Shown here: positions 1 to 64,000 of the stretch, one piece after another
Position numbering within the stretch: the stretch's first letter is position 1
How the letters are laid out: each line of letters starts with the position of its first letter
Position numbers and translations under genes: made by a program
The notes under the pieces: generated by a model
Database searches by the model: none
What the model was told of the DNA's origin: nothing
What the model saw: the letters and a program-made list of their open reading frames with translations, nothing else
From: Anaerolineales bacterium
GTDB taxonomy: Bacteria > Chloroflexota > Anaerolineae > Anaerolineales > UBA11579
Assembly: GCA_019637675.1 (NCBI GenBank)
Contig: JAHBVE010000002.1
Location: 333,797-397,796 of the forward strand
Length of the DNA: 64,000 nucleotides
Reading direction: 5' to 3'

Positions 1-513
1 GCCCATAGCGCCGACCTTCACTTCGAGCTCGCCTACCGGCCGGATTTTGGCGATCTGCTGCGCTATTACGAAAAAGCCGGGCTGGATGGCCTGCAAGCCC
101 TGCTGGCCGACCCACACACTGCGCTGCAACGCGGCGCATCCCATACTGCCCTCAACCTGCTGGCCATGGCAGCCGCCTACTCGCCCAACCCCAGCGCGCC
201 GCTGGGCTTCGACCTACCGATCGATCTGCACAGCGGCGCCTGGCAGCCTGAGGTCTGGCAGCGCTGGCTGGCCCACGACCCGCTCCACATGCTAGCCCAG
301 CATGCCGATGCGCTGCGCGGCCTGCGCCTGCTCTACCTCGATTGCGGCAAGTACGATGAGTATAATTTGCTCTACGGCGCGCGCTTGTTCACAGACCAGC
401 TGCGCCAGCACGACATCACATTCCAGTACGAAGAATACGAAGGCGGCCACCGCCACATGAAGCACCGTTACGACACATCCTTCACTGCAATTTCTGCAGC
501 ATTCCAACTCTGA
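1..513 (+). CDS. Putative esterase (alpha/beta hydrolase), C-terminal part
   Basis: The frame is open from the first base, so the 5' end lies outside the window; 170 residues are visible. The run HSADLHFELAYRPDF near the visible start and the late GGHRHMKHRY, which would supply the catalytic histidine, resemble the Esterase D/enterochelin-esterase-like fold. The segment YLDCGKYDEYNLLYGARLF matches the strand and helix that carry the acid residue in these hydrolases. The nucleophile serine is not in view, so substrate cannot be judged. It is followed after 11 bases by the M20 peptidase on the same strand, probably in one transcript. Confidence 0.7.
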   Translation, partial: AHSADLHFELAYRPDFGDLLRYYEKAGLDGLQALLADPHTALQRGASHTALNLLAMAAAYSPNPSAPLGFDLPIDLHSGAWQPEVWQRWLAHDPLHMLAQHADALRGLRLLYLDCGKYDEYNLLYGARLFTDQLRQHDITFQYEEYEGGHRHMKHRYDTSFTAISAAFQL

Positions 514-524
514 GAGGAAATCCC

Positions 525-1901
525 ATGTCAGACCCCCGCAGCACTGCCTTGCAATTTGCCAAAGACAACCGCGCTCGCTTCCGCCAGGAGCTGGCCGAGC
601 TGGTCGCCATCCCCAGCGTGTCGGCTGACCCGCAATACAAGCCAGACATCCAGCGCGCCGCCGATTGGCTGGTGAACAAGCTCAAGAGCCTCGGCGTCGA
701 GAACATCCAACTGCTCGACAACGGCGGCCATCCCCTCGTCTTCGGCGAGTGGAACGGCGCCGGCCCTGACGCCAAGACCATGCTAGTCTACGGCCACTAT
801 GATGTACAGCCCGCCGATCCGATGGAACTGTGGGACACGCCCGCTTTCGAAGCCGTAGAAAAAGGCGAACTGCTCTTTGGCCGCGGCACCTCTGACATGA
901 AGGGTCAGGTCATCGGCAGCCTGGCGGCCATCGAGTCCGCTCTGCATGCCGGCAACCTGCCGGTCAATCTCAAGTTCATGATCGAGGGCGAAGAGGAAAC
1001 CGGCTCGCCCAGCATGGACAAGTTCATCAAGAAGCACGCCGATCTGTTCGCGGCGGACTTTGCGCTAAACCCAGACGCCGGCATGCTCAGCCCAACCCAG
1101 CCCACCATCACCTACGGCCTGCGCGGCATGTCATACTTCGAGTTGCACGTCACCGGCCCAGCGCTGGATCTGCACTCCGGCTTCTTTGGTGGCACGGTGC
1201 GCAACCCTGCCAACGAGTTGGCCCGCGTCATCGGCAGCATGCAAGACGAGAACGGCCGCGTCACCATCCCCGGCTTCTACGACAAAGTGCGTGCGCTGGA
1301 AGAAGACGAGCGCGCCGACTTCCGCCGCCTCCCGCAAGACGATGCCTTCTATCTCAAACAGGCCGGTTCCAAAGCCCTGTGGGGCGACAAAGACTTCAGC
1401 GCCTACGAGCGCGCCACCGCCCAGCCCACGCTGGATGTCAACGGCCTGCTCTCCGGCTACACCAGCGAAGGGCCAAAGACCGTCCTGCCCTCCAAGGCCA
1501 TGGCCAAGTTCTCGTGCCGCCTGGTGCCCGATCAGGATCCATTCGAGATCGAAGCCCTGGTGCGCAAGTACATCGAAGACACGATCGACCCCAGCGTGAG
1601 CTGGGAGCTCAAGCTACTCTCGGACGCCGTACCCTCCATCTCTGAGCGCAACTCGGCCGCCGTGCAAGCCATGGCCAAAGCGCAGGAGACGGTCTGGGGC
1701 GTCAAGCCCATCTTCCGCCGCGAGGGCGGCAGCGTGCCCGTCGTCGGCCATCTGCAGGGCCAGTTGGGCATCGAGTCGATCAATGTGGGCTGCGGCCTGC
1801 CGGATGACCAGTTGCACTCCCCCAATGAGCGCATGCACCTGCCCAGCTGGGAAAAGCAGATCGACTCTTTCATCAACTTCATCTACAACTTAGGCCAATA
1901 G
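525..1901 (+). CDS. M20 family metallopeptidase (dipeptidase)
   Basis: A 458-residue zinc-dependent peptidase of the ArgE/DapE/CPG2/carnosinase group, expected to act in the cytoplasm on dipeptides or N-acyl amino acids. Metal and catalytic motifs are in order: GHYDVQP (H91, D93), GTSDMKG (D124), EGEEETGS (E157/E158), and a late DQLHSPNE that supplies the last metal histidine. The lid/dimerisation domain lies between about residues 190 and 350. The start is supported by GAGG eight bases upstream. The stop overlaps the GTG start of the next gene by one base (TAGTG), indicating translational coupling. Exact substrate is not inferable; length is normal for the family. Confidence 0.9.
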   Translation: MSDPRSTALQFAKDNRARFRQELAELVAIPSVSADPQYKPDIQRAADWLVNKLKSLGVENIQLLDNGGHPLVFGEWNGAGPDAKTMLVYGHYDVQPADPMELWDTPAFEAVEKGELLFGRGTSDMKGQVIGSLAAIESALHAGNLPVNLKFMIEGEEETGSPSMDKFIKKHADLFAADFALNPDAGMLSPTQPTITYGLRGMSYFELHVTGPALDLHSGFFGGTVRNPANELARVIGSMQDENGRVTIPGFYDKVRALEEDERADFRRLPQDDAFYLKQAGSKALWGDKDFSAYERATAQPTLDVNGLLSGYTSEGPKTVLPSKAMAKFSCRLVPDQDPFEIEALVRKYIEDTIDPSVSWELKLLSDAVPSISERNSAAVQAMAKAQETVWGVKPIFRREGGSVPVVGHLQGQLGIESINVGCGLPDDQLHSPNERMHLPSWEKQIDSFINFIYNLGQ

Positions 1902-2896
1902 TGGCGAACGCGGGCAAACAAGCGCCCAAGCCCCTCTATGGCGGCCAGGCCGTCATAGAGGGCGTCATGATGCGCGGGCCGCGCTTCATGGCCGTGGCCA
2001 TGCGCGATCCGAAGGGCAAGATCGTGCTACACAGTGAGGCGCTTGGCCCCATCTACAGCAGCCGCTGGGCCAAGGTGCCCTTCCTGCGCGGCCTGCTGCT
2101 GCTGTGGGATGCGCTGGGCTTGGGCAGCCGCGTGCTCGGCCTCTCCGCCAACGTGCAAGCCGAAAGCGAGGACGAGAAGCTGGAAGGCGCGCCGCTGGCC
2201 ATCACCATGCTGATCTCGTTCAGCTTCGCCATCGGCTTGTTCTTTCTGCTGCCCGCTGGCCTCGGCCACCTGGCCGAGCGCCTGCTGTCGTTGACTCCGC
2301 TAACAGGCAACCTGCTCGAAGGCGTGTTCCGCCTGCTGATCCTGCTGGGCTATCTGTGGGCCGTCGGCCGCATGGATGAGATCCGCCGCGTCTTCGGCTA
2401 TCACGGCGCCGAGCACAAGACTATCCACGCCTACGAAGCCGGCGTCAAGCTCACGCCGAAGAACGTGGCCACTTTCCCGCTGGAGCATCCGCGCTGTGGC
2501 ACCGCCTTCCTGCTTACCGTGATCGTGCTGTCCATCCTGGTATTCACGCTCATTGGCCCGCTGCCGCTGTTGCCGCGCCTCTTGCTGCGCGTGGCGCTCA
2601 TCCCGGTGCTGGCAGGCATCGCCTACGAGTACCTGCGCTGGACGGCCAGCAACATCCGCAATCCGCTGGTGCGCCTGCTGGTGGCGCCCAACCTGGCCCT
2701 GCAGCGCCTCACCACCCGCCCGCCAGATCCCAAAATGCTCGAAGTCAGCATCGCCGCCTTCAATGAGATGCTCAAGCTCGAGACCAGCAAAGCGCCCAAG
2801 CCCAAAGAGCTCAAGCTGACCCCACCCAAAAAGAAGGCGGCACGCAAGAAGACGGTGAAGAAGACCGCTGCGCCCAAAAAGGCAACCGTCAAGTAA
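1901..2896 (+). CDS. DUF1385 (YqhQ-like) membrane protein
   Basis: 331 residues, GTG start overlapping the preceding stop. The N-terminal GGQAVIEGVMMRGP and the central YHGAEHKTIHAYE and HPRCGTAFLL are hallmark motifs of DUF1385. About four hydrophobic helices are visible at roughly residues 100-125, 140-160, 205-225 and 230-250. The biochemical role of the family is unknown; the invariant His/Glu residues suggest metal binding. The last 30 residues are an Ala/Lys-rich tail (KKKAARKKTVKKTAAPKK), longer and more basic than usual and of the same style as two other proteins in this window. Confidence 0.85.
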   Translation: MANAGKQAPKPLYGGQAVIEGVMMRGPRFMAVAMRDPKGKIVLHSEALGPIYSSRWAKVPFLRGLLLLWDALGLGSRVLGLSANVQAESEDEKLEGAPLAITMLISFSFAIGLFFLLPAGLGHLAERLLSLTPLTGNLLEGVFRLLILLGYLWAVGRMDEIRRVFGYHGAEHKTIHAYEAGVKLTPKNVATFPLEHPRCGTAFLLTVIVLSILVFTLIGPLPLLPRLLLRVALIPVLAGIAYEYLRWTASNIRNPLVRLLVAPNLALQRLTTRPPDPKMLEVSIAAFNEMLKLETSKAPKPKELKLTPPKKKAARKKTVKKTAAPKKATVK

Positions 2897-2957
2897 CTAC
2901 ACTGAAGCTCTACTCCCAGCGCTTATCTTGCATTCATCCCCACGATAAGCGGCTCGA

Positions 2958-2969
2958 TAAAATCGCCTC
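2958..2969 (+). promoter_or_regulatory. Leaderless -10 element before the glycosidase gene
   Basis: TAAAAT followed by CGCCTC and then ATG. The six-base spacing would place the transcription start at or next to the start codon. This arrangement recurs across the window. Confidence 0.55.
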
Positions 2970-3854
2970 ATGAAAACCGCGCACATCTCTGCCAAACGTC
3001 GCCTGCTCTTGGCGCTCATTGCCCTCACGCTTACTGCCCTGGCCTGCGATCTGGGGCGCTTCAACCCCGCCGCCATCGGCCGCAACCAGCCTGACTACGA
3101 AACCCGCGAGCTCTTCCCCGGCGCAGTCTACATGCGTGTTGTGCGCAACACGCCGCGCCCGCTGGTCTTCCATGTCGTCACGCTCGACCTCATGAATGGC
3201 ATCCGCTCATATGTCAGCGCTGGCAACCCAGACACGCAGGATATTCCCGCCCAGACCACATCCAGCTTTCTGCAGCAGAATAACTTGCTGCTCGCCATCA
3301 ACGGGGATGGCTTCACTCCCTGGTTCGACTTTGGGCCACTCAGCTCCAAGCCTGACCCCGGTGACCGCGTAGACCCGTTGGGCTTCGCCGTTTCGCGCGG
3401 CGTCATTTACTCCGAAGTGCGGCGCGGCCACCCCATCCTGTATCTGTATGAAGATGTGGGTGCAGACATCAATATGCTGGAGAGCAAGCTCTACAACGCC
3501 GTCTCCGGCTTCGACCTGCTGGTCTCGATGCGCGAACCGGCTGCCGGCCTCAGCGGCATCGGCACCGAGCCGCGTACCGCCGTCGGGCTGGACCAGTACG
3601 GTACCAAGATGGTCATCATCGTGGTGGACGGCCGCATGCCCGGCTACAGCGAAGGCGTGACCGAGAAAGAGCTGGCCGCCCTGATGTTGGAGCAGAACGT
3701 GTACTCCGCCATGAACATGGATGGCGGCGGCTCCAGCACGCTGGTGGTGCGCGGCGCCGACGGCCAGCCTGAGATCCTCAACACCCCCATTCACAATGGC
3801 GTACCCGGGCGCGAGCGCCCAGTCGCCAACCACTTGGGCTTCTACTTCCCGTAG
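2970..3854 (+). CDS. Phosphodiester glycosidase family lipoprotein (NAGPA domain)
   Basis: 294 residues. The N-terminus has a charged region, a hydrophobic core and a lipobox LTALAC (Cys at about 26), so the protein is predicted to be lipid-anchored outside the membrane. The rest is a NAGPA/DUF2233 domain: NGDGFTPWFDFGP, GTEPRTAVGLDQYG, and the signature NMDGGGSSTLV near the end. The family cleaves or binds phosphodiester-linked sugars; the substrate here is unknown. There is no Shine-Dalgarno; TAAAAT at 2958-2963 is six bases before the ATG, predicting a leaderless transcript. Confidence 0.85.
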   Translation: MKTAHISAKRRLLLALIALTLTALACDLGRFNPAAIGRNQPDYETRELFPGAVYMRVVRNTPRPLVFHVVTLDLMNGIRSYVSAGNPDTQDIPAQTTSSFLQQNNLLLAINGDGFTPWFDFGPLSSKPDPGDRVDPLGFAVSRGVIYSEVRRGHPILYLYEDVGADINMLESKLYNAVSGFDLLVSMREPAAGLSGIGTEPRTAVGLDQYGTKMVIIVVDGRMPGYSEGVTEKELAALMLEQNVYSAMNMDGGGSSTLVVRGADGQPEILNTPIHNGVPGRERPVANHLGFYFP

Positions 3855-3871
3855 GCCATTACAATCCCGCC

Positions 3872-4702
3872 ATGACCGAGATCCTGCCCCGCGCCCAATG
3901 GCGCCTGCTGCGCCATGCACCGGCCAGCGGCACGCGCAACATGGCCGTGGACGACGCCATCCTGGAGCTGGCCCGCAAAGGCGAAGCCCCGCCCACCCTG
4001 CGCCTGTACGACTGGGCGCCTGGCACGCTGACACTAGGCCTCGGCCAGCCGCTGGCGGATGTGGACTCTGCGCGCCTGGCAGCCAACGGCTGGGGCATCG
4101 TGCGCCGCCCCACCGGCGGCCGCGCCATCCTGCACATTGATGAGCTCACCTACTCGGTCATCGGGCCGAATGATGAGCCGCGGCTGGCCGGCGGCGTGCT
4201 GGAAAGCTATCGCCGCATCTCGGGCGCGTTGATGCGCTCGTTGAAAGTGCTGGGCCTGCGCGTGGAGCAGCAAACCGGCCACCAGCTGCCCGGCGCCGAC
4301 CAGGGGCCGGTGTGTTTTGAAGTCCCCTCAGATTACGAGATCACCCTGGGCGGCAAGAAGCTGATCGGCAGCGCCCAGGCCCGCCGCAAAGGCGGCGTCT
4401 TGCAGCACGGCAGCCTGCCGCTATACGGCGACATCGCCCGCATCACCGAGGCGCTGGTTTACCCCGGTCAGGCCGAGCGTGAGGAGAGCGCCGCCCGCGT
4501 GCGCCAGCGGGCGGCCACCGCCGAAGAAGGCCTGGGCCGCACGCCTACCTACGCCGAGGCCGCCGCGGCCTTCATCGAAGGCTTTGCCGAAATGCTGAAC
4601 ATTGACTTGATCGAGGGCGAGCTCAGCGCCGAAGAAGCCGCCGCGGCGGCCGACTGGGAAACGCAGCGCTACGCCAGCACGGCCTGGATGGAAAGAGCGT
4701 AA
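3872..4702 (+). CDS. Lipoate-protein ligase A / LipM octanoyltransferase-like protein
   Basis: 276 residues with the BPL/LplA/LipB catalytic fold: DWAPGTLTLG (47-56), RRPTGGRAILH (78-88), a candidate acyl-thioester Cys at C148 (CFEVPSDYEI), and GKKLIGSAQ (161-169) with the family lysine. The isolated Cys before PSDYEI is the LipM pattern, so octanoyl transfer from acyl-ACP is somewhat favoured over ATP-dependent lipoate ligation. A plausible target is GcvH, encoded at 22091. TACAAT at 3860-3865 lies six bases upstream of the ATG with no Shine-Dalgarno, predicting leaderless expression. Confidence 0.82.
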   Translation: MTEILPRAQWRLLRHAPASGTRNMAVDDAILELARKGEAPPTLRLYDWAPGTLTLGLGQPLADVDSARLAANGWGIVRRPTGGRAILHIDELTYSVIGPNDEPRLAGGVLESYRRISGALMRSLKVLGLRVEQQTGHQLPGADQGPVCFEVPSDYEITLGGKKLIGSAQARRKGGVLQHGSLPLYGDIARITEALVYPGQAEREESAARVRQRAATAEEGLGRTPTYAEAAAAFIEGFAEMLNIDLIEGELSAEEAAAAADWETQRYASTAWMERA

Positions 4703-4709
4703 AGACGAG

Positions 4710-4777
4710 TGAACAGTGAAAGTAATCAGTGAGCAGGGTTGCCTGGTCACTGCTCACTAATAACTGCTCACTGTTTT
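4710..4777. repeat. Nested inverted repeat between convergent genes
   Basis: Outer arms AACAGTGA and TCACTGTT enclose inner arms AGTGAGCAG and CTGCTCACT. It separates lplA-like (+) from DUF4230 (-) and may terminate both. The same words (AGTGAGCAGTGA, TTAGTGA, CAGTGA, GGTGACC) reappear at 40268-40312, so this is a dispersed element. Confidence 0.6.
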
Positions 4778-5441
4778 ATTCAAAAATTACTTCGGGAAAT
4801 CCCAACTGCAAAAAGAAGCGATACAGAAAGTTCTCAGCGTTGATCTGGGCTTGCCGCAGAATGCCATCCGCCAGCGCGGCTCTTTCGATCTCGTCTTCGG
4901 CAGCCTGGCGAGCGACAGTTTCCAGGCTCTGATCGCCGCGGGTCAGCACGCCCTGCTCGCGGTCATAGACATACGACTTGTCGTTCTCCAGCGTAGCCAC
5001 AAAGATCTCGGCCGGCGGCAACGTGACGTACAGGATGCCATCTTCGATGCGCAGGTCCTCGGGTTGCAGCTTCTGCAGGTCCACGCCGGCGATGACCGTG
5101 CCGTGCGCCACGAACAGGAGGCGGTCACCTACCAGGAAGCCGAACAAGCCCTGGCGCGTTTCGGCGGTGATGATCTTCTCCACCGAATACTGGATCGTCT
5201 CAAGGCGGGCCATACTGCGCACTTCATGCACGATGGTCACCGGGTCAGGGATGACGGTTGGCGTGGGGTTGAGCACGTTGGCTACCTGGGTGCTGACCGA
5301 CTCCGACAGCTGCTGGACCGGGTTGAGCGTGGCGTTGGCCGCCCCGCGCACCACATCCAGGATCTGGAGCATACCCCACCCCACGATGCCTATCAGCACC
5401 AGGGAGGCGACTACCGGTAACCACGCGCGCACTTTTTCCAT
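4776..5441 (-). CDS. DUF4230 family membrane-anchored protein
   Basis: 221 residues starting at MEKVRAWLP. A single N-terminal membrane helix (about 7-29) is followed by an extracytoplasmic DUF4230 domain, typically beta-rich and of unknown function; visible matches are LETIQYSVEKII, GDRLLFVAHGTVIAGVDL and ILYVTLPPAEI. The C-terminus is an acidic helical segment. The start is placed at 5441 because it gives a clean signal anchor; a longer frame exists upstream but runs through the divergent DUF503 gene. A TATAAT on this strand (5456-5451) lies nine bases before the ATG. Confidence 0.78.
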   Translation of the reverse strand: MEKVRAWLPVVASLVLIGIVGWGMLQILDVVRGAANATLNPVQQLSESVSTQVANVLNPTPTVIPDPVTIVHEVRSMARLETIQYSVEKIITAETRQGLFGFLVGDRLLFVAHGTVIAGVDLQKLQPEDLRIEDGILYVTLPPAEIFVATLENDKSYVYDREQGVLTRGDQSLETVARQAAEDEIERAALADGILRQAQINAENFLYRFFLQLGFPEVIFE

Positions 5442-5450
5442 AGTGAGTTG

Positions 5451-5460
5451 ATTATATAAT
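5451..5460. promoter_or_regulatory. Palindromic -10 shared by divergent genes
   Basis: The ten bases ATTATATAAT are a perfect palindrome and contain TATAAT on both strands (5455-5460 forward, 5456-5451 reverse). The forward copy is six bases before the DUF503 ATG and the reverse copy nine bases before the DUF4230 ATG, so both genes probably start from overlapping -10 boxes with almost no leader. Confidence 0.55.
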
Positions 5461-5466
5461 GCGCGC

Positions 5467-5751
5467 ATGAAAGTTGGCGTGCTGCTGCTGCACCTCAGAT
5501 TCGTGGGCAGCGATTCGCTCAAGGCCAAGCGCAGCCGCCTGCTGCCGCTGCTGGCCCGTCTGCGGCGCGAGTTCAACGTGTCCGCCGCCGAGGTGGACCA
5601 GCACGACAGTTGGCAGGATGCCGTGGTGGCCTGCGCCGTGGTGAACACGCAGGCCGGCGGGGCCGAGCGGGCGCTGCAGGAGATCGTGACCTGGGTGGAG
5701 CGCCACTGGCACGATGCCGAAGTGGTCAGCGACCAGATCGAGTTGATCTAG
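5467..5751 (+). CDS. DUF503 (YlxP-like) protein
   Basis: 94 residues, normal for DUF503: MKVGVLLLHLRFVGSDSLKAKRS at the start, and VSAAEVDQHDSWQDAVVACAVV in the middle, are the family's conserved strand-helix pattern. YlxP-type proteins are small cytoplasmic proteins often encoded beside translation genes; their function is not established. The gene is divergent from DUF4230 and appears to be leaderless, with the -10 at 5455-5460 six bases before the ATG. Confidence 0.85.
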   Translation: MKVGVLLLHLRFVGSDSLKAKRSRLLPLLARLRREFNVSAAEVDQHDSWQDAVVACAVVNTQAGGAERALQEIVTWVERHWHDAEVVSDQIELI

Positions 5752-5864
5752 GGCAGCGCGCTGCTTTGTGCGACTATTTGAACGATGTGCCAATCTGGAT
5801 TCCTCCCTGGTCTGACTCCGGCGGTGTGACCCCTGAGAACCGTGCGGAATGAAACGTGTGAAGA

Positions 5865-5892
5865 AAGAGAGCGCCCTTGCGGGCGCTCTCTT
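5865..5892. terminator. Bidirectional terminator hairpin
   Basis: A perfect stem AGAGAGCGCCC / GGGCGCTCTCT with a TTGC loop lies between DUF503 (+) and the membrane protein at 5895 (-). On the minus strand the stem is followed by a pyrimidine-rich TTTC tract. Confidence 0.7.
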
Positions 5893-5894
5893 GG

Positions 5895-6323
5895 TTAGCG
5901 GCGGCGTGTAGCTTTCTTGGCCACCTTTTTCCTGGCCGGTGTTTTGCGCACGGCCACTGGCCCAATGTCAGGCGATGTAAGCCCGGCGATCAGAGTCAGC
6001 ATGAAGCCAGCCGCGGCCACCCAGGTGCCATAACGCACCGCGGTGTCCGCATTGCCATCCTGCACCACCATCAGGGCGGAGACGGCCAGAGCCGCCAGGC
6101 CCAGGCCACCCAGCCCGATCTGGGCATTGCGGGTGACGTAGAACAGACCCAAGGCGGCACAGATAGCGGCCGTGGCCACCAGGATCTTGTGCAGTTCAGC
6201 CCCATCCATGCGGAAGAGGCCCGGGCCGGTGATCTCCCCGTCGCCACAGCTGGCGAGCGGCAAGACCATGAGAGCAAAGAGTGCGATCAAAGAACCAAGT
6301 CGAGAGAGTGTCGTTTTTTCCAT
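5895..6323 (-). CDS. Small membrane protein with Lys/Arg-rich tail, unrecognised
   Basis: 142 residues. The N-terminal hydrophobic helix ends in LPLASC, which could be a lipobox. Three further hydrophobic segments follow (about 45-63, 68-86, 95-115). The cytosolic-looking C-terminus KTPARKKVAKKATRRR is strongly basic. No family was recognised. The start is firm: AAGGAGG lies seven bases before the ATG. A hairpin terminator directly follows the stop. Confidence 0.7.
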   Translation of the reverse strand: MEKTTLSRLGSLIALFALMVLPLASCGDGEITGPGLFRMDGAELHKILVATAAICAALGLFYVTRNAQIGLGGLGLAALAVSALMVVQDGNADTAVRYGTWVAAAGFMLTLIAGLTSPDIGPVAVRKTPARKKVAKKATRRR

Positions 6324-6436
6324 ATTGGTTCCTCCTTGTAGAGGCGATAACGAAAAATAACGCAGAGAGTGATGGAGTCAAACGGATGAGCAAAACTTAA
6401 GAAACCGTTGCACCCGTATCATCAGAAATGGTACGT

Positions 6437-6748
6437 TCAGCACTTTCTTTGCAGAGCAGCCCAATATGGATATAGGGTTGCGGACATCAAGCCATTTTTG
6501 ACCAAAGGGTCTGCCAGCATAAGGTCCTGAGCAGCCTGGCCAGAAGCTGTCTTCACTATAACGAGCAGCAACATATCTTTGTCATCATTGCGGGTGCGCC
6601 CGGTATGCACCAGAATATTATTGGCAAGCAGGTGTTTCTGGTACGCATAGTGTTCGCGTACATGGATCTGCTCTGCATAGGTTGGGTCTACCAGCATCTC
6701 GGGCCGGTTGGGGCGCAAGATATACAGCCACTCCTGCAGCTCTGCCAT
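6437..6748 (-). CDS. YciI-like (YCII-related) protein
   Basis: 103 residues beginning MAELQEWLYILRPNRPEML. The run EHYAYQKHLLANNILVHTGRT and the end ADPLVKNGLMSATLYPYW match the YCII ferredoxin-like fold, in which a buried His-Asp pair is conserved; the protein is probably a small cytoplasmic enzyme or dimeric binding protein. Its ATG overlaps the stop of the acyl-CoA dehydrogenase by one base (TAATG), so the two are translationally coupled and probably functionally linked. A longer in-frame start upstream runs inside the dehydrogenase gene and is rejected. Confidence 0.75.
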   Translation of the reverse strand: MAELQEWLYILRPNRPEMLVDPTYAEQIHVREHYAYQKHLLANNILVHTGRTRNDDKDMLLLVIVKTASGQAAQDLMLADPLVKNGLMSATLYPYWAALQRKC

Positions 6749-7881
6749 TATTCGCCTATGACGTGACGGGCGATGACCATGCGCATGATCTCGCTGGTGC
6801 CTTCGCCGATCGTCATGAGGCGTGCATCGCGGTAAATACGCTCGACCGGGAATTCGGAGCTGTAGCCGTAGCCACCGTGGATTTGGATGGCGTTGCGGCA
6901 GACGGTTTCGGCGGCCTCGGTGGCGAAGAGCTTGGCCATGGCGGCTTCTTTGGCAAAAGGCTTGCCGTTGTCCTTGTTCCAGGCGGCCTGCCAGACCAGC
7001 AGGCGGGCGGCGTTGAGCTGGGTCTCGGCGTCCGCCAGCATCCACTGGATGGCCTGGTGGTTGGCGATGGGCTGGCCGAAGGTCTTGCGCTCCTTGGCGT
7101 ACTTGACCGCTTCTTCGAGTGCGGCGCGCCCGAGGCCGACCGAGAGCGCGCCGATGCCGACGCGGCCGCCATCCAGCGTGGCGAAGGTGTAGTTCAGGCC
7201 CTTGCCCTGCTCGCCGACGAGATTGCCCGCCGGGACGCGCACGTTCTGGTAGCTGACGGCGTGGGTGGGTGAGCCGTGCAGGCCCATCTTCTTTTCAGCG
7301 GGGCCGATCGAGAGACCCTGAGTTTCGGTCGGGACAAGGATCAAACTATGTCGATCGCCGGTGCGCACCAGGGTGACGATGAAGTCAGCAATGGATGCGT
7401 TGGTGCACCACATCTTGTTGCCGTTGATGACCCAGTGATCGCCATCCAGCACAGCGGTGGTCTGTACCCCACCGCTGAGGTCTGACCCGGCGCCGGGCTC
7501 CGTGAGCGCCAGGGCGGCCAGTTTGCTCTTGCCGCCGGCGGCGACGGGCAGGTACTGCTGTTTCAGCTCCTCAGAGCCAAACAGGGCTACTGGCGCGCAG
7601 CCCAAGGCGCTGTGGGCGCCGATGCTGAGGGCGGTGCTGCCACAGCCCCAACCCAGCTCCTCGACCGCCAGGACGATGCTGAGCGTATCCAGCGCGGCGC
7701 CGCCGTACTCCTCAGGGATGTGCATACCCAGCAGGCCGAGGGCGGCGCCTTTGCGGGCCGCATCCCAATTGAACTCGCTGCGCTCATCCACTTCGCGGGC
7801 CTTGGGCTTGATCTCCTTGGCGACAAAGTCGTGTACGGCAGCTTGCCATTGTTTGTGCTCCTGGCTCAGTTCAAAGTTCAT
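6748..7881 (-). CDS. Acyl-CoA dehydrogenase
   Basis: 377 residues, full length for an FAD-dependent acyl-CoA dehydrogenase of beta-oxidation or branched-chain amino acid breakdown. Visible family motifs: ALTEPGAGSDLSG (substrate/FAD loop), KMWCTNASIADF, RKTFGQPIANHQAIQ, QIHGGYGYSSEFPVER and YRDARLMTIGEGTSEI, the last carrying the likely catalytic Glu. AGGAGA eight bases before the ATG supports the start. It is the first gene of a two-gene unit with the YciI-like gene. Chain-length preference cannot be read from sequence. Confidence 0.93.
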   Translation of the reverse strand: MNFELSQEHKQWQAAVHDFVAKEIKPKAREVDERSEFNWDAARKGAALGLLGMHIPEEYGGAALDTLSIVLAVEELGWGCGSTALSIGAHSALGCAPVALFGSEELKQQYLPVAAGGKSKLAALALTEPGAGSDLSGGVQTTAVLDGDHWVINGNKMWCTNASIADFIVTLVRTGDRHSLILVPTETQGLSIGPAEKKMGLHGSPTHAVSYQNVRVPAGNLVGEQGKGLNYTFATLDGGRVGIGALSVGLGRAALEEAVKYAKERKTFGQPIANHQAIQWMLADAETQLNAARLLVWQAAWNKDNGKPFAKEAAMAKLFATEAAETVCRNAIQIHGGYGYSSEFPVERIYRDARLMTIGEGTSEIMRMVIARHVIGE

Positions 7882-7933
7882 TTGGGCAGGTCTCCTTTAG
7901 AAGTTGCGGTGGATTAATTGTACGCCGAACTAA

Positions 7934-8107
7934 GATGTTGTTCGTTTTGGGTGTGGTGCGCCGCCTGGCGGCGCGGGCGTTTTTGCCCCTGCGGAGCAAA
8001 AACGCCATGCTCGAGATGTTGTTCGTTTTTGGGTATGGGGGTGTGGGGTGCTGCGCCGCTTCGCGGCGCGGGCGTTTTGCCCCGCTGGGGCAAAACGCCA
8101 TGCTCCA
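7934..8107. repeat. Two imperfect tandem copies of an 80-90 bp double-hairpin unit
   Basis: Copy 1 (7934-8014) and copy 2 (8015-8107) both begin GATGTTGTTCGTTTTGGG. Each contains a GC-rich hairpin (GCGCCGC / GCGGCGC) and a second one (CGTTTTTGC / GCAAAAACG in copy 1; GCGTTTTGCC / GGCAAAACGC in copy 2), and each ends CGCCATGCTC. No credible reading frame covers them. Confidence 0.7.
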
Positions 8108-8131
8108 TGAGAAGGATTTGGATCAGTGCGT

Positions 8132-8170
8132 CAAGCAAAATGCCAGGCATCCTGCCTGGCCTTTTGCTTG
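8132..8170. repeat. Long perfect hairpin
   Basis: Arms CAAGCAAAA-T-GCCAGGCA and TGCCTGGC-C-TTTTGCTTG form a 17-pair stem with one mismatch. It could act as a terminator on either strand but no obvious gene needs it; it looks like another palindromic intergenic element. Confidence 0.6.
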
Positions 8171-8187
8171 TGTGTAGGTGAATAGTA

Positions 8188-8286
8188 TTAGCTGGTCTGA
8201 CTTTCCACGAAGCTCTTGAGCGCATCCGCGGTGTAGGTCCAGCCGGTGGCAAAGCCTTCTGCGGCCAGGTCGGGATTGTCAGCGGG
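8188..8286 (-). pseudogene. Remnant of a gene 3' end (possible SRPBCC/AHSA1 protein)
   Basis: Reading the minus strand from 8286, the frame PADNPDLAAEGFATGWTYTA then DALKSFVESQTS ends at TAA (8190-8188). The codons look genuine, and a late G-W-x-x-x-x-D-x-L-x-x-[FL] pattern is typical of SRPBCC-fold C-termini. Upstream the frame soon hits a stop and continues into a palindromic sequence, so only the end of the gene survives. The family assignment is a guess. Confidence 0.4.
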
Positions 8287-8361
8287 GAAGACGCAGCATG
8301 CTGCACCCCATGATTAGCAAATTGTTTTTTTGATGTTCCCATTCGCTTTATACTTTTGCGC

Positions 8362-9024
8362 ATGGATGTACGTATTGAAGCCAGCTGGAAGGAAAAGCTG
8401 GCCGAGGAGTTTGAGAAGCCGTATTTTGGGCAACTAGCCGAGTTCGTGCGGGCGGAATACAAGCAATTCACCATCTACCCGCCCGGCGGCAAGATCTTCA
8501 ATGCGTTCGATGCCTGCCCCTTCGACAAGGTGAAGGTAGTGATCCTGGGGCAAGACCCGTATCACGGCCCCGGCCAAGCCAATGGGCTGTGTTTCTCGGT
8601 CAGTGAGGGCGTACCACTGCCGCCCTCGCTGCAGAACATCTACAAGGAACTCAAAGACGATCTGGGTACCCCGCCGCCCGCCAGCGGCGACCTGGAGCGC
8701 TGGGCGCGCCAAGGCGTGCTGCTGCTCAACGCCACGCTCACCGTGCGCCGGGGTGCAGCCGCCAGCCACCAGGGCAAAGGCTGGGAGGAGTTCACCGATG
8801 CAGCCTTGCGGATGCTATCGCAAGAACGCGAGCATCTGGTGTTCATCCTGTGGGGCGCATATGCGCGCCGCAAAGGCGCCTTCATTGACCGCATGAAGCA
8901 CCTGGTGATCGAGTCGGCCCACCCTTCGCCGCTTTCAGCGCACAATGGTTTCTTCGGCAGCAAGCCGTTCTCGAAGACGAATGAGTATTTGACACAGTAT
9001 GGGGTTGAGCCAGTAAGTTGGTAA
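8362..9024 (+). CDS. ung: Uracil-DNA glycosylase, family 1
   Basis: 220 residues. It removes uracil from DNA in base-excision repair. The water-activating motif GQDPYHGPGQANGL carries D65, and the late HPSPLSAHNGFFG is the DNA-minor-groove/catalytic His loop; VLLLNATLTVR and FILWGAYAR are also family-typical. The ATG at 8362 is preferred over a TTG two codons upstream, because TATACT (8349-8354) lies seven bases before it, predicting leaderless expression, and there is no Shine-Dalgarno. Confidence 0.95.
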   Translation: MDVRIEASWKEKLAEEFEKPYFGQLAEFVRAEYKQFTIYPPGGKIFNAFDACPFDKVKVVILGQDPYHGPGQANGLCFSVSEGVPLPPSLQNIYKELKDDLGTPPPASGDLERWARQGVLLLNATLTVRRGAAASHQGKGWEEFTDAALRMLSQEREHLVFILWGAYARRKGAFIDRMKHLVIESAHPSPLSAHNGFFGSKPFSKTNEYLTQYGVEPVSW

Positions 9025-9030
9025 AAGCCT

Positions 9031-9095
9031 CACTACAAAGACACACAGGGCACAAAGTAAGAAAACTTTGTGCCTTTTGTGTCTTTGTGGTTAAT
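9031..9095. repeat. CCACAAAG/CTTTGTGG dispersed palindrome, copy 1
   Basis: Arms CTACAAAGACACA and TGTGTCTTTGTGG flank inner arms CACAAAGT and ACTTTGTG. Related copies lie at 34949-35030 and 35457-35561. This copy is between two convergent genes and so has no downstream gene to drive. Confidence 0.75.
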
Positions 9096-9102
9096 CCTTT
9101 AG

Positions 9103-9942
9103 CTACGCCGTGATCAGCGCGATCGCCAACAGCGCCAGCCCCACCCCGGCCACCTGCAAGCGGCTGAGGTGCTCTTTCTCGATGAAACGGGCCAGCAGCA
9201 CGGTGATGCCCGGGTAGAGCGAGACCAGCACGGCGGCAATATCCAACCGGCCGGACTGCACGGCGCGCAGGAATAGAAAATTGCCCAGCATGTCGAGCAC
9301 GCCAGATCCAATCAGGATGAGGATCGGCAGCTTGGCGGGCAGCTGCATCCGCCGGGTTGCCAGGGCGATGCCGGCCAGCAGCAGGCTGGACGCCAAGCGG
9401 CTGGCAGCCAGCGGCCAGAAGGTAGCGCCCGCGCTGATCTGATCCAGCGTGGTGAAGAACAAGCCAAAACCCAGCCCAGCGATGATGCCGAAGCGTAGAC
9501 CAGAACTCTGGCTGTGTTCGCCGCCGCGCGGCGAGAGCAGCCAGATGCTGACCAGCGCCAGGGCAAAGCCCCACAGCTGCTGCTGAGGCGGCATGCCAGT
9601 GCTGAACGCGGTGACCAAAACCGGCACCATGGCGCCCAAGGCGGCGGCCACGGGCGAAACTACACCCATGCGCCCAACGGCGAAACCGTGCAGCATGGAC
9701 ATAAAGCCGACCGTGCCCACCAGGCCACCCAGCACGCCCCAACCCAGATCGGATAGCGAGGAGAGCGGCTCACCGATGATGAGCGCGCCGACCAGAGCGG
9801 CCAGGAAGCCGATCGGCAGCGAGATGAGCAGAGTAAGCAGCGCGCCGATGCGACGCGCGCCGAGTCCGCTGACAAAATCTCCGCTGCCCCAGGTCAGAGC
9901 GGCGGAGAGGGCATACATGATCGAGGTTGCGAGGGCGTTCAT
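9103..9942 (-). CDS. EamA/DMT-superfamily transporter
   Basis: 279 residues with about ten hydrophobic helices in two five-helix halves, the EamA (drug/metabolite transporter) layout. The start MNALATSIMYALSAALTWGSGDF and the second-half pattern DMLGNFLFLRAVQSGRLDIAAVL, SLYPGITVLLA are typical. It probably exports a small metabolite or amino acid; the substrate is unknown. No strong Shine-Dalgarno or leaderless -10 is visible. It ends next to the palindromic repeat shared with ung. Confidence 0.85.
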   Translation of the reverse strand: MNALATSIMYALSAALTWGSGDFVSGLGARRIGALLTLLISLPIGFLAALVGALIIGEPLSSLSDLGWGVLGGLVGTVGFMSMLHGFAVGRMGVVSPVAAALGAMVPVLVTAFSTGMPPQQQLWGFALALVSIWLLSPRGGEHSQSSGLRFGIIAGLGFGLFFTTLDQISAGATFWPLAASRLASSLLLAGIALATRRMQLPAKLPILILIGSGVLDMLGNFLFLRAVQSGRLDIAAVLVSLYPGITVLLARFIEKEHLSRLQVAGVGLALLAIALITA

Positions 9943-10009
9943 TTACTCGTACGGCGCAATGGTGTAGATGCTGAACACAGCAGGTCGTATTGCCATGTGG
10001 GGCGCGCTC

Positions 10010-10486
10010 TTACTTCTTGTGCTTGGCAGCTTTCTTGGTTGTCTTACGCGGCTCCAGCATGCTGCCGCGGCAGTTGGCCGCGCCGCAGCGGCACAGGTAG
10101 AGCTTGTCTACGTCCGCCGGGTCATCCTTGCTGCGGGTCAGGTTGTAGTCGTAGAACAACTCCTCACCCTTCTGGATGGTGCGCGTGGCTTCGATATAGA
10201 TACGGCCGTTGTCGTCCACCGCTTCGCAGTTGGGATCACACGAGTGGTTGATGAAGCGGGCATCGTTGCCGTTCACGCCGGCGTCGATGGTGGTCTTCTT
10301 GTCGACATTGAACAGCACCACAATGCTCTTCGGCCCGGCATTGGCATAGCGTTCGTCAGCCTCTTTGGGGCTGATGCGCTCGCCCTGATATTCGATGATG
10401 CGCGTGCCTTTGCGGAGCTTCTTGAGCGCAAAACCACCATAGCGGTGGATGGGCGACTTGCGCACTTCCATATACGGATTGGTCAT
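10010..10486 (-). CDS. SET-domain protein (lysine methyltransferase fold)
   Basis: 158 residues. A complete SET core is visible: GGFALKKLRKGTRIIEYQGE, RFINHSCDPNCEA (SAM/pseudoknot motif) and GEELFYDYN (catalytic Tyr region), followed by a post-SET-like CRCGAANCRG zinc cluster and a basic tail TTKKAAKHKK. It would transfer methyl groups from SAM to a protein lysine; the target is unknown. An upstream GTG at 10546 overlaps the stop of the acetyl-CoA synthetase (TAGTG) and would add 20 residues; the ATG is chosen because SET homologues begin near this point. Confidence 0.85.
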   Translation of the reverse strand: MTNPYMEVRKSPIHRYGGFALKKLRKGTRIIEYQGERISPKEADERYANAGPKSIVVLFNVDKKTTIDAGVNGNDARFINHSCDPNCEAVDDNGRIYIEATRTIQKGEELFYDYNLTRSKDDPADVDKLYLCRCGAANCRGSMLEPRKTTKKAAKHKK

Positions 10487-10545
10487 GTTCACCAGTGCTT
10501 TCTGTTTTGTGAAGCTATTTGAATTTGGCGAAGGGAATTTAACCA

Positions 10546-12504
10546 CTAATCACGCGTCAGCGCATGGATGTGCTGGACCGCGTCTGGGTTGACCAACGAG
10601 GACGTGTCGCCCAGCTCCTGGCCCAGGTAGGCAGACCGCACCATGCGGCGCATCACTTTGGCGTTGCGGGTCTTGGGCAAATCCGGCACGAAGTGGACAG
10701 CCTTGGGCGCCAGCGGCTTGCCCAGAGCGCCAGCCAGCAGGCCGCGCAATTCGGCGGCCAGGCCGTCGCTGGCGGCCGCCTGCGGCGCCAGCACGCAGAA
10801 GACCACCAGGGCGCCGCCCTTGAGCTCATCCGGCACGGCGATGGCGGCGGCCTCGACCACGCTGGCGTGCGAGACCAACACTGACTCGACCTCAGCTGGG
10901 CCCAGGCGCTTGCCGGCGATCTTGATCGTGTCGTCCGAGCGGCCCAGGATGTACCACTGGCCGTCTTCATCGCGGGCGGCCCAGTCGCCATGCACCCATA
11001 CATCCGGCCAGCGCGACCAGTAGGTTTCTTCGTAGCGCTGCGGGTCGTTCCAGAAGCCGCGGGTCATGCCGATCCACGGCGCTTTGATGACCAGCTCGCC
11101 CACCTGGCCAGTGACCGAGTTGCCGCTTTCGTCGAACACATCCGCGGCAATCCCGGGGCATGGGCCGGCGAAGGCGGTGGCCTTGAGCGGCAGGATGGGA
11201 TTGCCCATCACGATGCCGCCCGAGATCTCGGTGCCGCCAGAGTAATTGATGATCGGCCGCTTGCCGTCGCCCACGACATCGAAAAGCCACAGCCACGGGT
11301 CAGGGTTCCACGGCTCGCCCGTGGAAGCGAAGTAGCGCAAGCTGGTGAGGTCATGCAATTTGACGAGTTGGTCGCCATGCGGGATCAGGCTGCGCACCAG
11401 CGTGGGCGAGATGCCCAGGGTGGTGATCTTGTGGCTGGCCACCTGCTCCCAAGTGCGGTCAGGCTGCGGGAAGTCCGGCGCGCCGTCGTAGAGGAAGAAG
11501 GTAGCGCCCAGCAGCAGCGCACCGAACACGAGCCACGGCCCCATCATCCAGCCCATGTCGGTCATCCAATAGATGAGGTGACCGGGGCGCACATCGGTGC
11601 CGAAGGCCATGTCCTGGGCGGCCTTGACCGGGAAGCCGCAATGCGTGTGCAGGGCGCCTTTGGGGCGGCCGGTGGTGCCCGAGGTGTAGATGATCATCAG
11701 CGGATCTTCGGCGGCGGTGCGCTCGGTGGGCGCCTGGGCTGCCTGGGTACTGACGATCTCATGCCACCAGTGGTCACGCCCCTGCTGGAAGGGCACGGGC
11801 AGCTTGGCGTGGTCGAGCACGATGATGTGCTGCAAGCTGGGCAGCTGGGCCGCGGCTGCGTCGGCGATGGATTTCATCTCGACGGGCTTGCCGCGGCGCG
11901 GGAAACCATCGGCGGTGAAGAGCGCCTTGGCGTCACCGTCAGCCAGGCGGCTGACGACGGCGTCCACGCCATAGCCGGAGAAGAGCGGCAGGATGACGCC
12001 GCCGATCTTGGCGATGGCCAGCAAGGCCACGGCGATCTCGGGCACCATGGGCATGAAGATGCCCACGGCATCGCCCTTGCCAATGCCCAGCGAACGCAGG
12101 GCATTGGCGGCCTGGTTGACCTGGGCGTGCAGCTCAGCGTAGCTGAGCGTGCGCGCCGTGCCGTCCTCGCCTTCCCAAGTCAGTGCGGGTTTATTGGCAT
12201 GTGCCGTACCTTGATATTTATCAAGACAGTTGTGCACGATATTCATCTCGCCGCCAACGCACCACTGCGGCCAGGCGATACCTTTGCTGAGGTCTACAAC
12301 ATTTGTATAGGGAGTGTAGAACTGGATATCCAGGAACTTGAGCACGGCATCGGTGAACCAGGCTACATCAGCTGTGGAACGCTGCATCAGCTCATCAAAG
12401 CTGCTGATGTTGTGGGCGCGCATGAATTCGGTCAGGCGGGCGTTCTCGATGTAGTCGGCCGTGGGCCGCCAGACGATGGGGCCGGAGATGAAGTCTTCTG
12501 GCAT
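10546..12504 (-). CDS. acs: Acetyl-CoA synthetase (AMP-forming acyl-CoA ligase)
   Basis: 652 residues, full length for the ACS group that activates acetate (or propionate) with ATP and CoA. Core motifs in order: [20 protein letters not shown] (P-loop), [21 protein letters not shown], and [20 protein letters not shown] (hinge Asp), with [11 protein letters not shown] containing the adenylation Lys that is commonly acetyl-regulated. TACAAT (12516-12511) lies six bases before the ATG, so leaderless expression is predicted. The SET-domain gene follows closely. Confidence 0.92.
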
Positions 12505-12632
12505 GAGTCAATTGTAATGGGCGAAGGTGATGGGGATGTGAAAGCGGTCTGTTAGTTCAGACAAGTGAGATCCCGATATAGAGCCTTAACGGATTCCTCG
12601 CTACGCTCGGAATGACAGACTTTTATGCACGC

Positions 12633-12660
12633 GTAGGGGCGGGTCTTAACCCGCCCCTAC
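12633..12660. repeat. Perfect GC-rich hairpin in a repeat-rich intergenic region
   Basis: Arms GTAGGGGCGGGT and ACCCGCCCCTAC with a CTTA loop. It sits in the 264-base gap 12505-12768, which also holds a partial CGGATTCCTC...GGAATGACA repeat (12587-12616) and a GCAGCATGCTGC palindrome near 12740. It lies downstream of the methyltransferase gene but lacks a T-run. Confidence 0.65.
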
Positions 12661-12768
12661 TGAGTCAATATTAAACTTTTGCCAGCTGGCATGAAGTCAA
12701 ATCTGGGATTGCGTAGGGACGTATGGGCTTCGCAGCGTAGCATGCTGCGCCCCTGCATTTAGGCTACG

Positions 12769-13440
12769 TTACGCCTTAGTCGCTGTCAGCGAGAAGAAGA
12801 AGTCACCCACCCACAGGTCAGCGTCCGTGAAGCCGAGGGCTTCCAGCTGGCGCTGCAGGGCTTGGGTATCGTGATAGACCTTGACGATGCGGAAGGTTTC
12901 GCCGTTGTGCAGGGTGCGGGTCTGCTCAATGTCGTTCTCGACCGGGCCGGAGAGCTGCTTGCCGCCGGCCGGCTCGTCGGCGATGAAGATGCGCCCGCCG
13001 GGTTTGACGGCCGCGGCGGCCTGCTGCAAAAAGGCCGCCAGCCGCTCCGGCGGCACGTGCGAGATCCAGAACGCGAAGAACACCTGGTCATACGTGTCCT
13101 GCGGCTGCCAGGCGAACAGATCGCCTTGCTGGTAGGTGACGCGCGGGCTGTTGAGCTTGGCCTGGTTAGTAGCCAGCATCTCCGGCGCCCCGTCCACGGC
13201 GGTGATACGCTCTGAGACATCGAGCAGCTCCTGCGTCCACAGGCCGGTGCCGCAGGCCAGCTCCAGCGTGTGCTCCACCGGGGGCAACGCGTGCAAGCGG
13301 CGGGCAATGTATTGCCATTCAGTATCGACTTCGGGGATGCCCGGGCCAGTGTAGCGGCCAGTCTGCTGGACCGACTCATCGTACTCCTGGGCGCGGGCGT
13401 TGTAGTAGGCCAATTGCTCGGCGAAAAGCTCATCAGACAT
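12769..13440 (-). CDS. Class I SAM-dependent methyltransferase
   Basis: 223 residues. The SAM-binding motif I is LELACGTGLWTQELL, motif II TAVDGAPEML, then QGDLFAWQP and the post-I strand VFFAFWISHVP, followed by VKPGGRIFIADEP. The substrate is probably a small molecule. The frame extends upstream, but the start at 13440 is preferred: TACAAT (13452-13447) lies six bases before this ATG, and an upstream start would overlap the divergent MarR promoter. Confidence 0.85.
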   Translation of the reverse strand: MSDELFAEQLAYYNARAQEYDESVQQTGRYTGPGIPEVDTEWQYIARRLHALPPVEHTLELACGTGLWTQELLDVSERITAVDGAPEMLATNQAKLNSPRVTYQQGDLFAWQPQDTYDQVFFAFWISHVPPERLAAFLQQAAAAVKPGGRIFIADEPAGGKQLSGPVENDIEQTRTLHNGETFRIVKVYHDTQALQRQLEALGFTDADLWVGDFFFSLTATKA

Positions 13441-13549
13441 GCGGGAATTGTAAACAACAATCCGCTTATCCAAATCATCTACTCGATCTGCTTGACGAGC
13501 CATCCTTTCTAAGATATATTCTTTTTCAAATAGTTTCCAAAAGCAACTA

Positions 13550-14011
13550 ATGCCAGAGAAAAAGACGACCGCCGCCAGCGAAGTGCTGGAAACCATCCCG
13601 ATGGTGATGCGCATCATCCGGCGCAACTTCCGCGCCCGACGTGACCCGGATCTGACCCTGCCGGAGTTCCGCGCCCTGGCCTACATCAACCGAAACCCGG
13701 GCTGCGCGCTCAACGAGCTGGCCGAATTCGTCGGCGTGGAAGCCCCGGCGGCATCGAAGCTAGTGGAGAGCCTGGTGCAGCGCGGGCTGGCCAAGCGTGA
13801 GGCACACGCCGGCGACCGCCGGCGTGTGCAGCTGAGCGTGCTGCCCAAGGGGCAGAAAAGCATCCACACCGTGCGCGAGCACACGCGTGAATTTCTGGAT
13901 GAGCAGCTGGCCGCCCTGAGCCCCAAGCAGCAAGAGGCGCTGATCGCGGCCATGCAGATTCTCAAAGATGCCTTCGGCAGCGCGCCTGCCGGCAACGAAA
14001 CCAAGGAGTAG
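13550..14011 (+). CDS. MarR-family transcriptional regulator
   Basis: 153 residues with a winged helix-turn-helix: LNELAEFVGVEAPAASKLVESL is the HTH and REAHAGDRRRVQLSVLPKG the beta wing. It is ten bases upstream of an ABC exporter operon on the same strand and probably controls that operon and itself in response to a small ligand. A TATATT lies about 30 bases before the ATG; there is no clear Shine-Dalgarno. Confidence 0.88.
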   Translation: MPEKKTTAASEVLETIPMVMRIIRRNFRARRDPDLTLPEFRALAYINRNPGCALNELAEFVGVEAPAASKLVESLVQRGLAKREAHAGDRRRVQLSVLPKGQKSIHTVREHTREFLDEQLAALSPKQQEALIAAMQILKDAFGSAPAGNETKE

Positions 14012-14020
14012 TACAAACCC

Positions 14021-14818
<798 letters not shown>

Positions 14819-14827
14819 GACGACACC

Positions 14828-15658
14828 ATGACAGACATTGCCAACACACAAGTTTCCCCAGCCGCCTGGCTGCGGCCGATGAACTCGATTTCGTTCTTCA
14901 TCCGCAAGACGCTCAACATCGCCGAGATGGAGATGCGCAAGCTGCGCCACGAGCCACTGGACCTGCTGACCCGGGCGGCCCAGCCGGTGCTGTGGATCCT
15001 GATCTTCGGCCAGGTGCTGGCCGGGGCGCGGGCCATCCCCACCGGCGAGTTTGGCTACATCGAGTTCATGTCGCCGGGCATTCTGGCGCAGAGCATGCTG
15101 TTCATCTCGATCTTCTATGGCATTTCGATCATTTGGGAACGCGACCTGGGCATCATCCATAAGTTCCTGGCTGGCCCGGCACCGCGGGCTTCGCTGGTGC
15201 TCGGCAAGGGGCTCTCGGCCGGCGTGCGCGGCATCTCGCAAACCTTCATCATCTACCCGCTGGCCTACTTCATGGGCGTCAAGCTGGATTTCAACATTTT
15301 GGCGCTACTGGGCACGTTGTTGACGGTGTTGCTGGGGGCGGTGCTGTTCTCTACGTTCTCGCTGCTGGTGGCGATCAAGGTGAAGACACGCGAGCGCTTT
15401 ATGGGCATTGGCCAGTTCATGACCATGCCGCTGTTCTTTGCCAGCAACGCGATCTATCCGATCGAGATGATGCCGGGCTGGCTGCAGGCGATCTCGCGCT
15501 TCAACCCGCTGACCTATGTGGTGGATGCGCTGCGCACGTTCATGCTGGCAGGCGGCGAGAGCCACTTTGGCCTGGGCACGGACTTTGCGGTGCTGATCCT
15601 GGTGTCGGCGCTGTTCGTGTGGTGGGCCGGCCGGGCGTACCCAAGTTTTGTGAATTAA
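14828..15658 (+). CDS. ABC-2 type permease, DrrB-like
   Basis: 276 residues with six hydrophobic helices and the ABC-2 family segment NPLTYVVDALRTFML near the C-terminus. It starts nine bases after the ATPase, with an AGGA-containing ribosome site. It is predicted to form the membrane channel of the exporter with the ATPase at 14021. Confidence 0.9.
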   Translation: MTDIANTQVSPAAWLRPMNSISFFIRKTLNIAEMEMRKLRHEPLDLLTRAAQPVLWILIFGQVLAGARAIPTGEFGYIEFMSPGILAQSMLFISIFYGISIIWERDLGIIHKFLAGPAPRASLVLGKGLSAGVRGISQTFIIYPLAYFMGVKLDFNILALLGTLLTVLLGAVLFSTFSLLVAIKVKTRERFMGIGQFMTMPLFFASNAIYPIEMMPGWLQAISRFNPLTYVVDALRTFMLAGGESHFGLGTDFAVLILVSALFVWWAGRAYPSFVN

Positions 15659-15711
15659 GGGGCGTTCGCCTGTTTCGTTGAACAGATTTGTTGAGCTGAA
15701 AACCAACCCAC

Positions 15712-15812
15712 AACGGATTCCTCACACTCGCTTCGCTCGGTTCGGGATGACAAAAACAAAGCCATTTTGTCATTCCGACGAGGCCGTCAGGCCGAGGAGG
15801 AATCCGTTATGG
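15712..15812. repeat. Palindromic repeat pair B-A, left of the GIY-YIG gene
   Basis: Unit B (15713-15753) starts ACGGATTCCTCACACTCGC and ends GGGATGACAA. Unit A (15775-15812) starts CCGACGAGGCCG and ends GAGGAATCCGTTATGGG. The outer words CGGATTCCTC and GAGGAATCCG and the inner words GATGACAAAA and TTTTGTCATTC are inverted, so B-A folds as one long hairpin. Near-identical A and B units follow the gene in mirrored order. Confidence 0.8.
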
Positions 15813-15843
15813 GCTTGTGTAAAAGTCTGCTATTCTGTGGCAA

Positions 15844-16143
15844 ATGGGGAAGCACAAGTACTTTGTTTACATCCTTGGGAGTAAGACGGGAACGGTATAC
15901 ACAGGTGTTACCAATGACCTCGAACGACGGATGTTCGAGCACAAGCATGGGCTCTTAGACGGCTTCACAAAGAGCTACCGCGTCAATATGCTGCTTTTCT
16001 ATGAAGAGCATGACTATATTGAAGATGCCATCCGGCGAGAGAAAGAAATCAAAGCCTGGCGACGCGAGAAGAAGGACAAGCTGATTGCTTCGGTCAACCC
16101 GCACTTAGAGGACTTGGCCTCGGATTGGTTTGCCTCAGATTAG
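15844..16143 (+). CDS. GIY-YIG family nuclease (COG2827/URI-like)
   Basis: 99 residues. The core is YFVYILGSKTGTVYTGVTND, in which YIL and VYTGVT replace GIY and YIG as is usual in this small subfamily, followed by LERRMFEHKHG with the catalytic Arg, and EDAIRREKEIKAWRREKK with the metal-binding Glu. It is predicted to be a small single-domain endonuclease. TATTCT (15831-15836) is seven bases before the ATG. Near-identical palindromic units bracket the gene, which suggests a mobile cassette. Confidence 0.88.
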   Translation: MGKHKYFVYILGSKTGTVYTGVTNDLERRMFEHKHGLLDGFTKSYRVNMLLFYEEHDYIEDAIRREKEIKAWRREKKDKLIASVNPHLEDLASDWFASD

Positions 16144-16167
16144 GTTTTTAGGTAAACACATCCCTTG

Positions 16168-16317
16168 ACGGATTCCGAACGAGGCCGCCAGGCCGAGGAG
16201 GAATCCGTTATGAGTCTGTATGGCTCAAGGCCAATCTGCTTTACGACAGATACGGCTGTTTATAAACCCACTGCATACGGATTCCTCACACTCGCTTCGC
16301 TCGGTTCGGAATGACAA
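16168..16317. repeat. Palindromic repeat pair A-B, right of the GIY-YIG gene
   Basis: Unit A (16175-16214) differs from the left copy at about three positions. Unit B (16277-16317) differs from the left copy at one of 41 positions. A and B are in the same strand orientation as on the left but in opposite order, giving B-A-gene-A-B. Confidence 0.8.
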
Positions 16318-16327
16318 GCAAAAAACA

Positions 16328-16356
16328 AAAAGAGCCGCCCTATCGGGCGGCTCTTT
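16328..16356 (-). terminator. Terminator of the SPFH gene
   Basis: Stem AAAGAGCCGCCC / GGGCGGCTCTTT with a four-base loop. On the minus strand it is followed by TTTTGTTTTTT, and it lies 18 bases beyond the SPFH stop. Confidence 0.85.
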
Positions 16357-16373
16357 GATTCTGCAAAACTGGG

Positions 16374-17306
16374 CTACTTGGCCGGATTGCCGTCGTCAGC
16401 GCCCATCTCGTTGCCAACGTAGATGGCGTTGCGCATCTGGTCGGTCAGGTCGCCTACGGCGTTGGGGCTGTAAGGGATCAGCACGACCTTGCTGCCGGCG
16501 TGAGCGCCGATGTCCTTGAGCATGTCAAAGTGCTGGGTCACCATCAGCAGGTCCATCACGGTCTGCGGCGAGACGCTGGGGATCTCCTTCTGGAAGTCGC
16601 CGACGGCGCTGCTGAGACCCTGAGCGATCTCCTTGCGCTGGTTGGCGATACCCACACCCTGCAGACGCTTGCTCTCGGCTTCACCCTCGGCGGCTTTCAC
16701 GGTGAGAATGTACTCGGCCTCCGCCTTCTGGGCGGCAGCCAGGCGCAGGCGCTCCTGGGTGTTGATCTCGTTCATGGCCTGCTTGACCTTGGGATCCGGG
16801 TCAATGTCAGTGATGAGGGTCTGGCGGATGTTGTAGCCGAAATCATCCATGGCGTCAGACAGCTCAGTGCGCACGGCGGTGGCAATGTCTTCCTTGTTCT
16901 CAAAGACTTCGTCGAGCGTCATCTTGGGGACGTTGGCGCGCACCACATCGAATACGAAGGAACGGATCTGGGTGTGCGGATCCTGCAGGCGATAGAAGGC
17001 GTCGAAGACCTTATCCTCGCGGATCAGGTACTGGACGGAGACGGTCATCTTGACGAAGACGTTGTCCTTGGTCTTGGTCTCGATGTCGACATCCAGCTGC
17101 TGCAGGCGCAAATTGACCCGGCCAGCGATCTGCTCGATCAGAGGGATCTTGAAGTTGAGGCCCGGGCGATAGATGCGGGCAAACTTACCGAAGCGCTGCA
17201 CAATGACGGCGGTTTGCTGCTGCACCGTAAAAATAGTGCCGGGGATGAGGATCAGCAATACGACGAGCCAGAATACGTATGTGCCGATCGACGATAAGAA
17301 GTTCAT
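16374..17306 (-). CDS. SPFH/Band 7 (stomatin-like) membrane protein
   Basis: 310 residues. One N-terminal membrane helix (about 7-28) precedes the SPFH domain (QQQTAVIVQRFGKFARIYRPGL onward), then a long Glu/Ala-rich coiled region (RLAAAQKAEAEYILTVKAAEGEAESKRLQGVG). Such proteins oligomerise into membrane microdomain scaffolds and modulate membrane proteases. There is no NfeD-like or FtsH partner next door, so the partner is unknown. GGAGG lies six bases before the ATG. Confidence 0.92.
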   Translation of the reverse strand: MNFLSSIGTYVFWLVVLLILIPGTIFTVQQQTAVIVQRFGKFARIYRPGLNFKIPLIEQIAGRVNLRLQQLDVDIETKTKDNVFVKMTVSVQYLIREDKVFDAFYRLQDPHTQIRSFVFDVVRANVPKMTLDEVFENKEDIATAVRTELSDAMDDFGYNIRQTLITDIDPDPKVKQAMNEINTQERLRLAAAQKAEAEYILTVKAAEGEAESKRLQGVGIANQRKEIAQGLSSAVGDFQKEIPSVSPQTVMDLLMVTQHFDMLKDIGAHAGSKVVLIPYSPNAVGDLTDQMRNAIYVGNEMGADDGNPAK

Positions 17307-17403
17307 GGGTCCTCCTGGTATAGTCAGCGGAGGCGCCGCTGCGACTCAGCAGATCTGCTGATTAGTATAGGGTAATGCATAAATCATAGATTTTCGTAAG
17401 AAG

Positions 17404-17443
17404 GCAAATAAAAAATGCGGCTTGCGCCGCATTTTTTATTTGC
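17404..17443. terminator. Perfect 18-pair bidirectional terminator
   Basis: GCAAATAAAAAATGCGGC, loop TTGC, then the exact complement. A/T-rich flanks give a T-run on both strands. It overlaps the last codons of the histidine phosphatase gene (minus). Confidence 0.85.
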
Positions 17444-18101
17444 TATTGTGGGCTACGGCTGGCACCAGCAAAGAGCTGACCGGCAGATCCCCCAGGTGGC
17501 TGAGGTCATTGAAAGCGAACATCCGCCACTGGTGGTTGTGGGTATCGTAAGTCAGGCGGGCGTAACCGGTATTCTGGAAGTGAAAGCGCGGGCCTTGGAA
17601 GTTGGCGTGCGGGCTGATGCCTAAGATGGCGTACATCAGCATGCCCAGGAAAGCGCGGTGCGAAACGACAAGATATTTGCCGCGCGGCTGGCTTAGCAAG
17701 TGGTGCAGAACCTGGCCGGCCCGCAGAAAGAGCTGCCACTGCCCCTCGCCCGTGTTGCCGTAGGGCTCGTACGGGGTGAGGAACGGCGGCGGGGGCACCT
17801 GCTGGCTGGCCAGCTCATGCGTGAGGCCGGTCAGCTCGCCCAGGTGGCGTTCGGCCAGCATGGGGTCGAGCGCCAGGTGCGCGCCGAGTGCATCCTTCAC
17901 GATCTCGGCGGTCTGGCGGGCGCGCTGCAGCGGGCTGGAGAAGATGCGCGTGAACTCCACCTTCTCGCCGCGCCATCGCTCAGCCAAGGCGGCGGCCTGC
18001 TGGCGACCGAGCTCGGTCAGTGGGAACTCTGCCTGTCCCTGGTGCTTTTTATCAATGTTGCCTTGTGATTCGGCGTGACGCAATAATACAAACTCATACA
18101 T
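17436..18101 (-). CDS. Histidine phosphatase family protein (phosphoglycerate-mutase-like)
   Basis: 221 residues starting MYEFVLLRHAESQGN. The RHA motif supplies the phosphohistidine; FSSPLQRARQTAEIV carries the second Arg; ERHLGELTG has the acid/base Glu; VVSHRAFLGML carries the second His (SHR in place of SHG). Substrate is unknown. The start at 18101 is supported by AAAGAGGTG eight bases upstream; a longer frame upstream has no support. Its 3' end lies in the 18-pair terminator. Confidence 0.85.
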   Translation of the reverse strand: MYEFVLLRHAESQGNIDKKHQGQAEFPLTELGRQQAAALAERWRGEKVEFTRIFSSPLQRARQTAEIVKDALGAHLALDPMLAERHLGELTGLTHELASQQVPPPPFLTPYEPYGNTGEGQWQLFLRAGQVLHHLLSQPRGKYLVVSHRAFLGMLMYAILGISPHANFQGPRFHFQNTGYARLTYDTHNHQWRMFAFNDLSHLGDLPVSSLLVPAVAHNSK

Positions 18102-18204
18102 GCTGCACCTCTTTGTAGCTCGAGCGATACATACTGCAAGCAGCCGGCCACCTGACAACAGGAAGGCCAGCTCAGTTACGTTCGCTCTTGACTTGTGAGG
18201 CGTC

Positions 18205-18224
18205 CTAGAACGGGATCGTTCTAG
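18205..18224. other. Perfect 8-bp inverted repeat in the 18102-18336 gap
   Basis: CTAGAACG-GGAT-CGTTCTAG. It is the only notable structure in this intergenic stretch, about 100 bases upstream of the histidine phosphatase gene, and could be an operator. Its GAAC-N6-GTTC core resembles an SOS box but the spacing differs from the usual four bases. Confidence 0.4.
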
Positions 18225-18336
18225 CCGGGAAGTTCCGAATGGCCATCAAAGCGTAAAGCTACCGTTAATTCGGCAAATTTTATCTGTACTCGCCGTAAAA
18301 GCAAGCCAAAGCCTGCCCAAATTTCGGGATATACAA

Positions 18337-18368
18337 AACTGGGCCCTGCATCGCTGCAGTGCCCAGTT
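18337..18368 (-). terminator. Terminator of the aquaporin gene
   Basis: Arms AACTGGGC / GCCCAGTT enclose a partly self-complementary TGCA-containing loop. On the minus strand the stem is followed by TTG, a weak T-tract. Confidence 0.65.
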
Positions 18369-18400
18369 CTAGCAATCGTTTGCAAAATGTGGGTATTGGC

Positions 18401-19030
18401 CTACTTCAAGAAACGCTGTGTCCAGGCGGCCAGTGCCGCGCCGGCGAACGGGCCAACGATGTAAAGCCACAGAGAACCCAAACCGCCGGTGAACAGCGCC
18501 GGGCCAAAGGTGCGCGCCGGGTTGAGCGAGGCGCCGGTCAGCGGGCCGCCCATCAGGATCAGGGCTGCCAGCGTCAGACCAATGGCCACGCCGGCGAAGG
18601 GCGTGCTGTCCTTCTGCACGGCGGTGCGCAGCACAACAGTAACCAGCAGGAAGGTCAGTGCAGCTTCCACCACCAGCGCCTGCAGCGGAGTCACGCTGGC
18701 GGCGGGCAGCGTAGCGCCCAGGCTGCTGCCTGGGCCGAGCACGATGTACAGCAGGCCGGCGCCGAAGGCGCCGCCCAGCATCTGGGCAAGCCAGTAGCGG
18801 GCGGCCTGCGCCCACTTCAGTTTGCCGGCCAGGGTCACGGCCAGCGTGACAGCCGGGTTGATGTGCGTGCCAGATACCGCGCCGTAGGCATAGGCCATAC
18901 CGATGAGCACCAGGCCATGCGCCAGGGCCACGCCCACCAGGCCGCCGATGCCCAGCGCGCCGGCGCCCGCGCCGACAAAGATGAGGGCTGCGGTGCCGAT
19001 GAATTCAGCCAGCCAGACTTTTGTTTTCAT
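18401..19030 (-). CDS. Aquaporin/aquaglyceroporin (MIP family), likely arsenite channel
   Basis: 209 residues with six membrane helices and both pore motifs, THINPAVTLAV and ASLNPARTFGP. MIP channels pass water, glycerol or metalloids. The gene is divergent from an ArsR-ArsC fusion and shares its short intergenic operator region, the same pairing as AqpS-type arsenite channels in ars operons, so export of arsenite down its gradient is the likely role. A strong AAAGGAGCG lies just upstream of the ATG. Confidence 0.88.
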   Translation of the reverse strand: MKTKVWLAEFIGTAALIFVGAGAGALGIGGLVGVALAHGLVLIGMAYAYGAVSGTHINPAVTLAVTLAGKLKWAQAARYWLAQMLGGAFGAGLLYIVLGPGSSLGATLPAASVTPLQALVVEAALTFLLVTVVLRTAVQKDSTPFAGVAIGLTLAALILMGGPLTGASLNPARTFGPALFTGGLGSLWLYIVGPFAGAALAAWTQRFLK

Positions 19031-19097
19031 ATCGCTCCTTTTTTTGTCAATCGTAGGACTCTTATTCTAAAAGCGGATGCCTAAGCACGCTAGCTTG

Positions 19098-19122
19098 TGA
19101 TATTATATCAATACATTTTGAT
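19098..19122. promoter_or_regulatory. Candidate ArsR operator between aquaporin and arsR-arsC
   Basis: ATCAA-N6-TTGAT at 19107-19122 is a perfect ArsR/SmtB-type inverted repeat. It abuts a second palindrome, TGATAT-T-ATATCA (19098-19110). Another TTGAT follows at 19133-19137. The cluster is 18 bases before the arsR-arsC start and could repress both divergent genes. Confidence 0.65.
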
Positions 19123-19139
19123 ACAAAAAGGATTGATAT

Positions 19140-19883
19140 ATGCAGGCCACTACCTATGCTCCGCAGTTATTCAGCCTTTTAGGAAACGACATGCGTTGGA
19201 AGCTTGTCTCGGCGTTAGTGAGGGGCGATTTCAGTGTCAACGAATTGCAGCAGAGAGTGCGCGGTAAACAGAACCTTGTGTCCTATCATTTAGGCAGGCT
19301 CAGGAAGGCCAAACTCGTGACAGAAACGGCCAGCATTGCGGACGGTCGCGAAACTTATTACAGCCTCAACATGGCAAATCTGCAGCGGCTGTTCTTCTCC
19401 AGCGGCGAAAGCCTGCACCCCGCGCTCACTCCAAACCCGGAAAGTACCGCGCCCGGAACTGACCAAAAGCTGCGTGTCTTGTTTCTGTGCACACATAACA
19501 GTGCCCGTTCCCAAATAGCTGAGGGTCTATTGCGCGCCAAGGGCGGCGAGGGCGTGGAAGTTTTTAGTGCAGGCACAGAACCATCGACAGTAAACCCACT
19601 GGCGATTGAGGCCATGGATGGACTGGGCATTGACATTCGCAGCCAACAGTCCAAATCCATGGAGGGCTTTCTAGGCCAGCACTTTGATTATGTAATCACA
19701 GTGTGTGACCGCGCCAAAGACAGTTGCCCGGTCTTTCCAGGCGCGCCTGAACAAATTCACTGGAGCTTCCCTGATCCCAGTGAGGCAAAAGGAAGTAGAG
19801 AAGAGCAACTGAAGGCTTTTGAAGACACTGCTCAGGGGTTAATGCAACGGATCAACTATTTTCTGCTGATGGTGAACCGCTAA
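19140..19883 (+). CDS. ArsR-ArsC fusion: metalloregulator joined to arsenate reductase
   Basis: 247 residues. Residues 1-85 form an ArsR winged HTH (NLVSYHLGRLRKAKLV as the recognition helix). Residues 111-245 form a low-molecular-weight-phosphatase-fold ArsC with P-loop CTHNSARS (C117), then C189 (VITVCDRAKDSC) and C196. The spacing 117/189/196 exactly equals the 10/82/89 redox triad of thioredoxin-coupled pI258 ArsC. The ArsR part has no Cys, so arsenic sensing may use the reductase domain or non-Cys ligands. AAAGGA lies upstream of the ATG. The 3' end overlaps fmt by 32 bases, tail to tail. Confidence 0.92.
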   Translation: MQATTYAPQLFSLLGNDMRWKLVSALVRGDFSVNELQQRVRGKQNLVSYHLGRLRKAKLVTETASIADGRETYYSLNMANLQRLFFSSGESLHPALTPNPESTAPGTDQKLRVLFLCTHNSARSQIAEGLLRAKGGEGVEVFSAGTEPSTVNPLAIEAMDGLGIDIRSQQSKSMEGFLGQHFDYVITVCDRAKDSCPVFPGAPEQIHWSFPDPSEAKGSREEQLKAFEDTAQGLMQRINYFLLMVNR

Positions 19884-20811
19884 CCATTTCCCAGTCTCGC
19901 GCGCCTTGCAGGAAATCTCGGCCGCTCATGGGCTTTTTACCAGGGGGTTGTACATGCTCTAACACCAGCGCTCCCTGCGAAGTCACGACAGCCGGCAATC
20001 CGTCGAGCACTACACGGCTGCCTACGCCCATGCGGCCACTGTCTGCGACAGCCGTCGCATGGGCGCGTAGCACGCGCAGCGGGCCGCCCTTCCACGGCAG
20101 GCTGGCGACGGGCCAGGGATTGTAGGCGCGCACTTTGCGGGCCAGCAACTCGGCCGGCTCGTCAAAGTTGAGCACGCCTTCACTTTTGTCGAGCAAGGGC
20201 GCCAGGGTCACGCCGTCTTCGGGCTGGGGTTGGGGCTGGATGCTGCCGGCCAGGTAGCCAGGCAACGTGTCCAGCAGGAGTTCAGCGCCGAGCACGCTGA
20301 GCTTGCCGCTCAGCGTGCCGGCCGTATCCTCCGGCTGGATGGGGATGCTGCGTTTGCTGAGCATGGGGCCGGTATCCATGCCGGGGTCCATGCGCATGAT
20401 GGTGACGCCGGCTTCGGCGTCACCATGCAATATGGCGGCTACGATGGGGGATGCCCCGCGCCAGCGGGGCAGCAGCGAGGCGTGCACGTTAACGCAGCCA
20501 TGCGCCGGCAGGTCGAGCACGGCCGAGCGCAGGATCTGGCCGTAGGCCGCCACCACGACGAGGTCAGGCGCCCAGGCTTGCAACTGCTGCAGGGCGGCCT
20601 TCTCACGCAGACGCTCCGGCTGGATGATGGGAAGGTCGAGCTGCTGGGCCAGGGTCTTGATGGGCGGCGGGGTCAGCTGGCGGCCGCGGCCGGCTGGGCG
20701 GTCTGGCTGGGTAACTACCCCCACTACCCTGGCTTGCGCCAGGGTAGTGAGGCCTTGCAGGCTGGGCACGGCAAACTCGGGGGACCCCATGAATACGATG
20801 CGGGTAGGCAT
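19852..20811 (-). CDS. fmt: Methionyl-tRNA formyltransferase
   Basis: 319 residues, normal length. It formylates initiator Met-tRNA using 10-formyl-THF. MPTRIVFMGSPEFAVPSLQ is the Rossmann start; CVNVHASLLPRWRGASPI contains the catalytic His and the SLLP loop; MRMDPGMDTGPM is also diagnostic. The C-terminal OB-like domain follows. No peptide deformylase gene is adjacent. The 3' end overlaps arsR-arsC on the other strand. Confidence 0.95.
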   Translation of the reverse strand: MPTRIVFMGSPEFAVPSLQGLTTLAQARVVGVVTQPDRPAGRGRQLTPPPIKTLAQQLDLPIIQPERLREKAALQQLQAWAPDLVVVAAYGQILRSAVLDLPAHGCVNVHASLLPRWRGASPIVAAILHGDAEAGVTIMRMDPGMDTGPMLSKRSIPIQPEDTAGTLSGKLSVLGAELLLDTLPGYLAGSIQPQPQPEDGVTLAPLLDKSEGVLNFDEPAELLARKVRAYNPWPVASLPWKGGPLRVLRAHATAVADSGRMGVGSRVVLDGLPAVVTSQGALVLEHVQPPGKKPMSGRDFLQGARDWEMVSGSPSAENS

Positions 20812-20898
20812 ATATGGTCTTCAGTTCTCCGCGGGCATTTTAGCATGCGGGGCATCCGTGCTTTTAGTAACTAATTGGCAACTAGTACGTTATGGCTC

Positions 20899-20927
20899 TT
20901 GTGCTGCGCGCCGGACAGCACTACAAT
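20899..20927 (+). promoter_or_regulatory. Promoter of the DUF4870-like gene
   Basis: TTGTGC, 17-base spacer, TACAAT; the ATG is 35 bases further with AAAGGAG before it. This is a leadered, Shine-Dalgarno-type gene, in contrast to many neighbours. Confidence 0.55.
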
Positions 20928-20962
20928 GCAATTAAATTCGCAATCATCTAAAGGAGATCTCT

Positions 20963-21283
20963 ATGGCTCAAGGTACTGCAACAAGCGACGACAAACTGTG
21001 GGCAGCGCTGGCATATTTGTTCACCCCGCTCGCCCCGGTCATCCTCTTGCTGATCGACGGCAAGAAGGACCGCCCCTTCATTAAGGAGCACCTGGTGCAA
21101 GCCCTGGTGTGGGGCATTGTGTCGATCGTGCTGGGTTTCGTGCTGGGCGCTACCATCATCCTGGCTTGCGTAGCCTGGGCGGTGTGGATCCCGCAGATCA
21201 TCTGGGCTTACCAGGCCTACCAGGGCAAGTCCGTCACCATCCCGGTCATCACCGACTTCGTGAAGAACCAGGGCTGGGCCTAA
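20963..21283 (+). CDS. DUF4870-like small membrane protein
   Basis: 106 residues. DDKLWAALAYLFTPLAPVILLL is followed by KKDRPFIKEHLVQAL and a second long hydrophobic stretch (about 48-75) and a third (78-90). This order, helix then KxxRPFxxxH then two helices, is the DUF4870/Tic20-like pattern; function is unknown. AAAGGAGA supports the start, and a strong terminator follows. Confidence 0.75.
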   Translation: MAQGTATSDDKLWAALAYLFTPLAPVILLLIDGKKDRPFIKEHLVQALVWGIVSIVLGFVLGATIILACVAWAVWIPQIIWAYQAYQGKSVTIPVITDFVKNQGWA

Positions 21284-21302
21284 GCTCGCTCGCTTCAAAA
21301 AC

Positions 21303-21335
21303 AAACGCCCGTGCAAATTGCACGGGCGTTTTTGT
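21303..21335 (+). terminator. Intrinsic terminator
   Basis: Stem AAACGCCCGTGC / GCACGGGCGTTT, loop AAATT, then TTG. It ends at the -10 box of the next gene. Confidence 0.88.
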
Positions 21336-21347
21336 TAGAATGCAGAT

Positions 21348-21728
21348 ATGCCAAGTAAAAAGATCGCTCCCCTTGAAAAGCCAAGCAATGTGAACGCCAT
21401 TGGCGTGATGAACCTGGTCAGCGGCGCCATCAATATTATGGTGGGCGGCGGCCTCACCATCGGGATCGTGCTGGGCACGCTGTTCCTGGGCGTGGTGTGC
21501 CTGCCGCTCACCATCGCCCCGGCGGTGCTGGGCGTGTTCGAAGTGCTGTACGGCGTCAAGCTGATGGCCAACCCGCCCCAGCCGGTCAAGCCCTCCAAGG
21601 CGATCGCCATCGCCCAGATCATTACCTTCCTGTACCTGAACGTGATCTCGGGCGTGATCGGCATCCTCTCGCTGACCATGTACACCGACCCCGAAGTAGA
21701 GGCCTATTTCGAGAAGGTGAATTCGTAG
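21348..21728 (+). CDS. Unrecognised small membrane protein
   Basis: 126 residues with three to four hydrophobic segments (about 18-60 split by a short turn, then 86-110) and a polar, Lys/Pro-containing N-terminus (MPSKKIAPLEKPSNVNAIGV). No family was recognised; it resembles small DUF4870/DUF308-style membrane proteins by layout only. TAGAAT (21336-21341) is six bases before the ATG and there is no Shine-Dalgarno, so it should be leaderless despite sitting just after the DUF4870-like gene. Confidence 0.7.
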   Translation: MPSKKIAPLEKPSNVNAIGVMNLVSGAINIMVGGGLTIGIVLGTLFLGVVCLPLTIAPAVLGVFEVLYGVKLMANPPQPVKPSKAIAIAQIITFLYLNVISGVIGILSLTMYTDPEVEAYFEKVNS

Positions 21729-21750
21729 CCAATAGGCTGGCCAGCCCTGC

Positions 21751-21779
21751 TTGACTTACGGCCTTGCGCCTTTTAGAAT
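21751..21779 (+). promoter_or_regulatory. Consensus promoter of the glycine riboswitch transcript
   Basis: TTGACT, exactly 17 bases, TAGAAT. The predicted start (about 21786) is just upstream of the first aptamer. Confidence 0.75.
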
Positions 21780-21796
21780 CGATAAAATTAAAAACG

Positions 21797-22031
21797 AGCG
21801 TAGGGAAGAGCGCCCTGGCCGCCGCTAAGCGGTAGCCAACGGCCACCGAAGGTGCAAGCTGAGGCGGAGACCACCGCCTAGCGAAACTCTCAGGTAAAAG
21901 GACCCGCGATCGTCATACTCCTCTGGAAATGTAGACTGTGCGCATCGGCTGAAGCCGCTGCTGCAGTCTCAACCGACGGGGCAAGTGCGCCGGAAGCACG
22001 GCGCATCAAACTCTCAGGTCCAAAACAGAGG
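21797..22031 (+). ncRNA. Tandem glycine riboswitch
   Basis: Two consecutive glycine aptamers. The first (about 21797-21908) has AGGGAAGAG, GGCGGAGACCACCGCC and AAACTCTCAGGTAAAAGGACC. The second (about 21919-22031) has CTCTGGAAATG, CCGACGGGGCAAG and AAACTCTCAGGTCCAAAACAGAG. Both carry the diagnostic ACTCTCAGGT core. The 3' side of the second P1 (CAGAGG, 22026-22031) shares AGG with the 5' arm of the following terminator, so glycine binding should block termination and turn on gcvH-gcvPA-gcvPB. Confidence 0.95.
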
Positions 22032-22063
22032 CGCACACGTTTATTTCGTGTGCGCCTTTTTTG
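22029..22063 (+). terminator. Riboswitch expression-platform terminator
   Basis: Stem AGGCGCACACG / CGTGTGCGCCT with loop TTTATTT, then TTTTTGTT. It overlaps the end of the second aptamer by three bases. Confidence 0.9.
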
Positions 22064-22090
22064 TTAGACCAGATGGCATGAGGAGACGAG

Positions 22091-22483
22091 ATGAAATACC
22101 CCAGCGATGTAAAGTACACCAAGAACGACGAATGGGTGCGCGTGGAAGGCGAGAACGCCACCGTGGGCATCAGCGACTACGCCCAGGACCAGCTCTCTGA
22201 CATCGTATATGTAGACTTCAGCGCAGCCCCCGGCGCAAACGTGGCGCAGGGCGCCACGTTTGCGGGCGTCGAGTCGGTGAAGGCTGCGGCCGACATCTAC
22301 ATGCCGGTGGACGGCGAAGTGATCGAGGTCAACAGCGCCCTGGCGCAGAAGCCCGAGGCGATCAACAGCGATCCGTACGGCGAAGCCTGGCTGGCCAAGG
22401 TCAAACTGACCAACCCCAGCCAGCTCGACAGCCTGATGGACGCGGCCGCCTATGGGGCCTACTGCAAGGAGCGTTCGGCGTGA
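22091..22483 (+). CDS. gcvH: Glycine cleavage system H protein
   Basis: 130 residues. It carries the aminomethyl group on a lipoyl arm attached to K64 in ESVKAAADIYMPVDGEV. The hybrid-motif flanks (VDFSAAPGANV and INSDPYGEAWLAKVKL) are intact. GAGGAGACG lies upstream of the ATG. It is the first gene after the glycine riboswitch. Lipoylation could come from the LipM-like protein at 3872. No gcvT is present in the window. Confidence 0.96.
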   Translation: MKYPSDVKYTKNDEWVRVEGENATVGISDYAQDQLSDIVYVDFSAAPGANVAQGATFAGVESVKAAADIYMPVDGEVIEVNSALAQKPEAINSDPYGEAWLAKVKLTNPSQLDSLMDAAAYGAYCKERSA

Positions 22484-23826
22484 CCTTCGTCCCGCATACG
22501 GACAGCGACCGCCAGCAAATGCTGGAGGCGATCGGCGTCAAGAGTATTGCCGATCTTTTCAGCGCGGTGCCGCAAAAGTTCCGTTTCCCCAAACTTAACC
22601 TGCCCGCCCCGCTGACCGAGATGGAAGCGCTGGGCGAGCTCAAAGGCATAGCCGACGCCAACGAGAGCGCCGATGACCTGGTGAGCTTCCTGGGCGCGGG
22701 CGCCTACCATCACTACATTCCCGCCGGGGTGGACAGCATCCTGCGCCGCGGCGAGTACTACACCGCCTACACGCCCTACCAGCCGGAGATCTCGCAGGGC
22801 ACGCTGCAAGCCATCTTCGAATACCAGAGCCTGATCGTGGCGCTGACCGGTATGGAGGTCAGCAACGCCTCGCACTATGACGGCGCCACCGCGCTGGCCG
22901 AAGCGGTCAACATGAGCCGCGCCATCCACCGCGGGGCGCGCAACAAGGTCATCCTATCGCCCGGCATCCACCCACAGTACCGCGCCGTGGTGCACACCTA
23001 CGAAGACGGCGGCGACCTGCAATTCGTGGGCGAAGACCTGGACCTGAGCGCCGGGCCGGACGCGCTGATCGACCTGATCGATGAGCAGACCGGGCTGGTT
23101 TGCGTGGCCTATCCGGACTTCTTCGGCCGGGTGTATGACTACACCAAGCTGGCCGAGGCGGCCCACGCCAAGGGCGCCCTGCTGGCTGTCTCCGCCAACC
23201 CCACCGCGCTCGGGCTGCTCAAGCCGCCCGGCGAGATGGGCGCGGATATCGTCACCGGCGAGGGCCAGCCGCTGGGCATCCCGCTCTCGTTCGGCGGGCC
23301 GTACCTCGGCATCCTCACCACCCGCAACCAGTATGTGCGCCAGATCGCCGGCCGCCTGGTGGGCGAAACCGTGGACAACCGCGGCCAGCGCGGCTTTGTG
23401 CTGACTCTGAGCACGCGTGAGCAGCACATCAAGCGTGAGAAGGCCAGCTCCAACATTTGCACTAACCAGGGTCTGATGATGCTGGCGGCTACGACCTACC
23501 TAAGCCTGCTCGGCAAGAGCGGCCTGCGCCAGGTGGCCGAGAGCTGCTTCCACAAGGCGCACTATGCTGCGGTTGAGATCAGCAAGCTCAAAGGCTTTGG
23601 CCTCAAGTTCAAGGATGCTTTCTTCCATGAGTTTGTGATCGAGAGTCCCATCCCGGCCGCCGAGCTCAACCTGCGCCTGCTGGAGCGCGGCATCATCGGC
23701 GGCTATGACCTGGGCAACGACTACAAGGGCATGCAGAACTGCGTTCTGCTTGCCGTTACCGAACTGAATAGCAAGGAAGAGATCGACTATCTTGTCGAAA
23801 CCCTGGCGGAGGTGGCCCATGCCTGA
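22480..23826 (+). CDS. gcvPA: Glycine dehydrogenase (decarboxylating) subunit 1
   Basis: 448 residues, GTG start overlapping the gcvH stop by four bases (GTGA). The N-terminal half of split glycine decarboxylase: FLGAGAYHHYIPAGVDSIL, YTPYQPEISQGTLQAIFEYQ and GASHYDGATALAE-type SNASHYDGATALAEA are family signatures. It forms an alpha2beta2 P-protein with the next gene product. The split form is typical of Firmicutes, archaea and Chloroflexota. Confidence 0.96.
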   Translation: MTFVPHTDSDRQQMLEAIGVKSIADLFSAVPQKFRFPKLNLPAPLTEMEALGELKGIADANESADDLVSFLGAGAYHHYIPAGVDSILRRGEYYTAYTPYQPEISQGTLQAIFEYQSLIVALTGMEVSNASHYDGATALAEAVNMSRAIHRGARNKVILSPGIHPQYRAVVHTYEDGGDLQFVGEDLDLSAGPDALIDLIDEQTGLVCVAYPDFFGRVYDYTKLAEAAHAKGALLAVSANPTALGLLKPPGEMGADIVTGEGQPLGIPLSFGGPYLGILTTRNQYVRQIAGRLVGETVDNRGQRGFVLTLSTREQHIKREKASSNICTNQGLMMLAATTYLSLLGKSGLRQVAESCFHKAHYAAVEISKLKGFGLKFKDAFFHEFVIESPIPAAELNLRLLERGIIGGYDLGNDYKGMQNCVLLAVTELNSKEEIDYLVETLAEVAHA

Positions 23827-25294
23827 GCCCTTGATCTACGACTTGGGCGCCCCCGGCCGCACTGGCGTAGGCATGCCGGCGCCGGATGTGCCGCTGGCTG
23901 ACTTGCCGGCCGGCCTGGTGCGCGAGAACCTCCCGCTGCCGGAGTTGGGCGAACTGGAAGCGCTGCGCCACCTGACACGCCTCTCGCAGCTTAACCACAG
24001 CATCCTGACCGGCTTCTACCCGCTGGGTTCGTGCACGATGAAGTACAACCCCATCGTCAACGAGGAAACAGCGCGCCTGGGCGGCTTTGCCCACGCCCAC
24101 CCGCTGCAACCAGCGGAAATGATGCAGGGCAGCCTGGCGGTCATGTACCACCTGCAGGAATGGCTGAAGGAGATCGGTGGCTTCGCCGCTGTTTCCCTGC
24201 AGCCAGCCGCCGGCGCCCAGGGCGAACTGGCCGGCGTGCTGATGATCCGCGCCTACCACGCCAGCCGCGGCGAGACCCAGCGCAACAAAGTACTGATCCC
24301 GGACTCGGCCCACGGCACCAACCCGGCCACCAGCGCCATGTCCGGCTACCGCGTCGTCGAAATTCCGTCTGACGCCCGCGGCAACCTCGACCTTGAAGCC
24401 CTGAAAGCCGAATGTGATGACACGCTGGCGGCCCTGATGCTGACCAATCCCAACACGCTGGGCCTGTTCGAAGAGCAGGTGCAAGAGGCGATCGAGGCGG
24501 TGCACGCCGCCGGTGGCCTGGTATACGGCGACGGGGCCAACATGAATGCCCTGCTGGGCATCGCCCGCCCGGGTGACCTGGGCGTGGATGTGCTGCACTA
24601 CAACCTGCACAAGACCTTCACCACGCCGCACGGCGGCGGCGGCCCGGGCTCCGGCCCGGTGGGCGTAGCCGCCCACCTGGCCGACTTCCTGCCCGGCCCC
24701 ATCGTGGGTATCGAGGAAGAGGGCAGCGAGGAGATGGGGCCAGTCTACGGCTGGCACCAGCCGCCCAAGAGCATCGGACGCCTGAAAGCGTTCCACGGCC
24801 AGTTCGGTATGCATGTGCGCGCCTTTACCTACATCCTGATGCAGGGCGCTGAGGGCCTGCGCTCGGTGGCCGAGCACGCTGTGCTCAACGGCAACTACCT
24901 GCGGGTCAAGCTGCAGGGCGCATACAAAGTGCCGTACGACCGGGTGTGCATGCACGAGGTAGTGTTGGAAGGCCGCTGGGCCGACGCGCCGGACATTCAT
25001 GCGCTGGACATTGCCAAGCGCCTGATGGACTTCGGCTTCCACCCGCCCACCAACTACTTCCCGCTGATCGTGCGCGAAGCGCTGATGATCGAACCCACCG
25101 AAACGGAGAGCAAAGAAGTGCTGGACGCCTTCGTGGACGCGATGCTCAAGATCGCCGAGGAAGCCCACACCACGCCAGAGCTGCTGCAACAGGCGCCGCA
25201 CACCACCAAGTACGGCCGCATGGACGAGGTCAAGGCGGCCCGGCAGTTGGTGCTTTGCTGTGAGATACCTAAAGAAGTGGCTGTTAGCGAATAG
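23819..25294 (+). CDS. gcvPB: Glycine dehydrogenase (decarboxylating) subunit 2
   Basis: 491 residues starting MPEPLIYDLGAPGR. The PLP lysine lies in LHKTFTTPHGGGGPGSGPVG, the glycine-rich loop that also signs the family; FYPLGSCTMKYNP is at the N-terminus. The ATG overlaps the gcvPA stop by eight bases, with GGAGG upstream. A very strong terminator follows at 25316. Together with gcvH it releases CO2 from glycine under glycine control. Confidence 0.96.
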   Translation: MPEPLIYDLGAPGRTGVGMPAPDVPLADLPAGLVRENLPLPELGELEALRHLTRLSQLNHSILTGFYPLGSCTMKYNPIVNEETARLGGFAHAHPLQPAEMMQGSLAVMYHLQEWLKEIGGFAAVSLQPAAGAQGELAGVLMIRAYHASRGETQRNKVLIPDSAHGTNPATSAMSGYRVVEIPSDARGNLDLEALKAECDDTLAALMLTNPNTLGLFEEQVQEAIEAVHAAGGLVYGDGANMNALLGIARPGDLGVDVLHYNLHKTFTTPHGGGGPGSGPVGVAAHLADFLPGPIVGIEEEGSEEMGPVYGWHQPPKSIGRLKAFHGQFGMHVRAFTYILMQGAEGLRSVAEHAVLNGNYLRVKLQGAYKVPYDRVCMHEVVLEGRWADAPDIHALDIAKRLMDFGFHPPTNYFPLIVREALMIEPTETESKEVLDAFVDAMLKIAEEAHTTPELLQQAPHTTKYGRMDEVKAARQLVLCCEIPKEVAVSE

Positions 25295-25315
25295 CCATAA
25301 GCCATAAGCGAACTG

Positions 25316-25362
25316 AACCGCGTCATCGCATTTTGATTGTTTCATGCGATGACGCGGTTTTG
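25316..25362 (+). terminator. 15-bp stem terminator of the gcv operon
   Basis: AACCGCGTCATCGCA and TGCGATGACGCGGTT are exact complements, followed by TTG. A second, outer inverted motif (AGCCATAAGCCATAAGC / GCTTACAGCTTATGGCT) flanks it at about 25292-25393, so the terminator is nested in a larger palindromic repeat. Confidence 0.88.
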
Positions 25363-25423
25363 TATCTAAGGCTTACAGCTTATGGCTTACAGCTAAGACC
25401 CGCTATTGTTATATACTCCCAAC

Positions 25424-25933
25424 ATGCCCCACCCACTTGTCGAACAACTGCGCTTTACCCGCAAAGAGTTCCAGCGAGGGCTCAAGAACCTTTCCGAGGC
25501 GGATGCGCAAAAGCGGATCGGCCCGATGAATAGCATCAGCTGGATCATTGCCCACATGGCGTGGCAGGAGCAGTTGTACTGGCTCACCCGCGCCCAGGGC
25601 TTGATGCCGGTGCCTGAGGTGCGCGAGCAGGCCAACGGCGCGCCGGCCAGCACCCCTACCCTGGCACATGCCTGGAAGGCGTGGAAGACCATCACAGCCG
25701 CCTCTGACCCCTGGCTGGACACGCTGACCAGCAAGCAACTCACCAAGTTCCTGACCCAGGAGGATGGCACGCCATACCGCGAGAGCATTGGCTCCTACCT
25801 GCTGCGGATGCGGCACCACTACTGGTATCACCTGGGCGAGAGCCAGGCCATCCGCCAGATGCTGGGCCACAGCGGCTTGGGCACCTTTGTGGGTGACCAG
25901 CACGGCAAGGCGGCCTACACTCCCGAAAAATAG
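25424..25933 (+). CDS. DinB-family protein
   Basis: 169 residues, four-helix-bundle DinB/YfiT superfamily. The metal histidine triad is visible as IIAHMAWQEQLYW in the second helix and MRHHYWYHLGES near the C-terminus. The family includes thiol-dependent S-transferases and uncharacterised proteins; activity here is unknown. TATACT (25412-25417) is six bases before this ATG, so the start is set here, not at an upstream TTG, and leaderless expression is expected. Confidence 0.85.
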   Translation: MPHPLVEQLRFTRKEFQRGLKNLSEADAQKRIGPMNSISWIIAHMAWQEQLYWLTRAQGLMPVPEVREQANGAPASTPTLAHAWKAWKTITAASDPWLDTLTSKQLTKFLTQEDGTPYRESIGSYLLRMRHHYWYHLGESQAIRQMLGHSGLGTFVGDQHGKAAYTPEK

Positions 25934-25965
25934 CCGGCGGTGACCGCCTGCGGCTAGACAAGAAA

Positions 25966-25994
25966 AAGAGGCGCACAATGTGCGCCTCTTTTTT
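25966..25994. terminator. Bidirectional terminator
   Basis: AAAGAGGCGCAC-AAT-GTGCGCCTCTTT with T-runs on both sides, between the convergent DinB (+) and META-domain (-) genes. Confidence 0.88.
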
Positions 25995-26008
25995 GTGTAA
26001 GCCGCAGG

Positions 26009-26419
26009 CTAGCGGGTGAACACGAGGGTGTGGCCGCCGCCCGTCAGGGTCAGGGTGTTGCCCTCAATGCGCCATTCGCCGACCATGCTCAAGGCTTGCA
26101 GGAAAGACGCCTCGTTCTGCATGACCAGTTCAGGCTCGCAGTACATCAGGGTGGATACGGCCTGCTCAAAGCTGACATTGTTGCCGGAGACGGTGTAGCC
26201 GGCCCCGTACTGGTTACAGCCGCCGCTACCGCCGGCGCGGCCATCCTCGCCAAACTGCAAGGTGATGTCGTTGCCGCCGGCCGCGCTGCCCACCTCGCGG
26301 TTGCCGTCCAGGCTAGTGAGTACCCAGGCCTGGCCGCCCAGTTCGGGCGATTGGGGTGAAGCAGCACAGGCCGAGAGCAGTACTGCGCCCAGCATGGCCA
26401 TCATAAGCATCGTTTTCAT
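26009..26419 (-). CDS. META-domain (HslJ-like) lipoprotein
   Basis: 136 residues. Signal peptide with lipobox LLSAC, then a META domain: GGQAWVLTSLDG, GRAGGSGGCNQYGAGYTVSGN and EASFLQALSMVGEWRIEGNTLTLTGG. In other bacteria such proteins sit in the envelope and are linked to motility or novobiocin resistance. It has two extra cysteines (GCNQY and MYCEPE) that are placed as the family's usual disulfide. GGAGG lies upstream of the ATG. Confidence 0.87.
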   Translation of the reverse strand: MKTMLMMAMLGAVLLSACAASPQSPELGGQAWVLTSLDGNREVGSAAGGNDITLQFGEDGRAGGSGGCNQYGAGYTVSGNNVSFEQAVSTLMYCEPELVMQNEASFLQALSMVGEWRIEGNTLTLTGGGHTLVFTR

Positions 26420-26469
26420 AAGTTACCTCCTGTCACCCTGATTAACGCCGAAGGTGTATAAATTGTTCC

Positions 26470-26497
26470 TTGACGTTTACCCACTCCCCGTTACACT
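26470..26497 (+). promoter_or_regulatory. Promoter of the ABC exporter operon with a long leader
   Basis: TTGACG, 16 bases, TACACT. The leader to the GTG at 26661 is about 155 bases and contains an imperfect hairpin (CTCGTCTTCC / GGAAGATGAG, 26586-26608). Leader-mediated control is known for similar exporters, but no clear terminator is visible here. Confidence 0.5.
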
Positions 26498-26660
26498 TAT
26501 CCGCTTTTTACAAACAGGCCTTTGGACCGGTGTGGGAACTGCGAATCAAGCGATCTCACTCGATGCAATATTTCAGCCCCTTGCTCGTCTTCCCATGGAA
26601 GATGAGCGAGGGACGCCCCAAACCCTGTGCTCTTATCGGTAGCAGTAGAAAGGAAGATCT

Positions 26661-28625
26661 GTGCAAGCAACCCAAACCCGGGAGGGAAAGCGCGCCAAAC
26701 CCGCGGCTGCCCGCCCCAAACTGCCCAAAGGCGTGTTTCCGCGTGCCGTGCGCTACTTGTTCCGTTATAAGTGGGAAGCCGCCCTACCCTATCTCTTTCT
26801 GCTGATCGCCACCCTGGCCCAATTGGCCGTGCCGCGCCTGATCCGCAACATGATCGAAGCGGTCACCCAGGGCGTGGTGGCGACCCAGGTGCTTGAAGGC
26901 CTGCAGAACATCCCCTCAGCCTTCATGGCTCAGGCGCTGCCGCGCATTCTGGAATTCCTCAACTACACCCCCGGCACGACCCAGGAGCAGCTGGTGACCC
27001 AGCTGACGGTCGACAAGGTGTCTGCGCCTGAGGCGCTCATCCGGGCCGGCATATTCATTGTTGTGTTCGCGGTGCTGCGCGGCCTGTTCGCGTTCCTGCA
27101 ATCCTACTGGGCTGAGCGCAACTCGCAGAGCGTGTCGTTCGACATGCGCAACGAGTTGTACGCCAAGATCCAGCGCCTGTCGTTCTCGTATCACGACCAG
27201 AACCAGACCGGCCAGCTCATGATCCGCGCCACCGATGACGTGGAGAAGGTGCGCCTGTTCCTGGGCCAGGGCTTGGTGCAGTTGGTAGGCGCGGTGGTGC
27301 TGCTCAGCGCTACGCTGCTCATCTTGTTCACCACCAATGTGCAGCTGGCGCTGGTTACGTTGTGGATCCTGCCGGTGGCATTGGCGCTGTTCTTCATCTT
27401 CGGCAGCATCAGCCAGCCGCTGTTCATGAAGCTGCAGGTGCGCCTGGCAGCCCTCAACACCATCCTGCAGGAGAACCTGGCCGGCATCAAGGTGGTCAAG
27501 GCCTTTACGCGTGAGAAGAGCGAGCAGCGCAAGTTTGGCGAGTCTGTCAATACCTTGATGGACGAGCAGATCCGCATTGCGCGCATCTTCACCTTCCTGT
27601 TCCCGCTGGTCTTCCTGGTGGCCAATCTGGGGCAGGCCACCACGCTCAACGCTGGCGGCCAGCAGATCATTGCCGGCACGCTCAGCCTGGGTGAATGGCA
27701 GGAGTTCAGCCTGTACCTCATCTATCTATTTATCCCGCTGGCCCAGTTCGGCTTCATCATCAGCCAGTTCGGCCAGGCGATGGCCTCGGCCGGGCGCATC
27801 TTCGAGATCCTCGACGCCAAGTCAGACGTGACCGACAAGCCCGGCGCGCTGGCGCTGCCACAGGTCAAAGGCGAAGTGCACTTTGAGGATGTGACCTTCC
27901 GCTACTTCGGCGGCGGTGAGCCGGTGCTGGATGGGGTCAGCTTCACCGCCCTGCCCGGCCAGACCGTGGCCCTGCTGGGCGCTACCGGCTCCGGCAAGAC
28001 CACCATCATCAACCTGATCCCGCGCTTCTATGACCCCTCCGAGGGCCGCGTCACCGTAGACGGGCACGACCTGCGGGATGTGACCCTCGAATCGCTGCGG
28101 GCCCAGATCGGCATCGTGCTGCAGGAGACCACCCTTTTCAGCGGCAACATCCGTGACAACATCGCCTTCGGCAAGCCCGAGGCCACCCAGGCTGAGGTGG
28201 AAGCTGCGGCCAAGGCGGCCGCCGCGCACGAGTTCATCATGTCGTTCCCGCAGGGGTATGAGACTTCAGTAGGCGAGCGCGGCACTACGCTGAGCGGCGG
28301 GCAGAAGCAGCGCATCGCCATCGCGCGTGCCCTGCTACTGAACCCGCGCATCCTGATCCTGGACGATTCGACCTCCAGCGTAGACCTGCAGACCGAGAGC
28401 CATATCCAGGCAGCGCTCGATCAGTTGATGCAAGGCCGCACCTCGTTCGTGATCGCCCAGCGCATCAGCACCGTCATCAATGCCGACCAGATCCTGGTGA
28501 TGGATAAAGGCAAGATCGTCGCCAGCGGCAAGCACGCCCAACTGCTGGAAGACAACGAGATCTACGCCGAAATTTACAACTCGCAGCTGGTTGGCGATAG
28601 CGACGCCCCGAAGGATGCAGCCTAG
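26661..28625 (+). CDS. ABC exporter half-transporter with degenerate ATPase site
   Basis: 654 residues, GTG start with AAAGGAAG upstream. Six-helix exporter domain (about 30-370), then an ATPase domain: Walker A GATGSGKTTI, signature LSGGQKQRIAIAR, Walker B ILILDDSTSSVD with Asp in place of the catalytic Glu, and H-loop VIAQRIST with Gln in place of His. These are the hallmarks of the inactive-site partner of a heterodimer. It is paired with the gene at 28644. Probable multidrug or lipid exporter. Confidence 0.92.
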   Translation: MQATQTREGKRAKPAAARPKLPKGVFPRAVRYLFRYKWEAALPYLFLLIATLAQLAVPRLIRNMIEAVTQGVVATQVLEGLQNIPSAFMAQALPRILEFLNYTPGTTQEQLVTQLTVDKVSAPEALIRAGIFIVVFAVLRGLFAFLQSYWAERNSQSVSFDMRNELYAKIQRLSFSYHDQNQTGQLMIRATDDVEKVRLFLGQGLVQLVGAVVLLSATLLILFTTNVQLALVTLWILPVALALFFIFGSISQPLFMKLQVRLAALNTILQENLAGIKVVKAFTREKSEQRKFGESVNTLMDEQIRIARIFTFLFPLVFLVANLGQATTLNAGGQQIIAGTLSLGEWQEFSLYLIYLFIPLAQFGFIISQFGQAMASAGRIFEILDAKSDVTDKPGALALPQVKGEVHFEDVTFRYFGGGEPVLDGVSFTALPGQTVALLGATGSGKTTIINLIPRFYDPSEGRVTVDGHDLRDVTLESLRAQIGIVLQETTLFSGNIRDNIAFGKPEATQAEVEAAAKAAAAHEFIMSFPQGYETSVGERGTTLSGGQKQRIAIARALLLNPRILILDDSTSSVDLQTESHIQAALDQLMQGRTSFVIAQRISTVINADQILVMDKGKIVASGKHAQLLEDNEIYAEIYNSQLVGDSDAPKDAA

Positions 28626-28643
28626 GCTGCAGGAGAACCACAT

Positions 28644-30650
28644 ATGTTCAATACCCGCGCATTGCTTGACCAGGAAGCCCTCAAGCCCAAGAAAACCAGC
28701 GAGACGCTGGGCCGCCTGGCTGCCTACTTCAAGCCGTTTTGGTACGCCCTGCTGCTGGCAGGCACCTTTGTCATCATTGCCACTTGGGCCCAGGTGACCA
28801 CGCCGGAGTTGACCGGCCAGATCGTGGACTGTTACCTGACCCCGGCCGCGGCCGCCAGCTTCGGCGGCGGGGCCGGCGGCCAGTCGCCCATCGTGGGCGC
28901 GGCCGGCGAGGCCGCCCAGAGCAATTGCTGGCTGGCCAGCGACGCCGAGCCGGCCAACACCACCCAGCGCATCATCAAGGGCGCCTTCACGCTGGCCAAT
29001 TTCCAGGCCCCGGCTGACCCGGCCAACTTGACCAATGCCGAGCGCATAACCGGCCTGGGCCAGCTGATCGCCATTCTTATTGTGTTGTTCGTGATCGGCT
29101 CCTTCCTCACCGGCCTTACCTTCTTCTCCATGAGTTGGGCTGGCCAGCACGTGCTGCGGGATGTGCGCGCCCAGTTGTTCTCGCACATGCACAGCCTGCC
29201 GATCGGCTATTACGCCGAGAACGAAGTGGGCGACCTGATGAGCCGGATCACCAACGACAGCGACACCATCCAGCAGGCGATGAGCTTCGCTCTGGTGAAC
29301 GTGGTCAGCGGTGTGCTGCTGCTGGTGTGGATCGCCTACAACATGCTGACCAAGAACGTGCAGTTCGCCCTGCTCAGCATGGCGATCGCGCCGCTGATGG
29401 CCATCGCCACGATCTGGTTCTCGGAGCAGGCCCGCAAAGCCTTCCGCAAAACCCGCGTGGAGATGGGCTCGGTCAACGCCAATCTGCAAGAGAGCATCTC
29501 GGCGGTGCGCGAGTCGCAAGCCTTCAACCGCGCCGAGGAGAACATCGAGCACTTCCGCGCCACGAATGCCGCCAACCGCGACGCCAACGTGCGCGCCGTG
29601 GCCTTCACCTCGGCGCTGGCCCCGGTGCTCGAGGCGCTGAGTTACCTGGCGCTGGCCATCGTCACGGTGGCGGGCGGTCTGGCGCTGCTCAACGGCTCTA
29701 CGCTGGGCGGTGCGGTCGTCTCCATCGGTTTGGTGATCACCTTCCTGGGCTATGTGCAGCGCTTCAACCAGCCCATCCAGCAGATCGCCGTGCTGTGGGG
29801 CAACATCCAGAGTGCGGTGGCCGGCGCCGAGCGCATCTTTGGCCTGTTGGATGTGGTGCCCAGCATTCAGGACAAGCCCAACGCTAAGGTAATGGGCGCC
29901 ATCGAGGGCAAGGTGGAGCTGGACAACGTGAGCGCCGAGTACAAGCCCGGCGAACCAGTGCTGCGCAACGTCAACTTCTACGCCAACCCGGGCCAGACCG
30001 TGGCCATCGTCGGGCCCACGGGCGCGGGCAAGACCACCATCATCAATCTGATCCCGCGCTTCTATGATGTGACCGGCGGCTCGGTCAAGATCGATGGCAC
30101 GGATGTGCGCGACGTCACGCAGGAGTCGCTGCGCCAGCAGATCGGCATCGTGCTGCAGGACACCTTCCTGTTCAGCACCACCGTGATGGAGAACATCCGC
30201 TTTGGCCGCCCGCAGGCCACGGACGAAGAAGTGATCGCGGCCGCCAAGCTGGCGCATGCCGATGGCTTCATCGAGCGCCTGCCGGAGAAGTACAACACCG
30301 TGCTGGGCGAGCGCGGCTCTGGCTTGAGCCAGGGCCAGCGCCAGCTGCTGGCGATCGCCCGGGCCGCGCTGGCCGACCCGCGCATCCTCATCCTGGACGA
30401 AGCGACCAGCAGCGTGGACACGCGCACTGAGCGCCTGATCCAGAGCGCGCTGGAGAAGCTGCTGGCTGGGCGCACCAGCTTCGTGATCGCCCACCGCCTC
30501 AGCACCATCCGCAATGCGGATGTGATTCTGGTGCTGAAGGCCGGCGAGATCATCGAGCGCGGCAAACACGCCGAGCTGCTGGAGAAGCAGGGCTTCTACT
30601 ACGACTTATACATGAGCCAGTTCAAGAAGCAAGAAGAGATGGCGGGGTAA
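28644..30650 (+). CDS. ABC exporter half-transporter with canonical ATPase site
   Basis: 668 residues, 18 bases after its partner. Walker A GPTGAGKTTI, Walker B ILILDEATSSVD, H-loop VIAHRLST are canonical; the signature is LSQGQRQ rather than LSGGQ, which matches its expected place opposite the degenerate Walker site of the partner. An insertion of about 80 residues between the first two membrane helices, rich in Gly/Ala and with two Cys (VDCYL and QSNCWL), forms a large extracytoplasmic loop. Confidence 0.93.
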   Translation: MFNTRALLDQEALKPKKTSETLGRLAAYFKPFWYALLLAGTFVIIATWAQVTTPELTGQIVDCYLTPAAAASFGGGAGGQSPIVGAAGEAAQSNCWLASDAEPANTTQRIIKGAFTLANFQAPADPANLTNAERITGLGQLIAILIVLFVIGSFLTGLTFFSMSWAGQHVLRDVRAQLFSHMHSLPIGYYAENEVGDLMSRITNDSDTIQQAMSFALVNVVSGVLLLVWIAYNMLTKNVQFALLSMAIAPLMAIATIWFSEQARKAFRKTRVEMGSVNANLQESISAVRESQAFNRAEENIEHFRATNAANRDANVRAVAFTSALAPVLEALSYLALAIVTVAGGLALLNGSTLGGAVVSIGLVITFLGYVQRFNQPIQQIAVLWGNIQSAVAGAERIFGLLDVVPSIQDKPNAKVMGAIEGKVELDNVSAEYKPGEPVLRNVNFYANPGQTVAIVGPTGAGKTTIINLIPRFYDVTGGSVKIDGTDVRDVTQESLRQQIGIVLQDTFLFSTTVMENIRFGRPQATDEEVIAAAKLAHADGFIERLPEKYNTVLGERGSGLSQGQRQLLAIARAALADPRILILDEATSSVDTRTERLIQSALEKLLAGRTSFVIAHRLSTIRNADVILVLKAGEIIERGKHAELLEKQGFYYDLYMSQFKKQEEMAG

Positions 30651-30667
30651 AACAACCAACTGTATTC

Positions 30668-30699
30668 AGCCAAGGGCGAGACATGCCTCGCCCTTGGCT
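30668..30699 (+). terminator. Hairpin after the ABC exporter operon
   Basis: 12-bp stem GCCAAGGGCGAG / CTCGCCCTTGGC with six-base loop. There is no T-run, so termination is uncertain. Confidence 0.5.
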
Positions 30700-30704
30700 C
30701 ATCT

Positions 30705-30810
30705 GTCATTGCGAGGAGTAGTCGCTGCGCAGCAGCGGCAACGGACGAAGCAATCTGGGTTTAAGCACTACTAACACCAAGACAGATTGCTTCGCTGCGC
30801 TCGCAATGAC
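30705..30810. repeat. GTCATTGCGAG...CTCGCAATGAC inverted-repeat element
   Basis: Outer arms GTCATTGCGAG and CTCGCAATGAC, inner arms CGAAGCAATCTG and CAGATTGCTTCG. A related half (GGGATTGCTTCG...CTCGCAATGAC) is at 52104-52165. Non-autonomous, MITE-like intergenic repeat. Confidence 0.7.
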
Positions 30811-30859
30811 GGGCTTGATGGCGGGAGGATAGCAGTAGCGATGATTCCCCATTCGCACA

Positions 30860-33202
30860 TCACTGTTCTATCGTCACCACCGTATAGTCACGGCTTACAT
30901 TCCCGTCCGCGTCCCAGACTTGCAGCTGGATCACCCACAGACCGCTCAGGCCGCGGGTGTCCCAGCGCGCCTGCGGCTGGGCGGCGCTGCCCGCCGCCAG
31001 CTGCAGCCAGCGCCGCGGGAACAGGCCCTGCCCCACCTGCAGATCCCAGCCGGCCGCATCCGCAGCGGCCTGGCCACGCACCAGTACTGTTCCGCTGGCA
31101 GAGCTGAAGCGCGCCGGCTGCTGGATGCTTGCCGCGCCTTGCGCGGCATAGGCGGGCACGCTGTCAAAGTCCTCCGGCGGCAGCGGGACGCCAGCCGCCA
31201 GGGCGGCGGGCTGCAGAGCCGCCGGGACGCGCACGAATATTTGCTCATGCACGAACTCGGCGGGCGTGAACACGGTCGCCAGGTGGCCGTTGAGCGAATT
31301 CACTGCCAAACGTTCATACAAACTATCCGCGAAGCGCGGCTCGCCGCCGCTGACGAAGTATTCGCGCCGGGTCTGCGGGCAATCTTCGTCGGGCAGCTGC
31401 CCGGAGGGCACGCACACCATGACCGAGCTCAGGCCGCCCGGCGCCTGCCAATCGCGGCTGGGCGTATTGGTATGCGCGGCGGCGAACAATGCAGCCCAAT
31501 CGGCCGCGCCTAGGCTCAGCACCACGCGCTGCGGCGAATAGCCCAGCTGCCATGCGCCGGTGCCGCCAGGCGCACCTTCAGGCGCCAGGGCCGCCGGGCG
31601 GCCCAGCGCCAGCATCTGCTGGCGTGAAGACACCGGGCGCACGCTGACATCGCTCAGGGTGTTGCTCACCAGGAAGGCCAGCTCGGCGCTGGCCAGGGCT
31701 TCGTATTGCGGCTGGCTCCAGTCGAGCACCACGCGGCCGATCTCATCGGTGACGAAGAGCAGGCTGGCCGGCTGGAGCTGGTCGCCCAGCCACTGGCCGC
31801 TCAGCTGGCCGCTGCTCAGGCTGGCGTAGGCGGCGGCCAGCTCCAGCGGGCTGGCGGCCGCCGCCCCCAGGATCTGCTCGGTGGCCTGCGCAGCGCTGAG
31901 CTGGCTGTGGAAGGCACCCAAGCCCGCCGCGGCCAAAACGCCGGCGGTGTGGTGGGCGCCAACTTGCTGCAGCGCGGCCTCGGCAGGCTGCGCCAGGCCA
32001 TTGGCCAGGGCTGCCCTCTGGCTGAGCGGGCCTCGCAAGTCTGGCGCAGCGGCAGTGTCAAAGTTCCAGGTCAATGACGCGGGGGCATTGCCCGCCGCGA
32101 ATGAGTCCAAGTAAACGAAAGGGAGCAGCGCATTGCCGGCCGCATGCGGCGTGTGGGCGTCGCCGGCCAGCGCCAGCACGCGGCCATTGAGCGCGTCCAG
32201 AGCCAGGGCGGTCGTGCCCTGCCCGCTAAAAGCGGCCTGCATATTTGCATCCTGGGTGGTGATGAGGGTCAGGCCGCCGCGTGTGATGCGCCCGGCGCCT
32301 AGCGTCTGGCTGGCCTGCTCCAGCGCCAGCTGCGCGAACGCGTCCAGCTCCAGCGCGGTCGCGCTGGGCGCGAAGCTCAGCGGCTCGGCCAGCGCAGTTG
32401 CCAACTCGGCATCCTCGATCATGCCCTGGCTGTGCATGTTCACCAGCACCAGCTGCGCCAGCGACTGGATGGCGGCTGGCGTGCGCAATCCGTCGAGCTG
32501 CGGCGCGTTGGCCATCGCGGCCAGCGCCGCCGCCTGCGCCAGGCTCAGCTGGCTGGCGGGTACGCCAAAATAGAATTGCGCGGCGCTCTCCGCCCCAAAA
32601 GTCCAATTGCCGAACTGGGCGCTGTTGAGCGCCCAGACCAGCACCTGCTGGCGGCCAAAGCGGGCCGTTGCCTCGCTGGCCAGCACGCGTGCCCGCAGCG
32701 CTTTGCGCCAGCCCTCTGGCTCGTCGGCCAGCAGCAGCTCAGCAGCCAGCTGCTCCGCCAGCGTATGCGCGGCTGGCTGGCTATGCAGCCAGTCTGCGCC
32801 GCCGTGCTGCCAGAAGGCCGGGTCGCTGCTGGCCACCAGCGTCTGCTCCAGCCAGGCGGCCTCGCCGCTGGCGATGAATGCCCGTGGCGCGCCCGGCGCG
32901 GCAAGCTCCGCCAAGGTCTGCTCGCCCGTGCGGTCTTGCAGGCGGCTGGGCTGCAGCAGCAGGCCGCTCTGCGGGTGCAGCAGCACCGGCAGCATACCCA
33001 CATCCGGCAGGCCATGGGTGACATAGCGATAAGCCGGCAAGGCGGCCGTGGCCAACAGCGCGGCCGCCAGGCTGACGGCCGCCAGCAGCCAGCCGGCGGC
33101 GCGCAAGGCCAGCGCGCTGGGGCTGCGCTGCGCCGCCCGCCGCCGGGCGCGGCGGCGCTTCACCAGTTGGGCCACTTGCAATATCAATGGGGGTTGTGAC
33201 AC
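30860..33202 (-). CDS. Degenerate class A penicillin-binding protein homologue (pseudo-PBP)
   Basis: 780 residues from a GTG start (GAGAAT seven bases upstream). One membrane helix (about 34-58), a GT51-like domain (about 110-250), a transpeptidase-like domain (about 310-620) and a C-terminal Ig-like domain. The fold is recognisable from FGAESAAQFYFGVPASQLSLAQAAALAAM and LLPFVYLDSFAAGNAP. Active-site residues are missing: the GT ED motif reads ASSDPAFWQHGG (Glu lost, 124-135), the SxxK region reads GNALLPFVY (356-364; Ser and Lys lost), and the KTG region reads PGGTGAWQLGY. Probably non-enzymatic, possibly a scaffold. Confidence 0.8.
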   Translation of the reverse strand: MSQPPLILQVAQLVKRRRARRRAAQRSPSALALRAAGWLLAAVSLAAALLATAALPAYRYVTHGLPDVGMLPVLLHPQSGLLLQPSRLQDRTGEQTLAELAAPGAPRAFIASGEAAWLEQTLVASSDPAFWQHGGADWLHSQPAAHTLAEQLAAELLLADEPEGWRKALRARVLASEATARFGRQQVLVWALNSAQFGNWTFGAESAAQFYFGVPASQLSLAQAAALAAMANAPQLDGLRTPAAIQSLAQLVLVNMHSQGMIEDAELATALAEPLSFAPSATALELDAFAQLALEQASQTLGAGRITRGGLTLITTQDANMQAAFSGQGTTALALDALNGRVLALAGDAHTPHAAGNALLPFVYLDSFAAGNAPASLTWNFDTAAAPDLRGPLSQRAALANGLAQPAEAALQQVGAHHTAGVLAAAGLGAFHSQLSAAQATEQILGAAAASPLELAAAYASLSSGQLSGQWLGDQLQPASLLFVTDEIGRVVLDWSQPQYEALASAELAFLVSNTLSDVSVRPVSSRQQMLALGRPAALAPEGAPGGTGAWQLGYSPQRVVLSLGAADWAALFAAAHTNTPSRDWQAPGGLSSVMVCVPSGQLPDEDCPQTRREYFVSGGEPRFADSLYERLAVNSLNGHLATVFTPAEFVHEQIFVRVPAALQPAALAAGVPLPPEDFDSVPAYAAQGAASIQQPARFSSASGTVLVRGQAAADAAGWDLQVGQGLFPRRWLQLAAGSAAQPQARWDTRGLSGLWVIQLQVWDADGNVSRDYTVVTIEQ

Positions 33203-33294
33203 GCGGCCGATTCTCGCATATTTGGCGGGCCAACGCGGCGATTCGAGGCACAAATCGCAAGGGGTGTAAAATAGCCTTCAAAGAAGGAGAGTGC

Positions 33295-34425
33295 ATGGAC
33301 CCCAAACGCTTCCACGATCTGGATACCCCTGAACGAATTCTGCTCGGCCCCGGCCCCAGCGAGATGCCCGCCCGCGTGCTGCAGGCAATGGCGATGCCGG
33401 TCATCGGCCATCTGGACCCGGCCTTTTTGCAGATCATGGATGATGTGCAGGAGTTGCTGCGCTTTGTCTTCCAAACCAAGAACCGCCTGACCATTCCGGT
33501 CTCGGGCACCGGCAGCGCCGGCATGGAAGCCGCGCTCAGCAACCTGATCGAGCCCGGCGACCGCGTCCTGATCGGCATCATCGGATACTTCGGCGAGCGC
33601 ATGTTCAACATGGCCGGCCGCTACGGCGCCACGGTGGACCGCATCGAGGCGCCCTGGGGCCAGGTGCTGGACGTGGACGCGGTCAAGAAGCAGCTCAGCC
33701 AGCACAAGTACAAGCTGCTGGCCGTGGTGCATGGTGAGACCTCCAGCGGCGCGCAGCAGCCCAACATCAAGGAGCTGGCCGCCGCGGCCCACGAGGCCGG
33801 CGCGCTGTTCGTGCTCGACACGGTCGCTTCTCTGGGCGGCGTGTCCGTTGAAGTCGACAAGTGGGACGTGGACGCGGCCTTCAGCGGCTCGCAGAAGGCC
33901 ATCTCCGCTTCGCCCGGCCTAGCCCCGCTCACCTTTGGCCCGCGCGCCGAGAAAGCCCTGGCCGACCGCAAGGTGGGCGTGGGCAACTGGTACCTGTCGC
34001 TCGACGAAGTGCACAAGTACTGGGGCAAGGAGCGCACCTACCACCACACCGCCCCCATCCAACTGAACTACGCCATGCGCGAGGCGCTGCGCATCGTGGC
34101 CGAGGAGGGTCTGGAAGCCCGCTTCGCTCGCCACCAGCAGAACGCCGAAGACCTGTGGAAGGGCGTGGAAAACCTGGACATGGAGATGCTGGTGGCGCGT
34201 GAGCACCGCCTACCCACCGTGACCGCGGTCAAAGTGCCGCCCACCGCATCACACGACCATGTGAAGAATCACCTGCTGGCCGATTACGGCATCGAGGTGG
34301 GCGCCGGCCTCGGCCCGCTGAAGGGCCAGATCTGGCGCATTGGCCTGATGGGCCACAGCAGCCGCAGGGAATATGTCACCCTGGTGCTGGCCGCCATCCG
34401 CGAGATCCTGGAAAAGGCCAAGTAA
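33295..34425 (+). CDS. Class V aminotransferase (alanine-glyoxylate/serine-pyruvate type)
   Basis: 376 residues. The PLP lysine lies in GSQKAISASPGLAPL; VSGTGSAGMEAAL, VVHGETSSGAQQP and VLDTVASLGGVSVEVDKW are diagnostic of the AGT/SPT group, which interconverts glyoxylate/glycine and serine or alanine with pyruvate. The C-terminus GPLKGQIWRIGLMGHSS is also typical. AAGGAGAG lies upstream of the ATG. A link to serine/glycine metabolism with the gcv operon is plausible. Confidence 0.92.
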   Translation: MDPKRFHDLDTPERILLGPGPSEMPARVLQAMAMPVIGHLDPAFLQIMDDVQELLRFVFQTKNRLTIPVSGTGSAGMEAALSNLIEPGDRVLIGIIGYFGERMFNMAGRYGATVDRIEAPWGQVLDVDAVKKQLSQHKYKLLAVVHGETSSGAQQPNIKELAAAAHEAGALFVLDTVASLGGVSVEVDKWDVDAAFSGSQKAISASPGLAPLTFGPRAEKALADRKVGVGNWYLSLDEVHKYWGKERTYHHTAPIQLNYAMREALRIVAEEGLEARFARHQQNAEDLWKGVENLDMEMLVAREHRLPTVTAVKVPPTASHDHVKNHLLADYGIEVGAGLGPLKGQIWRIGLMGHSSRREYVTLVLAAIREILEKAK

Positions 34426-34440
34426 GCACACTTCCCAATT

Positions 34441-34475
34441 ACACGCCGCCAGCAATGCTGGCGGCGTGTTTGTTT
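34441..34475 (+). terminator. Intrinsic terminator
   Basis: ACACGCCGCCAGC-AAT-GCTGGCGGCGTGT, then TTGTTT. Confidence 0.88.
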
Positions 34476-34530
34476 AAAGTCGCTGGCTGGCGGGTTTGTG
34501 GCCGCCCGCCGGCGTGCCTATACTGGGGCG

Positions 34531-34914
34531 GTGAAGACCTCCCAGATCCAACTACCGCCGGATGGTGACTGGCGCGCGACCCTGGCACGCATCCGCGGCG
34601 GCACGCAGGGCCGCGTGATCCTGCTGTGGCCGGAGCGCGGCGAGCCGCGCGCCCCACGCCTGGTGCTGCAGCTAGCCGCCCGCCGCTGCCAGCGCCTGCG
34701 GGTGCCGCTGGCGCTGGTCACCAGCAAGCCGGATATCCGCGCCATGGCGGATGAATTCGGCATCCCCACCTTTGGCAACGCCCGCCAGGCGCGCAAAGAG
34801 AGCTGGGACCTGCCGCCCAAGGTGAGTATGCCCAAGCCGGCCCTGACCATGGAAGGCATCTACCTGCGCATCATGGCCGAGGAGCGCCGGGCGAAGTTGG
34901 CGGGGTTGGAGTAG
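34531..34914 (+). CDS. Small basic protein, possible baseplate-J-type N-terminal domain standing alone
   Basis: 127 residues from GTG. The layout GDWRATLARIRGGTQGRVILL, then a basic strand-helix RLVLQLAARRCQRLRVPLALVTS and MADEFGIPTFGNARQARK resembles a domain seen in Chloroflexota fused to larger cell-surface or baseplate-J proteins; here only that domain is present, with no membrane helix, and a 25-residue tail follows. That family link is from memory and uncertain. TATACT (34519-34524) is six bases before the GTG, fixing the start and predicting leaderless expression. Confidence 0.7.
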   Translation: MKTSQIQLPPDGDWRATLARIRGGTQGRVILLWPERGEPRAPRLVLQLAARRCQRLRVPLALVTSKPDIRAMADEFGIPTFGNARQARKESWDLPPKVSMPKPALTMEGIYLRIMAEERRAKLAGLE

Positions 34915-34916
34915 CC

Positions 34917-34945
34917 GCAGATAAACGTGGATAAACGCAGATAAA
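34917..34945. repeat. GATAAACG short-unit repeat
   Basis: GCAGATAAACGTGGATAAAC then GCAGATAAACC: three near-direct copies of a 10-11 base unit. A related inverted form is at 49681-49751. Confidence 0.55.
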
Positions 34946-34948
34946 CCT

Positions 34949-35030
34949 CACCACAAAGGCACAAAGTTCACAAAGTAAGGCCGCTGTTAACTGCTTTCCT
35001 TTGTGCCCTTTGTGTCTTTGTGGTTAAACT
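34949..35030. repeat. CCACAAAG/CTTTGTGG palindrome, copy 2, carrying the ruvX -10
   Basis: Left arm CACCACAAAGGCACAAAG, right arm CTTTGTGTCTTTGTGG, then TTAAACT. The terminal TAAACT (35025-35030) is eight bases before the ruvX ATG, with TTGTGC 18 bases upstream of it, also inside the repeat. Confidence 0.75.
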
Positions 35031-35038
35031 TGTTATCG

Positions 35039-35440
35039 ATGAGAGTATTAGCCGTTGACCCAGGCGACAAGCGCATCGGCCTCGCCCTGAGCGATGCCAG
35101 CGGCACTATCGCCAGCCCCTTGCAGGTGCTGGCGCACGAGAGCCGCACGGCCGACGCGGCCCGCATCGCTGCCCTGGCGGCGGAGCACGCCGCCGAGCGC
35201 ATCATCGTCGGCCAGGCCTTCGGCGAGGACGGCCAGCCGAACTACAGCGGGCGCAAAGCCGCCCGGCTGGCGGGCGCCCTGCGGGCAGCCACCAGCATCC
35301 CGGTGCAACTGTGGGAAGAGAGCTTCAGCACGCAGGAAGCACTGGCGGCCCGCCGCGCCCTGGGCGCCGGCACGCAGGCTATTGACGCCAGCGCCGCGGC
35401 GGTGATCTTGCAGGGCTATCTTGACGAAAGCAATCGATAG
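35039..35440 (+). CDS. ruvX: Putative pre-16S rRNA nuclease / Holliday junction resolvase-like (YqgF)
   Basis: 133 residues, RNase-H-like fold. MRVLAVDPGDKRIGLALSD holds the first catalytic Asp, ERIIVGQAFGEDG (family VVG.P) the second region, VQLWEESFSTQEA the Glu, and AIDASAAAVILQGYL the last Asp. YqgF matures the 5' end of 16S rRNA. The frame continues upstream into the repeat, but homology begins at this ATG. It precedes mltG, a common pairing. Its apparent -10 is part of the repeat. Confidence 0.92.
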   Translation: MRVLAVDPGDKRIGLALSDASGTIASPLQVLAHESRTADAARIAALAAEHAAERIIVGQAFGEDGQPNYSGRKAARLAGALRAATSIPVQLWEESFSTQEALAARRALGAGTQAIDASAAAVILQGYLDESNR

Positions 35441-35456
35441 AAGATCAAAAAAGCAT

Positions 35457-35561
35457 CACCACAAAGCCACGAAGCACACAAAGAAACCAATTAAGGGCTA
35501 ATTACCAATCTCCAATCCCCGCTTTCGTTCTTTGTGCTCTTTGTGTCTTTGTGGTTAAACT
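35457..35561. repeat. CCACAAAG/CTTTGTGG palindrome, copy 3, carrying the mltG -10
   Basis: Left arm CACCACAAAGCCACGAAG, right arm CTTTGTGTCTTTGTGG, again ending TTAAACT. TAAACT (35556-35561) is six bases before the mltG ATG, the same spacing as the leaderless promoters elsewhere. Confidence 0.75.
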
Positions 35562-35567
35562 TTCTCT

Positions 35568-36683
35568 ATGCGTACCCTCATCGCCCTCGGTTTCGTAACC
35601 CTGCTCGCCTTCCTGGCCTTCCTCGGCGGCAGCACCTTGCTGGCCCGCGCCGAATCCCTGTTCGGCCCGCCCTCGCCGGCCCTGAACGCCTTCCAACGCG
35701 TGCGCATCGGCATGGAGCTGGGCTGGCGCGCTGAGGCGCTGCGCCGCCCAGTGGACCCGGCGGCTGTGCCCGCTCCCTTCATCATCCCCCAGGGCGAAGC
35801 CACCCGCCAGATCGTCTCGCACCTGTGGGAGGACAACCTGATCCACGAGGGCCAGTTGTTCAGCAACTATCTCTTCTACACCGGCAAGGATACGCAGCTG
35901 CAGGCTGGCACCTTTCAACTCAGCGCGGCGATGAGCGCGGTCGAGATCGCCGAGGCGCTGCTCGACCCCACGCCAGAGCATGTGACCCTGGTGATCCTGC
36001 CCGGCTGGCGGCTGGAGGAGATCGCCGCCAGCCTGCCCAGCGCGGGCGTGAATGTCCCGCCCGAGGAATTCGTGCGCCTGGCGAGCTCCACGCCCAACGA
36101 CCTGGCGTTGTACGCCGAGATGCCGATCGGCTCGACGCTGGAAGGCTTCTTGCTGCCGGGCAACTACGAGATCCCGCGCGAAGCGGGCGCCATTGACCTG
36201 CTGCTGACCCTGCTGGACAGTGAGGTCTTCTCAGCGCAAATGACGCCGGAGCTGGTGGCCGGTTTCCAGGCCCAGGGGCTCAGCATCTACGACGCACTGA
36301 TCCTGGCGTCCATTGTCGAGCGCGAATCGGTCATCGCGTCTGAAATGCCGCTGATCGCTTCGGTGTTCCACAACCGGCTGGATATTGGGATGAAACTGCA
36401 AGCCGACCCCACCGTGCAGTACGCGGTGGGCTACGATGACCGCGGCCAGTGGTGGCCCAGCCCGCTCACGGCGGCTGACCTGCAGTTCGACTCGCCTTAT
36501 AACACCTACCTCTACGCTGGCCTGCCGCCCAGCCCCATCGCCGCCCCTAGCGCCGGGGCGCTGCAGGCGGTCGCCTTCCCCGCCGCCTCGCCCTATTACT
36601 ACTTCCAGGCCGCCTGTGACGGCTCCGGGGCGCACATGTTCGCAGTCACCTACGAGGAGCACCTAACCAACAACTGCCACTAG
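35568..36683 (+). CDS. mltG: Endolytic transglycosylase MltG
   Basis: 371 residues. An N-terminal membrane helix (about 5-24) and an extracytoplasmic YceG domain. The catalytic Glu is E251 in LASIVERESVIASEMPLIASVFHNRL; KLQADPTVQYAVG and SPYNTYLYAGLPPSPI complete the signature. It cleaves nascent glycan strands during peptidoglycan synthesis. Expression is predicted to be leaderless from the repeat-borne TAAACT. No recognisable Shine-Dalgarno is present. Confidence 0.94.
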   Translation: MRTLIALGFVTLLAFLAFLGGSTLLARAESLFGPPSPALNAFQRVRIGMELGWRAEALRRPVDPAAVPAPFIIPQGEATRQIVSHLWEDNLIHEGQLFSNYLFYTGKDTQLQAGTFQLSAAMSAVEIAEALLDPTPEHVTLVILPGWRLEEIAASLPSAGVNVPPEEFVRLASSTPNDLALYAEMPIGSTLEGFLLPGNYEIPREAGAIDLLLTLLDSEVFSAQMTPELVAGFQAQGLSIYDALILASIVERESVIASEMPLIASVFHNRLDIGMKLQADPTVQYAVGYDDRGQWWPSPLTAADLQFDSPYNTYLYAGLPPSPIAAPSAGALQAVAFPAASPYYYFQAACDGSGAHMFAVTYEEHLTNNCH

Positions 36684-36719
36684 TGCTCTCGTTTGGTCGC
36701 TGGCGACTGAATACAAGAG

Positions 36720-36777
36720 TTGACATCTTCCCCGCAAGCATGTAGCATATATGCTATATTATGCACAATATATGCTA
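36720..36777 (+). promoter_or_regulatory. Promoter with paired palindromic operators for the ABC-XRE operon
   Basis: TTGACA (36720-36725), 17 bases, TAGCAT (36743-36748). The perfect palindrome TAGCATATATGCTA (36743-36756) covers the -10. A second half-copy, ATATATGCTA, ends at 36777, exactly 21 bases after the first ends, i.e. two helical turns. Binding by the XRE protein encoded third in the operon would repress it. Confidence 0.65.
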
Positions 36778-36805
36778 TGGTCTGAGCAAAGGATAGGGAA
36801 GCCAG

Positions 36806-37717
36806 ATGTCAAAGACAGATACAGCCATTCAAGTCACGGGCCTGCAGATGCGCTACGGGGCTCATGTGGTTCTCGATGGAGTTGATTTTGCTGTGCATCG
36901 TGGCGAAGTGCTGGTACTGCTTGGCCCCAACGGCGCGGGAAAAACAACCATCATAGAGATCCTGGAAGGCTTTCGTGGGCGCTCTGGCGGAAGTGTGAGC
37001 GTGCTCGGAAGCGACCCCGAACACGCCGATGAGGCCTGGCGCGCCCGAGTGGGCATCGTGCTGCAATCCTGGCGTGACCATTCGGCATGGCGAGTGCGAA
37101 AGCTGCTCGACCACTTTGGCAAGTACTTCGGACCCTACTCCACCGATGAGCGGGCGCGCCCGGTCGGCACGGATACGTTGCTTCAGCTTGTCGGCCTGAC
37201 GGATCATGCCCACAAAAAGGTGGGCGAACTTTCGGGCGGCATGCGCCGCCGGCTGGATGTAGCCATTGGGTTGGTGGGCAATCCTGAAGTGCTCTTTCTG
37301 GACGAGCCCACGGTGGGGTTTGACCCAAAGGCCAGGCGCGAATTCCATGACGTCATTCACCGCCTGGCTGATCTGCAGGGCACGACCATTCTGCTTTCCA
37401 CGCATGATCTCGACGAAGCCGAAAAGCTGAGTGACCGCATTCTCATCCTGGCCGGTGGCAAGATCGTCGCCAACGGGAGCGCCGACCAGCTTAGAAAAGA
37501 ATTCTCCGATCAAACAGAGGTCATTTGGACACAGGACGATCAGCGGCATGTCCACGCCGGCAGCGATGCAACCACCTTCGCGCGCAATCTGCTGGCTCAG
37601 CACCCTGAGGGCATTACGAATTTGGAGATTCGGAATGCAAGCCTGGAAGATACGTACATGACCATCGTGCAAACACATGAAACAACGCCCAGCCAGAAAG
37701 AGGGTAAGCAAGCATGA
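36806..37717 (+). CDS. ABC transporter ATPase
   Basis: 303 residues. Walker A GPNGAGKTTIIEIL, signature ELSGGMRRRLDVA, Walker B VLFLDEPTVGFDP, H-loop STHDLDEAEK. A C-terminal domain of about 80 residues follows (IVANGSADQLRKEF onward), as in exporters of the NatA/CcmA style. It is translationally coupled to the permease (ATGA overlap) and under a palindrome-covered promoter. Base composition is a little lower in GC than the flanking genes, hinting at a transferred cassette. Confidence 0.92.
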   Translation: MSKTDTAIQVTGLQMRYGAHVVLDGVDFAVHRGEVLVLLGPNGAGKTTIIEILEGFRGRSGGSVSVLGSDPEHADEAWRARVGIVLQSWRDHSAWRVRKLLDHFGKYFGPYSTDERARPVGTDTLLQLVGLTDHAHKKVGELSGGMRRRLDVAIGLVGNPEVLFLDEPTVGFDPKARREFHDVIHRLADLQGTTILLSTHDLDEAEKLSDRILILAGGKIVANGSADQLRKEFSDQTEVIWTQDDQRHVHAGSDATTFARNLLAQHPEGITNLEIRNASLEDTYMTIVQTHETTPSQKEGKQA

Positions 37718-38544
37718 AACCAATCACAAGTGTAGTCCGGCTCGGTTTGACGCGGGGATGGATCGAATTTTGGATGAACGCCCTGTCCTTACAAGGGCTG
37801 ATCGGCCTGTTTCTCGCCCCTACCATTCTCTTGGCCCTGCTTTGGATGTTTCGCGTCAGAGAAGTCGAAGGGATTTCCTTTGCGCTACTAATGCTGCCTG
37901 GCTTTCTAACTCTGCAACTAACCCAGGAGGGGCTCATGGGGGTTGCCAACAAGCTCGCCTTTGACCGCGAGGATGGCACGCTTCTGCGCGCCAAAGCGCT
38001 GCCACAGGGTATGCCAGCCTATTTGATCGCGCGGGTTGTCGTTATCATCCTCTCCGCGTTCGTGAGCTTAATGCTCGTGATCATTCCGGGCTTGTTCATA
38101 GTGCCCAGCCTGGCAACCGTCGGCGTATCTGGTTTCGTAACTTTGGTATGGGTGTTGGCGCTGGGGTTTCTGGCACTCGCTCCGATAGGGGCAGTCATTG
38201 GCGCCATCGTTAAAAGCCCTAGCGGGGCCGTTGGCCTGAGCATTTTGCCCATGGGAATAATGATCGGCATTTCGGGCATTTTTTACCCGCTCAAGGCGCT
38301 ACCCGTGATCAGCGAGATCTTTCCAGTGTATTGGATTGGTCTTGGGATTCGATCAGCCTTACTGCCTGAAATGGCCGCAGCCGCTGAGCTCGGAGGTTCG
38401 TGGCGGCCTCTTGAAACCGCGCTCGTGCTTGGCGCTTGGGCCGCGGCAGGTTTGTTGCTGGCGCCCGGCTTTCTGCGCCGCATGGCTCGCCGTGCCTCAG
38501 GCAGCGAAATGGAGGCAGGCAGACGGCGCTATACTCAGAGCTAG
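37714..38544 (+). CDS. ABC-2 type permease
   Basis: 276 residues with six hydrophobic helices. The C-terminal half has FPVYWIGLGIRSALLPEMA, an arrangement seen in ABC-2 permeases. The start overlaps the ATPase stop by four bases. Partner of the ATPase at 36806; the exported substrate is unknown, drug or peptide export being usual for this layout. Confidence 0.88.
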   Translation: MKPITSVVRLGLTRGWIEFWMNALSLQGLIGLFLAPTILLALLWMFRVREVEGISFALLMLPGFLTLQLTQEGLMGVANKLAFDREDGTLLRAKALPQGMPAYLIARVVVIILSAFVSLMLVIIPGLFIVPSLATVGVSGFVTLVWVLALGFLALAPIGAVIGAIVKSPSGAVGLSILPMGIMIGISGIFYPLKALPVISEIFPVYWIGLGIRSALLPEMAAAAELGGSWRPLETALVLGAWAAAGLLLAPGFLRRMARRASGSEMEAGRRRYTQS

Positions 38545-38556
38545 AAGGCTATTTTT

Positions 38557-38793
38557 ATGGAGAGTGACGGCATTCTTTTTAACCGCATCGCCGTGTTGCG
38601 AGCGGAACGGCAGATATCGCGCCGTGAGCTAGCCAATGCGTTAAGCATCCACTACCAAACCGTAGGGTATCTCGAGCGCGGCGAGTTTAATCCCAGCTTG
38701 CAGCTTGCCCTGCGCATTGCGGATTACTTCGGGGTCTCGGTCGAGACTGTCTTCTCTCTAAAGCCGTTTGAAGGGATTGGCAAGTCCTCCTAA
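38557..38793 (+). CDS. XRE-family helix-turn-helix regulator
   Basis: 78 residues, single HTH: RISRRELANALSIHYQTVGYLERGEFNPSL. The C-terminal DYFGVSVETVFSL is typical of short Cro-like regulators (YgzD/YozG style). It is 12 bases after the permease, third in the operon. It probably binds the TAGCATATATGCTA sites that overlap the promoter 1.8 kb upstream and so autoregulates. Confidence 0.88.
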   Translation: MESDGILFNRIAVLRAERQISRRELANALSIHYQTVGYLERGEFNPSLQLALRIADYFGVSVETVFSLKPFEGIGKSS

Positions 38794-38840
38794 GGGTGCT
38801 GCGAGAAGGGGAAGTTCATCTTCGCGGTAAACTTAGCCCC

Positions 38841-40247
38841 ATGGCCCTCCCCGAATCCAAAGACCAGCGCGTTTATAACGACATCATCGGCACCATGGGC
38901 AACACCCCTCTGGTGCGCCTCAACAAGGTCACCAAGGGCGTCAAAGCCCCCTTGTACGCCAAGGTGGAGTTCTTCAACCCGGGCGGCTCGGTCAAAGACC
39001 GCATCGGCAAGAACATCATTGACGAGGCCGAGGCCAGCGGGAGGCTGAAGCCCGGCGGCACCATCGTCGAGGCCACCTCCGGCAATACCGGCGTGGGCCT
39101 GGCCATCGTGGCCGCCATCCGCGGCTACAAGTGCATCTTCGTCATGCCAGACAAGATGAGCCAGGAGAAGATCCAGCTGCTGCGCGCCTTTGGCGCCAAA
39201 GTGGTCATCACCCCTACCGCAGTAGCGCCGGAGGATCCGCGCTCCTACTACAAAGTCGCCAACCGCCTGGCCACCGAGACGCCCAACACCATCCTGGCCA
39301 ACCAGTACTACAACCCTGAGAACCCACGCAGCCATTACCTGACCACCGGCCCCGAGATCTGGGAGCAGACCGGCGGCAAGGTGACGGACGTGATCATCTC
39401 GATGGGCACCGGCGGCACCATCAGCGGCGTCGGCAAGTACCTCAAGGAAAAGAACCCGGATATTCGCATCATTGGCGTGGACCCGGTCGGCTCCATCCTC
39501 AAAGAGATCTGGGAGAACAAGGGCAAGATCCCACCTGGTGTCGAGGCCATCACCTACAAGGTGGAGGGCATCGGCGAGGACTTCCTGCCCGGCACGACCG
39601 ACCTCACTGTGGTGGATGACATCATCCGCGTCACCGACAAGGAGTGCTTTATCGTCACGCGACAACTCGTGAGCCAGGAAGGCATCTTCGCCGGCGGCTC
39701 CTCCGGGGCCGCTGTCGCCGGGGCGCTCAAGTATCTCGAGACCCTGCCGGCTGACCGCATCGCGGTAGTGATCCTGCCTGACTCGGGCAACCGTTACCTC
39801 ACCAAGCTGTTCGACGACAAGTGGATGCGCGAGAACGGCTTCCTCGACTCCGAATGGAGCGAAGCCACCCTGCGCGAGGTGCTGGGCGGCAAGAGCCTGA
39901 GCGAGCTCATCTCCGCCTCGGCCGAAGACCGCATTGCCGACGTAGTGAGCAAGATGAAGCAGTACGGCATCTCGCAGCTGCCGGTGGTGGACGCCGAAGG
40001 CCAGGTGAGCGGCATCGTGCGCGAAGGCGATCTGCTGACCCACCTGCTGGACTCCAAGAACGGCCGCCCGGGTGAAGACAGCATCGCCGCCCTGCTGCAG
40101 CCGGCGCCCAACAGCCTGCCCGCCAGCACCCTGCTGCCCGATGCCATGCAAGAGATCGTGCGCAACAACGCCGTGCTGGTCAACGATGGCGGCCGCCTGG
40201 TCGGTATCCTCACCAAGATCGATGTGCTGGATTTCATCAACGGGTAG
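38841..40247 (+). CDS. PLP-dependent cystathionine beta-synthase/cysteine synthase with CBS pair
   Basis: 468 residues. Residues 1-330 are a fold-II PLP enzyme: NPGGSVKDRIGKN has the PLP Lys, EATSGNTGVGLA the substrate loop, GTGGTISGVGKYLKE the phosphate loop. Residues 345-467 form two CBS domains (MKQYGISQLPVVDAEGQV, and VLVNDGGRLVGILTKIDVLD), which in relatives bind adenosine ligands. It could make cystathionine from homocysteine and serine, or cysteine from an activated serine. TAAACT (38828-38833) is seven bases before the ATG; upstream in-frame codons are not used. Confidence 0.9.
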   Translation: MALPESKDQRVYNDIIGTMGNTPLVRLNKVTKGVKAPLYAKVEFFNPGGSVKDRIGKNIIDEAEASGRLKPGGTIVEATSGNTGVGLAIVAAIRGYKCIFVMPDKMSQEKIQLLRAFGAKVVITPTAVAPEDPRSYYKVANRLATETPNTILANQYYNPENPRSHYLTTGPEIWEQTGGKVTDVIISMGTGGTISGVGKYLKEKNPDIRIIGVDPVGSILKEIWENKGKIPPGVEAITYKVEGIGEDFLPGTTDLTVVDDIIRVTDKECFIVTRQLVSQEGIFAGGSSGAAVAGALKYLETLPADRIAVVILPDSGNRYLTKLFDDKWMRENGFLDSEWSEATLREVLGGKSLSELISASAEDRIADVVSKMKQYGISQLPVVDAEGQVSGIVREGDLLTHLLDSKNGRPGEDSIAALLQPAPNSLPASTLLPDAMQEIVRNNAVLVNDGGRLVGILTKIDVLDFING

Positions 40248-40267
40248 CTGGCAGTCTACATTTGACA

Positions 40268-40312
40268 GTCAACAGAAAGTGAGCAGTGATTAGTGAACAG
40301 TGATCAGGTGAC
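40268..40312. repeat. AGTGAGCAGTGA dispersed repeat
   Basis: Contains AGTGAGCAGTGATTAGTGAA and GATCAGGTGACC, a variant of the element at 4710-4777 in reverse orientation. Otherwise the 129-base gap before 40377 has nothing recognisable. Confidence 0.5.
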
Positions 40313-40376
40313 CATGCAACTAAGCCACCAGTTACTAGTTACGGGTTTTATTCATCCTTCATCCCTCATCCTTTAA

Positions 40377-41210
40377 ATGAGCCTCCCCACCCTCCGCATC
40401 GTCCCCTCGCCTGACCTCGTGCCGCACGAGTGGCACGACGATCAGCGCAGCCAGCCGCTCATCGAGCGGCTGCGCGCCAGCGGCGTGCTGCGCAACCCGC
40501 CCATGGTCACGCCGCTGCCAGATGGCAGCGGGCGTTACATGGTGCTGGATGGCGCCAACCGCACCAGCGCCCTCAACCACATGGGCATCCCCCACGCGCT
40601 CGTGCAAGTCGTGGAAGCGGATCACCCCGGGCTGGACCTGCACACCTGGAACCATGTGTTGTGGGATTGGGACGGCGCTGAGTTTTTGCAGGCGCTGAGC
40701 GAACTGCCGGATGTGACCCTGCGCGACATTGACCCCGGCGTGCGCCGCCCGCAGACCCGCTGGCCGATCAAGACCCTGGTGTGGGTGCAGACCCAGGACG
40801 GCAAGGCCCATATCGCCCGCAGCGTGCCGGGTGACCTGGCCAGCCGCACGCAGGCGCTCAACAGGATCGCCGAGCTGTACGCCAAGAAAGCGGTCGTAGA
40901 CCGCACCACCGCCCAGCAAGTGCGCGAGCTGCACGGCAAGTATGAGAACCTGACCGCCATCGTGGTCTACCCGCCCTTCAAAGTCAGCGAGGTGCTGGAG
41001 CTGTGCGCCGCCGGCGTGCTGCTACCGCCCGGCATTACCCGCTTCACGGTGTCGCCGCGCGCCCTGCGCGTCAACTACTCGCTGGATGAGCTTTCGGCGA
41101 ATAAGTCACTGGAAGAAAAGAACGAAGCCCTGCAGCGCTGGGTCAACGAGCGCACCGCCCGCAAAGGCGTGCGCTATTACGCCGAGCCCACCGTGCTCTA
41201 CGACGAATAA
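40377..41210 (+). CDS. ParB-fold protein, candidate free-serine kinase (SerK/SbnI-like)
   Basis: 277 residues. The N-terminal domain has a ParB/sulfiredoxin-type nucleotide motif: PLPDGSGRYMVLDGANRTSA and a downstream HALVQVVE strand, but there is no partner-binding or HTH domain as in chromosomal ParB. The C-terminal part (EVLELCAAGVLLPPGITRFTV) resembles the second domain of SerK/SbnI proteins, which phosphorylate free L-serine. It follows the PLP synthase gene, and O-phosphoserine is a substrate for some cysteine synthases, so a two-step pathway is plausible. Function is inferred from fold and context only. Confidence 0.72.
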   Translation: MSLPTLRIVPSPDLVPHEWHDDQRSQPLIERLRASGVLRNPPMVTPLPDGSGRYMVLDGANRTSALNHMGIPHALVQVVEADHPGLDLHTWNHVLWDWDGAEFLQALSELPDVTLRDIDPGVRRPQTRWPIKTLVWVQTQDGKAHIARSVPGDLASRTQALNRIAELYAKKAVVDRTTAQQVRELHGKYENLTAIVVYPPFKVSEVLELCAAGVLLPPGITRFTVSPRALRVNYSLDELSANKSLEEKNEALQRWVNERTARKGVRYYAEPTVLYDE

Positions 41211-41219
41211 GCTCGCGTC

Positions 41220-42341
41220 CTAGTCCGGCACGCCAACCAGCGGCGGCTCGGCCGGCAGCTCAAAGCTATACCCATCGCGCCCCATGAAATGGAAATACGT
41301 CACCGCGCCGGGCTTGATCTCGATTTCGGCGCGCCACCAGATCGAATACAGCGGGATGGCGACTTCGTAGCGGCCGGCAGGCAGGTTGGTCAGCACCAGG
41401 TTCTCTTTGTAATACGGGTCTGATTGCAAGCGGAAGCTGGTGAAGTAGGTGTAGTTGGTGAACAACTCGCCGGTATCCAGTGAGCGCACTTCGGTCAGCC
41501 AGTTGAGCAGCAGTTGATCGCGTTCGTTGGCTACCCGTCCCACCAGCACCCCGTGCCCTTCAGGCGGGGCCAGCCAAAGCTCCGGGTTGTAGGTGAAGTT
41601 GGTGGTGTTAGTGCCCGTGCGCACTTCAAAATGCAAGTGCGGCCCGGTGGAGAGGCCGGTATTGCCTGACAGGCCGATCAGCTCACCTTGCTTGACCTGC
41701 TGTCCAACTTCAACGCTCACGCTGGTCAGGTGCGCGTACACCGTCCAGATGCGGTCACCGTTGTAGCCAAAATTGTGGCGGATCACGATCGAGATGCCGT
41801 AGGGGTCATCCAAAAAATACGGCGAGTTATAGGTCTGCCCGTAGCTGGCCCACACGATCGTGCCGTCGCCGGCGGCGCGCACCGGCGTGCCGGGGTCTAG
41901 CCCCACATCCAGCCCCAGATGCGGCTCGCGGCGGTTGGTGCCGGCCTCCTGCCGCGCCCCATAGCGCTGGCTCGGTGAATACAGGCCGATGTGGGCGTTC
42001 GCCACCGGAAAGGTGAAATAGAAATGGTCGAACACGCTGAGCGCCACCGGCGCCTGCACAGCCGGGAAGCCTGAGAGCGCAGGCTGGGTTGGCTGAACTG
42101 CGGCGCCTGCCAGCGGGAACGGCGCCAGCGTGGGCGCGGCGTAGGTGGGCCATTCCAAGCTGGGCAGCGTGGCGGTGGGCGGCGGCGTATCGCTGGGCGC
42201 GACGAACTGGGTATGCGTCGGCAGCGGCGTGTTGGTGTCGGTGGCCGCCGGGCTGGCGCTGGGCTGCGCCGCCGCTGGGGCGCAACCCACCAGCGCCAGG
42301 GCGGCCAGAGCGGCGAGCGGGAACAGACGCACTGGGCTCAT
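41220..42341 (-). CDS. M23 peptidase lipoprotein
   Basis: 373 residues. Lipobox LALVGC, then a Thr/Pro-rich linker (about 25-75). The LytM-type M23 domain has HLGLD (HxxxD) and HLHFEV (HxH) zinc ligands. A C-terminal beta-sandwich (about 265-373) resembles carboxypeptidase-regulatory or Ig-like folds. It likely cleaves peptidoglycan peptides or acts on the envelope. The ATG overlaps the stop of the TolB-like gene (ATGA), so the two are coupled. Confidence 0.9.
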   Translation of the reverse strand: MSPVRLFPLAALAALALVGCAPAAAQPSASPAATDTNTPLPTHTQFVAPSDTPPPTATLPSLEWPTYAAPTLAPFPLAGAAVQPTQPALSGFPAVQAPVALSVFDHFYFTFPVANAHIGLYSPSQRYGARQEAGTNRREPHLGLDVGLDPGTPVRAAGDGTIVWASYGQTYNSPYFLDDPYGISIVIRHNFGYNGDRIWTVYAHLTSVSVEVGQQVKQGELIGLSGNTGLSTGPHLHFEVRTGTNTTNFTYNPELWLAPPEGHGVLVGRVANERDQLLLNWLTEVRSLDTGELFTNYTYFTSFRLQSDPYYKENLVLTNLPAGRYEVAIPLYSIWWRAEIEIKPGAVTYFHFMGRDGYSFELPAEPPLVGVPD

Positions 42342-44092
42342 GGCCGGGGGGCGTTGACTTCTTCGGCGCTGTAGAGCTGCAGCATGGCTTCCTGCCAGCT
42401 CAGCCCGTCACGCAGCACGAATTGATTGAACAAAGTTGCCGGGAAGAAGCTGCGCCAGTTGGCCTGGGCCGGCAGACGCTCGAAGCCGTATTCAGCGGCC
42501 AGGGCGGTGAAATCGATCCAGTAGCCGGCGGGCACTTCATCGGCCAGCTTGCCGCCTGCCTGGTAGCTGCTCTCCACGCCGGTGTAACGGGCGGCAAAGT
42601 CCCAGGGCGTTTGCGTCAGCGGCTGGCCCAGGCCACCGTTTGGGTTGGCCGTGCGCAGGTAGATGCGCCAATAGGTCTGCCCGCCGATCTCCTCGCGTAC
42701 TGCCGCCAGCCAGCCGGCGTTCAGCAGGCCGCTGCGCACGGCGAAGGCGCGCCCGGTCAGCAGCCAGCTCTCGTACTGCCCGGGGGGCAGCGGGGTGCTG
42801 AGCGGCACCAGGGCATTCTCCAAACTGGACAGCGCGTCCCAGCCGAGCAATTGAGCGGTGCGCTGGCGCAGCGCCTCAAACGGCGCGGCCGCGGCTGAAC
42901 TGAGCGAGGGGTTGGGTGCATAAGTCCCGTTGAGCGGGACGGGCTGCGGGCTGCCAGCCGGCTGCGCCCAGGCATGCTCCGGCTGGGCGGCGGCCGCGGC
43001 CTGCAGCAGGCCTGCCAGCGGCTCCGGCCACTCGCCGGCGGCCCAGGCTGCGCCACGCATGCCGCCCGGTAGCGTTTGCGGCGCCAGGGCCAGCTCGCCA
43101 TCCAACGTGTAAGCGGTCAAATAATGTTCGGTTTCGGTACTGACCGTGGCCAGGATCACATCGCCCGCCGGGCTCCACTGCGGCTGCTGGCCGCTGCCCA
43201 CGTAGCGCGGGGCGTTGAGCAGATCGCTGACGTAGATGGCCCACATGCCGGCTGCATCCTGCTCGGCCCAGGCCAGCCAACGCCCATCCGGCGACCAGGC
43301 CGGCGCGGCCTGTGCGCCGCGCTCGGGCGCCAGCTGGGCGAAGCGGGCGGCGCCCTCCTGCTCCAGGTACAGCAGCCAGATGGCCGGCGTACCCTCGCGG
43401 TCAGATACGAAAGCCAGTTGCTGGGCGCCAGGCCGCCAGGCGGGCGAATGATCCCGCGCTGGCGAGAGGCTGACGTAGAGCGGATCGACCGAGCCGTCCA
43501 GCGGGCGGATGGCGATCTCCAGGTTGCCGCCATTGTCGTGAGTGTAGGCCAGCCAGCCATTGTCAGACCAGCTGGGCGAGCCCTCGTAGGCGTTATCACT
43601 GGTCAGTTGGCTGGTCAGGCCGGTGGCCAGCTCCAGCACATATAGATCCCAATGCCCACTGCGGTTCGAAGCGAAGGCGACCAGGCCGCCATGCTGCGAG
43701 AACGCCGGCGAGACATCATCCCATTGCCCATAGGTCAGGCGTGTAAAGGCTTGGCCGGTGAGCTGGTGGCTGAACAGGCGCGCATAGCCGTATTCGTTGA
43801 GGCTGAGCACGCGCAAGCCGTCCAGCGAGCGGCCGGCGCCCACCACCAGGGGCGCGGGTGGCACGGTGGGCTGGGCGGTCTGGGTGGGGAGTGGCGTCGG
43901 CTCGCCGGCCGCCTGGGTTGGCGTGGGCGTGGCCGTGCTCAGGCTGGCCGCCAGGCCGCTCTGCGGGCCGCCAAACGAAGAGCCAGCCAGAATATAGAGG
44001 AGCACGATACCCAGCAGCGCGCCGGCGGCGGCCAGGCGCAGCCAGTAGCCCAGCGTGCGGCGAAGGGAGCGGGGAGTGGGTTCAGACAGCAT
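42338..44092 (-). CDS. TolB-like WD40/PD40 repeat membrane-anchored protein
   Basis: 584 residues. An N-terminal membrane helix (about 17-37), a Thr/Pro-rich linker, and a propeller region of repeats such as SPAFSQHGGLVAFASNRSGH, SPSWSDNGWLAYTHD and APAWSPDGRWLAWAEQD (WSPDG-type). The rest (about 400-584) is an uncharacterised, possibly helical domain. It is coupled to the M23 lipoprotein gene, suggesting a shared role in the envelope. No clear ribosome site; expression may start just upstream. Confidence 0.85.
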   Translation of the reverse strand: MLSEPTPRSLRRTLGYWLRLAAAGALLGIVLLYILAGSSFGGPQSGLAASLSTATPTPTQAAGEPTPLPTQTAQPTVPPAPLVVGAGRSLDGLRVLSLNEYGYARLFSHQLTGQAFTRLTYGQWDDVSPAFSQHGGLVAFASNRSGHWDLYVLELATGLTSQLTSDNAYEGSPSWSDNGWLAYTHDNGGNLEIAIRPLDGSVDPLYVSLSPARDHSPAWRPGAQQLAFVSDREGTPAIWLLYLEQEGAARFAQLAPERGAQAAPAWSPDGRWLAWAEQDAAGMWAIYVSDLLNAPRYVGSGQQPQWSPAGDVILATVSTETEHYLTAYTLDGELALAPQTLPGGMRGAAWAAGEWPEPLAGLLQAAAAAQPEHAWAQPAGSPQPVPLNGTYAPNPSLSSAAAAPFEALRQRTAQLLGWDALSSLENALVPLSTPLPPGQYESWLLTGRAFAVRSGLLNAGWLAAVREEIGGQTYWRIYLRTANPNGGLGQPLTQTPWDFAARYTGVESSYQAGGKLADEVPAGYWIDFTALAAEYGFERLPAQANWRSFFPATLFNQFVLRDGLSWQEAMLQLYSAEEVNAPRP

Positions 44093-44128
44093 GCAGGAGT
44101 GGGTAGTTAGATCAAGCGGCCTGGCGCA

Positions 44129-44542
44129 TTACGCTTCAGGAATGGTGAAGTCAATGGCGTGCTCGTGCACCACCTGCTTGGCCTTGTTGAGCAGCTCGCC
44201 GGAGCTGGCTTCGAGTGGGTTCTCAGTTTGCTGAGCCTCTATATCCGCATAAAAGACTCGCGCCTTCAGCGTATAGCGCCCGGGAGTGCGCTGCTGGCGC
44301 AAATGCATCACAAACTCCATAATCGGGTCAATCGCTTCCACTACGCTGACGGTGGCCAGCGGCTGGCCAGCCTCATTCACGATCATGGCTTCGACATTGG
44401 GACGGAGCTGAAAGGGAGTGATATCGATGCGCACCTGGATGCGCAGCCCGTCCGGGCGCGGCGCGGCCTCCAGCTCACGGATGCGCACCTCCTGTGGCGG
44501 CACGGGGGCCTGGCCGGCCTCGGTAAAAAAGATGTCTGACAT
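44129..44542 (-). CDS. Conserved hypothetical beta-rich protein
   Basis: 137 residues. No signal peptide or membrane helix. Alternating hydrophobic pattern (GLRIQVRIDITPF, NVEAMIVNEAGQPLATVSVVE, GRYTLKARVFYADIE) suggests a beta-sandwich. No family was recognised. It starts leaderless: TATAAT (44555-44550) is seven bases before the ATG. It follows but is not obviously coupled to the TolB-like gene. Confidence 0.7.
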   Translation of the reverse strand: MSDIFFTEAGQAPVPPQEVRIRELEAAPRPDGLRIQVRIDITPFQLRPNVEAMIVNEAGQPLATVSVVEAIDPIMEFVMHLRQQRTPGRYTLKARVFYADIEAQQTENPLEASSGELLNKAKQVVHEHAIDFTIPEA

Positions 44543-44590
44543 GCAGACGATTATAGCGGGAAGTAGCCCGCAGGCATTTGAACCTGCAGA

Positions 44591-46720
44591 CTACAGCTTC
44601 GCTCGGCGCAGCAACTGCGCATTCAATGCAACAATGATTGTGCTGGCAGACATTAACACCGCACCCAGCGCAGGAGACAGCAGGATGCCACGGCTCGCCA
44701 ATACACCTGCGGCCAGCGGGATTGCAATCACGTTGTAGCCCGTGGCCCATATCAGGTTCTGCACCATCTTGCTGTAGCTGGCACGGCTGAGACGAAAGAC
44801 CTTCAGCACATCTTGCAGGTCATTGTCTACCAGAATGATGCCCGCCGACTCCACCGCTACATCAGTGCCACTGCCAATCGCGATGCCTACATCCGCACGG
44901 GCCAGGGCAGGCGCATCATTGACGCCATCGCCCACCATAGCCACCTTGCGGCCCTGGGCTTGCAACTGCGCCACCGTGTGCTCTTTGTCAGCCGGCAGCA
45001 CCTCGGCAAAGAACTCAGTAATTCCCAAGTCGGCCGCCACCGCTGCAGCCACTGGCGTGCTGTCCCCGGTGAGCATGGCTGCTCGAATATCGAGCTGCCT
45101 CAGGCTTTCGATGATGGCCTTGCTCTCTGGGCGCAGCTCGTCTGCAATCGCAAAGACCGCAATCGGCTTTCCATCTTCCAGTAAATGGATCGCGCTGCGT
45201 CCCTTGACTCCGGCCTCCTCCGCAAATGTAGCCAGCGACGGCGGAAGTTCGACAGCTAACTGCTGCAGCAGACGCGGGCCGCCAAGGTGATACATTCGCC
45301 CACCAATCCGGCCTTGCACACCCAGCCCCTTCATCGCCTGGAACTCTGAAACGGCGGCAGGCTCCAACCCGCGCCCCGCAGCAGAGCCGCGGATGGCGCG
45401 GGCCAGGCTGTGCTCTGAATCACCCTCCAGGCCAGCAGCCAGGCTCAACACCTGGTCTTCCGTCTGGCCAGGCATGCTTTCCACTGCTACGACCCCCATC
45501 TCACCCTTAGTCAGCGTGCCAGTCTTGTCGAAGATAACCGTATCCACCAGGCGGGCTTCTTCCAAGGCCAGGCGGTCCTTCACCAGCAAACCGTGCATGG
45601 CTGCCTGGGTGGTGCTGATGGCGACCACCAGCGGCACGGCCAGACCCAAAGCATGTGGGCAGGCAATAACCAATACCGTGACCACGCGCTCAAGCACAAA
45701 CAGGTCCAGCCCGCGCGCCAAGCCCCATAGCAGCGCAGTCAGTACCGCAGCCAGCAAAGCAACTACGAACAACCAGCCTGCAGCACGGTCGGCCAGGATT
45801 TGTGTGCGTGATTTGCTCAGACGCGCCTGCTCTACCAGGCGCATGATGCCAGCCAAAGCCGTAGCGTTACCCACAGCCGTAACCCGCACCCGCAGGCTGC
45901 CCTCTCCGTTAATTGCGCCGGCAATCACCTTGTCTCCAGGCGCCTTGTCCACCGGCTTCGATTCGCCGCTCAACATCGATTCGTTGACTTGCGAGTTGCC
46001 TTCCACCACTTCGCCATCCGCCGGAACGCTGGCGCCTGGCCGTACCAAAAACAGGTCACCGCTGGCCAGGGCGCTGGCCGGCACCCGTTCGACCCGGCCG
46101 TCGGCGCCAATACGTTCAGCCTGGTCGGGAAGCAGCTTGGCCAACTCATCCAAGCTGTTAGAAGCGCGGCGAATACTGCGCATTTCGATCCAATGACCGA
46201 GCAGCATGATGTCGATCAAGGTGACCAGCTCCCAATAAAACCCTTCGCCCAAGTTGAAAAGGAACGAGGCCGTACTGTAGAGGAAAGACACCGAGATGGC
46301 CAAACTGATCAGCATCATCATGCCGGGTTTGCGCGCCCGCAGTTCCGGAATCGCCATTTGCAGAAAAGGCAGACCACCGTAGAGGAAGATTACAGTGGCA
46401 AAAATCGGCGCAACGAACTGTGAGCCAGGAAATGCAGGCGGCACGATGCCCAGCCATTGCTGGGTCATTTGGCTGTAAAGGATTACAGGAATACTCAGCA
46501 CCAGTGAAACAAAGAAACGCGTGCGGAACATAGTTTCATGGCCGCTATGCTCTGTGTGGTCACTATGATCCGCTTGGCCTGTGTGGCCTGCATGCTCTGT
46601 GTGACCTGCATGCTCTGTGTGGGCTGTATGTCCTGTACCGGCAGACTGATGTTCAGCATGCCCTGCCACTGCCGGTTTCTCCTCAGGCTCGTGATGATGA
46701 TCGTGGGAATGTGTGGCCAT
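44591..46720 (-). CDS. copB: Copper-translocating P-type ATPase, CopB-type
   Basis: 709 residues. The first 65 residues are His-rich with HTEHAG-type repeats, a metal-collecting tail. The transport helix motif is CPH ([14 protein letters not shown]), typical of the CopB (P1B-3) group. Phosphorylation motif DKTGTLTKG, hinge [16 protein letters not shown] and ATP-binding HP-type motif follow. It exports copper or silver from the cytoplasm. GAGGAG lies upstream of the ATG. It follows the cupredoxin gene by 34 bases on the same transcript. Confidence 0.93.
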
Positions 46721-46754
46721 CTCGGGTCTCCTCTTCTTCTTACGAAACTACACT

Positions 46755-47210
46755 TTACGGAACTACACTAATCTTTGCCATCATGCCAGCCGCATAATGA
46801 CCTGGCAGGAAACAACCGAACTCGTATTCACCAGCTTCGGTGAAGGTATGCTCAATCGTCACAGTACTGCCGGGGTTGAGCTGGCTTTGGTCCACATGAA
46901 ACATGTTGGCCATGTCATGTTCGCCTGCCGCGCCTTCAGTCTCGGTGGCGCCCATTTCGCTGTGGTCCCCCTCAGAAGACTCTCCGCTCATATCGTGGAC
47001 TTGGCCCTCAGACATCAGAACGAACTCATGGTTGATGGCGCCGGGGTTACTAATCACAAAACGATAGGGTGTGCCCACCTTAAATTCTGAGATGGGCGTA
47101 TCGATGGCGAATTCAGTGAGCTCGATTGGCACCACCTGCGCCTGCGCAGGCCGGCTGCCACAGGCGCTGAGAAACACGGCCAGAATAGATAGAGCTGCTA
47201 GTTTACGCAC
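46755..47210 (-). CDS. Cupredoxin lipoprotein with Met/His-rich insert
   Basis: 151 residues from a GTG start; AGGAG lies eight bases upstream, whereas an upstream TTG would leave only two. Lipobox FLSACG. Type-1 copper ligands: His in INHEFVLM, and the Cys, His and Met in CFLPGHYAAGM (CysxxxxHisxxxxMet). Between them is an insert of about 40 residues rich in Met, His and acidic residues (HDMSGESSEGDHSEMG), unusual for the fold and probably a second copper site. It is co-transcribed with copB. Confidence 0.87.
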   Translation of the reverse strand: MRKLAALSILAVFLSACGSRPAQAQVVPIELTEFAIDTPISEFKVGTPYRFVISNPGAINHEFVLMSEGQVHDMSGESSEGDHSEMGATETEGAAGEHDMANMFHVDQSQLNPGSTVTIEHTFTEAGEYEFGCFLPGHYAAGMMAKISVVP

Positions 47211-47230
47211 GTTCAAGTCTCCTAGTCTAG

Positions 47231-47254
47231 TACCCCTCCCTCATGGGGGGGGGT
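47231..47254. promoter_or_regulatory. Candidate copper-responsive operator
   Basis: ACCCCTCCC-TCATG-GGGGGGGGT forms an inverted repeat with one G-T pair, upstream of cupredoxin-copB (minus). TACCCC...GGGGT resembles CsoR-type copper operators, but the spacing is not the classical one and no csoR-like gene is in the window. Confidence 0.45.
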
Positions 47255-47376
47255 GTAAGTTGCAAAGACTGTAAACCATTTCAATGACCCCAGTATGAGA
47301 GTTCCCTGAAAAGGCGCCCGGCGTGGACGCACAGGGTCCCCCGAGCCAACGGATTACAATCAGAGCAGGAGACCGT

Positions 47377-48522
47377 ATGTCAGACCAATTTGAGACCCTT
47401 GCCATTCATGCCGGCCAGCAGCCCGATCCCAGCACCGGCGCAGTAATGACGCCCATCTACCAGACCAGTACCTTTGTGCAGGACGCGGTGGGCGTGCACA
47501 AAGGCTACGAATATTCGCGCAGCGGCAACCCCACCCGCACCGCGCTGCAAGACTGCTTTGCGGCCCTGGAAGCGGCCCAGTATGGGCTGGCCTTCGCCTC
47601 CGGCCTGGCCGCCACCGACACCATCATCCGCCAGTTCGCCCCCGGCGACCACATCCTGGTCGGCAGCGATGTGTACGGTGGCACCTTCCGCCTGTTCGAG
47701 CGCGAGTACAAGGATTTTGGCATCGAGTTCAGCTATGTAGATGTGGACGATCTGCCTGCTGTGCAGGCCGGGCTGCGCGCCAACACCAAGCTGGTCTGGC
47801 TGGAAACGCCCACCAATCCCTACCTGGGTCTGGCCGATATTGCCGCCGTCGCCGGCATCCTCAAAGCCCACAGCAGCCAGCCGCTCTTCGCAGTGGACAA
47901 CACTTTTGCCTCACCGTACCTGCAGCAACCGCTGACCCTGGGCGCGGATATCGTCATCCACTCCGCCACCAAGTACCTGGGCGGCCACTCGGATGTGGTG
48001 CTGGGCCTGGTAGCGGTAAATGACCAAACGCTTAAAGAGCGTTTGGCATTTTCACAGAACGCGGCCGGCGCTGTGCCGGGGCCGATGGATAGCTTCCTGG
48101 TGCTGCGCGGCATCAAGACCCTGCCGCTGCGCATGGACCGCCACGGCCACAACGCCGCTGCCATCGCCGACTACCTGGCCGCCCACCCCAAGGTGAGCCA
48201 GATCTACTACCCCTTCCATGCTTCGCACCCGCAGCAGGCGCTGGCTCGCAAACAGATGCGCAACGGCGGTGGCATGCTTTCGTTTGAACTCAAGGGCGGC
48301 GAAGCCGCCGCCCGCACCGTGGCGGAGAACACCCGCCTGTTCGCCCTGGCCGAATCGCTGGGCGGGGTCGAGTCGCTGATCGAGGTGCCGGCGGTGATGA
48401 CCCACCTTTCCGTGGCGAACTCGCCGCTGGCAGTCGACCCCGGCCTGGTGCGCCTCTCCGTGGGTGTGGAGCACGTGGACGATCTGATCGCTGACCTGGA
48501 ACAGGCGATCGCTAAAGCCTGA
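47377..48522 (+). CDS. Cystathionine gamma-synthase/lyase-type PLP enzyme
   Basis: 381 residues of the Cys/Met-metabolism family. GYEYSRSGNPTRTAL, FASGLAATD, ETPTNPYLGL, VDNTFASPYLQQPL, and the PLP Lys in HSATKYLGGHSDVV. With the beta-synthase at 38841 it could complete transsulfuration, though direction (synthase or lyase) cannot be decided. AGGAGAC lies upstream of this ATG; a longer upstream frame is not supported. Confidence 0.9.
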   Translation: MSDQFETLAIHAGQQPDPSTGAVMTPIYQTSTFVQDAVGVHKGYEYSRSGNPTRTALQDCFAALEAAQYGLAFASGLAATDTIIRQFAPGDHILVGSDVYGGTFRLFEREYKDFGIEFSYVDVDDLPAVQAGLRANTKLVWLETPTNPYLGLADIAAVAGILKAHSSQPLFAVDNTFASPYLQQPLTLGADIVIHSATKYLGGHSDVVLGLVAVNDQTLKERLAFSQNAAGAVPGPMDSFLVLRGIKTLPLRMDRHGHNAAAIADYLAAHPKVSQIYYPFHASHPQQALARKQMRNGGGMLSFELKGGEAAARTVAENTRLFALAESLGGVESLIEVPAVMTHLSVANSPLAVDPGLVRLSVGVEHVDDLIADLEQAIAKA

Positions 48523-48543
48523 AACAAAGCCTAGGAGGCTGGA

Positions 48544-48897
48544 ATGGCTAAGAATAAGAACAAGCGCGATAAAAGCCCGGATGCAATGGATGCCGCCGCA
48601 GAGGGCATGGGCTATTCGATCGGCGGGCTGGAGACCAGCTCGGCCGAGTTCACCGATTTCCTGGCCAAGGTCATCAAGGAATTCAAGGAAGATTCGCCCG
48701 GCCTGACCCTGCGGGATGCTGCTCGGATTGTGATCGAGCGCGAGGGGCTGGAGCAGTTCAATGAGCGCGTGGCCGATATTCAGGTCTTTTTGAAGGCCTT
48801 CCTGGGCGGCAAGAACACCGAGTGGGATGAGCTGATCGCCGAAGACGCTCGCCGCCGTTTGGAAATTGACAAGACCCTCGGCGGCACGCCGGGCTAA
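48544..48897 (+). CDS. Hypothetical helical acidic protein
   Basis: 117 residues. A basic N-terminus (AKNKNKRDKSPD) is followed by a helical region (FTDFLAKVIKEFKEDSPG, LEQFNERVADIQVFLKAFLG). No family was recognised. TAGGAGG lies upstream of the ATG, so translation is likely. It follows the lyase by 21 bases and probably shares its transcript. A strong terminator comes after. Confidence 0.7.
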   Translation: MAKNKNKRDKSPDAMDAAAEGMGYSIGGLETSSAEFTDFLAKVIKEFKEDSPGLTLRDAARIVIEREGLEQFNERVADIQVFLKAFLGGKNTEWDELIAEDARRRLEIDKTLGGTPG

Positions 48898-48927
48898 ATG
48901 CGCTGCTGGGCAGCGCTGCGCAAAACA

Positions 48928-48957
48928 AAAACGGCCAGCATTTCTGCTGGCCGTTTT
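48928..48957. terminator. Bidirectional terminator
   Basis: AAAACGGCCAGCA-TTTC-TGCTGGCCGTTTT between the + strand hypothetical and rpsD (-). Confidence 0.9.
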
Positions 48958-48976
48958 GATTCTGTGGTCTTGCAAA

Positions 48977-49576
48977 CTAGCGGGAGTAGTACTCCACCAC
49001 CTGGTTGACTTCACAGATGATCGGCACTTCCTGCAGTTCGGGCAGGCGCACGTATTTGGCGGCCATGTTCTTCTTGTCCACGTCCAAATACGGCGGAATG
49101 TTGCCGATGCTCTCCAGCGCCTCAGTAAAGGCGGGGATCTTGCGGCTCTTCTCGTGCACGGCGATCACGTCACCGGGCTTCACTGAGTACGAAGGGATGT
49201 TGATGCGCTCCCCGTTCACAGTGATGTGGCGGTGCGAGACGAACTGGCGGGCCGCATAGATGGTGCGGGCGAAGCCAGAGCGCAACACCAGCGCATCCAG
49301 GCGGGATTCGAGCAGCGTGATCAGCACCTCAGGCGTACGGCCCATCGAGCGCGACGCCTTCTCCATGTAGCTGCGCATCTGCGCTTCACGGATGTTGTAC
49401 TGGTGGCGCAGGCGCTGCTTCTGCAGCAACTGCAGCTTATAGTCAGAGCTGCGGCGCCACTGGTTCTGGCTGCCGTGCTGGCCCGGGGGGTTCGGGCGGC
49501 GCTCCATGACTTTGATGGCCTTCGGGGTCAGGGGGATGCCCAGCGCCCGAGAGCGTTTAACCTTCGATTCCTTCAT
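48977..49576 (-). CDS. rpsD: 30S ribosomal protein S4, zinc-cysteine-free form
   Basis: 199 residues. MKESKVKRSRALGIPLTPKA and RRPNPPGQHG replace the Cys-zinc N-terminus of the C+ form. The S4 RNA-binding domain is RLDALVLRSGFARTIYAARQFVSHRHITVNGE. It initiates 30S assembly. AAAGGTAAAGGA lies upstream. The gene is isolated from the usual ribosomal operon, consistent with a stand-alone or duplicate copy. Confidence 0.95.
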   Translation of the reverse strand: MKESKVKRSRALGIPLTPKAIKVMERRPNPPGQHGSQNQWRRSSDYKLQLLQKQRLRHQYNIREAQMRSYMEKASRSMGRTPEVLITLLESRLDALVLRSGFARTIYAARQFVSHRHITVNGERINIPSYSVKPGDVIAVHEKSRKIPAFTEALESIGNIPPYLDVDKKNMAAKYVRLPELQEVPIICEVNQVVEYYSR

Positions 49577-49680
49577 CTGTTCCTTTACCTTTTCTGAGCC
49601 ACCAGCCTACCGCGGAGCAGCCGGGCAGCCACACAGCCGCAAATCATAACCAAAAACCGCCCATTTGTCACCCCCTTACT

Positions 49681-49751
49681 CCACAGATGAACGCAGATAC
49701 TTGGATCGATAAATCAGATTTCATCCTTTTTGCATCAGTGTTTATCTGTGG
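49681..49751. repeat. CCACAGAT...ATCTGTGG inverted repeat
   Basis: Arms CCACAGATgAACGCAGATA and TTTATCTGTGG. Related to the direct units at 34917-34945. It is immediately upstream of the recA promoter. Confidence 0.55.
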
Positions 49752-49758
49752 ATTTAAC

Positions 49759-49813
49759 TTGACAATGCAGTACAGGTGTTCTATTATCTAGCCAATATAT
49801 AGAACATTTGTCC
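49759..49813 (+). promoter_or_regulatory. recA promoter with two SOS-box-like sites
   Basis: TTGACA, 17 bases, TATTAT (49782-49787). GAACATTTGTCC (49802-49813) resembles the GAACNNNNGTTC SOS box with one mismatch. A reverse copy, TACAGGTGTTCTA (reads TAGAACACCTGTA), spans 49771-49783 and overlaps the -10. Both have GAACA-YY-TGT on opposite strands, consistent with LexA control. Confidence 0.65.
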
Positions 49814-49823
49814 TGGAGGAGTA

Positions 49824-50909
49824 ATGGCTGCTGAGAAAGAACACAACGACGAAAAGATCAAGGTTTTGCAAAAGACCCTAGGTGAGATCACCAAACGCTA
49901 TGGCGAGGGCAGCATCATGCGCCTCGGCGAAGCGCACGGCATGGCCGTGGAGGCCATCCCCACCAGCTCTCTCTCGCTGGATATTGCCCTCGGCGTGGGC
50001 GGCATCCCCCGCGGCCGCGTCACCGAGATCTACGGCCCTGAATCTTCGGGCAAGACGACACTGTGCCAGCACATCGTGGCTGAGGTGCAGAAGCGCGGCG
50101 GCACGGCCGCCTTCATTGACATGGAGCATGCCCTCGACCCCAACTATGCTGCCAAGTGCGGCGTGGACATCGAGAAGCTGCTCGTGGCCCAACCTGACAC
50201 CGGCGAGCAAGCCCTCGAGATCGCCGAAGCGCTGGTGCGCTCCGGCGCCATTGACCTCGTAGTGATCGACTCGGTCGCCGCGCTCGTACCCCGCTCCGAG
50301 ATTGAGGGCGATATGGGCGACGCCACCATGGGCATGCAGGCCCGCCTCATGTCGCAAGCGCTGCGCAAGATGTCCGGCGTCATCAAGCAGACCAACACCG
50401 CCGTCGTCTTCACCAACCAACTGCGCCAGAAGATCGGCGTGATGTTCGGCAACCCGGAAACCACCACCGGCGGCATGGCGCTCAAGTTCTACGCCTCTGT
50501 GCGCATGGATGTGCGCCGCATCCAGTCCATCAAGACCGGGCAGGATGTCGTCGGCAACCGTACGCGGGTGCGCGTGGTCAAGAACAAGGTCGCCGCGCCC
50601 TTCCAAGTGGCCGAATTTGACATTATGTATAATGAAGGCATCTCCAAGAGCGGAGACTTGCTGGATCTGGCGGTGAATTACGAGATCGTCGCCAAGCGCG
50701 GCTCGTTCTACAACTACGGTGATGACCGCCTGGGCCAGGGCCGTGAAACCGCCAAGGATTACTTGCGCGATCATCCCGAAGTGGCTGATGTGATCGAACA
50801 GCAGATCCGCGAAAAAGTTCTCAGCCAGCAACCCCTCGCCTATGCCGAGCCAGATGAAACCCTCGCCTTTGAACCCGCCGAAGCCGAACTCGAGGCAGTC
50901 GAAGCTTAA
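49824..50909 (+). CDS. recA: Recombinase RecA
   Basis: 361 residues. Walker [15 protein letters not shown], Walker [13 protein letters not shown], loop [20 protein letters not shown], and [17 protein letters not shown] are all intact. It drives homologous recombination and LexA self-cleavage. GGAGGAG lies upstream of the ATG, so it is a leadered gene unlike many neighbours. The C-terminus is short and acidic. The terminator lies within the 5' end of the next gene. Confidence 0.98.
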
Positions 50910-50924
50910 CCAAACTCTTGGTAC

Positions 50925-50971
50925 AAAACGCGCCGTGTCAACAGCAGGTCTGCTGTTGACCGGCGCGTTTT
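50925..50971. terminator. Near-perfect 22-bp stem-loop after recA, overlapping the next gene's signal peptide
   Basis: Outer 11-bp arms AAAACGCGCCG / CGGCGCGTTTT and inner 11-bp arms GTCAACAGCAG / CTGCTGTTGAC with one unpaired T and a two-base centre, then TTTT. It looks like the recA terminator, but bases 50935 onward also encode the signal peptide of the next lipoprotein. Confidence 0.75.
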
Positions 50972-51441
50972 TGCTTCTAGCGTGTAGCAGGAGTGTACTG
51001 CCCGCCGATCAGGGCTACTTCATCGCCCCCACCGTCGTAGGCAACTCGCAAGCCATCCAGCTCGAGACCCCCACCGCCCCACCCCCTTCACCCACACCGG
51101 AGTGCGAAAACAACCTCGTCTTCCTGCGGGATGTGACCGTGCCTGACGGCACGCGCTTTGCACCCGGCGCCCCGGTTGAAAAGAGCTGGGAGTTGCGCAA
51201 TGACGGCACCTGCGCCTGGATCCAGGGCTACAGCGTGGAGCTGCAGGCCGGCAGCATCGGGCTGGGGGCGGTGCCCCGCCACCCGCTGCCCACTGCCCAG
51301 CCTGGCGAAAGCGTGGTGCTCACCATCCAATTCACCGCGCCCAGCGAGCCGGGCAACTATCGCAGCCTGTGGAAAGCGCACGACTTTGCCGGCAATCCCT
51401 TCGGCGTGGGCTTCTATGTAGACATCACCGTTTCGGAGTAA
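50935..51441 (+). CDS. Lipoprotein with NBR1-like Ig domain
   Basis: 168 residues from GTG. Signal peptide STAGLLLTGAFLLLACS with lipobox LLAC, then a Pro/Thr linker and an NBR1 (FW-type) beta-sandwich: FLRDVTVPDGTRFAPG, KSWELRNDGTCAWIQGY, GNYRSLWKAHDFAGNPFGVGFY. Such domains bind proteins or peptides at surfaces. The longer frame upstream overlaps recA and is rejected. TACAAA (50922-50927) is seven bases before the GTG, though the recA terminator overlaps it. Confidence 0.82.
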   Translation: MSTAGLLLTGAFLLLACSRSVLPADQGYFIAPTVVGNSQAIQLETPTAPPPSPTPECENNLVFLRDVTVPDGTRFAPGAPVEKSWELRNDGTCAWIQGYSVELQAGSIGLGAVPRHPLPTAQPGESVVLTIQFTAPSEPGNYRSLWKAHDFAGNPFGVGFYVDITVSE

Positions 51442-51443
51442 GG

Positions 51444-51923
51444 ATGCGCACCCCCACCAACGCCACCGCCCTCGCATTTCAAGATGTTCTTCGCCAGCAC
51501 GGCCTGACCGGCGCAGTGGTCGAGTTCGAGATCACCACCCGCACCGCAGCCGATGCGGCCGCCGCCATCGGCTGCGAGCTGGGGCAGATCGTCAAGTCGC
51601 TCATCTTCCGCACCGCGGAAGATGAGGCGGTCATCGTGCTGACCAGCGGCAGCAACCGGGTGGACGAGGCCCTGGTGGCCGAGGCCACCGGCGCTGCGCT
51701 GGGCAAGGCCGACGCTGACTTCGTGCGCCAGCTCACCGGCTACGCCATCGGCGGCGTGCCGCCTTTCGGCTACGAGCAGCCAGCCCACACCTACATCGAC
51801 GAGGACCTGCTGCAGTACGCCGAGGTGTGGGCGGCGGCCGGCACGCCGCACGCCGTGTTCCCGCTGCCGCCGGATGCGCTGGTGCGCATCAGCGGCGGCA
51901 AGGTGATACAGGTGCACGGGTAG
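51444..51923 (+). CDS. YbaK/EbsC-family aminoacyl-tRNA deacylase
   Basis: 159 residues. IVKSLIFRTAEDEAVIVLTSG holds the conserved Lys, and GKADADFVRQLTGYAIGGVPPFGY is the family glycine-rich segment. The fold hydrolyses mischarged aminoacyl-tRNAs such as Cys- or Ala-tRNA-Pro. GGAGTAAGG overlaps the end of the previous gene; the start is two bases after that stop, so the two are coupled. Confidence 0.88.
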   Translation: MRTPTNATALAFQDVLRQHGLTGAVVEFEITTRTAADAAAAIGCELGQIVKSLIFRTAEDEAVIVLTSGSNRVDEALVAEATGAALGKADADFVRQLTGYAIGGVPPFGYEQPAHTYIDEDLLQYAEVWAAAGTPHAVFPLPPDALVRISGGKVIQVHG

Positions 51924-51938
51924 CAGCACACCGCGCAC

Positions 51939-52165
51939 TGTCATTCCGAGCGGGTTTATCAGCCTACACCAGACCGCCGAACCCGCTTCAGCGAGGAATC
52001 CGTATTGGCATTTCTTCCGAATTCACTCAGACGGATTGAGACACAAACCGTCCCACAACGGATCCCTCCTCGGCCTTTGGCCTCGTTCGGGATGACAAGC
52101 TTGGGGATTGCTTCGTCGGCTGAAAGTTGCATGAACATGCAACTTTCAGCATTCCTCGCAATGAC
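51939..52165. repeat. Cluster of dispersed palindromic repeats
   Basis: Three elements fill the gap: TGTCATTCCGAGCGGG...GCGAGGAATCCGTA (51940-52005), ACGGATCCCTC...GGGATGACAA (52053-52097) and GATTGCTTCG...CTCGCAATGAC (52106-52165). The last encloses a perfect 15-bp hairpin, GCTGAAAGTTGCATG / CATGCAACTTTCAGC (52119-52150). No gene is seen here. Confidence 0.65.
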
Positions 52166-52173
52166 GGAGAAAA

Positions 52174-52250
52174 CAAGAGACCGGCTTTCGCCGGTCTCTT
52201 GCGCTAAAGCGCGAGAGAAACTACCCAGCTTCGCTGGGTAACGTTTCTCT
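52174..52250 (-). terminator. Two tandem hairpins after ahcY
   Basis: CAAGAGACCGGC / GCCGGTCTCTTG (52174-52201), followed on the minus strand by TTTT, and AGAGAAAC-TACCCAGC / GCTGGGTA-GTTTCTCT (52214-52250) immediately after the stop. The distal one has the T-run of a terminator. Confidence 0.75.
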
Positions 52251-52253
52251 TTG

Positions 52254-53564
<1,311 letters not shown>

Positions 53565-53601
53565 TTACAGATTAATCGATTAATCCATTAATCGGTTAAT
53601 C
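53565..53601. repeat. AT-rich palindrome spanning the kinase stop codon
   Basis: CAGATTAATCGATTAAT / ATTAATCGGTTAATCAG around a CC centre, 15 of 17 pairs plus a wobble. The kinase stop (53598-53596) lies in it. The core ATCGATTAATNNATTAATCG is shared with 61381-61432. Confidence 0.65.
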
Positions 53602-54564
53602 AGTTCTGGACAGCAAGCTCTCCAGTTTGCCGCCATCATCATAATGCTGGCGGTAGCGGGTGACGAAGTCAGCCACCGAGAAGTGGTGGGTCTGCGGGCC
53701 GGCCTGCTCGAGGCAGTAGGTGGCGGCCAGGGAGCCGAGGCGGCCGCTGGTCTCCCAGTCGAGGCCCAAGCGGAAGCCGGTGAGGAAGCCAGCGCGGAAG
53801 GCATCCCCGCCGCCGGTAGGATCGACAATGGTGTCGGTGGGCACGGCTTCGACCCAGGCTTTGCCATCCTTGGTGTAGATGTCGGCGCCTTTGGGGCCGA
53901 GGGTGACGACCATGTAATCAAGATGGGCGAGGATGGCTTTGTCATCCATGCCGGTCTTGTCTTTGACGAGCTCGAACTCGTATTCGTTCATGAACATGGC
54001 GTGGGCCGATTCGACGCCGGTACGCAGGATGCTGCCGTCAAAACGCACGATCTGCTGGCTGGGGTCGTAGACATAGGGGATGCTGAGCTCTTTGCACTCG
54101 GCGACATACTGCTGCATGGCGACGGGGTCGTTAGGCGAGATGATGACGAGCTGGGGTGCGCCGCCCTTGACCTGCTTGAGGGTCAGCTCGGTGGCGCGGG
54201 CCATGGCACCGGGGTAGAAGCTGGCGACCTGGGCGTTGGAGCGGTCTGTGGTGGCGAAGTACGAGGCGGTGTAGGTGCCCTCGATAACTTCCATATTGGT
54301 GGTGTCTACGCCGTGGTCGTTGAGGAAGGCGCGGTATTCGGCAAAGTCTTCGCCGACGGCGGCCATGACACGGGGCTTGCCGCCGAGCAGGGCCATGGTG
54401 TAGGCGATGTTGGGGGCGATACCGCCGCGGCGGCGGTCTAGCTTATCTACGAGGAAGGAGAGGCTGATCTTTTCGAGGTGCTCTGCCAGCAGGTGCTCTT
54501 TGAAGAGGCCTGGGAAGGTCATGAGGTAATCGTAGGCTACGGAGCCTGTGATAAGTACATCCAT
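53596..54564 (-). CDS. PfkB-family kinase, probable adenosine kinase
   Basis: 322 residues. MDVLITGSVAYDYLMTFPGLF, DRRRGGIAPNIAYTMALLGG, the NEYEFELV region and the C-terminal PTGGGDAFRAGFLTGF with the catalytic Asp are PfkB hallmarks. The neighbour ahcY releases adenosine, so phosphorylation of adenosine to AMP is the likely role; another nucleoside or sugar cannot be excluded. The start at 54564 is preferred; upstream codons overlap a leader hairpin. Confidence 0.85.
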   Translation of the reverse strand: MDVLITGSVAYDYLMTFPGLFKEHLLAEHLEKISLSFLVDKLDRRRGGIAPNIAYTMALLGGKPRVMAAVGEDFAEYRAFLNDHGVDTTNMEVIEGTYTASYFATTDRSNAQVASFYPGAMARATELTLKQVKGGAPQLVIISPNDPVAMQQYVAECKELSIPYVYDPSQQIVRFDGSILRTGVESAHAMFMNEYEFELVKDKTGMDDKAILAHLDYMVVTLGPKGADIYTKDGKAWVEAVPTDTIVDPTGGGDAFRAGFLTGFRLGLDWETSGRLGSLAATYCLEQAGPQTHHFSVADFVTRYRQHYDDGGKLESLLSRTD

Positions 54565-54619
54565 ACTATGCCTCGCCCACGGCGGGGCTGGAGTTGTGGT
54601 GTGGGGCAATACACACAAA

Positions 54620-54650
54620 AACGCCCTCGGGTTTCGAGAGCGTTCTCCCG
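54620..54650 (-). promoter_or_regulatory. Candidate transcription attenuator ahead of the kinase-ahcY operon
   Basis: On the minus strand: a terminator, AACGCTCTCG / CGAGGGCGTT plus TTTTT (54644-54617), and an alternative stem, CGGGAG-AACG-CTCTCG (54650-54635), that shares its 3' arm with the 5' arm of the terminator. A TAAACT -10 (54671-54666) is about 15 bases upstream. The two folds exclude each other. Confidence 0.5.
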
Positions 54651-54857
54651 CGCGTGGCGTACGCAAGTTTAGCATGGGGGGGAAGGAATGGCAAGGATGA
54701 AGGCGGAGGGAGGAAGGATGAGGGAAGGGCAAAAGCATGGCCGAGTGCAGAAGTAAGAATGCGGAAGTGGAAGCCGGCAGCTTGCCTGGCCGCCCGCAGC
54801 CGAATTGGCGGCCCGGCCGAGGCGTGTTTGCCAGCCGCCTCCCCTATAATGCCCCCT

Positions 54858-55154
54858 ATGGATGCCAACACATTGCAGACCCTGGCCACGGCGCTGACCA
54901 TTTGGGGGGCTACCTTCGTTCTGGCCTTGTGGGCCAGTTTGGTGTACTGGACCCACCGGGACGCGGCCGCCCGGCTGCGGGAGCCGAGCCGCCGGCTGCT
55001 GGCGGTGCTGCTCTCGGTGATCTTGTTCATTCCAGGGGTGCTCATCTACATCCTGCTGCGCCCGCAGCGCACGCTGGAAGAGGAATACTTGCTGACCCTG
55101 GAAGAAGAGGCGCTGCTGCGTGCGATCGAGGAGAGCGAGAGGAGACACGGGTAA
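54858..55154 (+). CDS. Small two-helix membrane protein, unrecognised
   Basis: 98 residues. Two membrane helices (about 10-30 and 47-65) then an acidic C-terminus (RTLEEEYLLTLEEEALLRAIEE), possibly helical. It resembles phospholipase-D-nuclease N-terminal (PLDc_N) membrane proteins by layout. TATAAT (54845-54850) is seven bases before the ATG, fixing the start and predicting leaderless expression. The longer frame upstream is not supported. It is divergent from the kinase operon. Confidence 0.72.
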   Translation: MDANTLQTLATALTIWGATFVLALWASLVYWTHRDAAARLREPSRRLLAVLLSVILFIPGVLIYILLRPQRTLEEEYLLTLEEEALLRAIEESERRHG

Positions 55155-55463
55155 GCCAAAGGCGAAGTGAGATTTTTGAATGCAGATTTCTGATTTTGAT
55201 TGGAATTATGGCCAGGATGACTTGAATGACCTGGCGCGCCCCCCTTTTGCTGCCAGGTTAAAACATTTACCGCTAAAAAATTGACTGTGGCACGGCTAGG
55301 CTATGGGTGTATCAACTTAACCCCATCCCGCTCAGCTACGCAGCCGGCTGACACCAAGCGAACAGCCGCCCGCGGCCAGCGAACCAGGCCGCGGGAGCAG
55401 ATATAGCAGGGAGTGTGGGCTGGCGGGTGGATTGGGGCGCGGTGCTAAGCGAGAAAAAACGTA
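55155..55463. other. 309-base gap with GC-rich hairpin, possible small RNA
   Basis: A TTGACT at 55281 has no good -10. Around 55367-55398 there is a strong CCCGCGGCC / GGCCGCGGG stem, and GCAGCCGGCTGA is another self-complementary stretch. No open reading frame looks coding, and no tRNA-type T-loop is present. Composition is GC-rich, unlike the adjoining AAA-PIN cassette. A structured transcript is possible but unproven. Confidence 0.3.
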
Positions 55464-55925
55464 CTAAATTTCATCAGCAGCTATAACAAATACACTAATA
55501 AGTCTCTCTAAAGTCTTCCGAACATTAGTGGGGAAATTACGAAAGTCATGTGAAACCAATGTGCCTGTATTTGTATACCGCGCAACCTTCACGAATGTTG
55601 AATCGGTTTTATCATGGACATGTTGTCGGATAACTTTATTAGTAGCGCTATCGGTTTGCTTAGGCTTCTCATTAATTCTTTGATTGGTTCCTAAAACCCC
55701 CAGCACATAAAATGCAAAACTACCATGATGCACATGAGTTAAGTATTCATGAACAATACTACTTCTATTTTTGGCATTTTCAATTGAAAAGCCGGGGTCC
55801 ACGCAAATTACATCATCATGCTCTAATAATCCCGACACAAGAGCTAGAGCACTCTGATGTTGAACAATAGCCTCATTGTTTGCATGTACAAAAATATTTG
55901 TATCAATTACTAGTTCTCTTGGCAT
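55464..55925 (-). CDS. PIN-domain nuclease, partner of the AAA ATPase
   Basis: 153 residues. The acidic PIN quartet is visible: D8 (VIDTNIFVH), E60 (SSIVHEYLT), D108 (KTDSTFVKVA) and D127 (VSHDFRN), compatible with a metal-dependent ribonuclease. The start overlaps the ATPase 3' end by 23 bases, with AAAGGAA upstream, so the two are coupled. Base composition is AT-rich like the ATPase and unlike neighbours. No antitoxin gene is adjacent; the ATPase may instead regulate the nuclease. Confidence 0.85.
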   Translation of the reverse strand: MPRELVIDTNIFVHANNEAIVQHQSALALVSGLLEHDDVICVDPGFSIENAKNRSSIVHEYLTHVHHGSFAFYVLGVLGTNQRINEKPKQTDSATNKVIRQHVHDKTDSTFVKVARYTNTGTLVSHDFRNFPTNVRKTLERLISVFVIAADEI

Positions 55926-57282
55926 TTTTCCTTTTATTTCCCGCCCTTGATTGGCTTATAGCTAGTCCAAAAGCTTCTTTTAAAGATTCGCCAAAAAAAC
56001 CCATTGGCCAATCCTGCTCATTAATATGCCCAGCGTCATTTATTGGAATATTCCGGACTTGCGAGCCAGAGGACCGTTTTTCCACAAAAAGAATTGAGAC
56101 TTGATCTTTTTTTATCTTACCTTCTGCTATAAGTCTACGAAGTCGCAATAGCAGATGCTCGCTATGGGTTTCGAGGATAACATTTTTGTCTTGGTTTGCA
56201 ATCTCTACAAAGAGATCTGACAACAAAACTTGCAGCCTAGGATTAAGATGTATTTCCGGTTGCTCACAAATTATCAATGAGCCCTTTGGGGAGCGCGTAC
56301 CCTCTACGATGAGGGGCAAAACTTGTGAAAGACCTGATCCAGTATCAAATAGATTACCAATTGGAATGTTCTTGTTTCCCTTTAGTTCTAAGTGGAATGT
56401 ATTATTATCAGGACCATTTCTTGGACTCAACTTTCCACCAAAGTCAAATTTTTCCGTCCAGAAATCAAGCCACCTCTTTTGACTTGTTGTACCCCCACGA
56501 GCAATAATTTCGGGAGCATTTTGTCCCTTGGCACCAATGTTCTGTGGAGCCTCTCCTGAAAATTCGTAAAATCTCTTAAATGGTTCGCGCAATGGGCCAA
56601 TATAGCTAATGCGCTGAAAGAAATCTTCAATCAACTCTGCCATAGCAGAAGCTGCTGCAAAATAAATAAATTCCCCGCTAGTGAAGGTTATTCCCTTTTG
56701 ATTACTCTTTTTGCTTTTACTATGCTTTCGAAGGATTCTTTGGATTGCATCCACGAAGTAGAAATGCTTCGGAGTGTCTTTTAGAATCTCTGCCTTGATC
56801 TCCTTTGTCAATGTACCCTTGGGGCGAAAATTCAAAGAATAGTAGTCTTTCTGTTTTGTGCGAGACAACATAGCTCGACCAAATATGTCCTTAACAAAAT
56901 ATCGAGAGAGTTGGATATCATTAGGAACTACTCCTTCAGCTTTCTCAAACAAGGAGATAAATTCACCTGGAGGTGATTCGCCAACTTCTCCCTTTTTCTT
57001 ACTGTTGCTATGAACAAATCTGATATCTAAAGATAGTTGCTTATTGGGATCATGATTGTGGACAAAGTCTTTGAACAGGCCAACGTCAATCAAAGGTCCC
57101 TTAGTCATTAGTGCGGTAGTCACATCAGACGACTCCAAAGTTTGCTTCAATAACAACAGTGGGGCGATTAAACTGGACTTCCCAGAATTGTTAGGGCCTA
57201 AAACTATTGTGAGTGGTTTAATTTCTACCCACCCCGTGTCCGCAAAGCATCTAAAGTTTTTCCACCTAAATATTGGTTGCAT
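55903..57282 (-). CDS. ABC/OLD-like AAA ATPase with DUF3696 C-terminus
   Basis: 459 residues. Walker A GPNNSGKSS (29-36), signature GSGLSQVLP (315-323), Walker B IICEQPEIHL (337-346), H-loop ETHSEHLL (371-378), and C-terminal DWPMGFFGES (424-433), the DUF3696 hallmark. A basic, Lys-rich middle segment (about 184-198) may contact nucleic acid. There is no TOPRIM or nuclease domain fused. One sample line (56701-56760) has 21 G+C of 60 bases; one in enolase (57721-57780) has 35. TAGAAT is six bases before the ATG. Confidence 0.88.
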   Translation of the reverse strand: MQPIFRWKNFRCFADTGWVEIKPLTIVLGPNNSGKSSLIAPLLLLKQTLESSDVTTALMTKGPLIDVGLFKDFVHNHDPNKQLSLDIRFVHSNSKKKGEVGESPPGEFISLFEKAEGVVPNDIQLSRYFVKDIFGRAMLSRTKQKDYYSLNFRPKGTLTKEIKAEILKDTPKHFYFVDAIQRILRKHSKSKKSNQKGITFTSGEFIYFAAASAMAELIEDFFQRISYIGPLREPFKRFYEFSGEAPQNIGAKGQNAPEIIARGGTTSQKRWLDFWTEKFDFGGKLSPRNGPDNNTFHLELKGNKNIPIGNLFDTGSGLSQVLPLIVEGTRSPKGSLIICEQPEIHLNPRLQVLLSDLFVEIANQDKNVILETHSEHLLLRLRRLIAEGKIKKDQVSILFVEKRSSGSQVRNIPINDAGHINEQDWPMGFFGESLKEAFGLAISQSRAGNKRKNAKRTSN

Positions 57283-57294
57283 AGACTAATTCTA
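57283..57294 (-). promoter_or_regulatory. Leaderless -10 of the AAA-PIN cassette
   Basis: TAGAAT (57294-57289), six bases, ATG. The element matches the resident leaderless genes although the cassette itself has foreign composition. Confidence 0.55.
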
Positions 57295-57305
57295 ACAGGC
57301 TACTG

Positions 57306-58983
<1,678 letters not shown>

Positions 58984-60630
58984 CTAGCTATTGCTCGAGA
59001 CCGACTCCGGCAGCGCAACCTTGGCGCCGGCTTTCTCGGCGGCGGCCTTGACGAAGGCGACGAACAGCGGGTGCGGGCGCGTGGGGCGTGAGAGGAACTC
59101 CGGGTGGAACTGGGTGCCGAGCATGTACGGGTGCTCGGCCACCTCCACGATCTCGACCAGGCGATCGTCGGGCGAGGTGCCCGAGAAGCGCATGCCGTGC
59201 TCGCTGAAGGCTTCGCGGGCGGCGTTGTTGAACTCGAAGCGGTGGCGGTGGCGCTCCTCGATCATGGGCTGACCATAGGCCTGAGCAGCGATGCTGCCCG
59301 GCTCCAGCTGGCAGGGGTACACGCCCAGGCGCATGGTGGCGCCCTTCTCGGCGATGCCGCGCTGGTCAGGCATCAGGTCGATCACGGGATACGGCGAAGC
59401 CGGATCGAACTCGGTGGAGTTGGCCTCGCTGTAGCCGAGGACGTTGCGGGCGAACTCGATCGCCATGACCTGCATGCCCAGGCACAGGCCGAAGTACGGC
59501 ACCTTGTGCTCGCGGGCGTACTGGGCCGCGGCGATCTTGCCTTCGATGCCGCGGCTATCAAAGCCGCCGGGCACCAGGATGCCGTCTGCGGCGCGCACTT
59601 CGTCCCAGCCGCGGCCCTTCTCAAGCTCGCTGGCATGCACCCAGTCGATCTCGACCTCCACGCCGAGGGCCAGGCCGGCGTGCTGCAGCGCTTCTTTGAC
59701 GCTCATGTAGGCGTCGTGCAGCTCAACATATTTGCCCACGAGGGCGATGCGCACGGTGGGCTTATCCTTGCGGGCCGAGCGGATGATGGCCTCCCAGGCG
59801 GAGAGGTCGGGTGCGTGGCGAGCCTGCAGGCCGAGGGTATCCATGATGTAGTCGGCCACGCCCAGCTTCTCGAGCAGGAGCGGGATCTCATACATGACGT
59901 CGATGGTGGGCATGGGCACCACGCCGCGGCGGTCCACATCGCAGAACTTGGCGATCTTCTCGCACAGGTCAGGCGTGATGGTCTTGTCGGCGCGGGCCAC
60001 GATCATCTGCGGCGAGATGCCGAGGGAACGGAGCTCACGCACGGAGTGTTGGGTGGGCTTGGTCTTGAGCTCGTTGGTGGCGCCGATGTGCGGCAGCCAG
60101 GTGGTGTGAATGTAGAAGACATTCTCGCGGCCCACGTCAGTGCGGATCTGGCGCAAGGCTTCGATGAAGGGCAGCGACTCGATGTCGCCCACGGTGCCGC
60201 CGACCTCAACGAGGACGACCTCGGCGCCAGTGGATTCGGGCACCAGGCCGATGCGGCGCTTGATCTCGTCGGTGATCTGGGGCACTACCTGGATGGTGCC
60301 GCCCAGGTAGTCGCCGCGGCGCTCTTTGGCGATGACCTCGGCATACACCTGGCCGGTGGTGATGGTGCTGACCGCGGTGAGGTTGATGTCGACGAAGCGC
60401 TCGTAGTGGCCCAGGTCGAGGTCAGTCTCGGAGCCGTCGTTGAGCACGAAGACTTCGCCGTGCTGGTACGGACTCATGGTGCCGGGGTCGACGTTGATGT
60501 AGGGGTCGAGCTTCTGCACGGCCACGGTGTAGCCGCGCTCTTTGAGCAGGCGGCCAATGGCGGCGGTGGTGACGCCTTTGCCAACGGAGCTAACTACACC
60601 CCCGGTAACAAATATATATTTGATCGTCAT
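58984..60630 (-). CDS. pyrG: CTP synthase
   Basis: 548 residues. N-terminal synthetase domain: YIFVTGGVVSSVGKGVTTAA, DPYINVDPGTMSPYQHGEVF, and VEVGGTVGDIESLPFIEA. C-terminal glutaminase domain with Cys nucleophile in FGLCLGMQVMAIE and the His-Glu pair in GTQFHPEFLSRP. It makes CTP from UTP and glutamine. GAGGAG lies upstream of the ATG. A long antisense open frame on the plus strand is a shadow. Confidence 0.97.
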   Translation of the reverse strand: MTIKYIFVTGGVVSSVGKGVTTAAIGRLLKERGYTVAVQKLDPYINVDPGTMSPYQHGEVFVLNDGSETDLDLGHYERFVDINLTAVSTITTGQVYAEVIAKERRGDYLGGTIQVVPQITDEIKRRIGLVPESTGAEVVLVEVGGTVGDIESLPFIEALRQIRTDVGRENVFYIHTTWLPHIGATNELKTKPTQHSVRELRSLGISPQMIVARADKTITPDLCEKIAKFCDVDRRGVVPMPTIDVMYEIPLLLEKLGVADYIMDTLGLQARHAPDLSAWEAIIRSARKDKPTVRIALVGKYVELHDAYMSVKEALQHAGLALGVEVEIDWVHASELEKGRGWDEVRAADGILVPGGFDSRGIEGKIAAAQYAREHKVPYFGLCLGMQVMAIEFARNVLGYSEANSTEFDPASPYPVIDLMPDQRGIAEKGATMRLGVYPCQLEPGSIAAQAYGQPMIEERHRHRFEFNNAAREAFSEHGMRFSGTSPDDRLVEIVEVAEHPYMLGTQFHPEFLSRPTRPHPLFVAFVKAAAEKAGAKVALPESVSSNS

Positions 60631-60876
60631 GGCACGACTCCTCTGGTGTGTGTATTCAAGGCTAACGGATGGATGTGGCGAAGCGTGAGGGTGATGCAGA
60701 GTGAATATGGAAGATGCGGGAGCAAGGATTCCTCCCTATCCCGGGTTCGGCGGTCTGATGGTGTTTCATTAAACCGGTCGGAATGTTGCGTGGGCGTTGC
60801 CCACGCGTTGGCCTTGCTACTCGGCTGACGCCGAGTGACGCAACGCCCGTTGACTGCACACTATGGCTTAAACGAA
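60631..60876. other. Gap between pyrG and roadblock with several hairpins
   Basis: Holds a CTAACGGATGG start, a partial AAGGATTCCTC repeat, a hairpin GCGTGGGC-GTT-GCCCACGC (60788-60806), and CTCGGC-TGAC-GCCGAG (60820-60835). No reading frame looks coding. Confidence 0.45.
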
Positions 60877-60909
60877 ACGGAGAGGGGTCTTGAAAGAGCC
60901 CCTCTCCGT
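60877..60909 (-). terminator. Terminator of the roadblock gene
   Basis: ACGGAGAGGGG / CCCCTCTCCGT with an 11-base loop, then TTTCGTTT on the minus strand. Confidence 0.8.
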
Positions 60910-60947
60910 AGAGTGGCGAAACGTGCGCGGATTGCATGCCAGCCGGT

Positions 60948-61322
60948 TTATACGACATATGGCTCCAGGTCGGCGGCGGCGCGGCGCATCTCCATCAGCA
61001 TGAGGCCGAGCTTGGCCTCACTGCGCGAGAGCGCAGTCAGCACCGCATCCCGCCCCACGGCGGTGAGCAGCACCAGGCCCTCCTCGCCGCGGATGTAGAC
61101 CTCCTCCATGCTGCCGCGCTGCAACTCCTGGGCGATGCGCTCGCCCAGGCTGAGCATGGCGGCGCTCATGGCGGCCACGCGCTCCTCCTCTACGTCTGAG
61201 GGCAGCGCCGAGGCAAGCGAAAGCCCGTCGGCGGTGACGACTGCGGAGGCGATGATATCTGGGGCTGTGGCTTGCAGATCCCGAAGGCGGTTCTTGATGT
61301 GAGTCGAACGCGTATCGGCCAT
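60948..61322 (-). CDS. Roadblock/LC7-domain protein
   Basis: 124 residues starting MADTRSTHIKNRLRDLQ. The fold is visible in IIASAVVTADGLSLASALPSD, then AAMSAAMLSLGERIAQEL, EEVYIRGEEGLVLLTAVG and VLTALSRSEAKLGLMLMEMRRAAADL. MglB-like proteins regulate small GTPases, but no MglA-like GTPase gene is adjacent. A TATAGT lies about 15 bases before the ATG. Probably cytoplasmic; partner unknown. Confidence 0.87.
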   Translation of the reverse strand: MADTRSTHIKNRLRDLQATAPDIIASAVVTADGLSLASALPSDVEEERVAAMSAAMLSLGERIAQELQRGSMEEVYIRGEEGLVLLTAVGRDAVLTALSRSEAKLGLMLMEMRRAAADLEPYVV

Positions 61323-61380
61323 ATCAATAACCCAATGACTATACCATATTGACGGCAAGATGAAGAAGAAGGAATGAAGG

Positions 61381-61432
61381 AATAGATCAAAAACAATCGA
61401 TTAATGGATTAATCGATTGTCTTTGATCTATT
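61381..61432. repeat. 52-base near-perfect palindrome containing a stop codon
   Basis: Arms AATAGATCAAA and TTTGATCTATT outside, CAATCGATTAAT and ATTAATCGATTG inside, GG centre: 24 of 25 pairs. The stop of the exonuclease gene (61430-61428) lies in the outer arm. On the minus strand TTTTT follows the inner hairpin, so it may be a terminator. Confidence 0.75.
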
Positions 61433-62303
61433 GCCAGCGGGTGATGCGGTCAGCGATGGAGCTGGCGTCGAGTTCGGCGAGCAGTTGGCGCAGGTGCGGG
61501 TGGGCGCCGCGCCATTCGAGGTCAGCGAGGGTCTCGGGCAGGGGCACATCCGTGCGCAGAGTGGCCAGGGTGCGATAGAGCAGCGCATCGGCGCGCTGGG
61601 CTTCCAGGGTGGCAGCCAGCTTGGCCGCCCGCGTGCCGCTGAGCGCGGGCACCTGCCACTGGGTTGCCACGGGCGGAATGTCATCAATGTTGCCGTAGAC
61701 GGCCAGCACGCTGGCGGCCGATTTGGTGCCCCAGCCTGGCAGGCCGGGATAGCCGTCGGCGGCATCGCCGACGAGGGCCAGATAGTCGGGGATGCTGGCG
61801 GGCGGCACGCCGAACTTGGCCTGCACCGCCTCCGCATCCAGGATGAGGTCACGGCGGCGGTCCCAGGCGAATATTTTGCCGCCGACCATTTGCATCAGGT
61901 CCTTATCCGGCGAGCAGAGCAGGATACGCTCGACAGCCGGGTCAGGCGCCCAGCGGGCGGCGCCGGCCGCCAAGGCGTCGTCGGCCTCGAAATCAACCAT
62001 GGACCAGACGGTGACGCCGAAGGCGGCCACCAGGTCCTCGGCCAGCTGGAACTGGTTCCAGAGTTCAGGCTCGATGCCCTCGCCGGTCTTGTAGCCGGTA
62101 TAGAGCCCGTTGCGGAAGGATTCGATGACGTGATCGAAGGCATAGGCGACGTGGGTCACCTCGGGGCGCTCCAGCATGGCCATCAGGCTGCGCAGCAGGC
62201 CGAGGGCCGCGCCTACTTCCCGGCCGGTGGGGTCTTTCTTGGGCGGCGCGCCGAAGTAATTGCGGTAAAGCTCGTACGTGCCGTCAACCAGGTGGATTTG
62301 CAT
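61428..62303 (-). CDS. 5'-3' exonuclease / flap-nuclease-like protein
   Basis: 291 residues. MQIHLVDGTYELYRNYFG is the PIN-like start, YAFDHVIESFRNGLYTGYK, VDFEADDALAAGAAR (acidic cluster), LLCSPDKDLMQMV, and the H3TH helix SIPDYLALVGDAADGYPGLPGWGTKSAASVL form the Pol-I-type 5' nuclease. It has no polymerase domain. It probably removes RNA primers or flaps. TACAAT (62315-62310) is six bases before the ATG, so this start is preferred. Confidence 0.9.
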   Translation of the reverse strand: MQIHLVDGTYELYRNYFGAPPKKDPTGREVGAALGLLRSLMAMLERPEVTHVAYAFDHVIESFRNGLYTGYKTGEGIEPELWNQFQLAEDLVAAFGVTVWSMVDFEADDALAAGAARWAPDPAVERILLCSPDKDLMQMVGGKIFAWDRRRDLILDAEAVQAKFGVPPASIPDYLALVGDAADGYPGLPGWGTKSAASVLAVYGNIDDIPPVATQWQVPALSGTRAAKLAATLEAQRADALLYRTLATLRTDVPLPETLADLEWRGAHPHLRQLLAELDASSIADRITRWQ

Positions 62304-62384
62304 AGGACGATTGTAATCTGCGATCCCGGGCGGCTTCGATGCTACAATGCAAACATCCATTCGCTGCAATAATAGGAGAGAAAA

Positions 62385-62585
62385 ATGGCAAAGAAACGTT
62401 CCAAGAAGAGCAGTGGCCTTAATTTGTCGGCTCCCAAGCAGATAACCTGGGTGATTTCGGTTATTGTTGGGGTTTTAGGCTTGCTGTCTGAGTTTGCCGG
62501 GCTTTCGATTGGCGTCGAGTCAGCAGTTCTGCTGGCCATCGGCTTTGTCGTGCTGGCCGTGGCGACCGCCGCCAACGGCCTGTAA
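62385..62585 (+). CDS. Small membrane protein, unrecognised
   Basis: 66 residues. Basic N-terminus (AKKRSKKSSGL), then two membrane helices (about 20-36 and 42-62). No family was recognised. AGGAGAG lies upstream of the ATG, so it is likely translated. It is divergent from the exonuclease gene, and a perfect terminator follows. Confidence 0.68.
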   Translation: MAKKRSKKSSGLNLSAPKQITWVISVIVGVLGLLSEFAGLSIGVESAVLLAIGFVVLAVATAANGL

Positions 62586-62603
62586 GCCAACTTCATTCGC
62601 AGT

Positions 62604-62635
62604 AAAAAAGCCCAGCCGAATGGCTGGGCTTTTTT
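62604..62635 (+). terminator. Perfect terminator
   Basis: AAAAAAGCCCAGCC-GAAT-GGCTGGGCTTTTTT. Confidence 0.92.
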
Positions 62636-62777
62636 GTTTCGGCTTGGGGAGTGCTTCGCTCGTTTCACTCGCTCGCATGACAATACGCTCATCTCCTCGA
62701 ACAAAAATGCTAAAATAGCCGCGGAATTCGACCACCCCAGCAGACGCTGCGGTGGCTACTGTCGTTTAAGAGGGCAC

Positions 62778-63389
62778 ATGTTTCGAAAGCGCAAACCGAA
62801 AGAGCACGAGAGCAACAACCCACCCTACCTGATCGCCGGGCTGGGCAACCCAGGGCCGGAGTACCGCGAGAACCGCCACAACGTAGGCTTTATGGTGGTG
62901 GACAAGCTGGCCGAGGAGCTGGGCGTGAAGTTCACCAAGGTGCAGAACGAGGCCATGGTGGCCCAGGCCGGCGCGGGCGAAGGGCGGGTGGTGCTGGCCA
63001 AGCCGCGCACCTTCATGAACAACTCCGGCGTTTCGGTGAGCCAGCTGGTGCGCTTCTACAAAGTGCCGCTCGATAAGCTGCTGGTGGTGTACGACGATGT
63101 GGACCTGCCGTTCGAGACGCTGCGCTTGCGCTCAGAGGGCAGCTCGGGCGGGCAGAACGGGATGAAGTCCATCATTCAGAAGCTGGGCTCGCAGGAGTTT
63201 GCGCGCCTTCGTGTTGGCGTGAGCCGCCCCAAGGGCCGCATGAGCACGCCCAACCATGTACTGCAAGATTTCTCGCGCGCCGAGCAAGAGGCGTTGCCCT
63301 TCGTGCTCAAGCGGGCGAGCGATGCCGTGCAGACCTTCATCAATGAAGGCATTGTGACGGCGATGAATAAATACAACGGAATTGAATGA
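62778..63389 (+). CDS. pth: Peptidyl-tRNA hydrolase
   Basis: 203 residues. It frees stalled tRNAs from peptides. LIAGLGNPGPEYRENRHNVGF has the catalytic Asn and His; KPRTFMNNSG and VVYDDVDLPFETLRLRSEG carry the Asp; GGQNGMKSIIQKLGSQEFARL is the C-terminal core. A short basic extension (FRKRKPKEHESNN) precedes the core. TAAGAGGGC lies upstream of the ATG. It overlaps mfd by four bases. Confidence 0.95.
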   Translation: MFRKRKPKEHESNNPPYLIAGLGNPGPEYRENRHNVGFMVVDKLAEELGVKFTKVQNEAMVAQAGAGEGRVVLAKPRTFMNNSGVSVSQLVRFYKVPLDKLLVVYDDVDLPFETLRLRSEGSSGGQNGMKSIIQKLGSQEFARLRVGVSRPKGRMSTPNHVLQDFSRAEQEALPFVLKRASDAVQTFINEGIVTAMNKYNGIE

Positions 63390-64000
63390 GCGAACTGCTG
63401 CAGCGCATCCAGCGCCAACCTGCTTTTAAGCAGCTGCTGGCGAATAGCCATGACGGCACAGGCCCAGTGCAACTGGGGCTGATCCGTTCGGCGCGCCTGC
63501 CGCTGGCAGCCGCCCTGGCGGCTGCCAGCGGGCGGCCTGCGCTGCTATTGAGCCACCGGCGTGACCGTGCGCTGGCCCACTTTGAAGAGCTGGGCTTCTG
63601 GACGCCGGCGCTGGAGCGTATGTACTTTGCTGAGCCGAGCTCACTGTTCTACGAGAACGCGCCGTGGAGCGAAACAGCGCGGCGCGAGCGCCTGGGCGCC
63701 CTCTCGCAGCTGGCGCTGGGCGCAAGCACGCCGTTCATCACGGCCAGCGCGCGGGCGCTGATGTCACGCACGCTGCCGCCGGCGCAGTTCACTGCGGCGG
63801 CGCAGCGTTTGCAGCGCGGGGCGCGCAGCCAACCCGCCGAACTGGCCGCCCAATTGGCGCGCCTGGGCTACGAGGCAGCTCAGAATGTGGTGGCGCCCGG
63901 CCAGTTCGCCCGGCGCGGCGGCATTCTGGATCTGTGGCCGATGCAGGACGAGCTGCCCGCCCGTTTGGAATACTTCGGCGATGAGCTGGACAGCCTGCGC
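63386..64000 (+). CDS. mfd: Transcription-repair coupling factor, N-terminal part
   Basis: 205 visible residues, cut by the window end. It recovers stalled RNA polymerase and recruits UvrA. The UvrB-homology module is visible: PALLLSHRRDRALAHFEELGFW and LFYENAPWSETARRERLGAL, then QFARRGGILDLWPMQDELPARL and EYFGDELDSLR, the TRCF signature. ATGA overlap with pth. The RNA-polymerase-binding and translocase domains lie beyond the window, so assignment to Mfd rather than UvrB rests on the N-terminal match and the pth-mfd context. Confidence 0.87.
   Translation, partial: MSELLQRIQRQPAFKQLLANSHDGTGPVQLGLIRSARLPLAAALAAASGRPALLLSHRRDRALAHFEELGFWTPALERMYFAEPSSLFYENAPWSETARRERLGALSQLALGASTPFITASARALMSRTLPPAQFTAAAQRLQRGARSQPAELAAQLARLGYEAAQNVVAPGQFARRGGILDLWPMQDELPARLEYFGDELDSLR

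Follow-up and report, generated by a model that had tools for sequence, protein, structure and literature searches.

Introduction

REPs are among the commonest repeats of bacterial genomes. Those bearing a GTAG tag belong to REPtrons, in which a small enzyme gene (RAYT or TnpA-REP) is flanked by REPs that are also dispersed over the genome, the types of enzyme and REP are matched and the repeats form dimers; the enzyme is an HUH tyrosine transposase (PMC2817692, PMC8266576). The CGTC superfamily, which includes dRS3 of Neisseria and RPE-4 and RPE-6 of Rickettsia, is marked by an unpaired terminal tag (CGTC, TGTC or CCTC, on one side of the unit), a stem of 8–9 bp starting from AT and a loop of 4–5; its dimers are mostly opposed, and four families have been named (PMC3733652). 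Of the two REP superfamilies, it is the one whose enzyme was missing as of 2013, when Di Nocera et al. described CGTC-tagged REPs as apparently lacking a dedicated transposase (PMC3733652). A role in DNA repair has separately been conjectured for the small GIY-YIG nucleases of COG2827 (PMC1839093).

Here we analyse a locus of an Anaerolineales bacterium in which a small GIY-YIG gene stands among CGTC-type REPs. From comparison of sequences we propose, with a probability of about 0.7, that CGTC-type REPs have this Slx1-like nuclease as their cognate enzyme and that it drives their spread.

Results

The window locus

The window, which is the whole stretch of 64,000 nucleotides analysed, belongs to a genome of 2.25 Mb in three contigs. 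Between an ABC-permease gene that ends at 15658 and an SPFH-type gene (named from its sequence) on the minus strand at 16374–17306, a gene for a 99-aa UPF0213/Slx1-like GIY-YIG nuclease occupies 15844–16143 of the plus strand, in agreement with the first-pass annotation. REPs stand on both sides of it. Unit B1 (15713–15753, minus strand) carries its TGTC tag at the right end, and A1 (15767–15808, plus strand) carries it at the left end, outward from the gene. Downstream, A2 (16170–16210, plus strand) has lost the tag, with GACGGATTCC where TGTC would stand, and B2 (16277–16317, minus strand) has its tag at the right end, again outward. The B pair lies exactly where it had been annotated and is identical at 40 of 41 positions; the A pair was also real, with coordinates now placed at about those given here and a 41-nt core that is 90% identical.

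The locus had been described as a mirrored bracket, B-A-gene-A-B. This order holds and the mirroring is confined to it: by strand the locus reads B minus, A plus, gene, A plus, B minus, so that each pair is a direct repeat. Nor are A and B two unrelated units. Both are versions of a single unit, TGTCATYCCGA...GAGGAATCCG (TGTC-AT...AT-CC), in opposite orientation. A1 and B2 provide inverted termini, TTGTCATTCCGA at 15767–15778 and its complement at 16306–16317, which match at 12/12 positions. By likeness to a duplicated cassette described below, we infer that the element extends from the A1 tag to the B2 tag (15767–16317, plus strand). The B pattern matches the window twice, where shuffled sequence gives an expectation of 0.00, and a strict 37-nt pattern matched the window copy alone. 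As single-stranded DNA, the B1-A1 segment (15706–15815) folds at –34 kcal/mol (z –8.6).

Like CGTC-tagged REPs (PMC3733652), the window units combine a TGTC/CGTC tag, an AT-initial stem and a CC tail, and they are mostly intergenic, present in many copies and arranged as opposed dimers. The unpaired tag of the superfamily is retained as TGTC in A1, B1 and B2. In the window units the outer stem is short and leads into a long, imperfect hairpin, unlike the classic stem of 8–9 bp with a loop of 4–5 that is seen in the cassettes of N. gonorrhoeae and Azospirillum lipoferum; the window units are therefore filed as CGTC-like, outside the four named families. To call the element unnamed, as was first done, is partly wrong: its repeats fall within or beside the CGTC-tagged REPs, which received their name in 2013 (PMC3733652).

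Units of this kind are dispersed through the genome. The general pattern gave 70 matches in the window genome and none with a reversed control, and 400 kb of it held 49 canonical units compared with 1–9 for scrambled tags. Opposed dimers predominate (37/41 close pairs in two 400-kb stretches), the plus-then-minus arrangement being the commonest with 25. In the window itself, an ATTGC-type dimer (plus then minus, 30705–30810) and a cluster of three CGTC-type units (51940–52165) both stand without a GIY-YIG gene, and a single ATTCC-type unit is found on the minus strand at 12592–12616.

The nuclease

GIY-YIG is the only Pfam profile that the window protein matches (1.9e-14); the HUH (Y1) transposase domain that marks REPtrons was not detected in it by Pfam. 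Tyr9, Tyr19, Arg29, His33 and Glu66 are invariant across 36 homologues and supply the characteristic Tyr, Arg and Glu residues, and the motif EIKAWRR comes after the conserved Glu66. The predicted structure, which is confident (pLDDT 91.5), best matches the UPF0213 fold (1zg2), followed by Slx1, a branched-DNA cutter. Fold, length and catalytic residues are shared with the UPF0213/prokaryotic Slx1-like proteins (COG2827; PDB 1zg2 and 1ywl; YhbQ and YazA). The locus differs from YhbQ/YazA-like members in its adjoining REPs: no units were observed in the flanks of E. coli yhbQ and two yazA-like genes. Relatives contain up to six such GIY-YIG genes each.

Cassette ends and presence or absence

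The best evidence on the ends of the element is a single case, locus L108, in which the gene occurs twice, the copies being 95% identical and separated by 357 bp. The two cassettes are homologous from the tag of the left-hand unit up to that of the right-hand unit. Inverted termini bounding a wholly duplicated unit, as in an insertion sequence, are clear in this one case. Across 80 pairs of nearest flanking units, the tags point outward in 53 (37/57 and 16/23) compared with an expectation of 25%, and the same five-base stem occurs on both sides in 59 (40/57 and 19/23).

The first-pass annotation asked whether orthologous sites exist with and without the cassette, and three such sites were found. 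In the close relative G008, 35 bp of unrelated sequence replace window positions 15658–16327; the flanks are 93–96% identical in DNA and the permease is 100% identical in protein. At the same site just one unit, of the A type, is present in G005 and in G007, whereas G001 carries several dimers and a reversed gene that is 75% identical. A second cassette, with ATTGC units (C1:173624–174035), corresponds to 51 bp in G008. Finally, the interval from sufB to sufC in A. lipoferum 4B holds the gene and three perfect CGTC units; in five other Azospirillum records both the gene and the units are missing from that place.

Units also vary on their own. Within 400 kb of G000, 25 of 49 units fall in alignment gaps, which make up about 4.4% of the bases. 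At C1:402755–402852 of G000 there is a gene-free ATTGC dimer, and the matching place in G008 has no unit. This dimer and that at window 30705–30810 are consistent with non-autonomous copies. A clean target duplication was not found in the strain-level junctions read against G008, where the junctions were not clean.

These data bear on two other explanations. The nuclease might instead trim or resolve REP hairpins, in the way that SbcCD treats long palindromes, with the flanking units merely regulating its mRNA and with no spreading. The nearest fold relatives of the window protein include the branched-DNA nuclease Slx1, the annotation of E. coli YhbQ describes a nuclease of the DNA damage response, and the units are close to the gene (median distance 30–40 bp), all of which would suit such a role. 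However, the gene comes and goes together with its units at orthologous sites and has been duplicated from tag to tag, whereas a housekeeping gene would be expected to stay put, and we regard this explanation as unlikely. The second is that of a homing endonuclease, in which gene conversion would carry a copy of the gene to a fixed, empty target, the units being just the ends of the gene. GIY-YIG enzymes do include homing nucleases (PMC1564403), and orthologous sites occur both with the gene and without it. We consider homing improbable, because the insertion sites are many and unrelated (12 loci of the genus share no common neighbourhood) rather than one fixed target, the 99-aa protein lacks a DNA-binding extension, and gene-free units differ between strains too.

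Association across phyla

Homologues were sampled as the 80 best loci from many phyla, with one genome per species, and units were detected as GTC followed by a stem with AT or AC at its start, then the complement of that stem and then either C or T. A unit was found within 300 bp of the gene in 65/75 homologues and on both sides in 50/75; as the loci were best hits rather than a random sample, these rates are valid solely for the subfamily nearest to the window protein. By reading, the flanks of relatives' genes show tagged palindromes with several stem types. The detector is conservative: units are visible by eye at L077–L080, L085, L086, L101, L102, L115 and L339, all of which it missed, the units of missed genes having a changed tag or a stem mismatch. 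It likewise missed the units of S. meliloti (CCTC tag) and of N. aromaticivorans (GC-initial stem). Species already known for CGTC REPs have the gene: in N. gonorrhoeae it lies inside dRS3 repeats, with nine dRS3-type units in the 500 bp around it, and A. lipoferum has it too. As in REPtrons, the REP type beside the gene is also dispersed in the same genome.

It might be argued that these genes and REPs are functionally unconnected and simply gather wherever intergenic DNA is permissive. Units are indeed frequent in other places (one pattern finds about 70 per genome) and occur in 29/220 other intergenic stretches, but 97/123 stretches adjoining the gene contain one (p 1e-34). With nine scrambled tags, only 3–10 of the same 75 genes had a unit and 0–1 had units on both sides. 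The association also fades with distance, to 6/50 at 1 kb and 1/43 at 2 kb, none of them two-sided. It is nearly absent from uvrC genes, which encode the same domain (1/30). In 14 genomes, units stand beside 2/10 GIY-YIG paralogues less than 46% identical to the window protein, versus 13/15 of the others. Together with the outward bias of the tags and the matching of protein motif to unit across phyla (see below), these controls make mere co-residence scarcely believable. That another enzyme acting in trans, a RAYT or IS200-type transposase, moves the REPs and the cassette is barely credible: Y1 domains occur in many relatives, but the only Y1 match of the window genome lies in a 475-aa frame, no CGTC unit stands near any of 24 Y1 transposase genes, and Di Nocera et al. 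likewise found no such association (PMC3733652).

The first-pass annotation was prepared to abandon its idea if most repeats lay apart from GIY-YIG genes. Taken literally this is the case, since most dispersed units are far from one, but REPs relate in the same way to their RAYT gene and the idea is thus not refuted. Outside the genus, the number of units per genome follows the number of genes weakly (rho 0.25, p 0.09). In some repeat-rich genomes no small GIY-YIG gene was found; G041, for example, an assembly that is 90% complete, has 333 unit matches, and the only GIY-YIG gene found in it is of the uvrC type.

Protein motif and repeat type

The class of unit follows the protein. On a tree of 112 genes it changes 22 times compared with 52 when shuffled, and the nearest homologue from another phylum has the same class in 64/92 cases compared with 33.6 (maximum 51) for shuffles. 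Whole-cassette transfer between phyla could account for part of this matching. Unit class tracks a few residues directly after the conserved Glu66. IKAGSR is paired with GC stems (12/12), and perfect CGTC palindromes accompany xWxRxWK (10/11). The units are mostly of the CT class for IKGW (51/65) and mostly of the CC class for IK[AS]W (13/16), to which the window protein, with IKAW and CC stems, conforms. Genes added afterwards fit the rule within single genomes: one Syntrophomonas genome combines L348 (IKAGSR, GC) with L338 (IKGW, CT), and one Sedimentisphaerales genome combines L340 (WHRKWK, perfect palindrome) with L350 (IKSW, CC). L339 (IKAGSR), passed over by the detector, has GC-type units on both sides; L335, with CC units and IKGW, is an exception. 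Known IKAGSR carriers have a median of 37.5 ATTGC units per genome compared with 2 in the other genomes (p 0.0005), a comparison in which the list of non-carriers is incomplete.

In a sub-group of genes (L085, L086, L093 and kin) the tag of the units is altered (GTGTCCC, GTGCATCCC), so the enzyme and its tag may evolve in step.

Discussion

Relatives of the nuclease in many phyla stand beside matching repeats, and it is therefore probably the enzyme that spreads them. The comparative evidence supports well, short of proof, the suggestion of the first-pass annotation that the nuclease may mobilise the repeats as a REP-type element. On the best reading, the nuclease works like RAYT, to which it is unrelated: a GIY-YIG nuclease would here take the place of the HUH transposase, and TGTC/CGTC that of the GTAG tag.

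In this model, the small GIY-YIG protein would recognise the hairpin or cruciform of a unit whose stem matches it and would cut the extruded unit at or near the TGTC tag. The Slx1-like predicted fold and the strong single-strand folding of B1-A1 make structure-specific cutting near the tag the most likely activity. Cutting would cause REP units and dimers to spread in trans; the nuclease's own gene would spread as well when it lies between two outward-tagged units. We know of no GIY-YIG enzyme that joins strands, so a new copy would probably arise through recombination or replication-fork repair, and we do not claim a transposase reaction.

A broader proposal, for and against which we see about equal odds, is that these are tiny mobile elements found throughout bacteria, about 0.4–0.55 kb when autonomous, whose sole enzyme, a GIY-YIG nuclease, reads REP stems by means of the short motif beside its catalytic Glu, with CGTC REPs, dRS3 and RPE-4/6 as non-autonomous copies. 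The tie between such units and a nuclease gene is absent from the account of CGTC-tagged REPs (PMC3733652), and no report of a GIY-YIG gene–REP link was found in the open-access literature, preprints aside; it appears to be undescribed. If the proposed link is true, the missing enzyme of CGTC REPs (PMC3733652) and the role of COG2827 (PMC1839093) share one answer, an altered protein motif should alter the repeat recognised, and short DNA repeats have a new enzymatic route of spread.

Some observations stand apart from this argument. On plasmid p1 of Planktothrix agardhii, a REP-flanked GIY-YIG gene (L218) lies between an MmeI-type restriction gene and the DISARM gene drmA. Another short palindrome, roughly GGGCGCAGCATGCTGCGCCCTA, recurs intergenically in the genus of the window organism (for example near position 257973 of G000 C1), and a similar stretch is present in G008 between the permease and SPFH genes (L127), at the place of the missing cassette.

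What the first reader, a model, noticed from the sequence alone, without database searches (positions are those of the whole stretch)
34949..35568. Dispersed palindromic repeat supplies the -10 for ruvX and mltG
Seen: copies 2 and 3 of the CCACAAAG palindrome both end GTGGTTAAACT. TAAACT is eight bases before ruvX and six before mltG, with TTGTGC 18 bases upstream in each copy. The mltG spacing equals that of the leaderless genes. Inference: insertion of the repeat created or replaced promoters, a portable leaderless promoter.
Basis: partly seen in the sequence, partly recalled or inferred. Interest (0 to 1): 0.75.

Follow-up and report, generated by a model that had tools for sequence, protein, structure and literature searches.

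The report
Repeat end doubles as gene promoter
In a group of uncultured Chloroflexota bacteria, one end of a scattered palindromic DNA repeat appears to have been taken over as the start signal for genes such as ruvX and mltG, a promoter-on-a-repeat arrangement already known from Neisseria but here built for messages that begin right at the start codon.

Summary
The repeat is real (57 half-copies in the 2.25 Mb genome, 1 backwards-control match). The genome's leaderless genes have a TATAAT-like box 6-7 nt before ATG, so the spacing fits. Comparison supports a promoter role: five of eight same-genus relatives keep TGTATACT before ruvX, which the window lacks; two others carry a solo right half there. 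Four genomes have the element before mltG, four lack it. Protein-found orthologues of two further genes keep GGTTAA(A)(C/G)T while the rest of the repeat has decayed (G005). In a sister family, repeat ends followed by T have an ORF start 6-7 nt on at 14/23 sites, other ends at 5/47 (p=2e-5; 6/12 vs 5/38 after collapsing homologues, p=0.014). Not supported: the TTGTGC -35, absent from native leaderless promoters. In the genus alone, enrichment is not significant after collapsing orthologues (5/41 vs 3/74, p=0.13), most copies are not promoter-placed, and there are no transcript data. Closest known: Correia-element promoters, where insertion completes a partial -10. A new variant of a known kind.

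The parts
34947..35027 (+). full palindromic repeat upstream of ruvX (left arm CTCACCACAAAGGCACAAAGTTCACAAAG, right arm CCTTTGTGCCCTTTGTGTCTTTGTGGTTAA)
35025..35030 (+). proposed -10 box TAAACT for ruvX (TAA from the repeat, completed by flanking ACT), 8 nt before ATG
35039..35440 (+). ruvX (PF03652), proposed leaderless
35456..35558 (+). full palindromic repeat between ruvX and mltG, orthologous in G008, G007, G001
35556..35561 (+). proposed -10 box TAAACT for mltG, 6 nt before ATG
35568..36683 (+). mltG (YceG-like, PF02618), proposed leaderless
9017..9106 (+). copy 1 of the repeat, not near a start codon; ends GTGGTTAATCC (shows that TTAA is part of the repeat and ACT is not)

Best explanation
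The right terminus of the CACAAAG palindrome, (C)TTTGTGGTTAA, is a nearly complete -10 element. When the next bases put a T at the last -10 position (GGTTAAACT, GGTTAACT, GGTTAAAGT in this genus; GGTTAAAT in the sister family) and the end lies about 6-9 nt before a start codon, it serves as the promoter core of a leaderless transcript. Shown: position, spacing, absence of the older ruvX box, presence/absence of the element at mltG, retention of the terminal core while the rest of the repeat decays, and the spacing/next-base enrichment in another family. Inferred: that RNA polymerase starts there, that no -35 is needed, and that ruvX and mltG use it as a main promoter. The left arm and the hairpin seem dispensable for this role, since solo right halves stand at several genes.
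For: Native leaderless boxes in this genus sit 6 nt (31) or 7 nt (13) before ATG of 76 scored (window alone). ruvX: TGTATACT in G008, G007, G005, G001, G004, TACACT+6 in G002; the window has GGTTAAACT+8 and G009/G010 a solo half GGTTAACTT. mltG: element in G000, G008, G007, G001; absent in G002, G005, G009, G010. GNAT-like gene: solo half in 8 of the 13 closest protein-found orthologues; rlmI-like gene in 3 of 10, including G005, where the heptads are decayed but CTTTGTGGTTAAAGTT and TGGTTAACTT remain although G005 has only 1 repeat hit genome-wide. Sister family: with T after GGTTAAA, gap 6-7 in 14/23 ORF-checked sites vs 5/47 (p=2e-5), clusters 6/12 vs 5/38 (p=0.014). Protein-found dprA-like orthologues: CTTTGTGGTTAAAT 6-8 nt before ATG in 3 of 30 read.
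Against: No transcript 5' ends. Genus-only positional enrichment is not significant once similar flanks are collapsed (5/41 vs 3/74, p=0.13), nor is the hexamer-T test (5/6 vs 24/58, p=0.08). TAAACT with 8 nt at ruvX is off the 6-7 optimum. The f11 pattern fixed CTTTGTGGTTAAA, so conservation of that core among its hits is by construction. ruvX could also be read through from the gene at 34531.
Confidence: 0.75

Rival explanations
1. The repeats only landed just upstream of pre-existing -10 boxes; TAAACT is native and the repeat contributes nothing.
For: The genus uses TAAACT as a native -10 (38841). In the rlmI-like gene the box in G006, which has no repeat there, is TAAACT+8, close to the repeat-linked TTAACT of G007.
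Against: TTAA is in the repeat consensus at sites with no gene start; at ruvX the native TGTATACT is absent from the window; the sister-family spacing peak depends on the base after the repeat.
Confidence: 0.13
2. The terminal heptads are an operator for a transcription factor and the genes (ruvX, dprA, ruvC, mutS2, GNAT) form a regulon.
For: CTTTGTGG is kept together with TTAAAT at dprA-like genes in G046 and G367 where upstream heptads are gone; several of the genes look like DNA-processing genes (names recalled from the sequences).
Against: Many other genes are unrelated; in G005 the rlmI-like copy keeps only TGGTTAACTT.
Confidence: 0.06
3. The element acts as RNA, a hairpin ending or stabilising the upstream transcript, and its position near starts is incidental.
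For: Strong hairpins, z -6 to -10; most copies lie between genes without promoter placement.
Against: Solo halves without a left arm stand at starts; no T-run terminator found. Both roles could coexist at ruvX and mltG.
Confidence: 0.06

Closest known systems
Correia repeat enclosed elements (CREE) of Neisseria, 'Black' promoter
   Same: Dispersed inverted-repeat element with a partial -10 at its gene-proximal end that is completed by the flank at some insertion sites (passages of PMC2649163).
   Different: The Black promoter brings its own -35; here none is detectable and the placement is leaderless (6-9 nt before ATG). Different sequence and phylum; solo halves persist here.
Other bacterial MITEs with sigma70-like promoters (MITEAba12, BrickBuilt, QMITE1, SonMITE_1)
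   Same: Small intergenic palindromes reported to carry promoter-like sequences (passages of review PMC10969869).
   Different: The word leaderless does not occur in that review; the parent transposase of this element is unknown.
REP elements with Y1 (RAYT) transposases
   Same: Short palindromic intergenic repeats in many copies.
   Different: No GTAG/CGTC-type tag seen at the ends; the single Y1_Tnp gene in G000 and in G008 is about 7.4 kb from the nearest copy.
TANNNT-driven leaderless genes of bacteria, including Chloroflexi
   Same: A -10 box directly before the start codon (passages of PMC3160421).
   Different: Here the box comes from a dispersed repeat.

Membership tests
Leaderless promoter (TANNNT before ATG) | -10 hexamer about 6-7 nt before the start codon | tested here: met
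   mltG gap 6 (modal); ruvX gap 8 is a minor class, 3 of 76
Leaderless promoter (TANNNT before ATG) | transcript 5' end at or next to the start codon | not testable with these tools
   needs 5'-end mapping
Sigma70 promoter with -35 | TTGACA-like -35 at 16-18 nt | tested here: not met
   TTGTGC is 3/6; native leaderless promoters show TTG at spacers 15-19 in 0-1 of 36 each; scan finds none
Correia element (CREE) | Neisseria-type terminal sequence | tested here: not met
   ends are CTCACCACAAAG / CTTTGTGGTTAA, not the CCGGTACGG ends named in PMC2649163
Correia element (CREE) | partial -10 at the element end completed by the flank | tested here: met
   next-base effect in the sister family; GGTTAA + ACT/CT/AGT in the genus
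MITE | terminal inverted repeats, short, no ORF | tested here: met
MITE | target-site duplication and a parent transposon | not tested
   no transposon with CACAAAG ends was looked for directly; PF05635 loci, a lead, are not flanked by CACAAAG arms
REP/RAYT | tagged REP next to a Y1 transposase gene | tested here: not met
   one Y1_Tnp in G000 and in G008, not adjacent to a copy; tag names from the title of PMC3733652

The most novel reading that the evidence does not exclude
In Anaerolineae, palindromic repeat families with a TGTGGTTAA terminus (CACAAAG, and the CATCTGTGGTTAAAAT end before a methyltransferase-like gene) are a standing stock of ready-made leaderless promoter cores. Promoters of core genes (ruvX, mltG, dprA-like, ruvC-like) are repeatedly swapped for repeat ends, after which the other arm decays and a solo half, finally only TGGTTAA..T, remains as a domesticated promoter.
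Probability: 0.4. Interest if true: 0.7.

Novelty: new variant of a known kind. Interest (0 to 1): 0.52.

Why it matters
It would show promoter turnover by repeat capture at conserved genes, with before and after states in living relatives, and suggest how leaderless promoters can spread: only about ten bases are needed and a repeat delivers them. It makes a general question testable, namely how often intergenic palindromes become promoters, by simple spacing statistics across genomes.

Tried and rejected
Rfam, region 34400-35700: only sub-threshold microRNA matches explained by hairpin shape. Mobiliser: PF05635 genes are often bracketed by other motif-built inverted repeats, but of 60 loci read only L396 had a CACAAAG-like heptad on each side, one apiece; Y1_Tnp is not adjacent. 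Recombination donor for the window's ruvX start codons: the first 15 nt match G009/G010 12/15 and G008 11/15, too little to claim. Genus-only enrichment: rejected as sole evidence after collapsing similar flanks. -35: rejected. The conservation figures are not used as evidence: rows were anchored on the core itself. misread locus orientation (genome-search loci are + strand); redone. A text search for six repeat strings found one eDNA paper on Amazonian fishes, and searches joining Chloroflexi or Anaerolineae with palindromic, REP or MITE terms listed no paper that looked to be about this repeat (listings only).

Full report
What was claimed and what is there. This is exact. The repeat is a genuine dispersed family: 57 half-matches on both strands of the 2.25 Mb assembly against 1 for the backwards control, present in 9 of the 10 other same-genus genomes and in 23 of 61 genomes searched, own included. 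It is polarised: one end is often GGTTAA, the other often GGTGAG or a variant. The bases after GGTTAA at sites away from genes are most often GC, so the ACT that finishes TAAACT is flank.

Is the spacing meaningful? In the window, TATAAT-like hexamers (TANNNT, at least 5/6) before candidate starts of 56 ORFs peak at 6 nt (8) and 7 nt (3). Over the window and 159 loci, almost all of the genus, the counts are 31 at 6 nt and 13 at 7 nt of 76 scored between 3 and 19 nt (orthologues not collapsed). So mltG at 6 is modal and ruvX at 8 is a minor class. Of the 44 at 6-7 nt, 36 remained after dropping those holding TTTGTGG and the like; TTG at spacers 15-19 occurred in 0-1 of 36 at each spacer, so the proposed -35 is not a feature of this promoter class. 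One GNAT paralogue (G000b) has even lost the TTGTGC heptad.

Before and after at ruvX. RuvX was found by protein in 20 of 23 genus and family genomes, 8 of them in the genus. G008, G007, G005, G001 and G004 carry TGTATACT six or seven nt before ATG; G002 has TACACT+6. The window alone has the full CACAAAG palindrome and GGTTAAACTTGTTATCG|ATG; G009 and G010 have only a right half, CTTTGTGCTCCTTGTGTCTTTGTGGTTAACTTGTCGGCG|ATG, identical in both while the sequence upstream differs at a number of places. G008 matches the window in 376 of 400 nt of ruvX, so the window's change is recent on that scale. In G008 another palindrome (CAGATAAACACAGATG...) lies upstream of the native box.

Before and after at mltG. 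The element is present and orthologous in G000, G008, G007 and G001, ending GGTTAAACTTTCTCT, the same, GGTTAACTTTTCTT and GGTTAACTTTTAAAAAC before ATG. In G005 and G002 ruvX and mltG are separated by short spacers without the repeat; in G009 and G010 they adjoin or overlap; in G004 a PF05635 gene lies between.

Other genes in the genus. Repeat ends were collected from the stretches fetched for ten genomes (hits, G003 in part because the listing was cut): 182 ends in 115 clusters of similar flank. GTGGTTAA ends with a coding start 10-17 nt on: 5 of 41 clusters, against 3 of 74 for other ends (p=0.13). Among TGGTTA ends, a hexamer TANNNT occurs in 16 of 19 proximal and 30 of 79 distal ends (p=3e-4, not collapsed); collapsed, 5 of 6 and 24 of 58 (p=0.08). 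In the window's own genome 4 of 15 GTGGTTAA ends (three gene contexts, one duplicated) and 3 of 39 other ends are proximal. So the genus alone is suggestive, not conclusive.

Retention of the core. To avoid choosing by the repeat, orthologues of two genes were found by protein. GNAT-like gene (PF00583): of the 13 closest of 26 matches listed, 8 carry the right half; G005b keeps CTTTGTGGTTAAAGTT with the heptads upstream decayed; G003 has a repeat end GGTTTAAAAGG nearby; the other four lack it, two of them because the gene follows its neighbour directly. rlmI-like gene (name recalled; PUA_3 and Methyltrans_SAM): 3 of 10 carry it (G007, G001, G005), G005 again keeping TGGTTAACTT with decayed heptads. 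G005 has a single repeat hit genome-wide at one mismatch, so retention at two starts is notable. Comparisons between G000 and G008 alone are not informative, as distal ends are also mostly unchanged there.

Independent test in a sister family. In 150 genomes of family f11 (same order), CTTTGTGGTTAAAN{4,24}ATG gave 105 matches (100 distinct strings) in 62 genomes; the backwards control gave about nine by my count of the table. With T next (TGGTTAAAT, like an extended -10), ATG lies 6-7 nt on in 15 of 29 distinct strings against 10 of 71 with A, C or G. After fetching the loci (plus 30) and requiring an ORF of 100 codons, or 60 running off the stretch, the counts are 14 of 23 against 5 of 47 (p=2e-5); after collapsing homologous proteins 6 of 12 against 5 of 38 (p=0.014). 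The 6-7 nt window was set by the earlier calibration. Of the promoter-placed T sites 12 of 14 lack a left arm, of the other sites 19 of 57. The genes look like dprA, a thioesterase, ruvC and others (names recalled from the sequences, no call). A protein search for the dprA-like gene hit 74 of 80 f11 genomes; of 30 loci read, 3 have the exact core 6-8 nt before ATG, 3 have a GGTAAAAA variant, and the others have unrelated upstream sequence, some with ordinary TACAAT or TAGAAT boxes.

Mechanism. I take the repeat terminus as a near-complete -10 (or extended -10) that becomes a leaderless promoter core when the flank supplies the last T and a start codon lies 6-9 nt on. The CREE Black promoter works alike in outline, a partial -10 completed on insertion (passages of PMC2649163), but has a -35. 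The hairpin may in addition mark the 3' end of the upstream transcript; this was not tested beyond folding.

Limits. No RNA data; ORF checks in place of gene calls; the listing was truncated and only part was tabulated. G008 and G007 appear to be CP075367.1 (Anaerolineales ACE_CHL1) and JAJTXV010000001.1 (DTUCFX4), judged by matching coordinates only.

Noticed in passing
L072, L075, L084, L085, L092, L097 (genus) and L369, L374, L392 (other families): PF05635 (23S rRNA IVP-like) genes are often bracketed by inverted repeats built from 7-9 nt motifs (e.g. AAGGATGAAGGATGA, GTCAAAGGTCGAAGGTC), the same architecture as the intergenic palindromes; no null model was run.
   Followed up: partly
L022 minus strand near 1515 (G000:C1 about 522.7 kb) and L174 (G008): A different palindrome family ending CATCTGTGGTTAAAAT (TAGAAT in G008) stands exactly 6 nt before the ATG of a homocysteine-methyltransferase-like gene (name recalled): a second repeat with a TGTGGTTA terminus at a -10.
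   Followed up: partly
L427, L426, L430 upstream of the rlmI-like gene (G000, G008, G002): A TAAACT-like box about 40 nt upstream with a palindrome (CCAATCGATTAATCAATTAGTCGATTGG in G000) between it and the ATG, as if a repeat had split a leaderless promoter from its gene.
   Followed up: no
L062 (G001) ruvX: RuvX of G001 is 57% identical to the window's while its MltG is 77%, suggesting ruvX replacement in that lineage.
   Followed up: no
window 35039-35053: Codons 2-4 of the window's ruvX (AGA GTA TTA) differ from G008 (CGA ATT CTA) and somewhat resemble G009/G010 (AAG GTT TTA); a short recombination tract with the promoter is possible.
   Followed up: partly

Follow-up and report, generated by a model that had tools for sequence, protein, structure and literature searches.

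Directly behind eno, in the 64,000-nucleotide stretch of DNA analysed here (hereafter the window), lie two genes encoding an ATPase and a putative PIN nuclease. This arrangement raises the question of whether the two genes form a mobile module directed against invaders or serve some other purpose, and of how their products might act together.

Organization of the locus and variation among sister genomes

An earlier note, written from the sequence alone, had described a coupled ATPase–nuclease cassette at positions 55464-57294. Both open reading frames are present in that stretch, although its end overshoots the ATPase start by 12 bases. The ATPase gene, identified by its ORF, Pfam domains, motifs and predicted structure and encoding a 459-aa OLD/ABC-type protein with a DUF3696 C-terminus (the proposed sensor or regulator), occupies 55903..57282 on the minus strand. 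The gene for the 153-aa PIN-fold nuclease (the proposed effector), identified by its ORF, Pfam, its predicted structure and matches to solved structures, occupies 55464..55925 on the same strand. The ORF coordinates reproduce exactly the claimed 23-base coding overlap between the two genes (55903..55925, minus strand), and the pair does lie just after eno (enolase; 57306..58658, minus strand; defined by its ORF and by sister-genome comparison), with 23 bases separating the eno stop codon from the start of the ATPase gene on the shared strand. The AT-rich composition ascribed to the cassette is equally clear: with GC contents of 0.37 (PIN) and 0.40 (ATPase), these are the two most AT-rich of the 63 ORFs in the window, for which the next-lowest value is 0.53 and the mean 0.62. 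Scans for promoters and terminators gave results near chance level. The ATPase gene may ride on the eno transcript, and such co-transcription would offer no hint of tight control over a toxic gene.

Comparison with sister genomes places the pair in a variable spot (55236..57305) that reaches from the eno stop codon, its right border, to a conserved small gene on the plus strand (MDANTLQTLATALTIWG...; 54858..55154), which forms its left border and is also found in sister genomes. Sister genome G407 has flanks that are 92-93% identical; homology to it ends at 55235 and restarts at 57306. The interval between eno and the small gene differs among sister genomes of the genus, holding a kinase cassette in G404, a HerA-like ATPase in G407, and zinc-ribbon and DnaJ proteins in G406 and G401. 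Furthermore, the window ATPase was absent from all 10 other genomes of the genus that were searched, three of which are less than 80% complete. The segment beside the cassette occurs a single time in the genome, and no convincing repeats or insertion marks were found at the cassette borders.

The coordinates of four sister-genome spots (L067 5483-8211, L068 5661-7829, L069 5581-6971 and L071 5765-7153) delimit differing AT-rich cassettes, encoding a 222-aa protein with a kinase (PD-T4-6-like) and a 401-aa protein, a 722-aa HerA-like ATPase, or zinc-ribbon/DnaJ pairs. One sister genome has, next to HicB-like ORFs, a second copy of part of the eno 3' end (L071 7466-7537), which may mark an insertion there. 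Elsewhere in the window, an element of ~160 bases (51939-52098) is repeated in tandem several times in a sister genome (L071 1582-2260).

Taken together, the lowest GC content in the window, the absence of the ATPase from the 10 other genus genomes searched, the variable spot and the distribution of the pair's closest relatives over five phyla (described below) argue for horizontal spread. The flanks do vary between related strains, as the earlier note had anticipated, and horizontal acquisition of the cassette into a variable spot gains support from the low GC, the G407 breakpoints and the absence elsewhere in the genus. Judging from these sequence comparisons, we take the region behind eno to be a cargo spot and the ATPase-PIN pair to be a horizontal acquisition. 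An ordinary chromosomal pair that sits downstream of eno and serves RNA processing or housekeeping, uninvolved in conflict, could share the eno strand and begin 23 bases after eno, as this pair does; its AT-richness, its absence from all other genus genomes searched, its patchy clade over five phyla and the other cassettes that fill the spot in sister genomes make such a reading highly improbable.

Sequence and predicted structure of the two proteins

Pfam searches of the ATPase return AAA_15 (2e-23), AAA_21 (4e-16) and DUF3696 (PF12476; 4.1e-8), all above curated cut-offs. The Walker A, Walker B, H-loop and DUF3696 end attributed to it were all found, and its motifs are conserved in 83 homologues. 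On the minus strand, these features comprise Walker A, GPNNSGKS (residues 29-36; 57175..57198), in which G29, G34 and K35 are invariant; an ABC signature-like motif, GSGLSQ (residues 315-320; 56323..56340), with invariant G315 and G317, and S319 in 79 of 83; Walker B, LIICEQPE (residues 336-343; 56254..56277), with E340 in 83 of 83; the H-loop, THSEH (residues 372-376; 56155..56169), with invariant H373 and S374; and the DUF3696 segment (residues 390-437; 55972..56115). In its domains, Walker A, signature, Walker B and H-loop, the protein has every hallmark of a DUF3696/OLD-type ABC ATPase. Within the EQPE sequence, the residue that adjoins the Walker B glutamate (Q341) is glutamine in 78 of the 83 ATPases. 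Should Q341 occupy the catalytic position, one might guess that hydrolysis would be slow and an ATP-bound assembly long-lived, as would suit a holding role.

The predicted structure of the ATPase (pLDDT 86.6) presents the ABC-type head fold of SMC, Rad50, the retron and Septu PtuA proteins, and Gabija GajA. Its last helix (residues 431-457), modelled at low confidence, may serve to bind a partner.

The predicted structure of the PIN protein (pLDDT 94.4) is matched over its whole length by solved PIN proteins, the best matches being VapC toxins (7vwo, Z 9.9), followed by PIN-type protein-only RNase P. It is this predicted fold, together with conserved acids, that identifies the protein as a PIN nuclease, its sequence profile alone falling just under the Pfam cut-off (PIN_3, 1.2e-4); a sequence search of solved structures with the window PIN returned chance matches only. 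Among 83 paired homologues, D8 (55902..55904, minus strand, as for all the following) and D108 (55602..55604) are conserved in 83, E60 (55746..55748) in 81, and D127 (55545..55547) in 81, being otherwise E. The four acidic residues previously picked out thus withstand comparison with relatives, and a fifth that had been missed, D43 (55797..55799), is likewise present in 83 of 83.

Conserved pairing across bacterial phyla

ATPase homologues were gathered without regard to the nuclease, yielding three sets: those in 33 of 400 genomes of the phylum (the window's own included), those on 14 plasmid records, and the best 80 of 553 loci from a scan of ~85,000 species genomes. The window PIN and its counterparts in the first set served to build a PIN profile, which was then tested on the independent set of the best 80 of 553 loci. 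In this third set, a PIN gene lies directly downstream of the ATPase gene in 74 of the 78 loci with downstream DNA, and a single PIN match was obtained among the 4,927 ORFs elsewhere in these loci. The lone extra match (L104) adjoins a shortened PIN gene, and the two may be halves of a single broken gene. Three of the four loci without a PIN gene have another short ORF in its place, and in the fourth no ORF was called. Overlap between the ATPase and PIN genes is seen at 81 of 92 PIN-paired loci and most commonly spans 4 bases (47 loci). ATPase and PIN distances are also strongly correlated (Mantel r 0.886, compared to 0.22 for the largest of 2,000 permutations), with residue conservation scored on the 83 paired homologues. 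The adjacency of ATPase and PIN genes exceeds chance, and both this adjacency and the correlated distances support the coupled module and the conserved pairing that the earlier note had proposed.

Direct searches with the window PIN against viral contigs, plasmids and the 400 genomes of the phylum returned only its self-match; the protein is too divergent, so that its relatives were reached only through the ATPase. A direct search of viral contigs with the ATPase returned no match.

In a tree of 104 ATPases, obtained by quick searching with a single support measure, the window ATPase falls in a 9-member clade (SH-aLRT 100) with representatives in the Chloroflexota, Armatimonadota, Acidobacteriota, Pseudomonadota and Bacteroidota, all of them with PIN partners. 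Two of the nine ATPase frames are truncated; a contig end is the probable cause in one, and a broken frame in the other. Among the eight nearest loci, a type I restriction system clearly lies beside one and conjugation genes beside another, the Pfam tally around the rest, which gives counts without locus names, being made up mostly of metabolic and housekeeping families. A more distant DUF3696 relative is found in the P2-like provirus P2-EC5, paired with ORF333. Other DUF3696 ATPases (L019, L020, L024, L025, L027, L033, L036 and L155) likewise precede a different kind of partner, of ~300-350 aa, to which ORF333 also belongs; the two examples tested (L033 and L036) matched nothing in Pfam or PADLOC.

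An RNA ligase gene in related loci

In the plasmid pairs of Azotobacter, Aeromonas and Rhodococcus, the next gene encodes an RNA ligase (Pfam PF09414 in all three). Of the ~95 loci with enough downstream DNA, 49 had an RNA ligase gene immediately behind the PIN gene when searched with a profile built from these three plasmid ligases; this share of about half describes a sample ranked by similarity to the window ATPase and is not a census. The KxDG motif is present in all 49 ligases. Ligase loci cluster on the ATPase tree (8 changes, versus 34.7 in shuffles), and the profile found no ligase after the PIN gene in any of the nine loci of the window clade. A ligase supplied by the host was also considered, and the window's genome (93% complete) contains no PF09414 and no RtcB match. 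Loci carrying the ligase include L081, L084, L085, L088, L091, L093, L096-L099, L101, L102, L105, L109, L111, L113 and L114, among others, as well as plasmid loci L032, L034 and L035. The RNA ligase as a third gene is new here; an earlier description of the ligase or of the clade may exist in the source paper of the HEC names.

The position of the RNA ligase gene beside that of the nuclease suggests RNA as the substrate of the nuclease, and breaks that can be resealed. It also bears on whether the pair might defend by cutting invader DNA or phage mRNA directly, with the ATPase loading on DNA ends or structures, in the manner of Rad50/SMC or Gabija, and directing the PIN protein. The resemblance of the ATPase head to Rad50, SMC and GajA is what such a reading would predict, but PIN nucleases are mostly RNases, and ligases carried by about half of the sampled relatives better fit damage to cellular RNA; we therefore regard direct cutting of the invader as improbable.

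Relationship to known systems

The earlier note could put no name to the arrangement. Two precedents do exist: HEC-03, a PADLOC candidate, and the OLD-ABC/PIN dyads of a 2026 survey (PMC12839542). PIN partners from the Chloroflexota match HEC-03A with values up to 3e-47, plasmid pairs score 367-445 bits with HEC-03B and 3e-23 or lower with HEC-03A, and related pairs match HEC-03B to 1e-133. As judged by these profile matches, HEC-03 is a DUF3696-ATPase/PIN pair, and the arrangement is thus already catalogued as a defence candidate, in keeping with the earlier note's view of a candidate defence or toxin system. The window pair shares with HEC-03 its two genes and their order, a DUF3696 ATPase gene first and then a PIN-type gene that overlaps or abuts it. 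In PADLOC, however, the window ATPase scores 192 bits with HEC-03B, compared to 367-445 for the plasmid HEC-03 ATPases, and matches PDC-M55A better (205 bits). No HEC-03A match was obtained for the window PIN (up to E 10) or for six clade relatives. By the PADLOC models, the window pair is not a HEC-03 member, HEC-03B being other than its best model and HEC-03A unmatched, and no PADLOC model recognises the PIN proteins of the window clade well. The sequence evidence nevertheless indicates that the ATPase-PIN module is real, mobile and conserved, a variant of the catalogued candidate HEC-03; the pair recurs in many bacterial phyla and is a probable anti-virus module.

Some other HECs have been reported to be active (PMC12988326). 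Neither a mechanism nor a test of anti-phage activity was found for HEC-03 in the literature searched, which did not contain the source paper of the HEC names. The 2026 survey described OLD-ABC ATPases paired with PIN endoRNases in BREX loci and proposed them as a suicidal back-up effector (PMC12839542). The pairing is common to both, but there it is a category next to BREX, with DUF3696 unnamed, whereas the window pair is a stand-alone cassette.

Several other systems share individual features with the pair. The AriA profile of PARIS, in which an ABC ATPase partner likewise controls a nuclease, matches the window ATPase at 3e-28; the PARIS effector AriB is, however, a Toprim nuclease, and the PIN partner rules out membership. 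The profile of NsnB, which we take to be a Menshen component, matches the window ATPase equally to HEC-03B (192 bits). In Menshen, a DUF262 gene accompanies a predicted OLD nuclease (PMC10952713). The cassette of the window carries a PIN gene in its place, and apart from the ATPase and PIN genes no substantial minus-strand ORF lies between eno and the small gene, which rules Menshen out. Septu and the retron PtuA-PtuB pair have in common with the window pair an ATPase head fold and a two-gene ATPase-nuclease logic, but their nuclease is HNH, and Septu membership is ruled out on the partner gene.

VapBC systems share with the window PIN both the nuclease fold and the acidic site. Their small DNA-binding antitoxin contrasts with the large ABC ATPase of the window, and VapBC membership is ruled out, given that the upstream partner of the PIN gene encodes this 459-aa protein. 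The small gene on the other side of the PIN gene is on the opposite strand and stays in sister genomes that do not have the cassette. In a broader sense, the pair might still be an addiction module, with a VapC-like PIN toxin and the ATPase as its antitoxin, acting as a selfish stabiliser without phage sensing. The closeness of the PIN fold to VapC, the overlap of the two genes, the presence of relatives on plasmids and the variable, mobile location would all fit this description. We nonetheless consider it unlikely, since so large an ATPase, with its nucleotide-binding motifs conserved, bears little resemblance to the small DNA-binding VapB, the ATPase is the only partner of the nuclease, relatives are catalogued as defence candidates, and the RNA ligase that relatives carry as a third gene is not known as a component of VapBC.

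Predicted mechanism and significance

The reading that we favour, and hold to be fairly probable, is that the pair is a HEC-03-like anti-invader module, acquired behind eno, in which a predicted ATPase-gated PIN RNase would stop growth or translation upon a phage trigger. In this scheme, the OLD/ABC-type ATPase, assembled in its ATP-bound form, would bind and restrain the PIN protein. A phage-derived trigger would alter the state of the ATPase, so that the PIN protein is freed or activated, and the latter would then cut RNA (tRNA or another structured RNA), leading to a stop in growth or translation. We infer complex formation, the direction of control, the trigger, the RNA substrate and the role of the pair in defence; RNA is the expected substrate because of the PIN fold and of the RNA ligase in related loci. 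A defence role draws support from the PADLOC candidates, from the restriction and conjugation genes each seen at one of the eight nearest loci, and from the provirus relative; the mostly ordinary surroundings of the nearest loci, the lack of any PADLOC match for the window PIN and a possible shared transcript with eno weigh against it. The closest precedent understood in detail is PARIS, in which a hexamer of the ABC ATPase AriA sequesters AriB and sensing of a phage protein leads AriB to cut tRNA (PMC12409363; PMC12839542).

More tentatively, DUF3696-PIN pairs might constitute a broad family of ABC-ATPase-gated RNases, in which a large branch with a resealing ligase would impose a reversible arrest and the ligase-free clade of the window a one-way arrest.

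These analyses link the HEC-03 candidate to a testable mechanism, in which an ABC ATPase would gate a PIN RNase and to which about half of the sampled relatives add an RNA ligase gene in third position. Furthermore, they reveal a clade, spread over at least five phyla, whose nucleases escape the PADLOC models, and surveys relying on PADLOC therefore probably undercount it.
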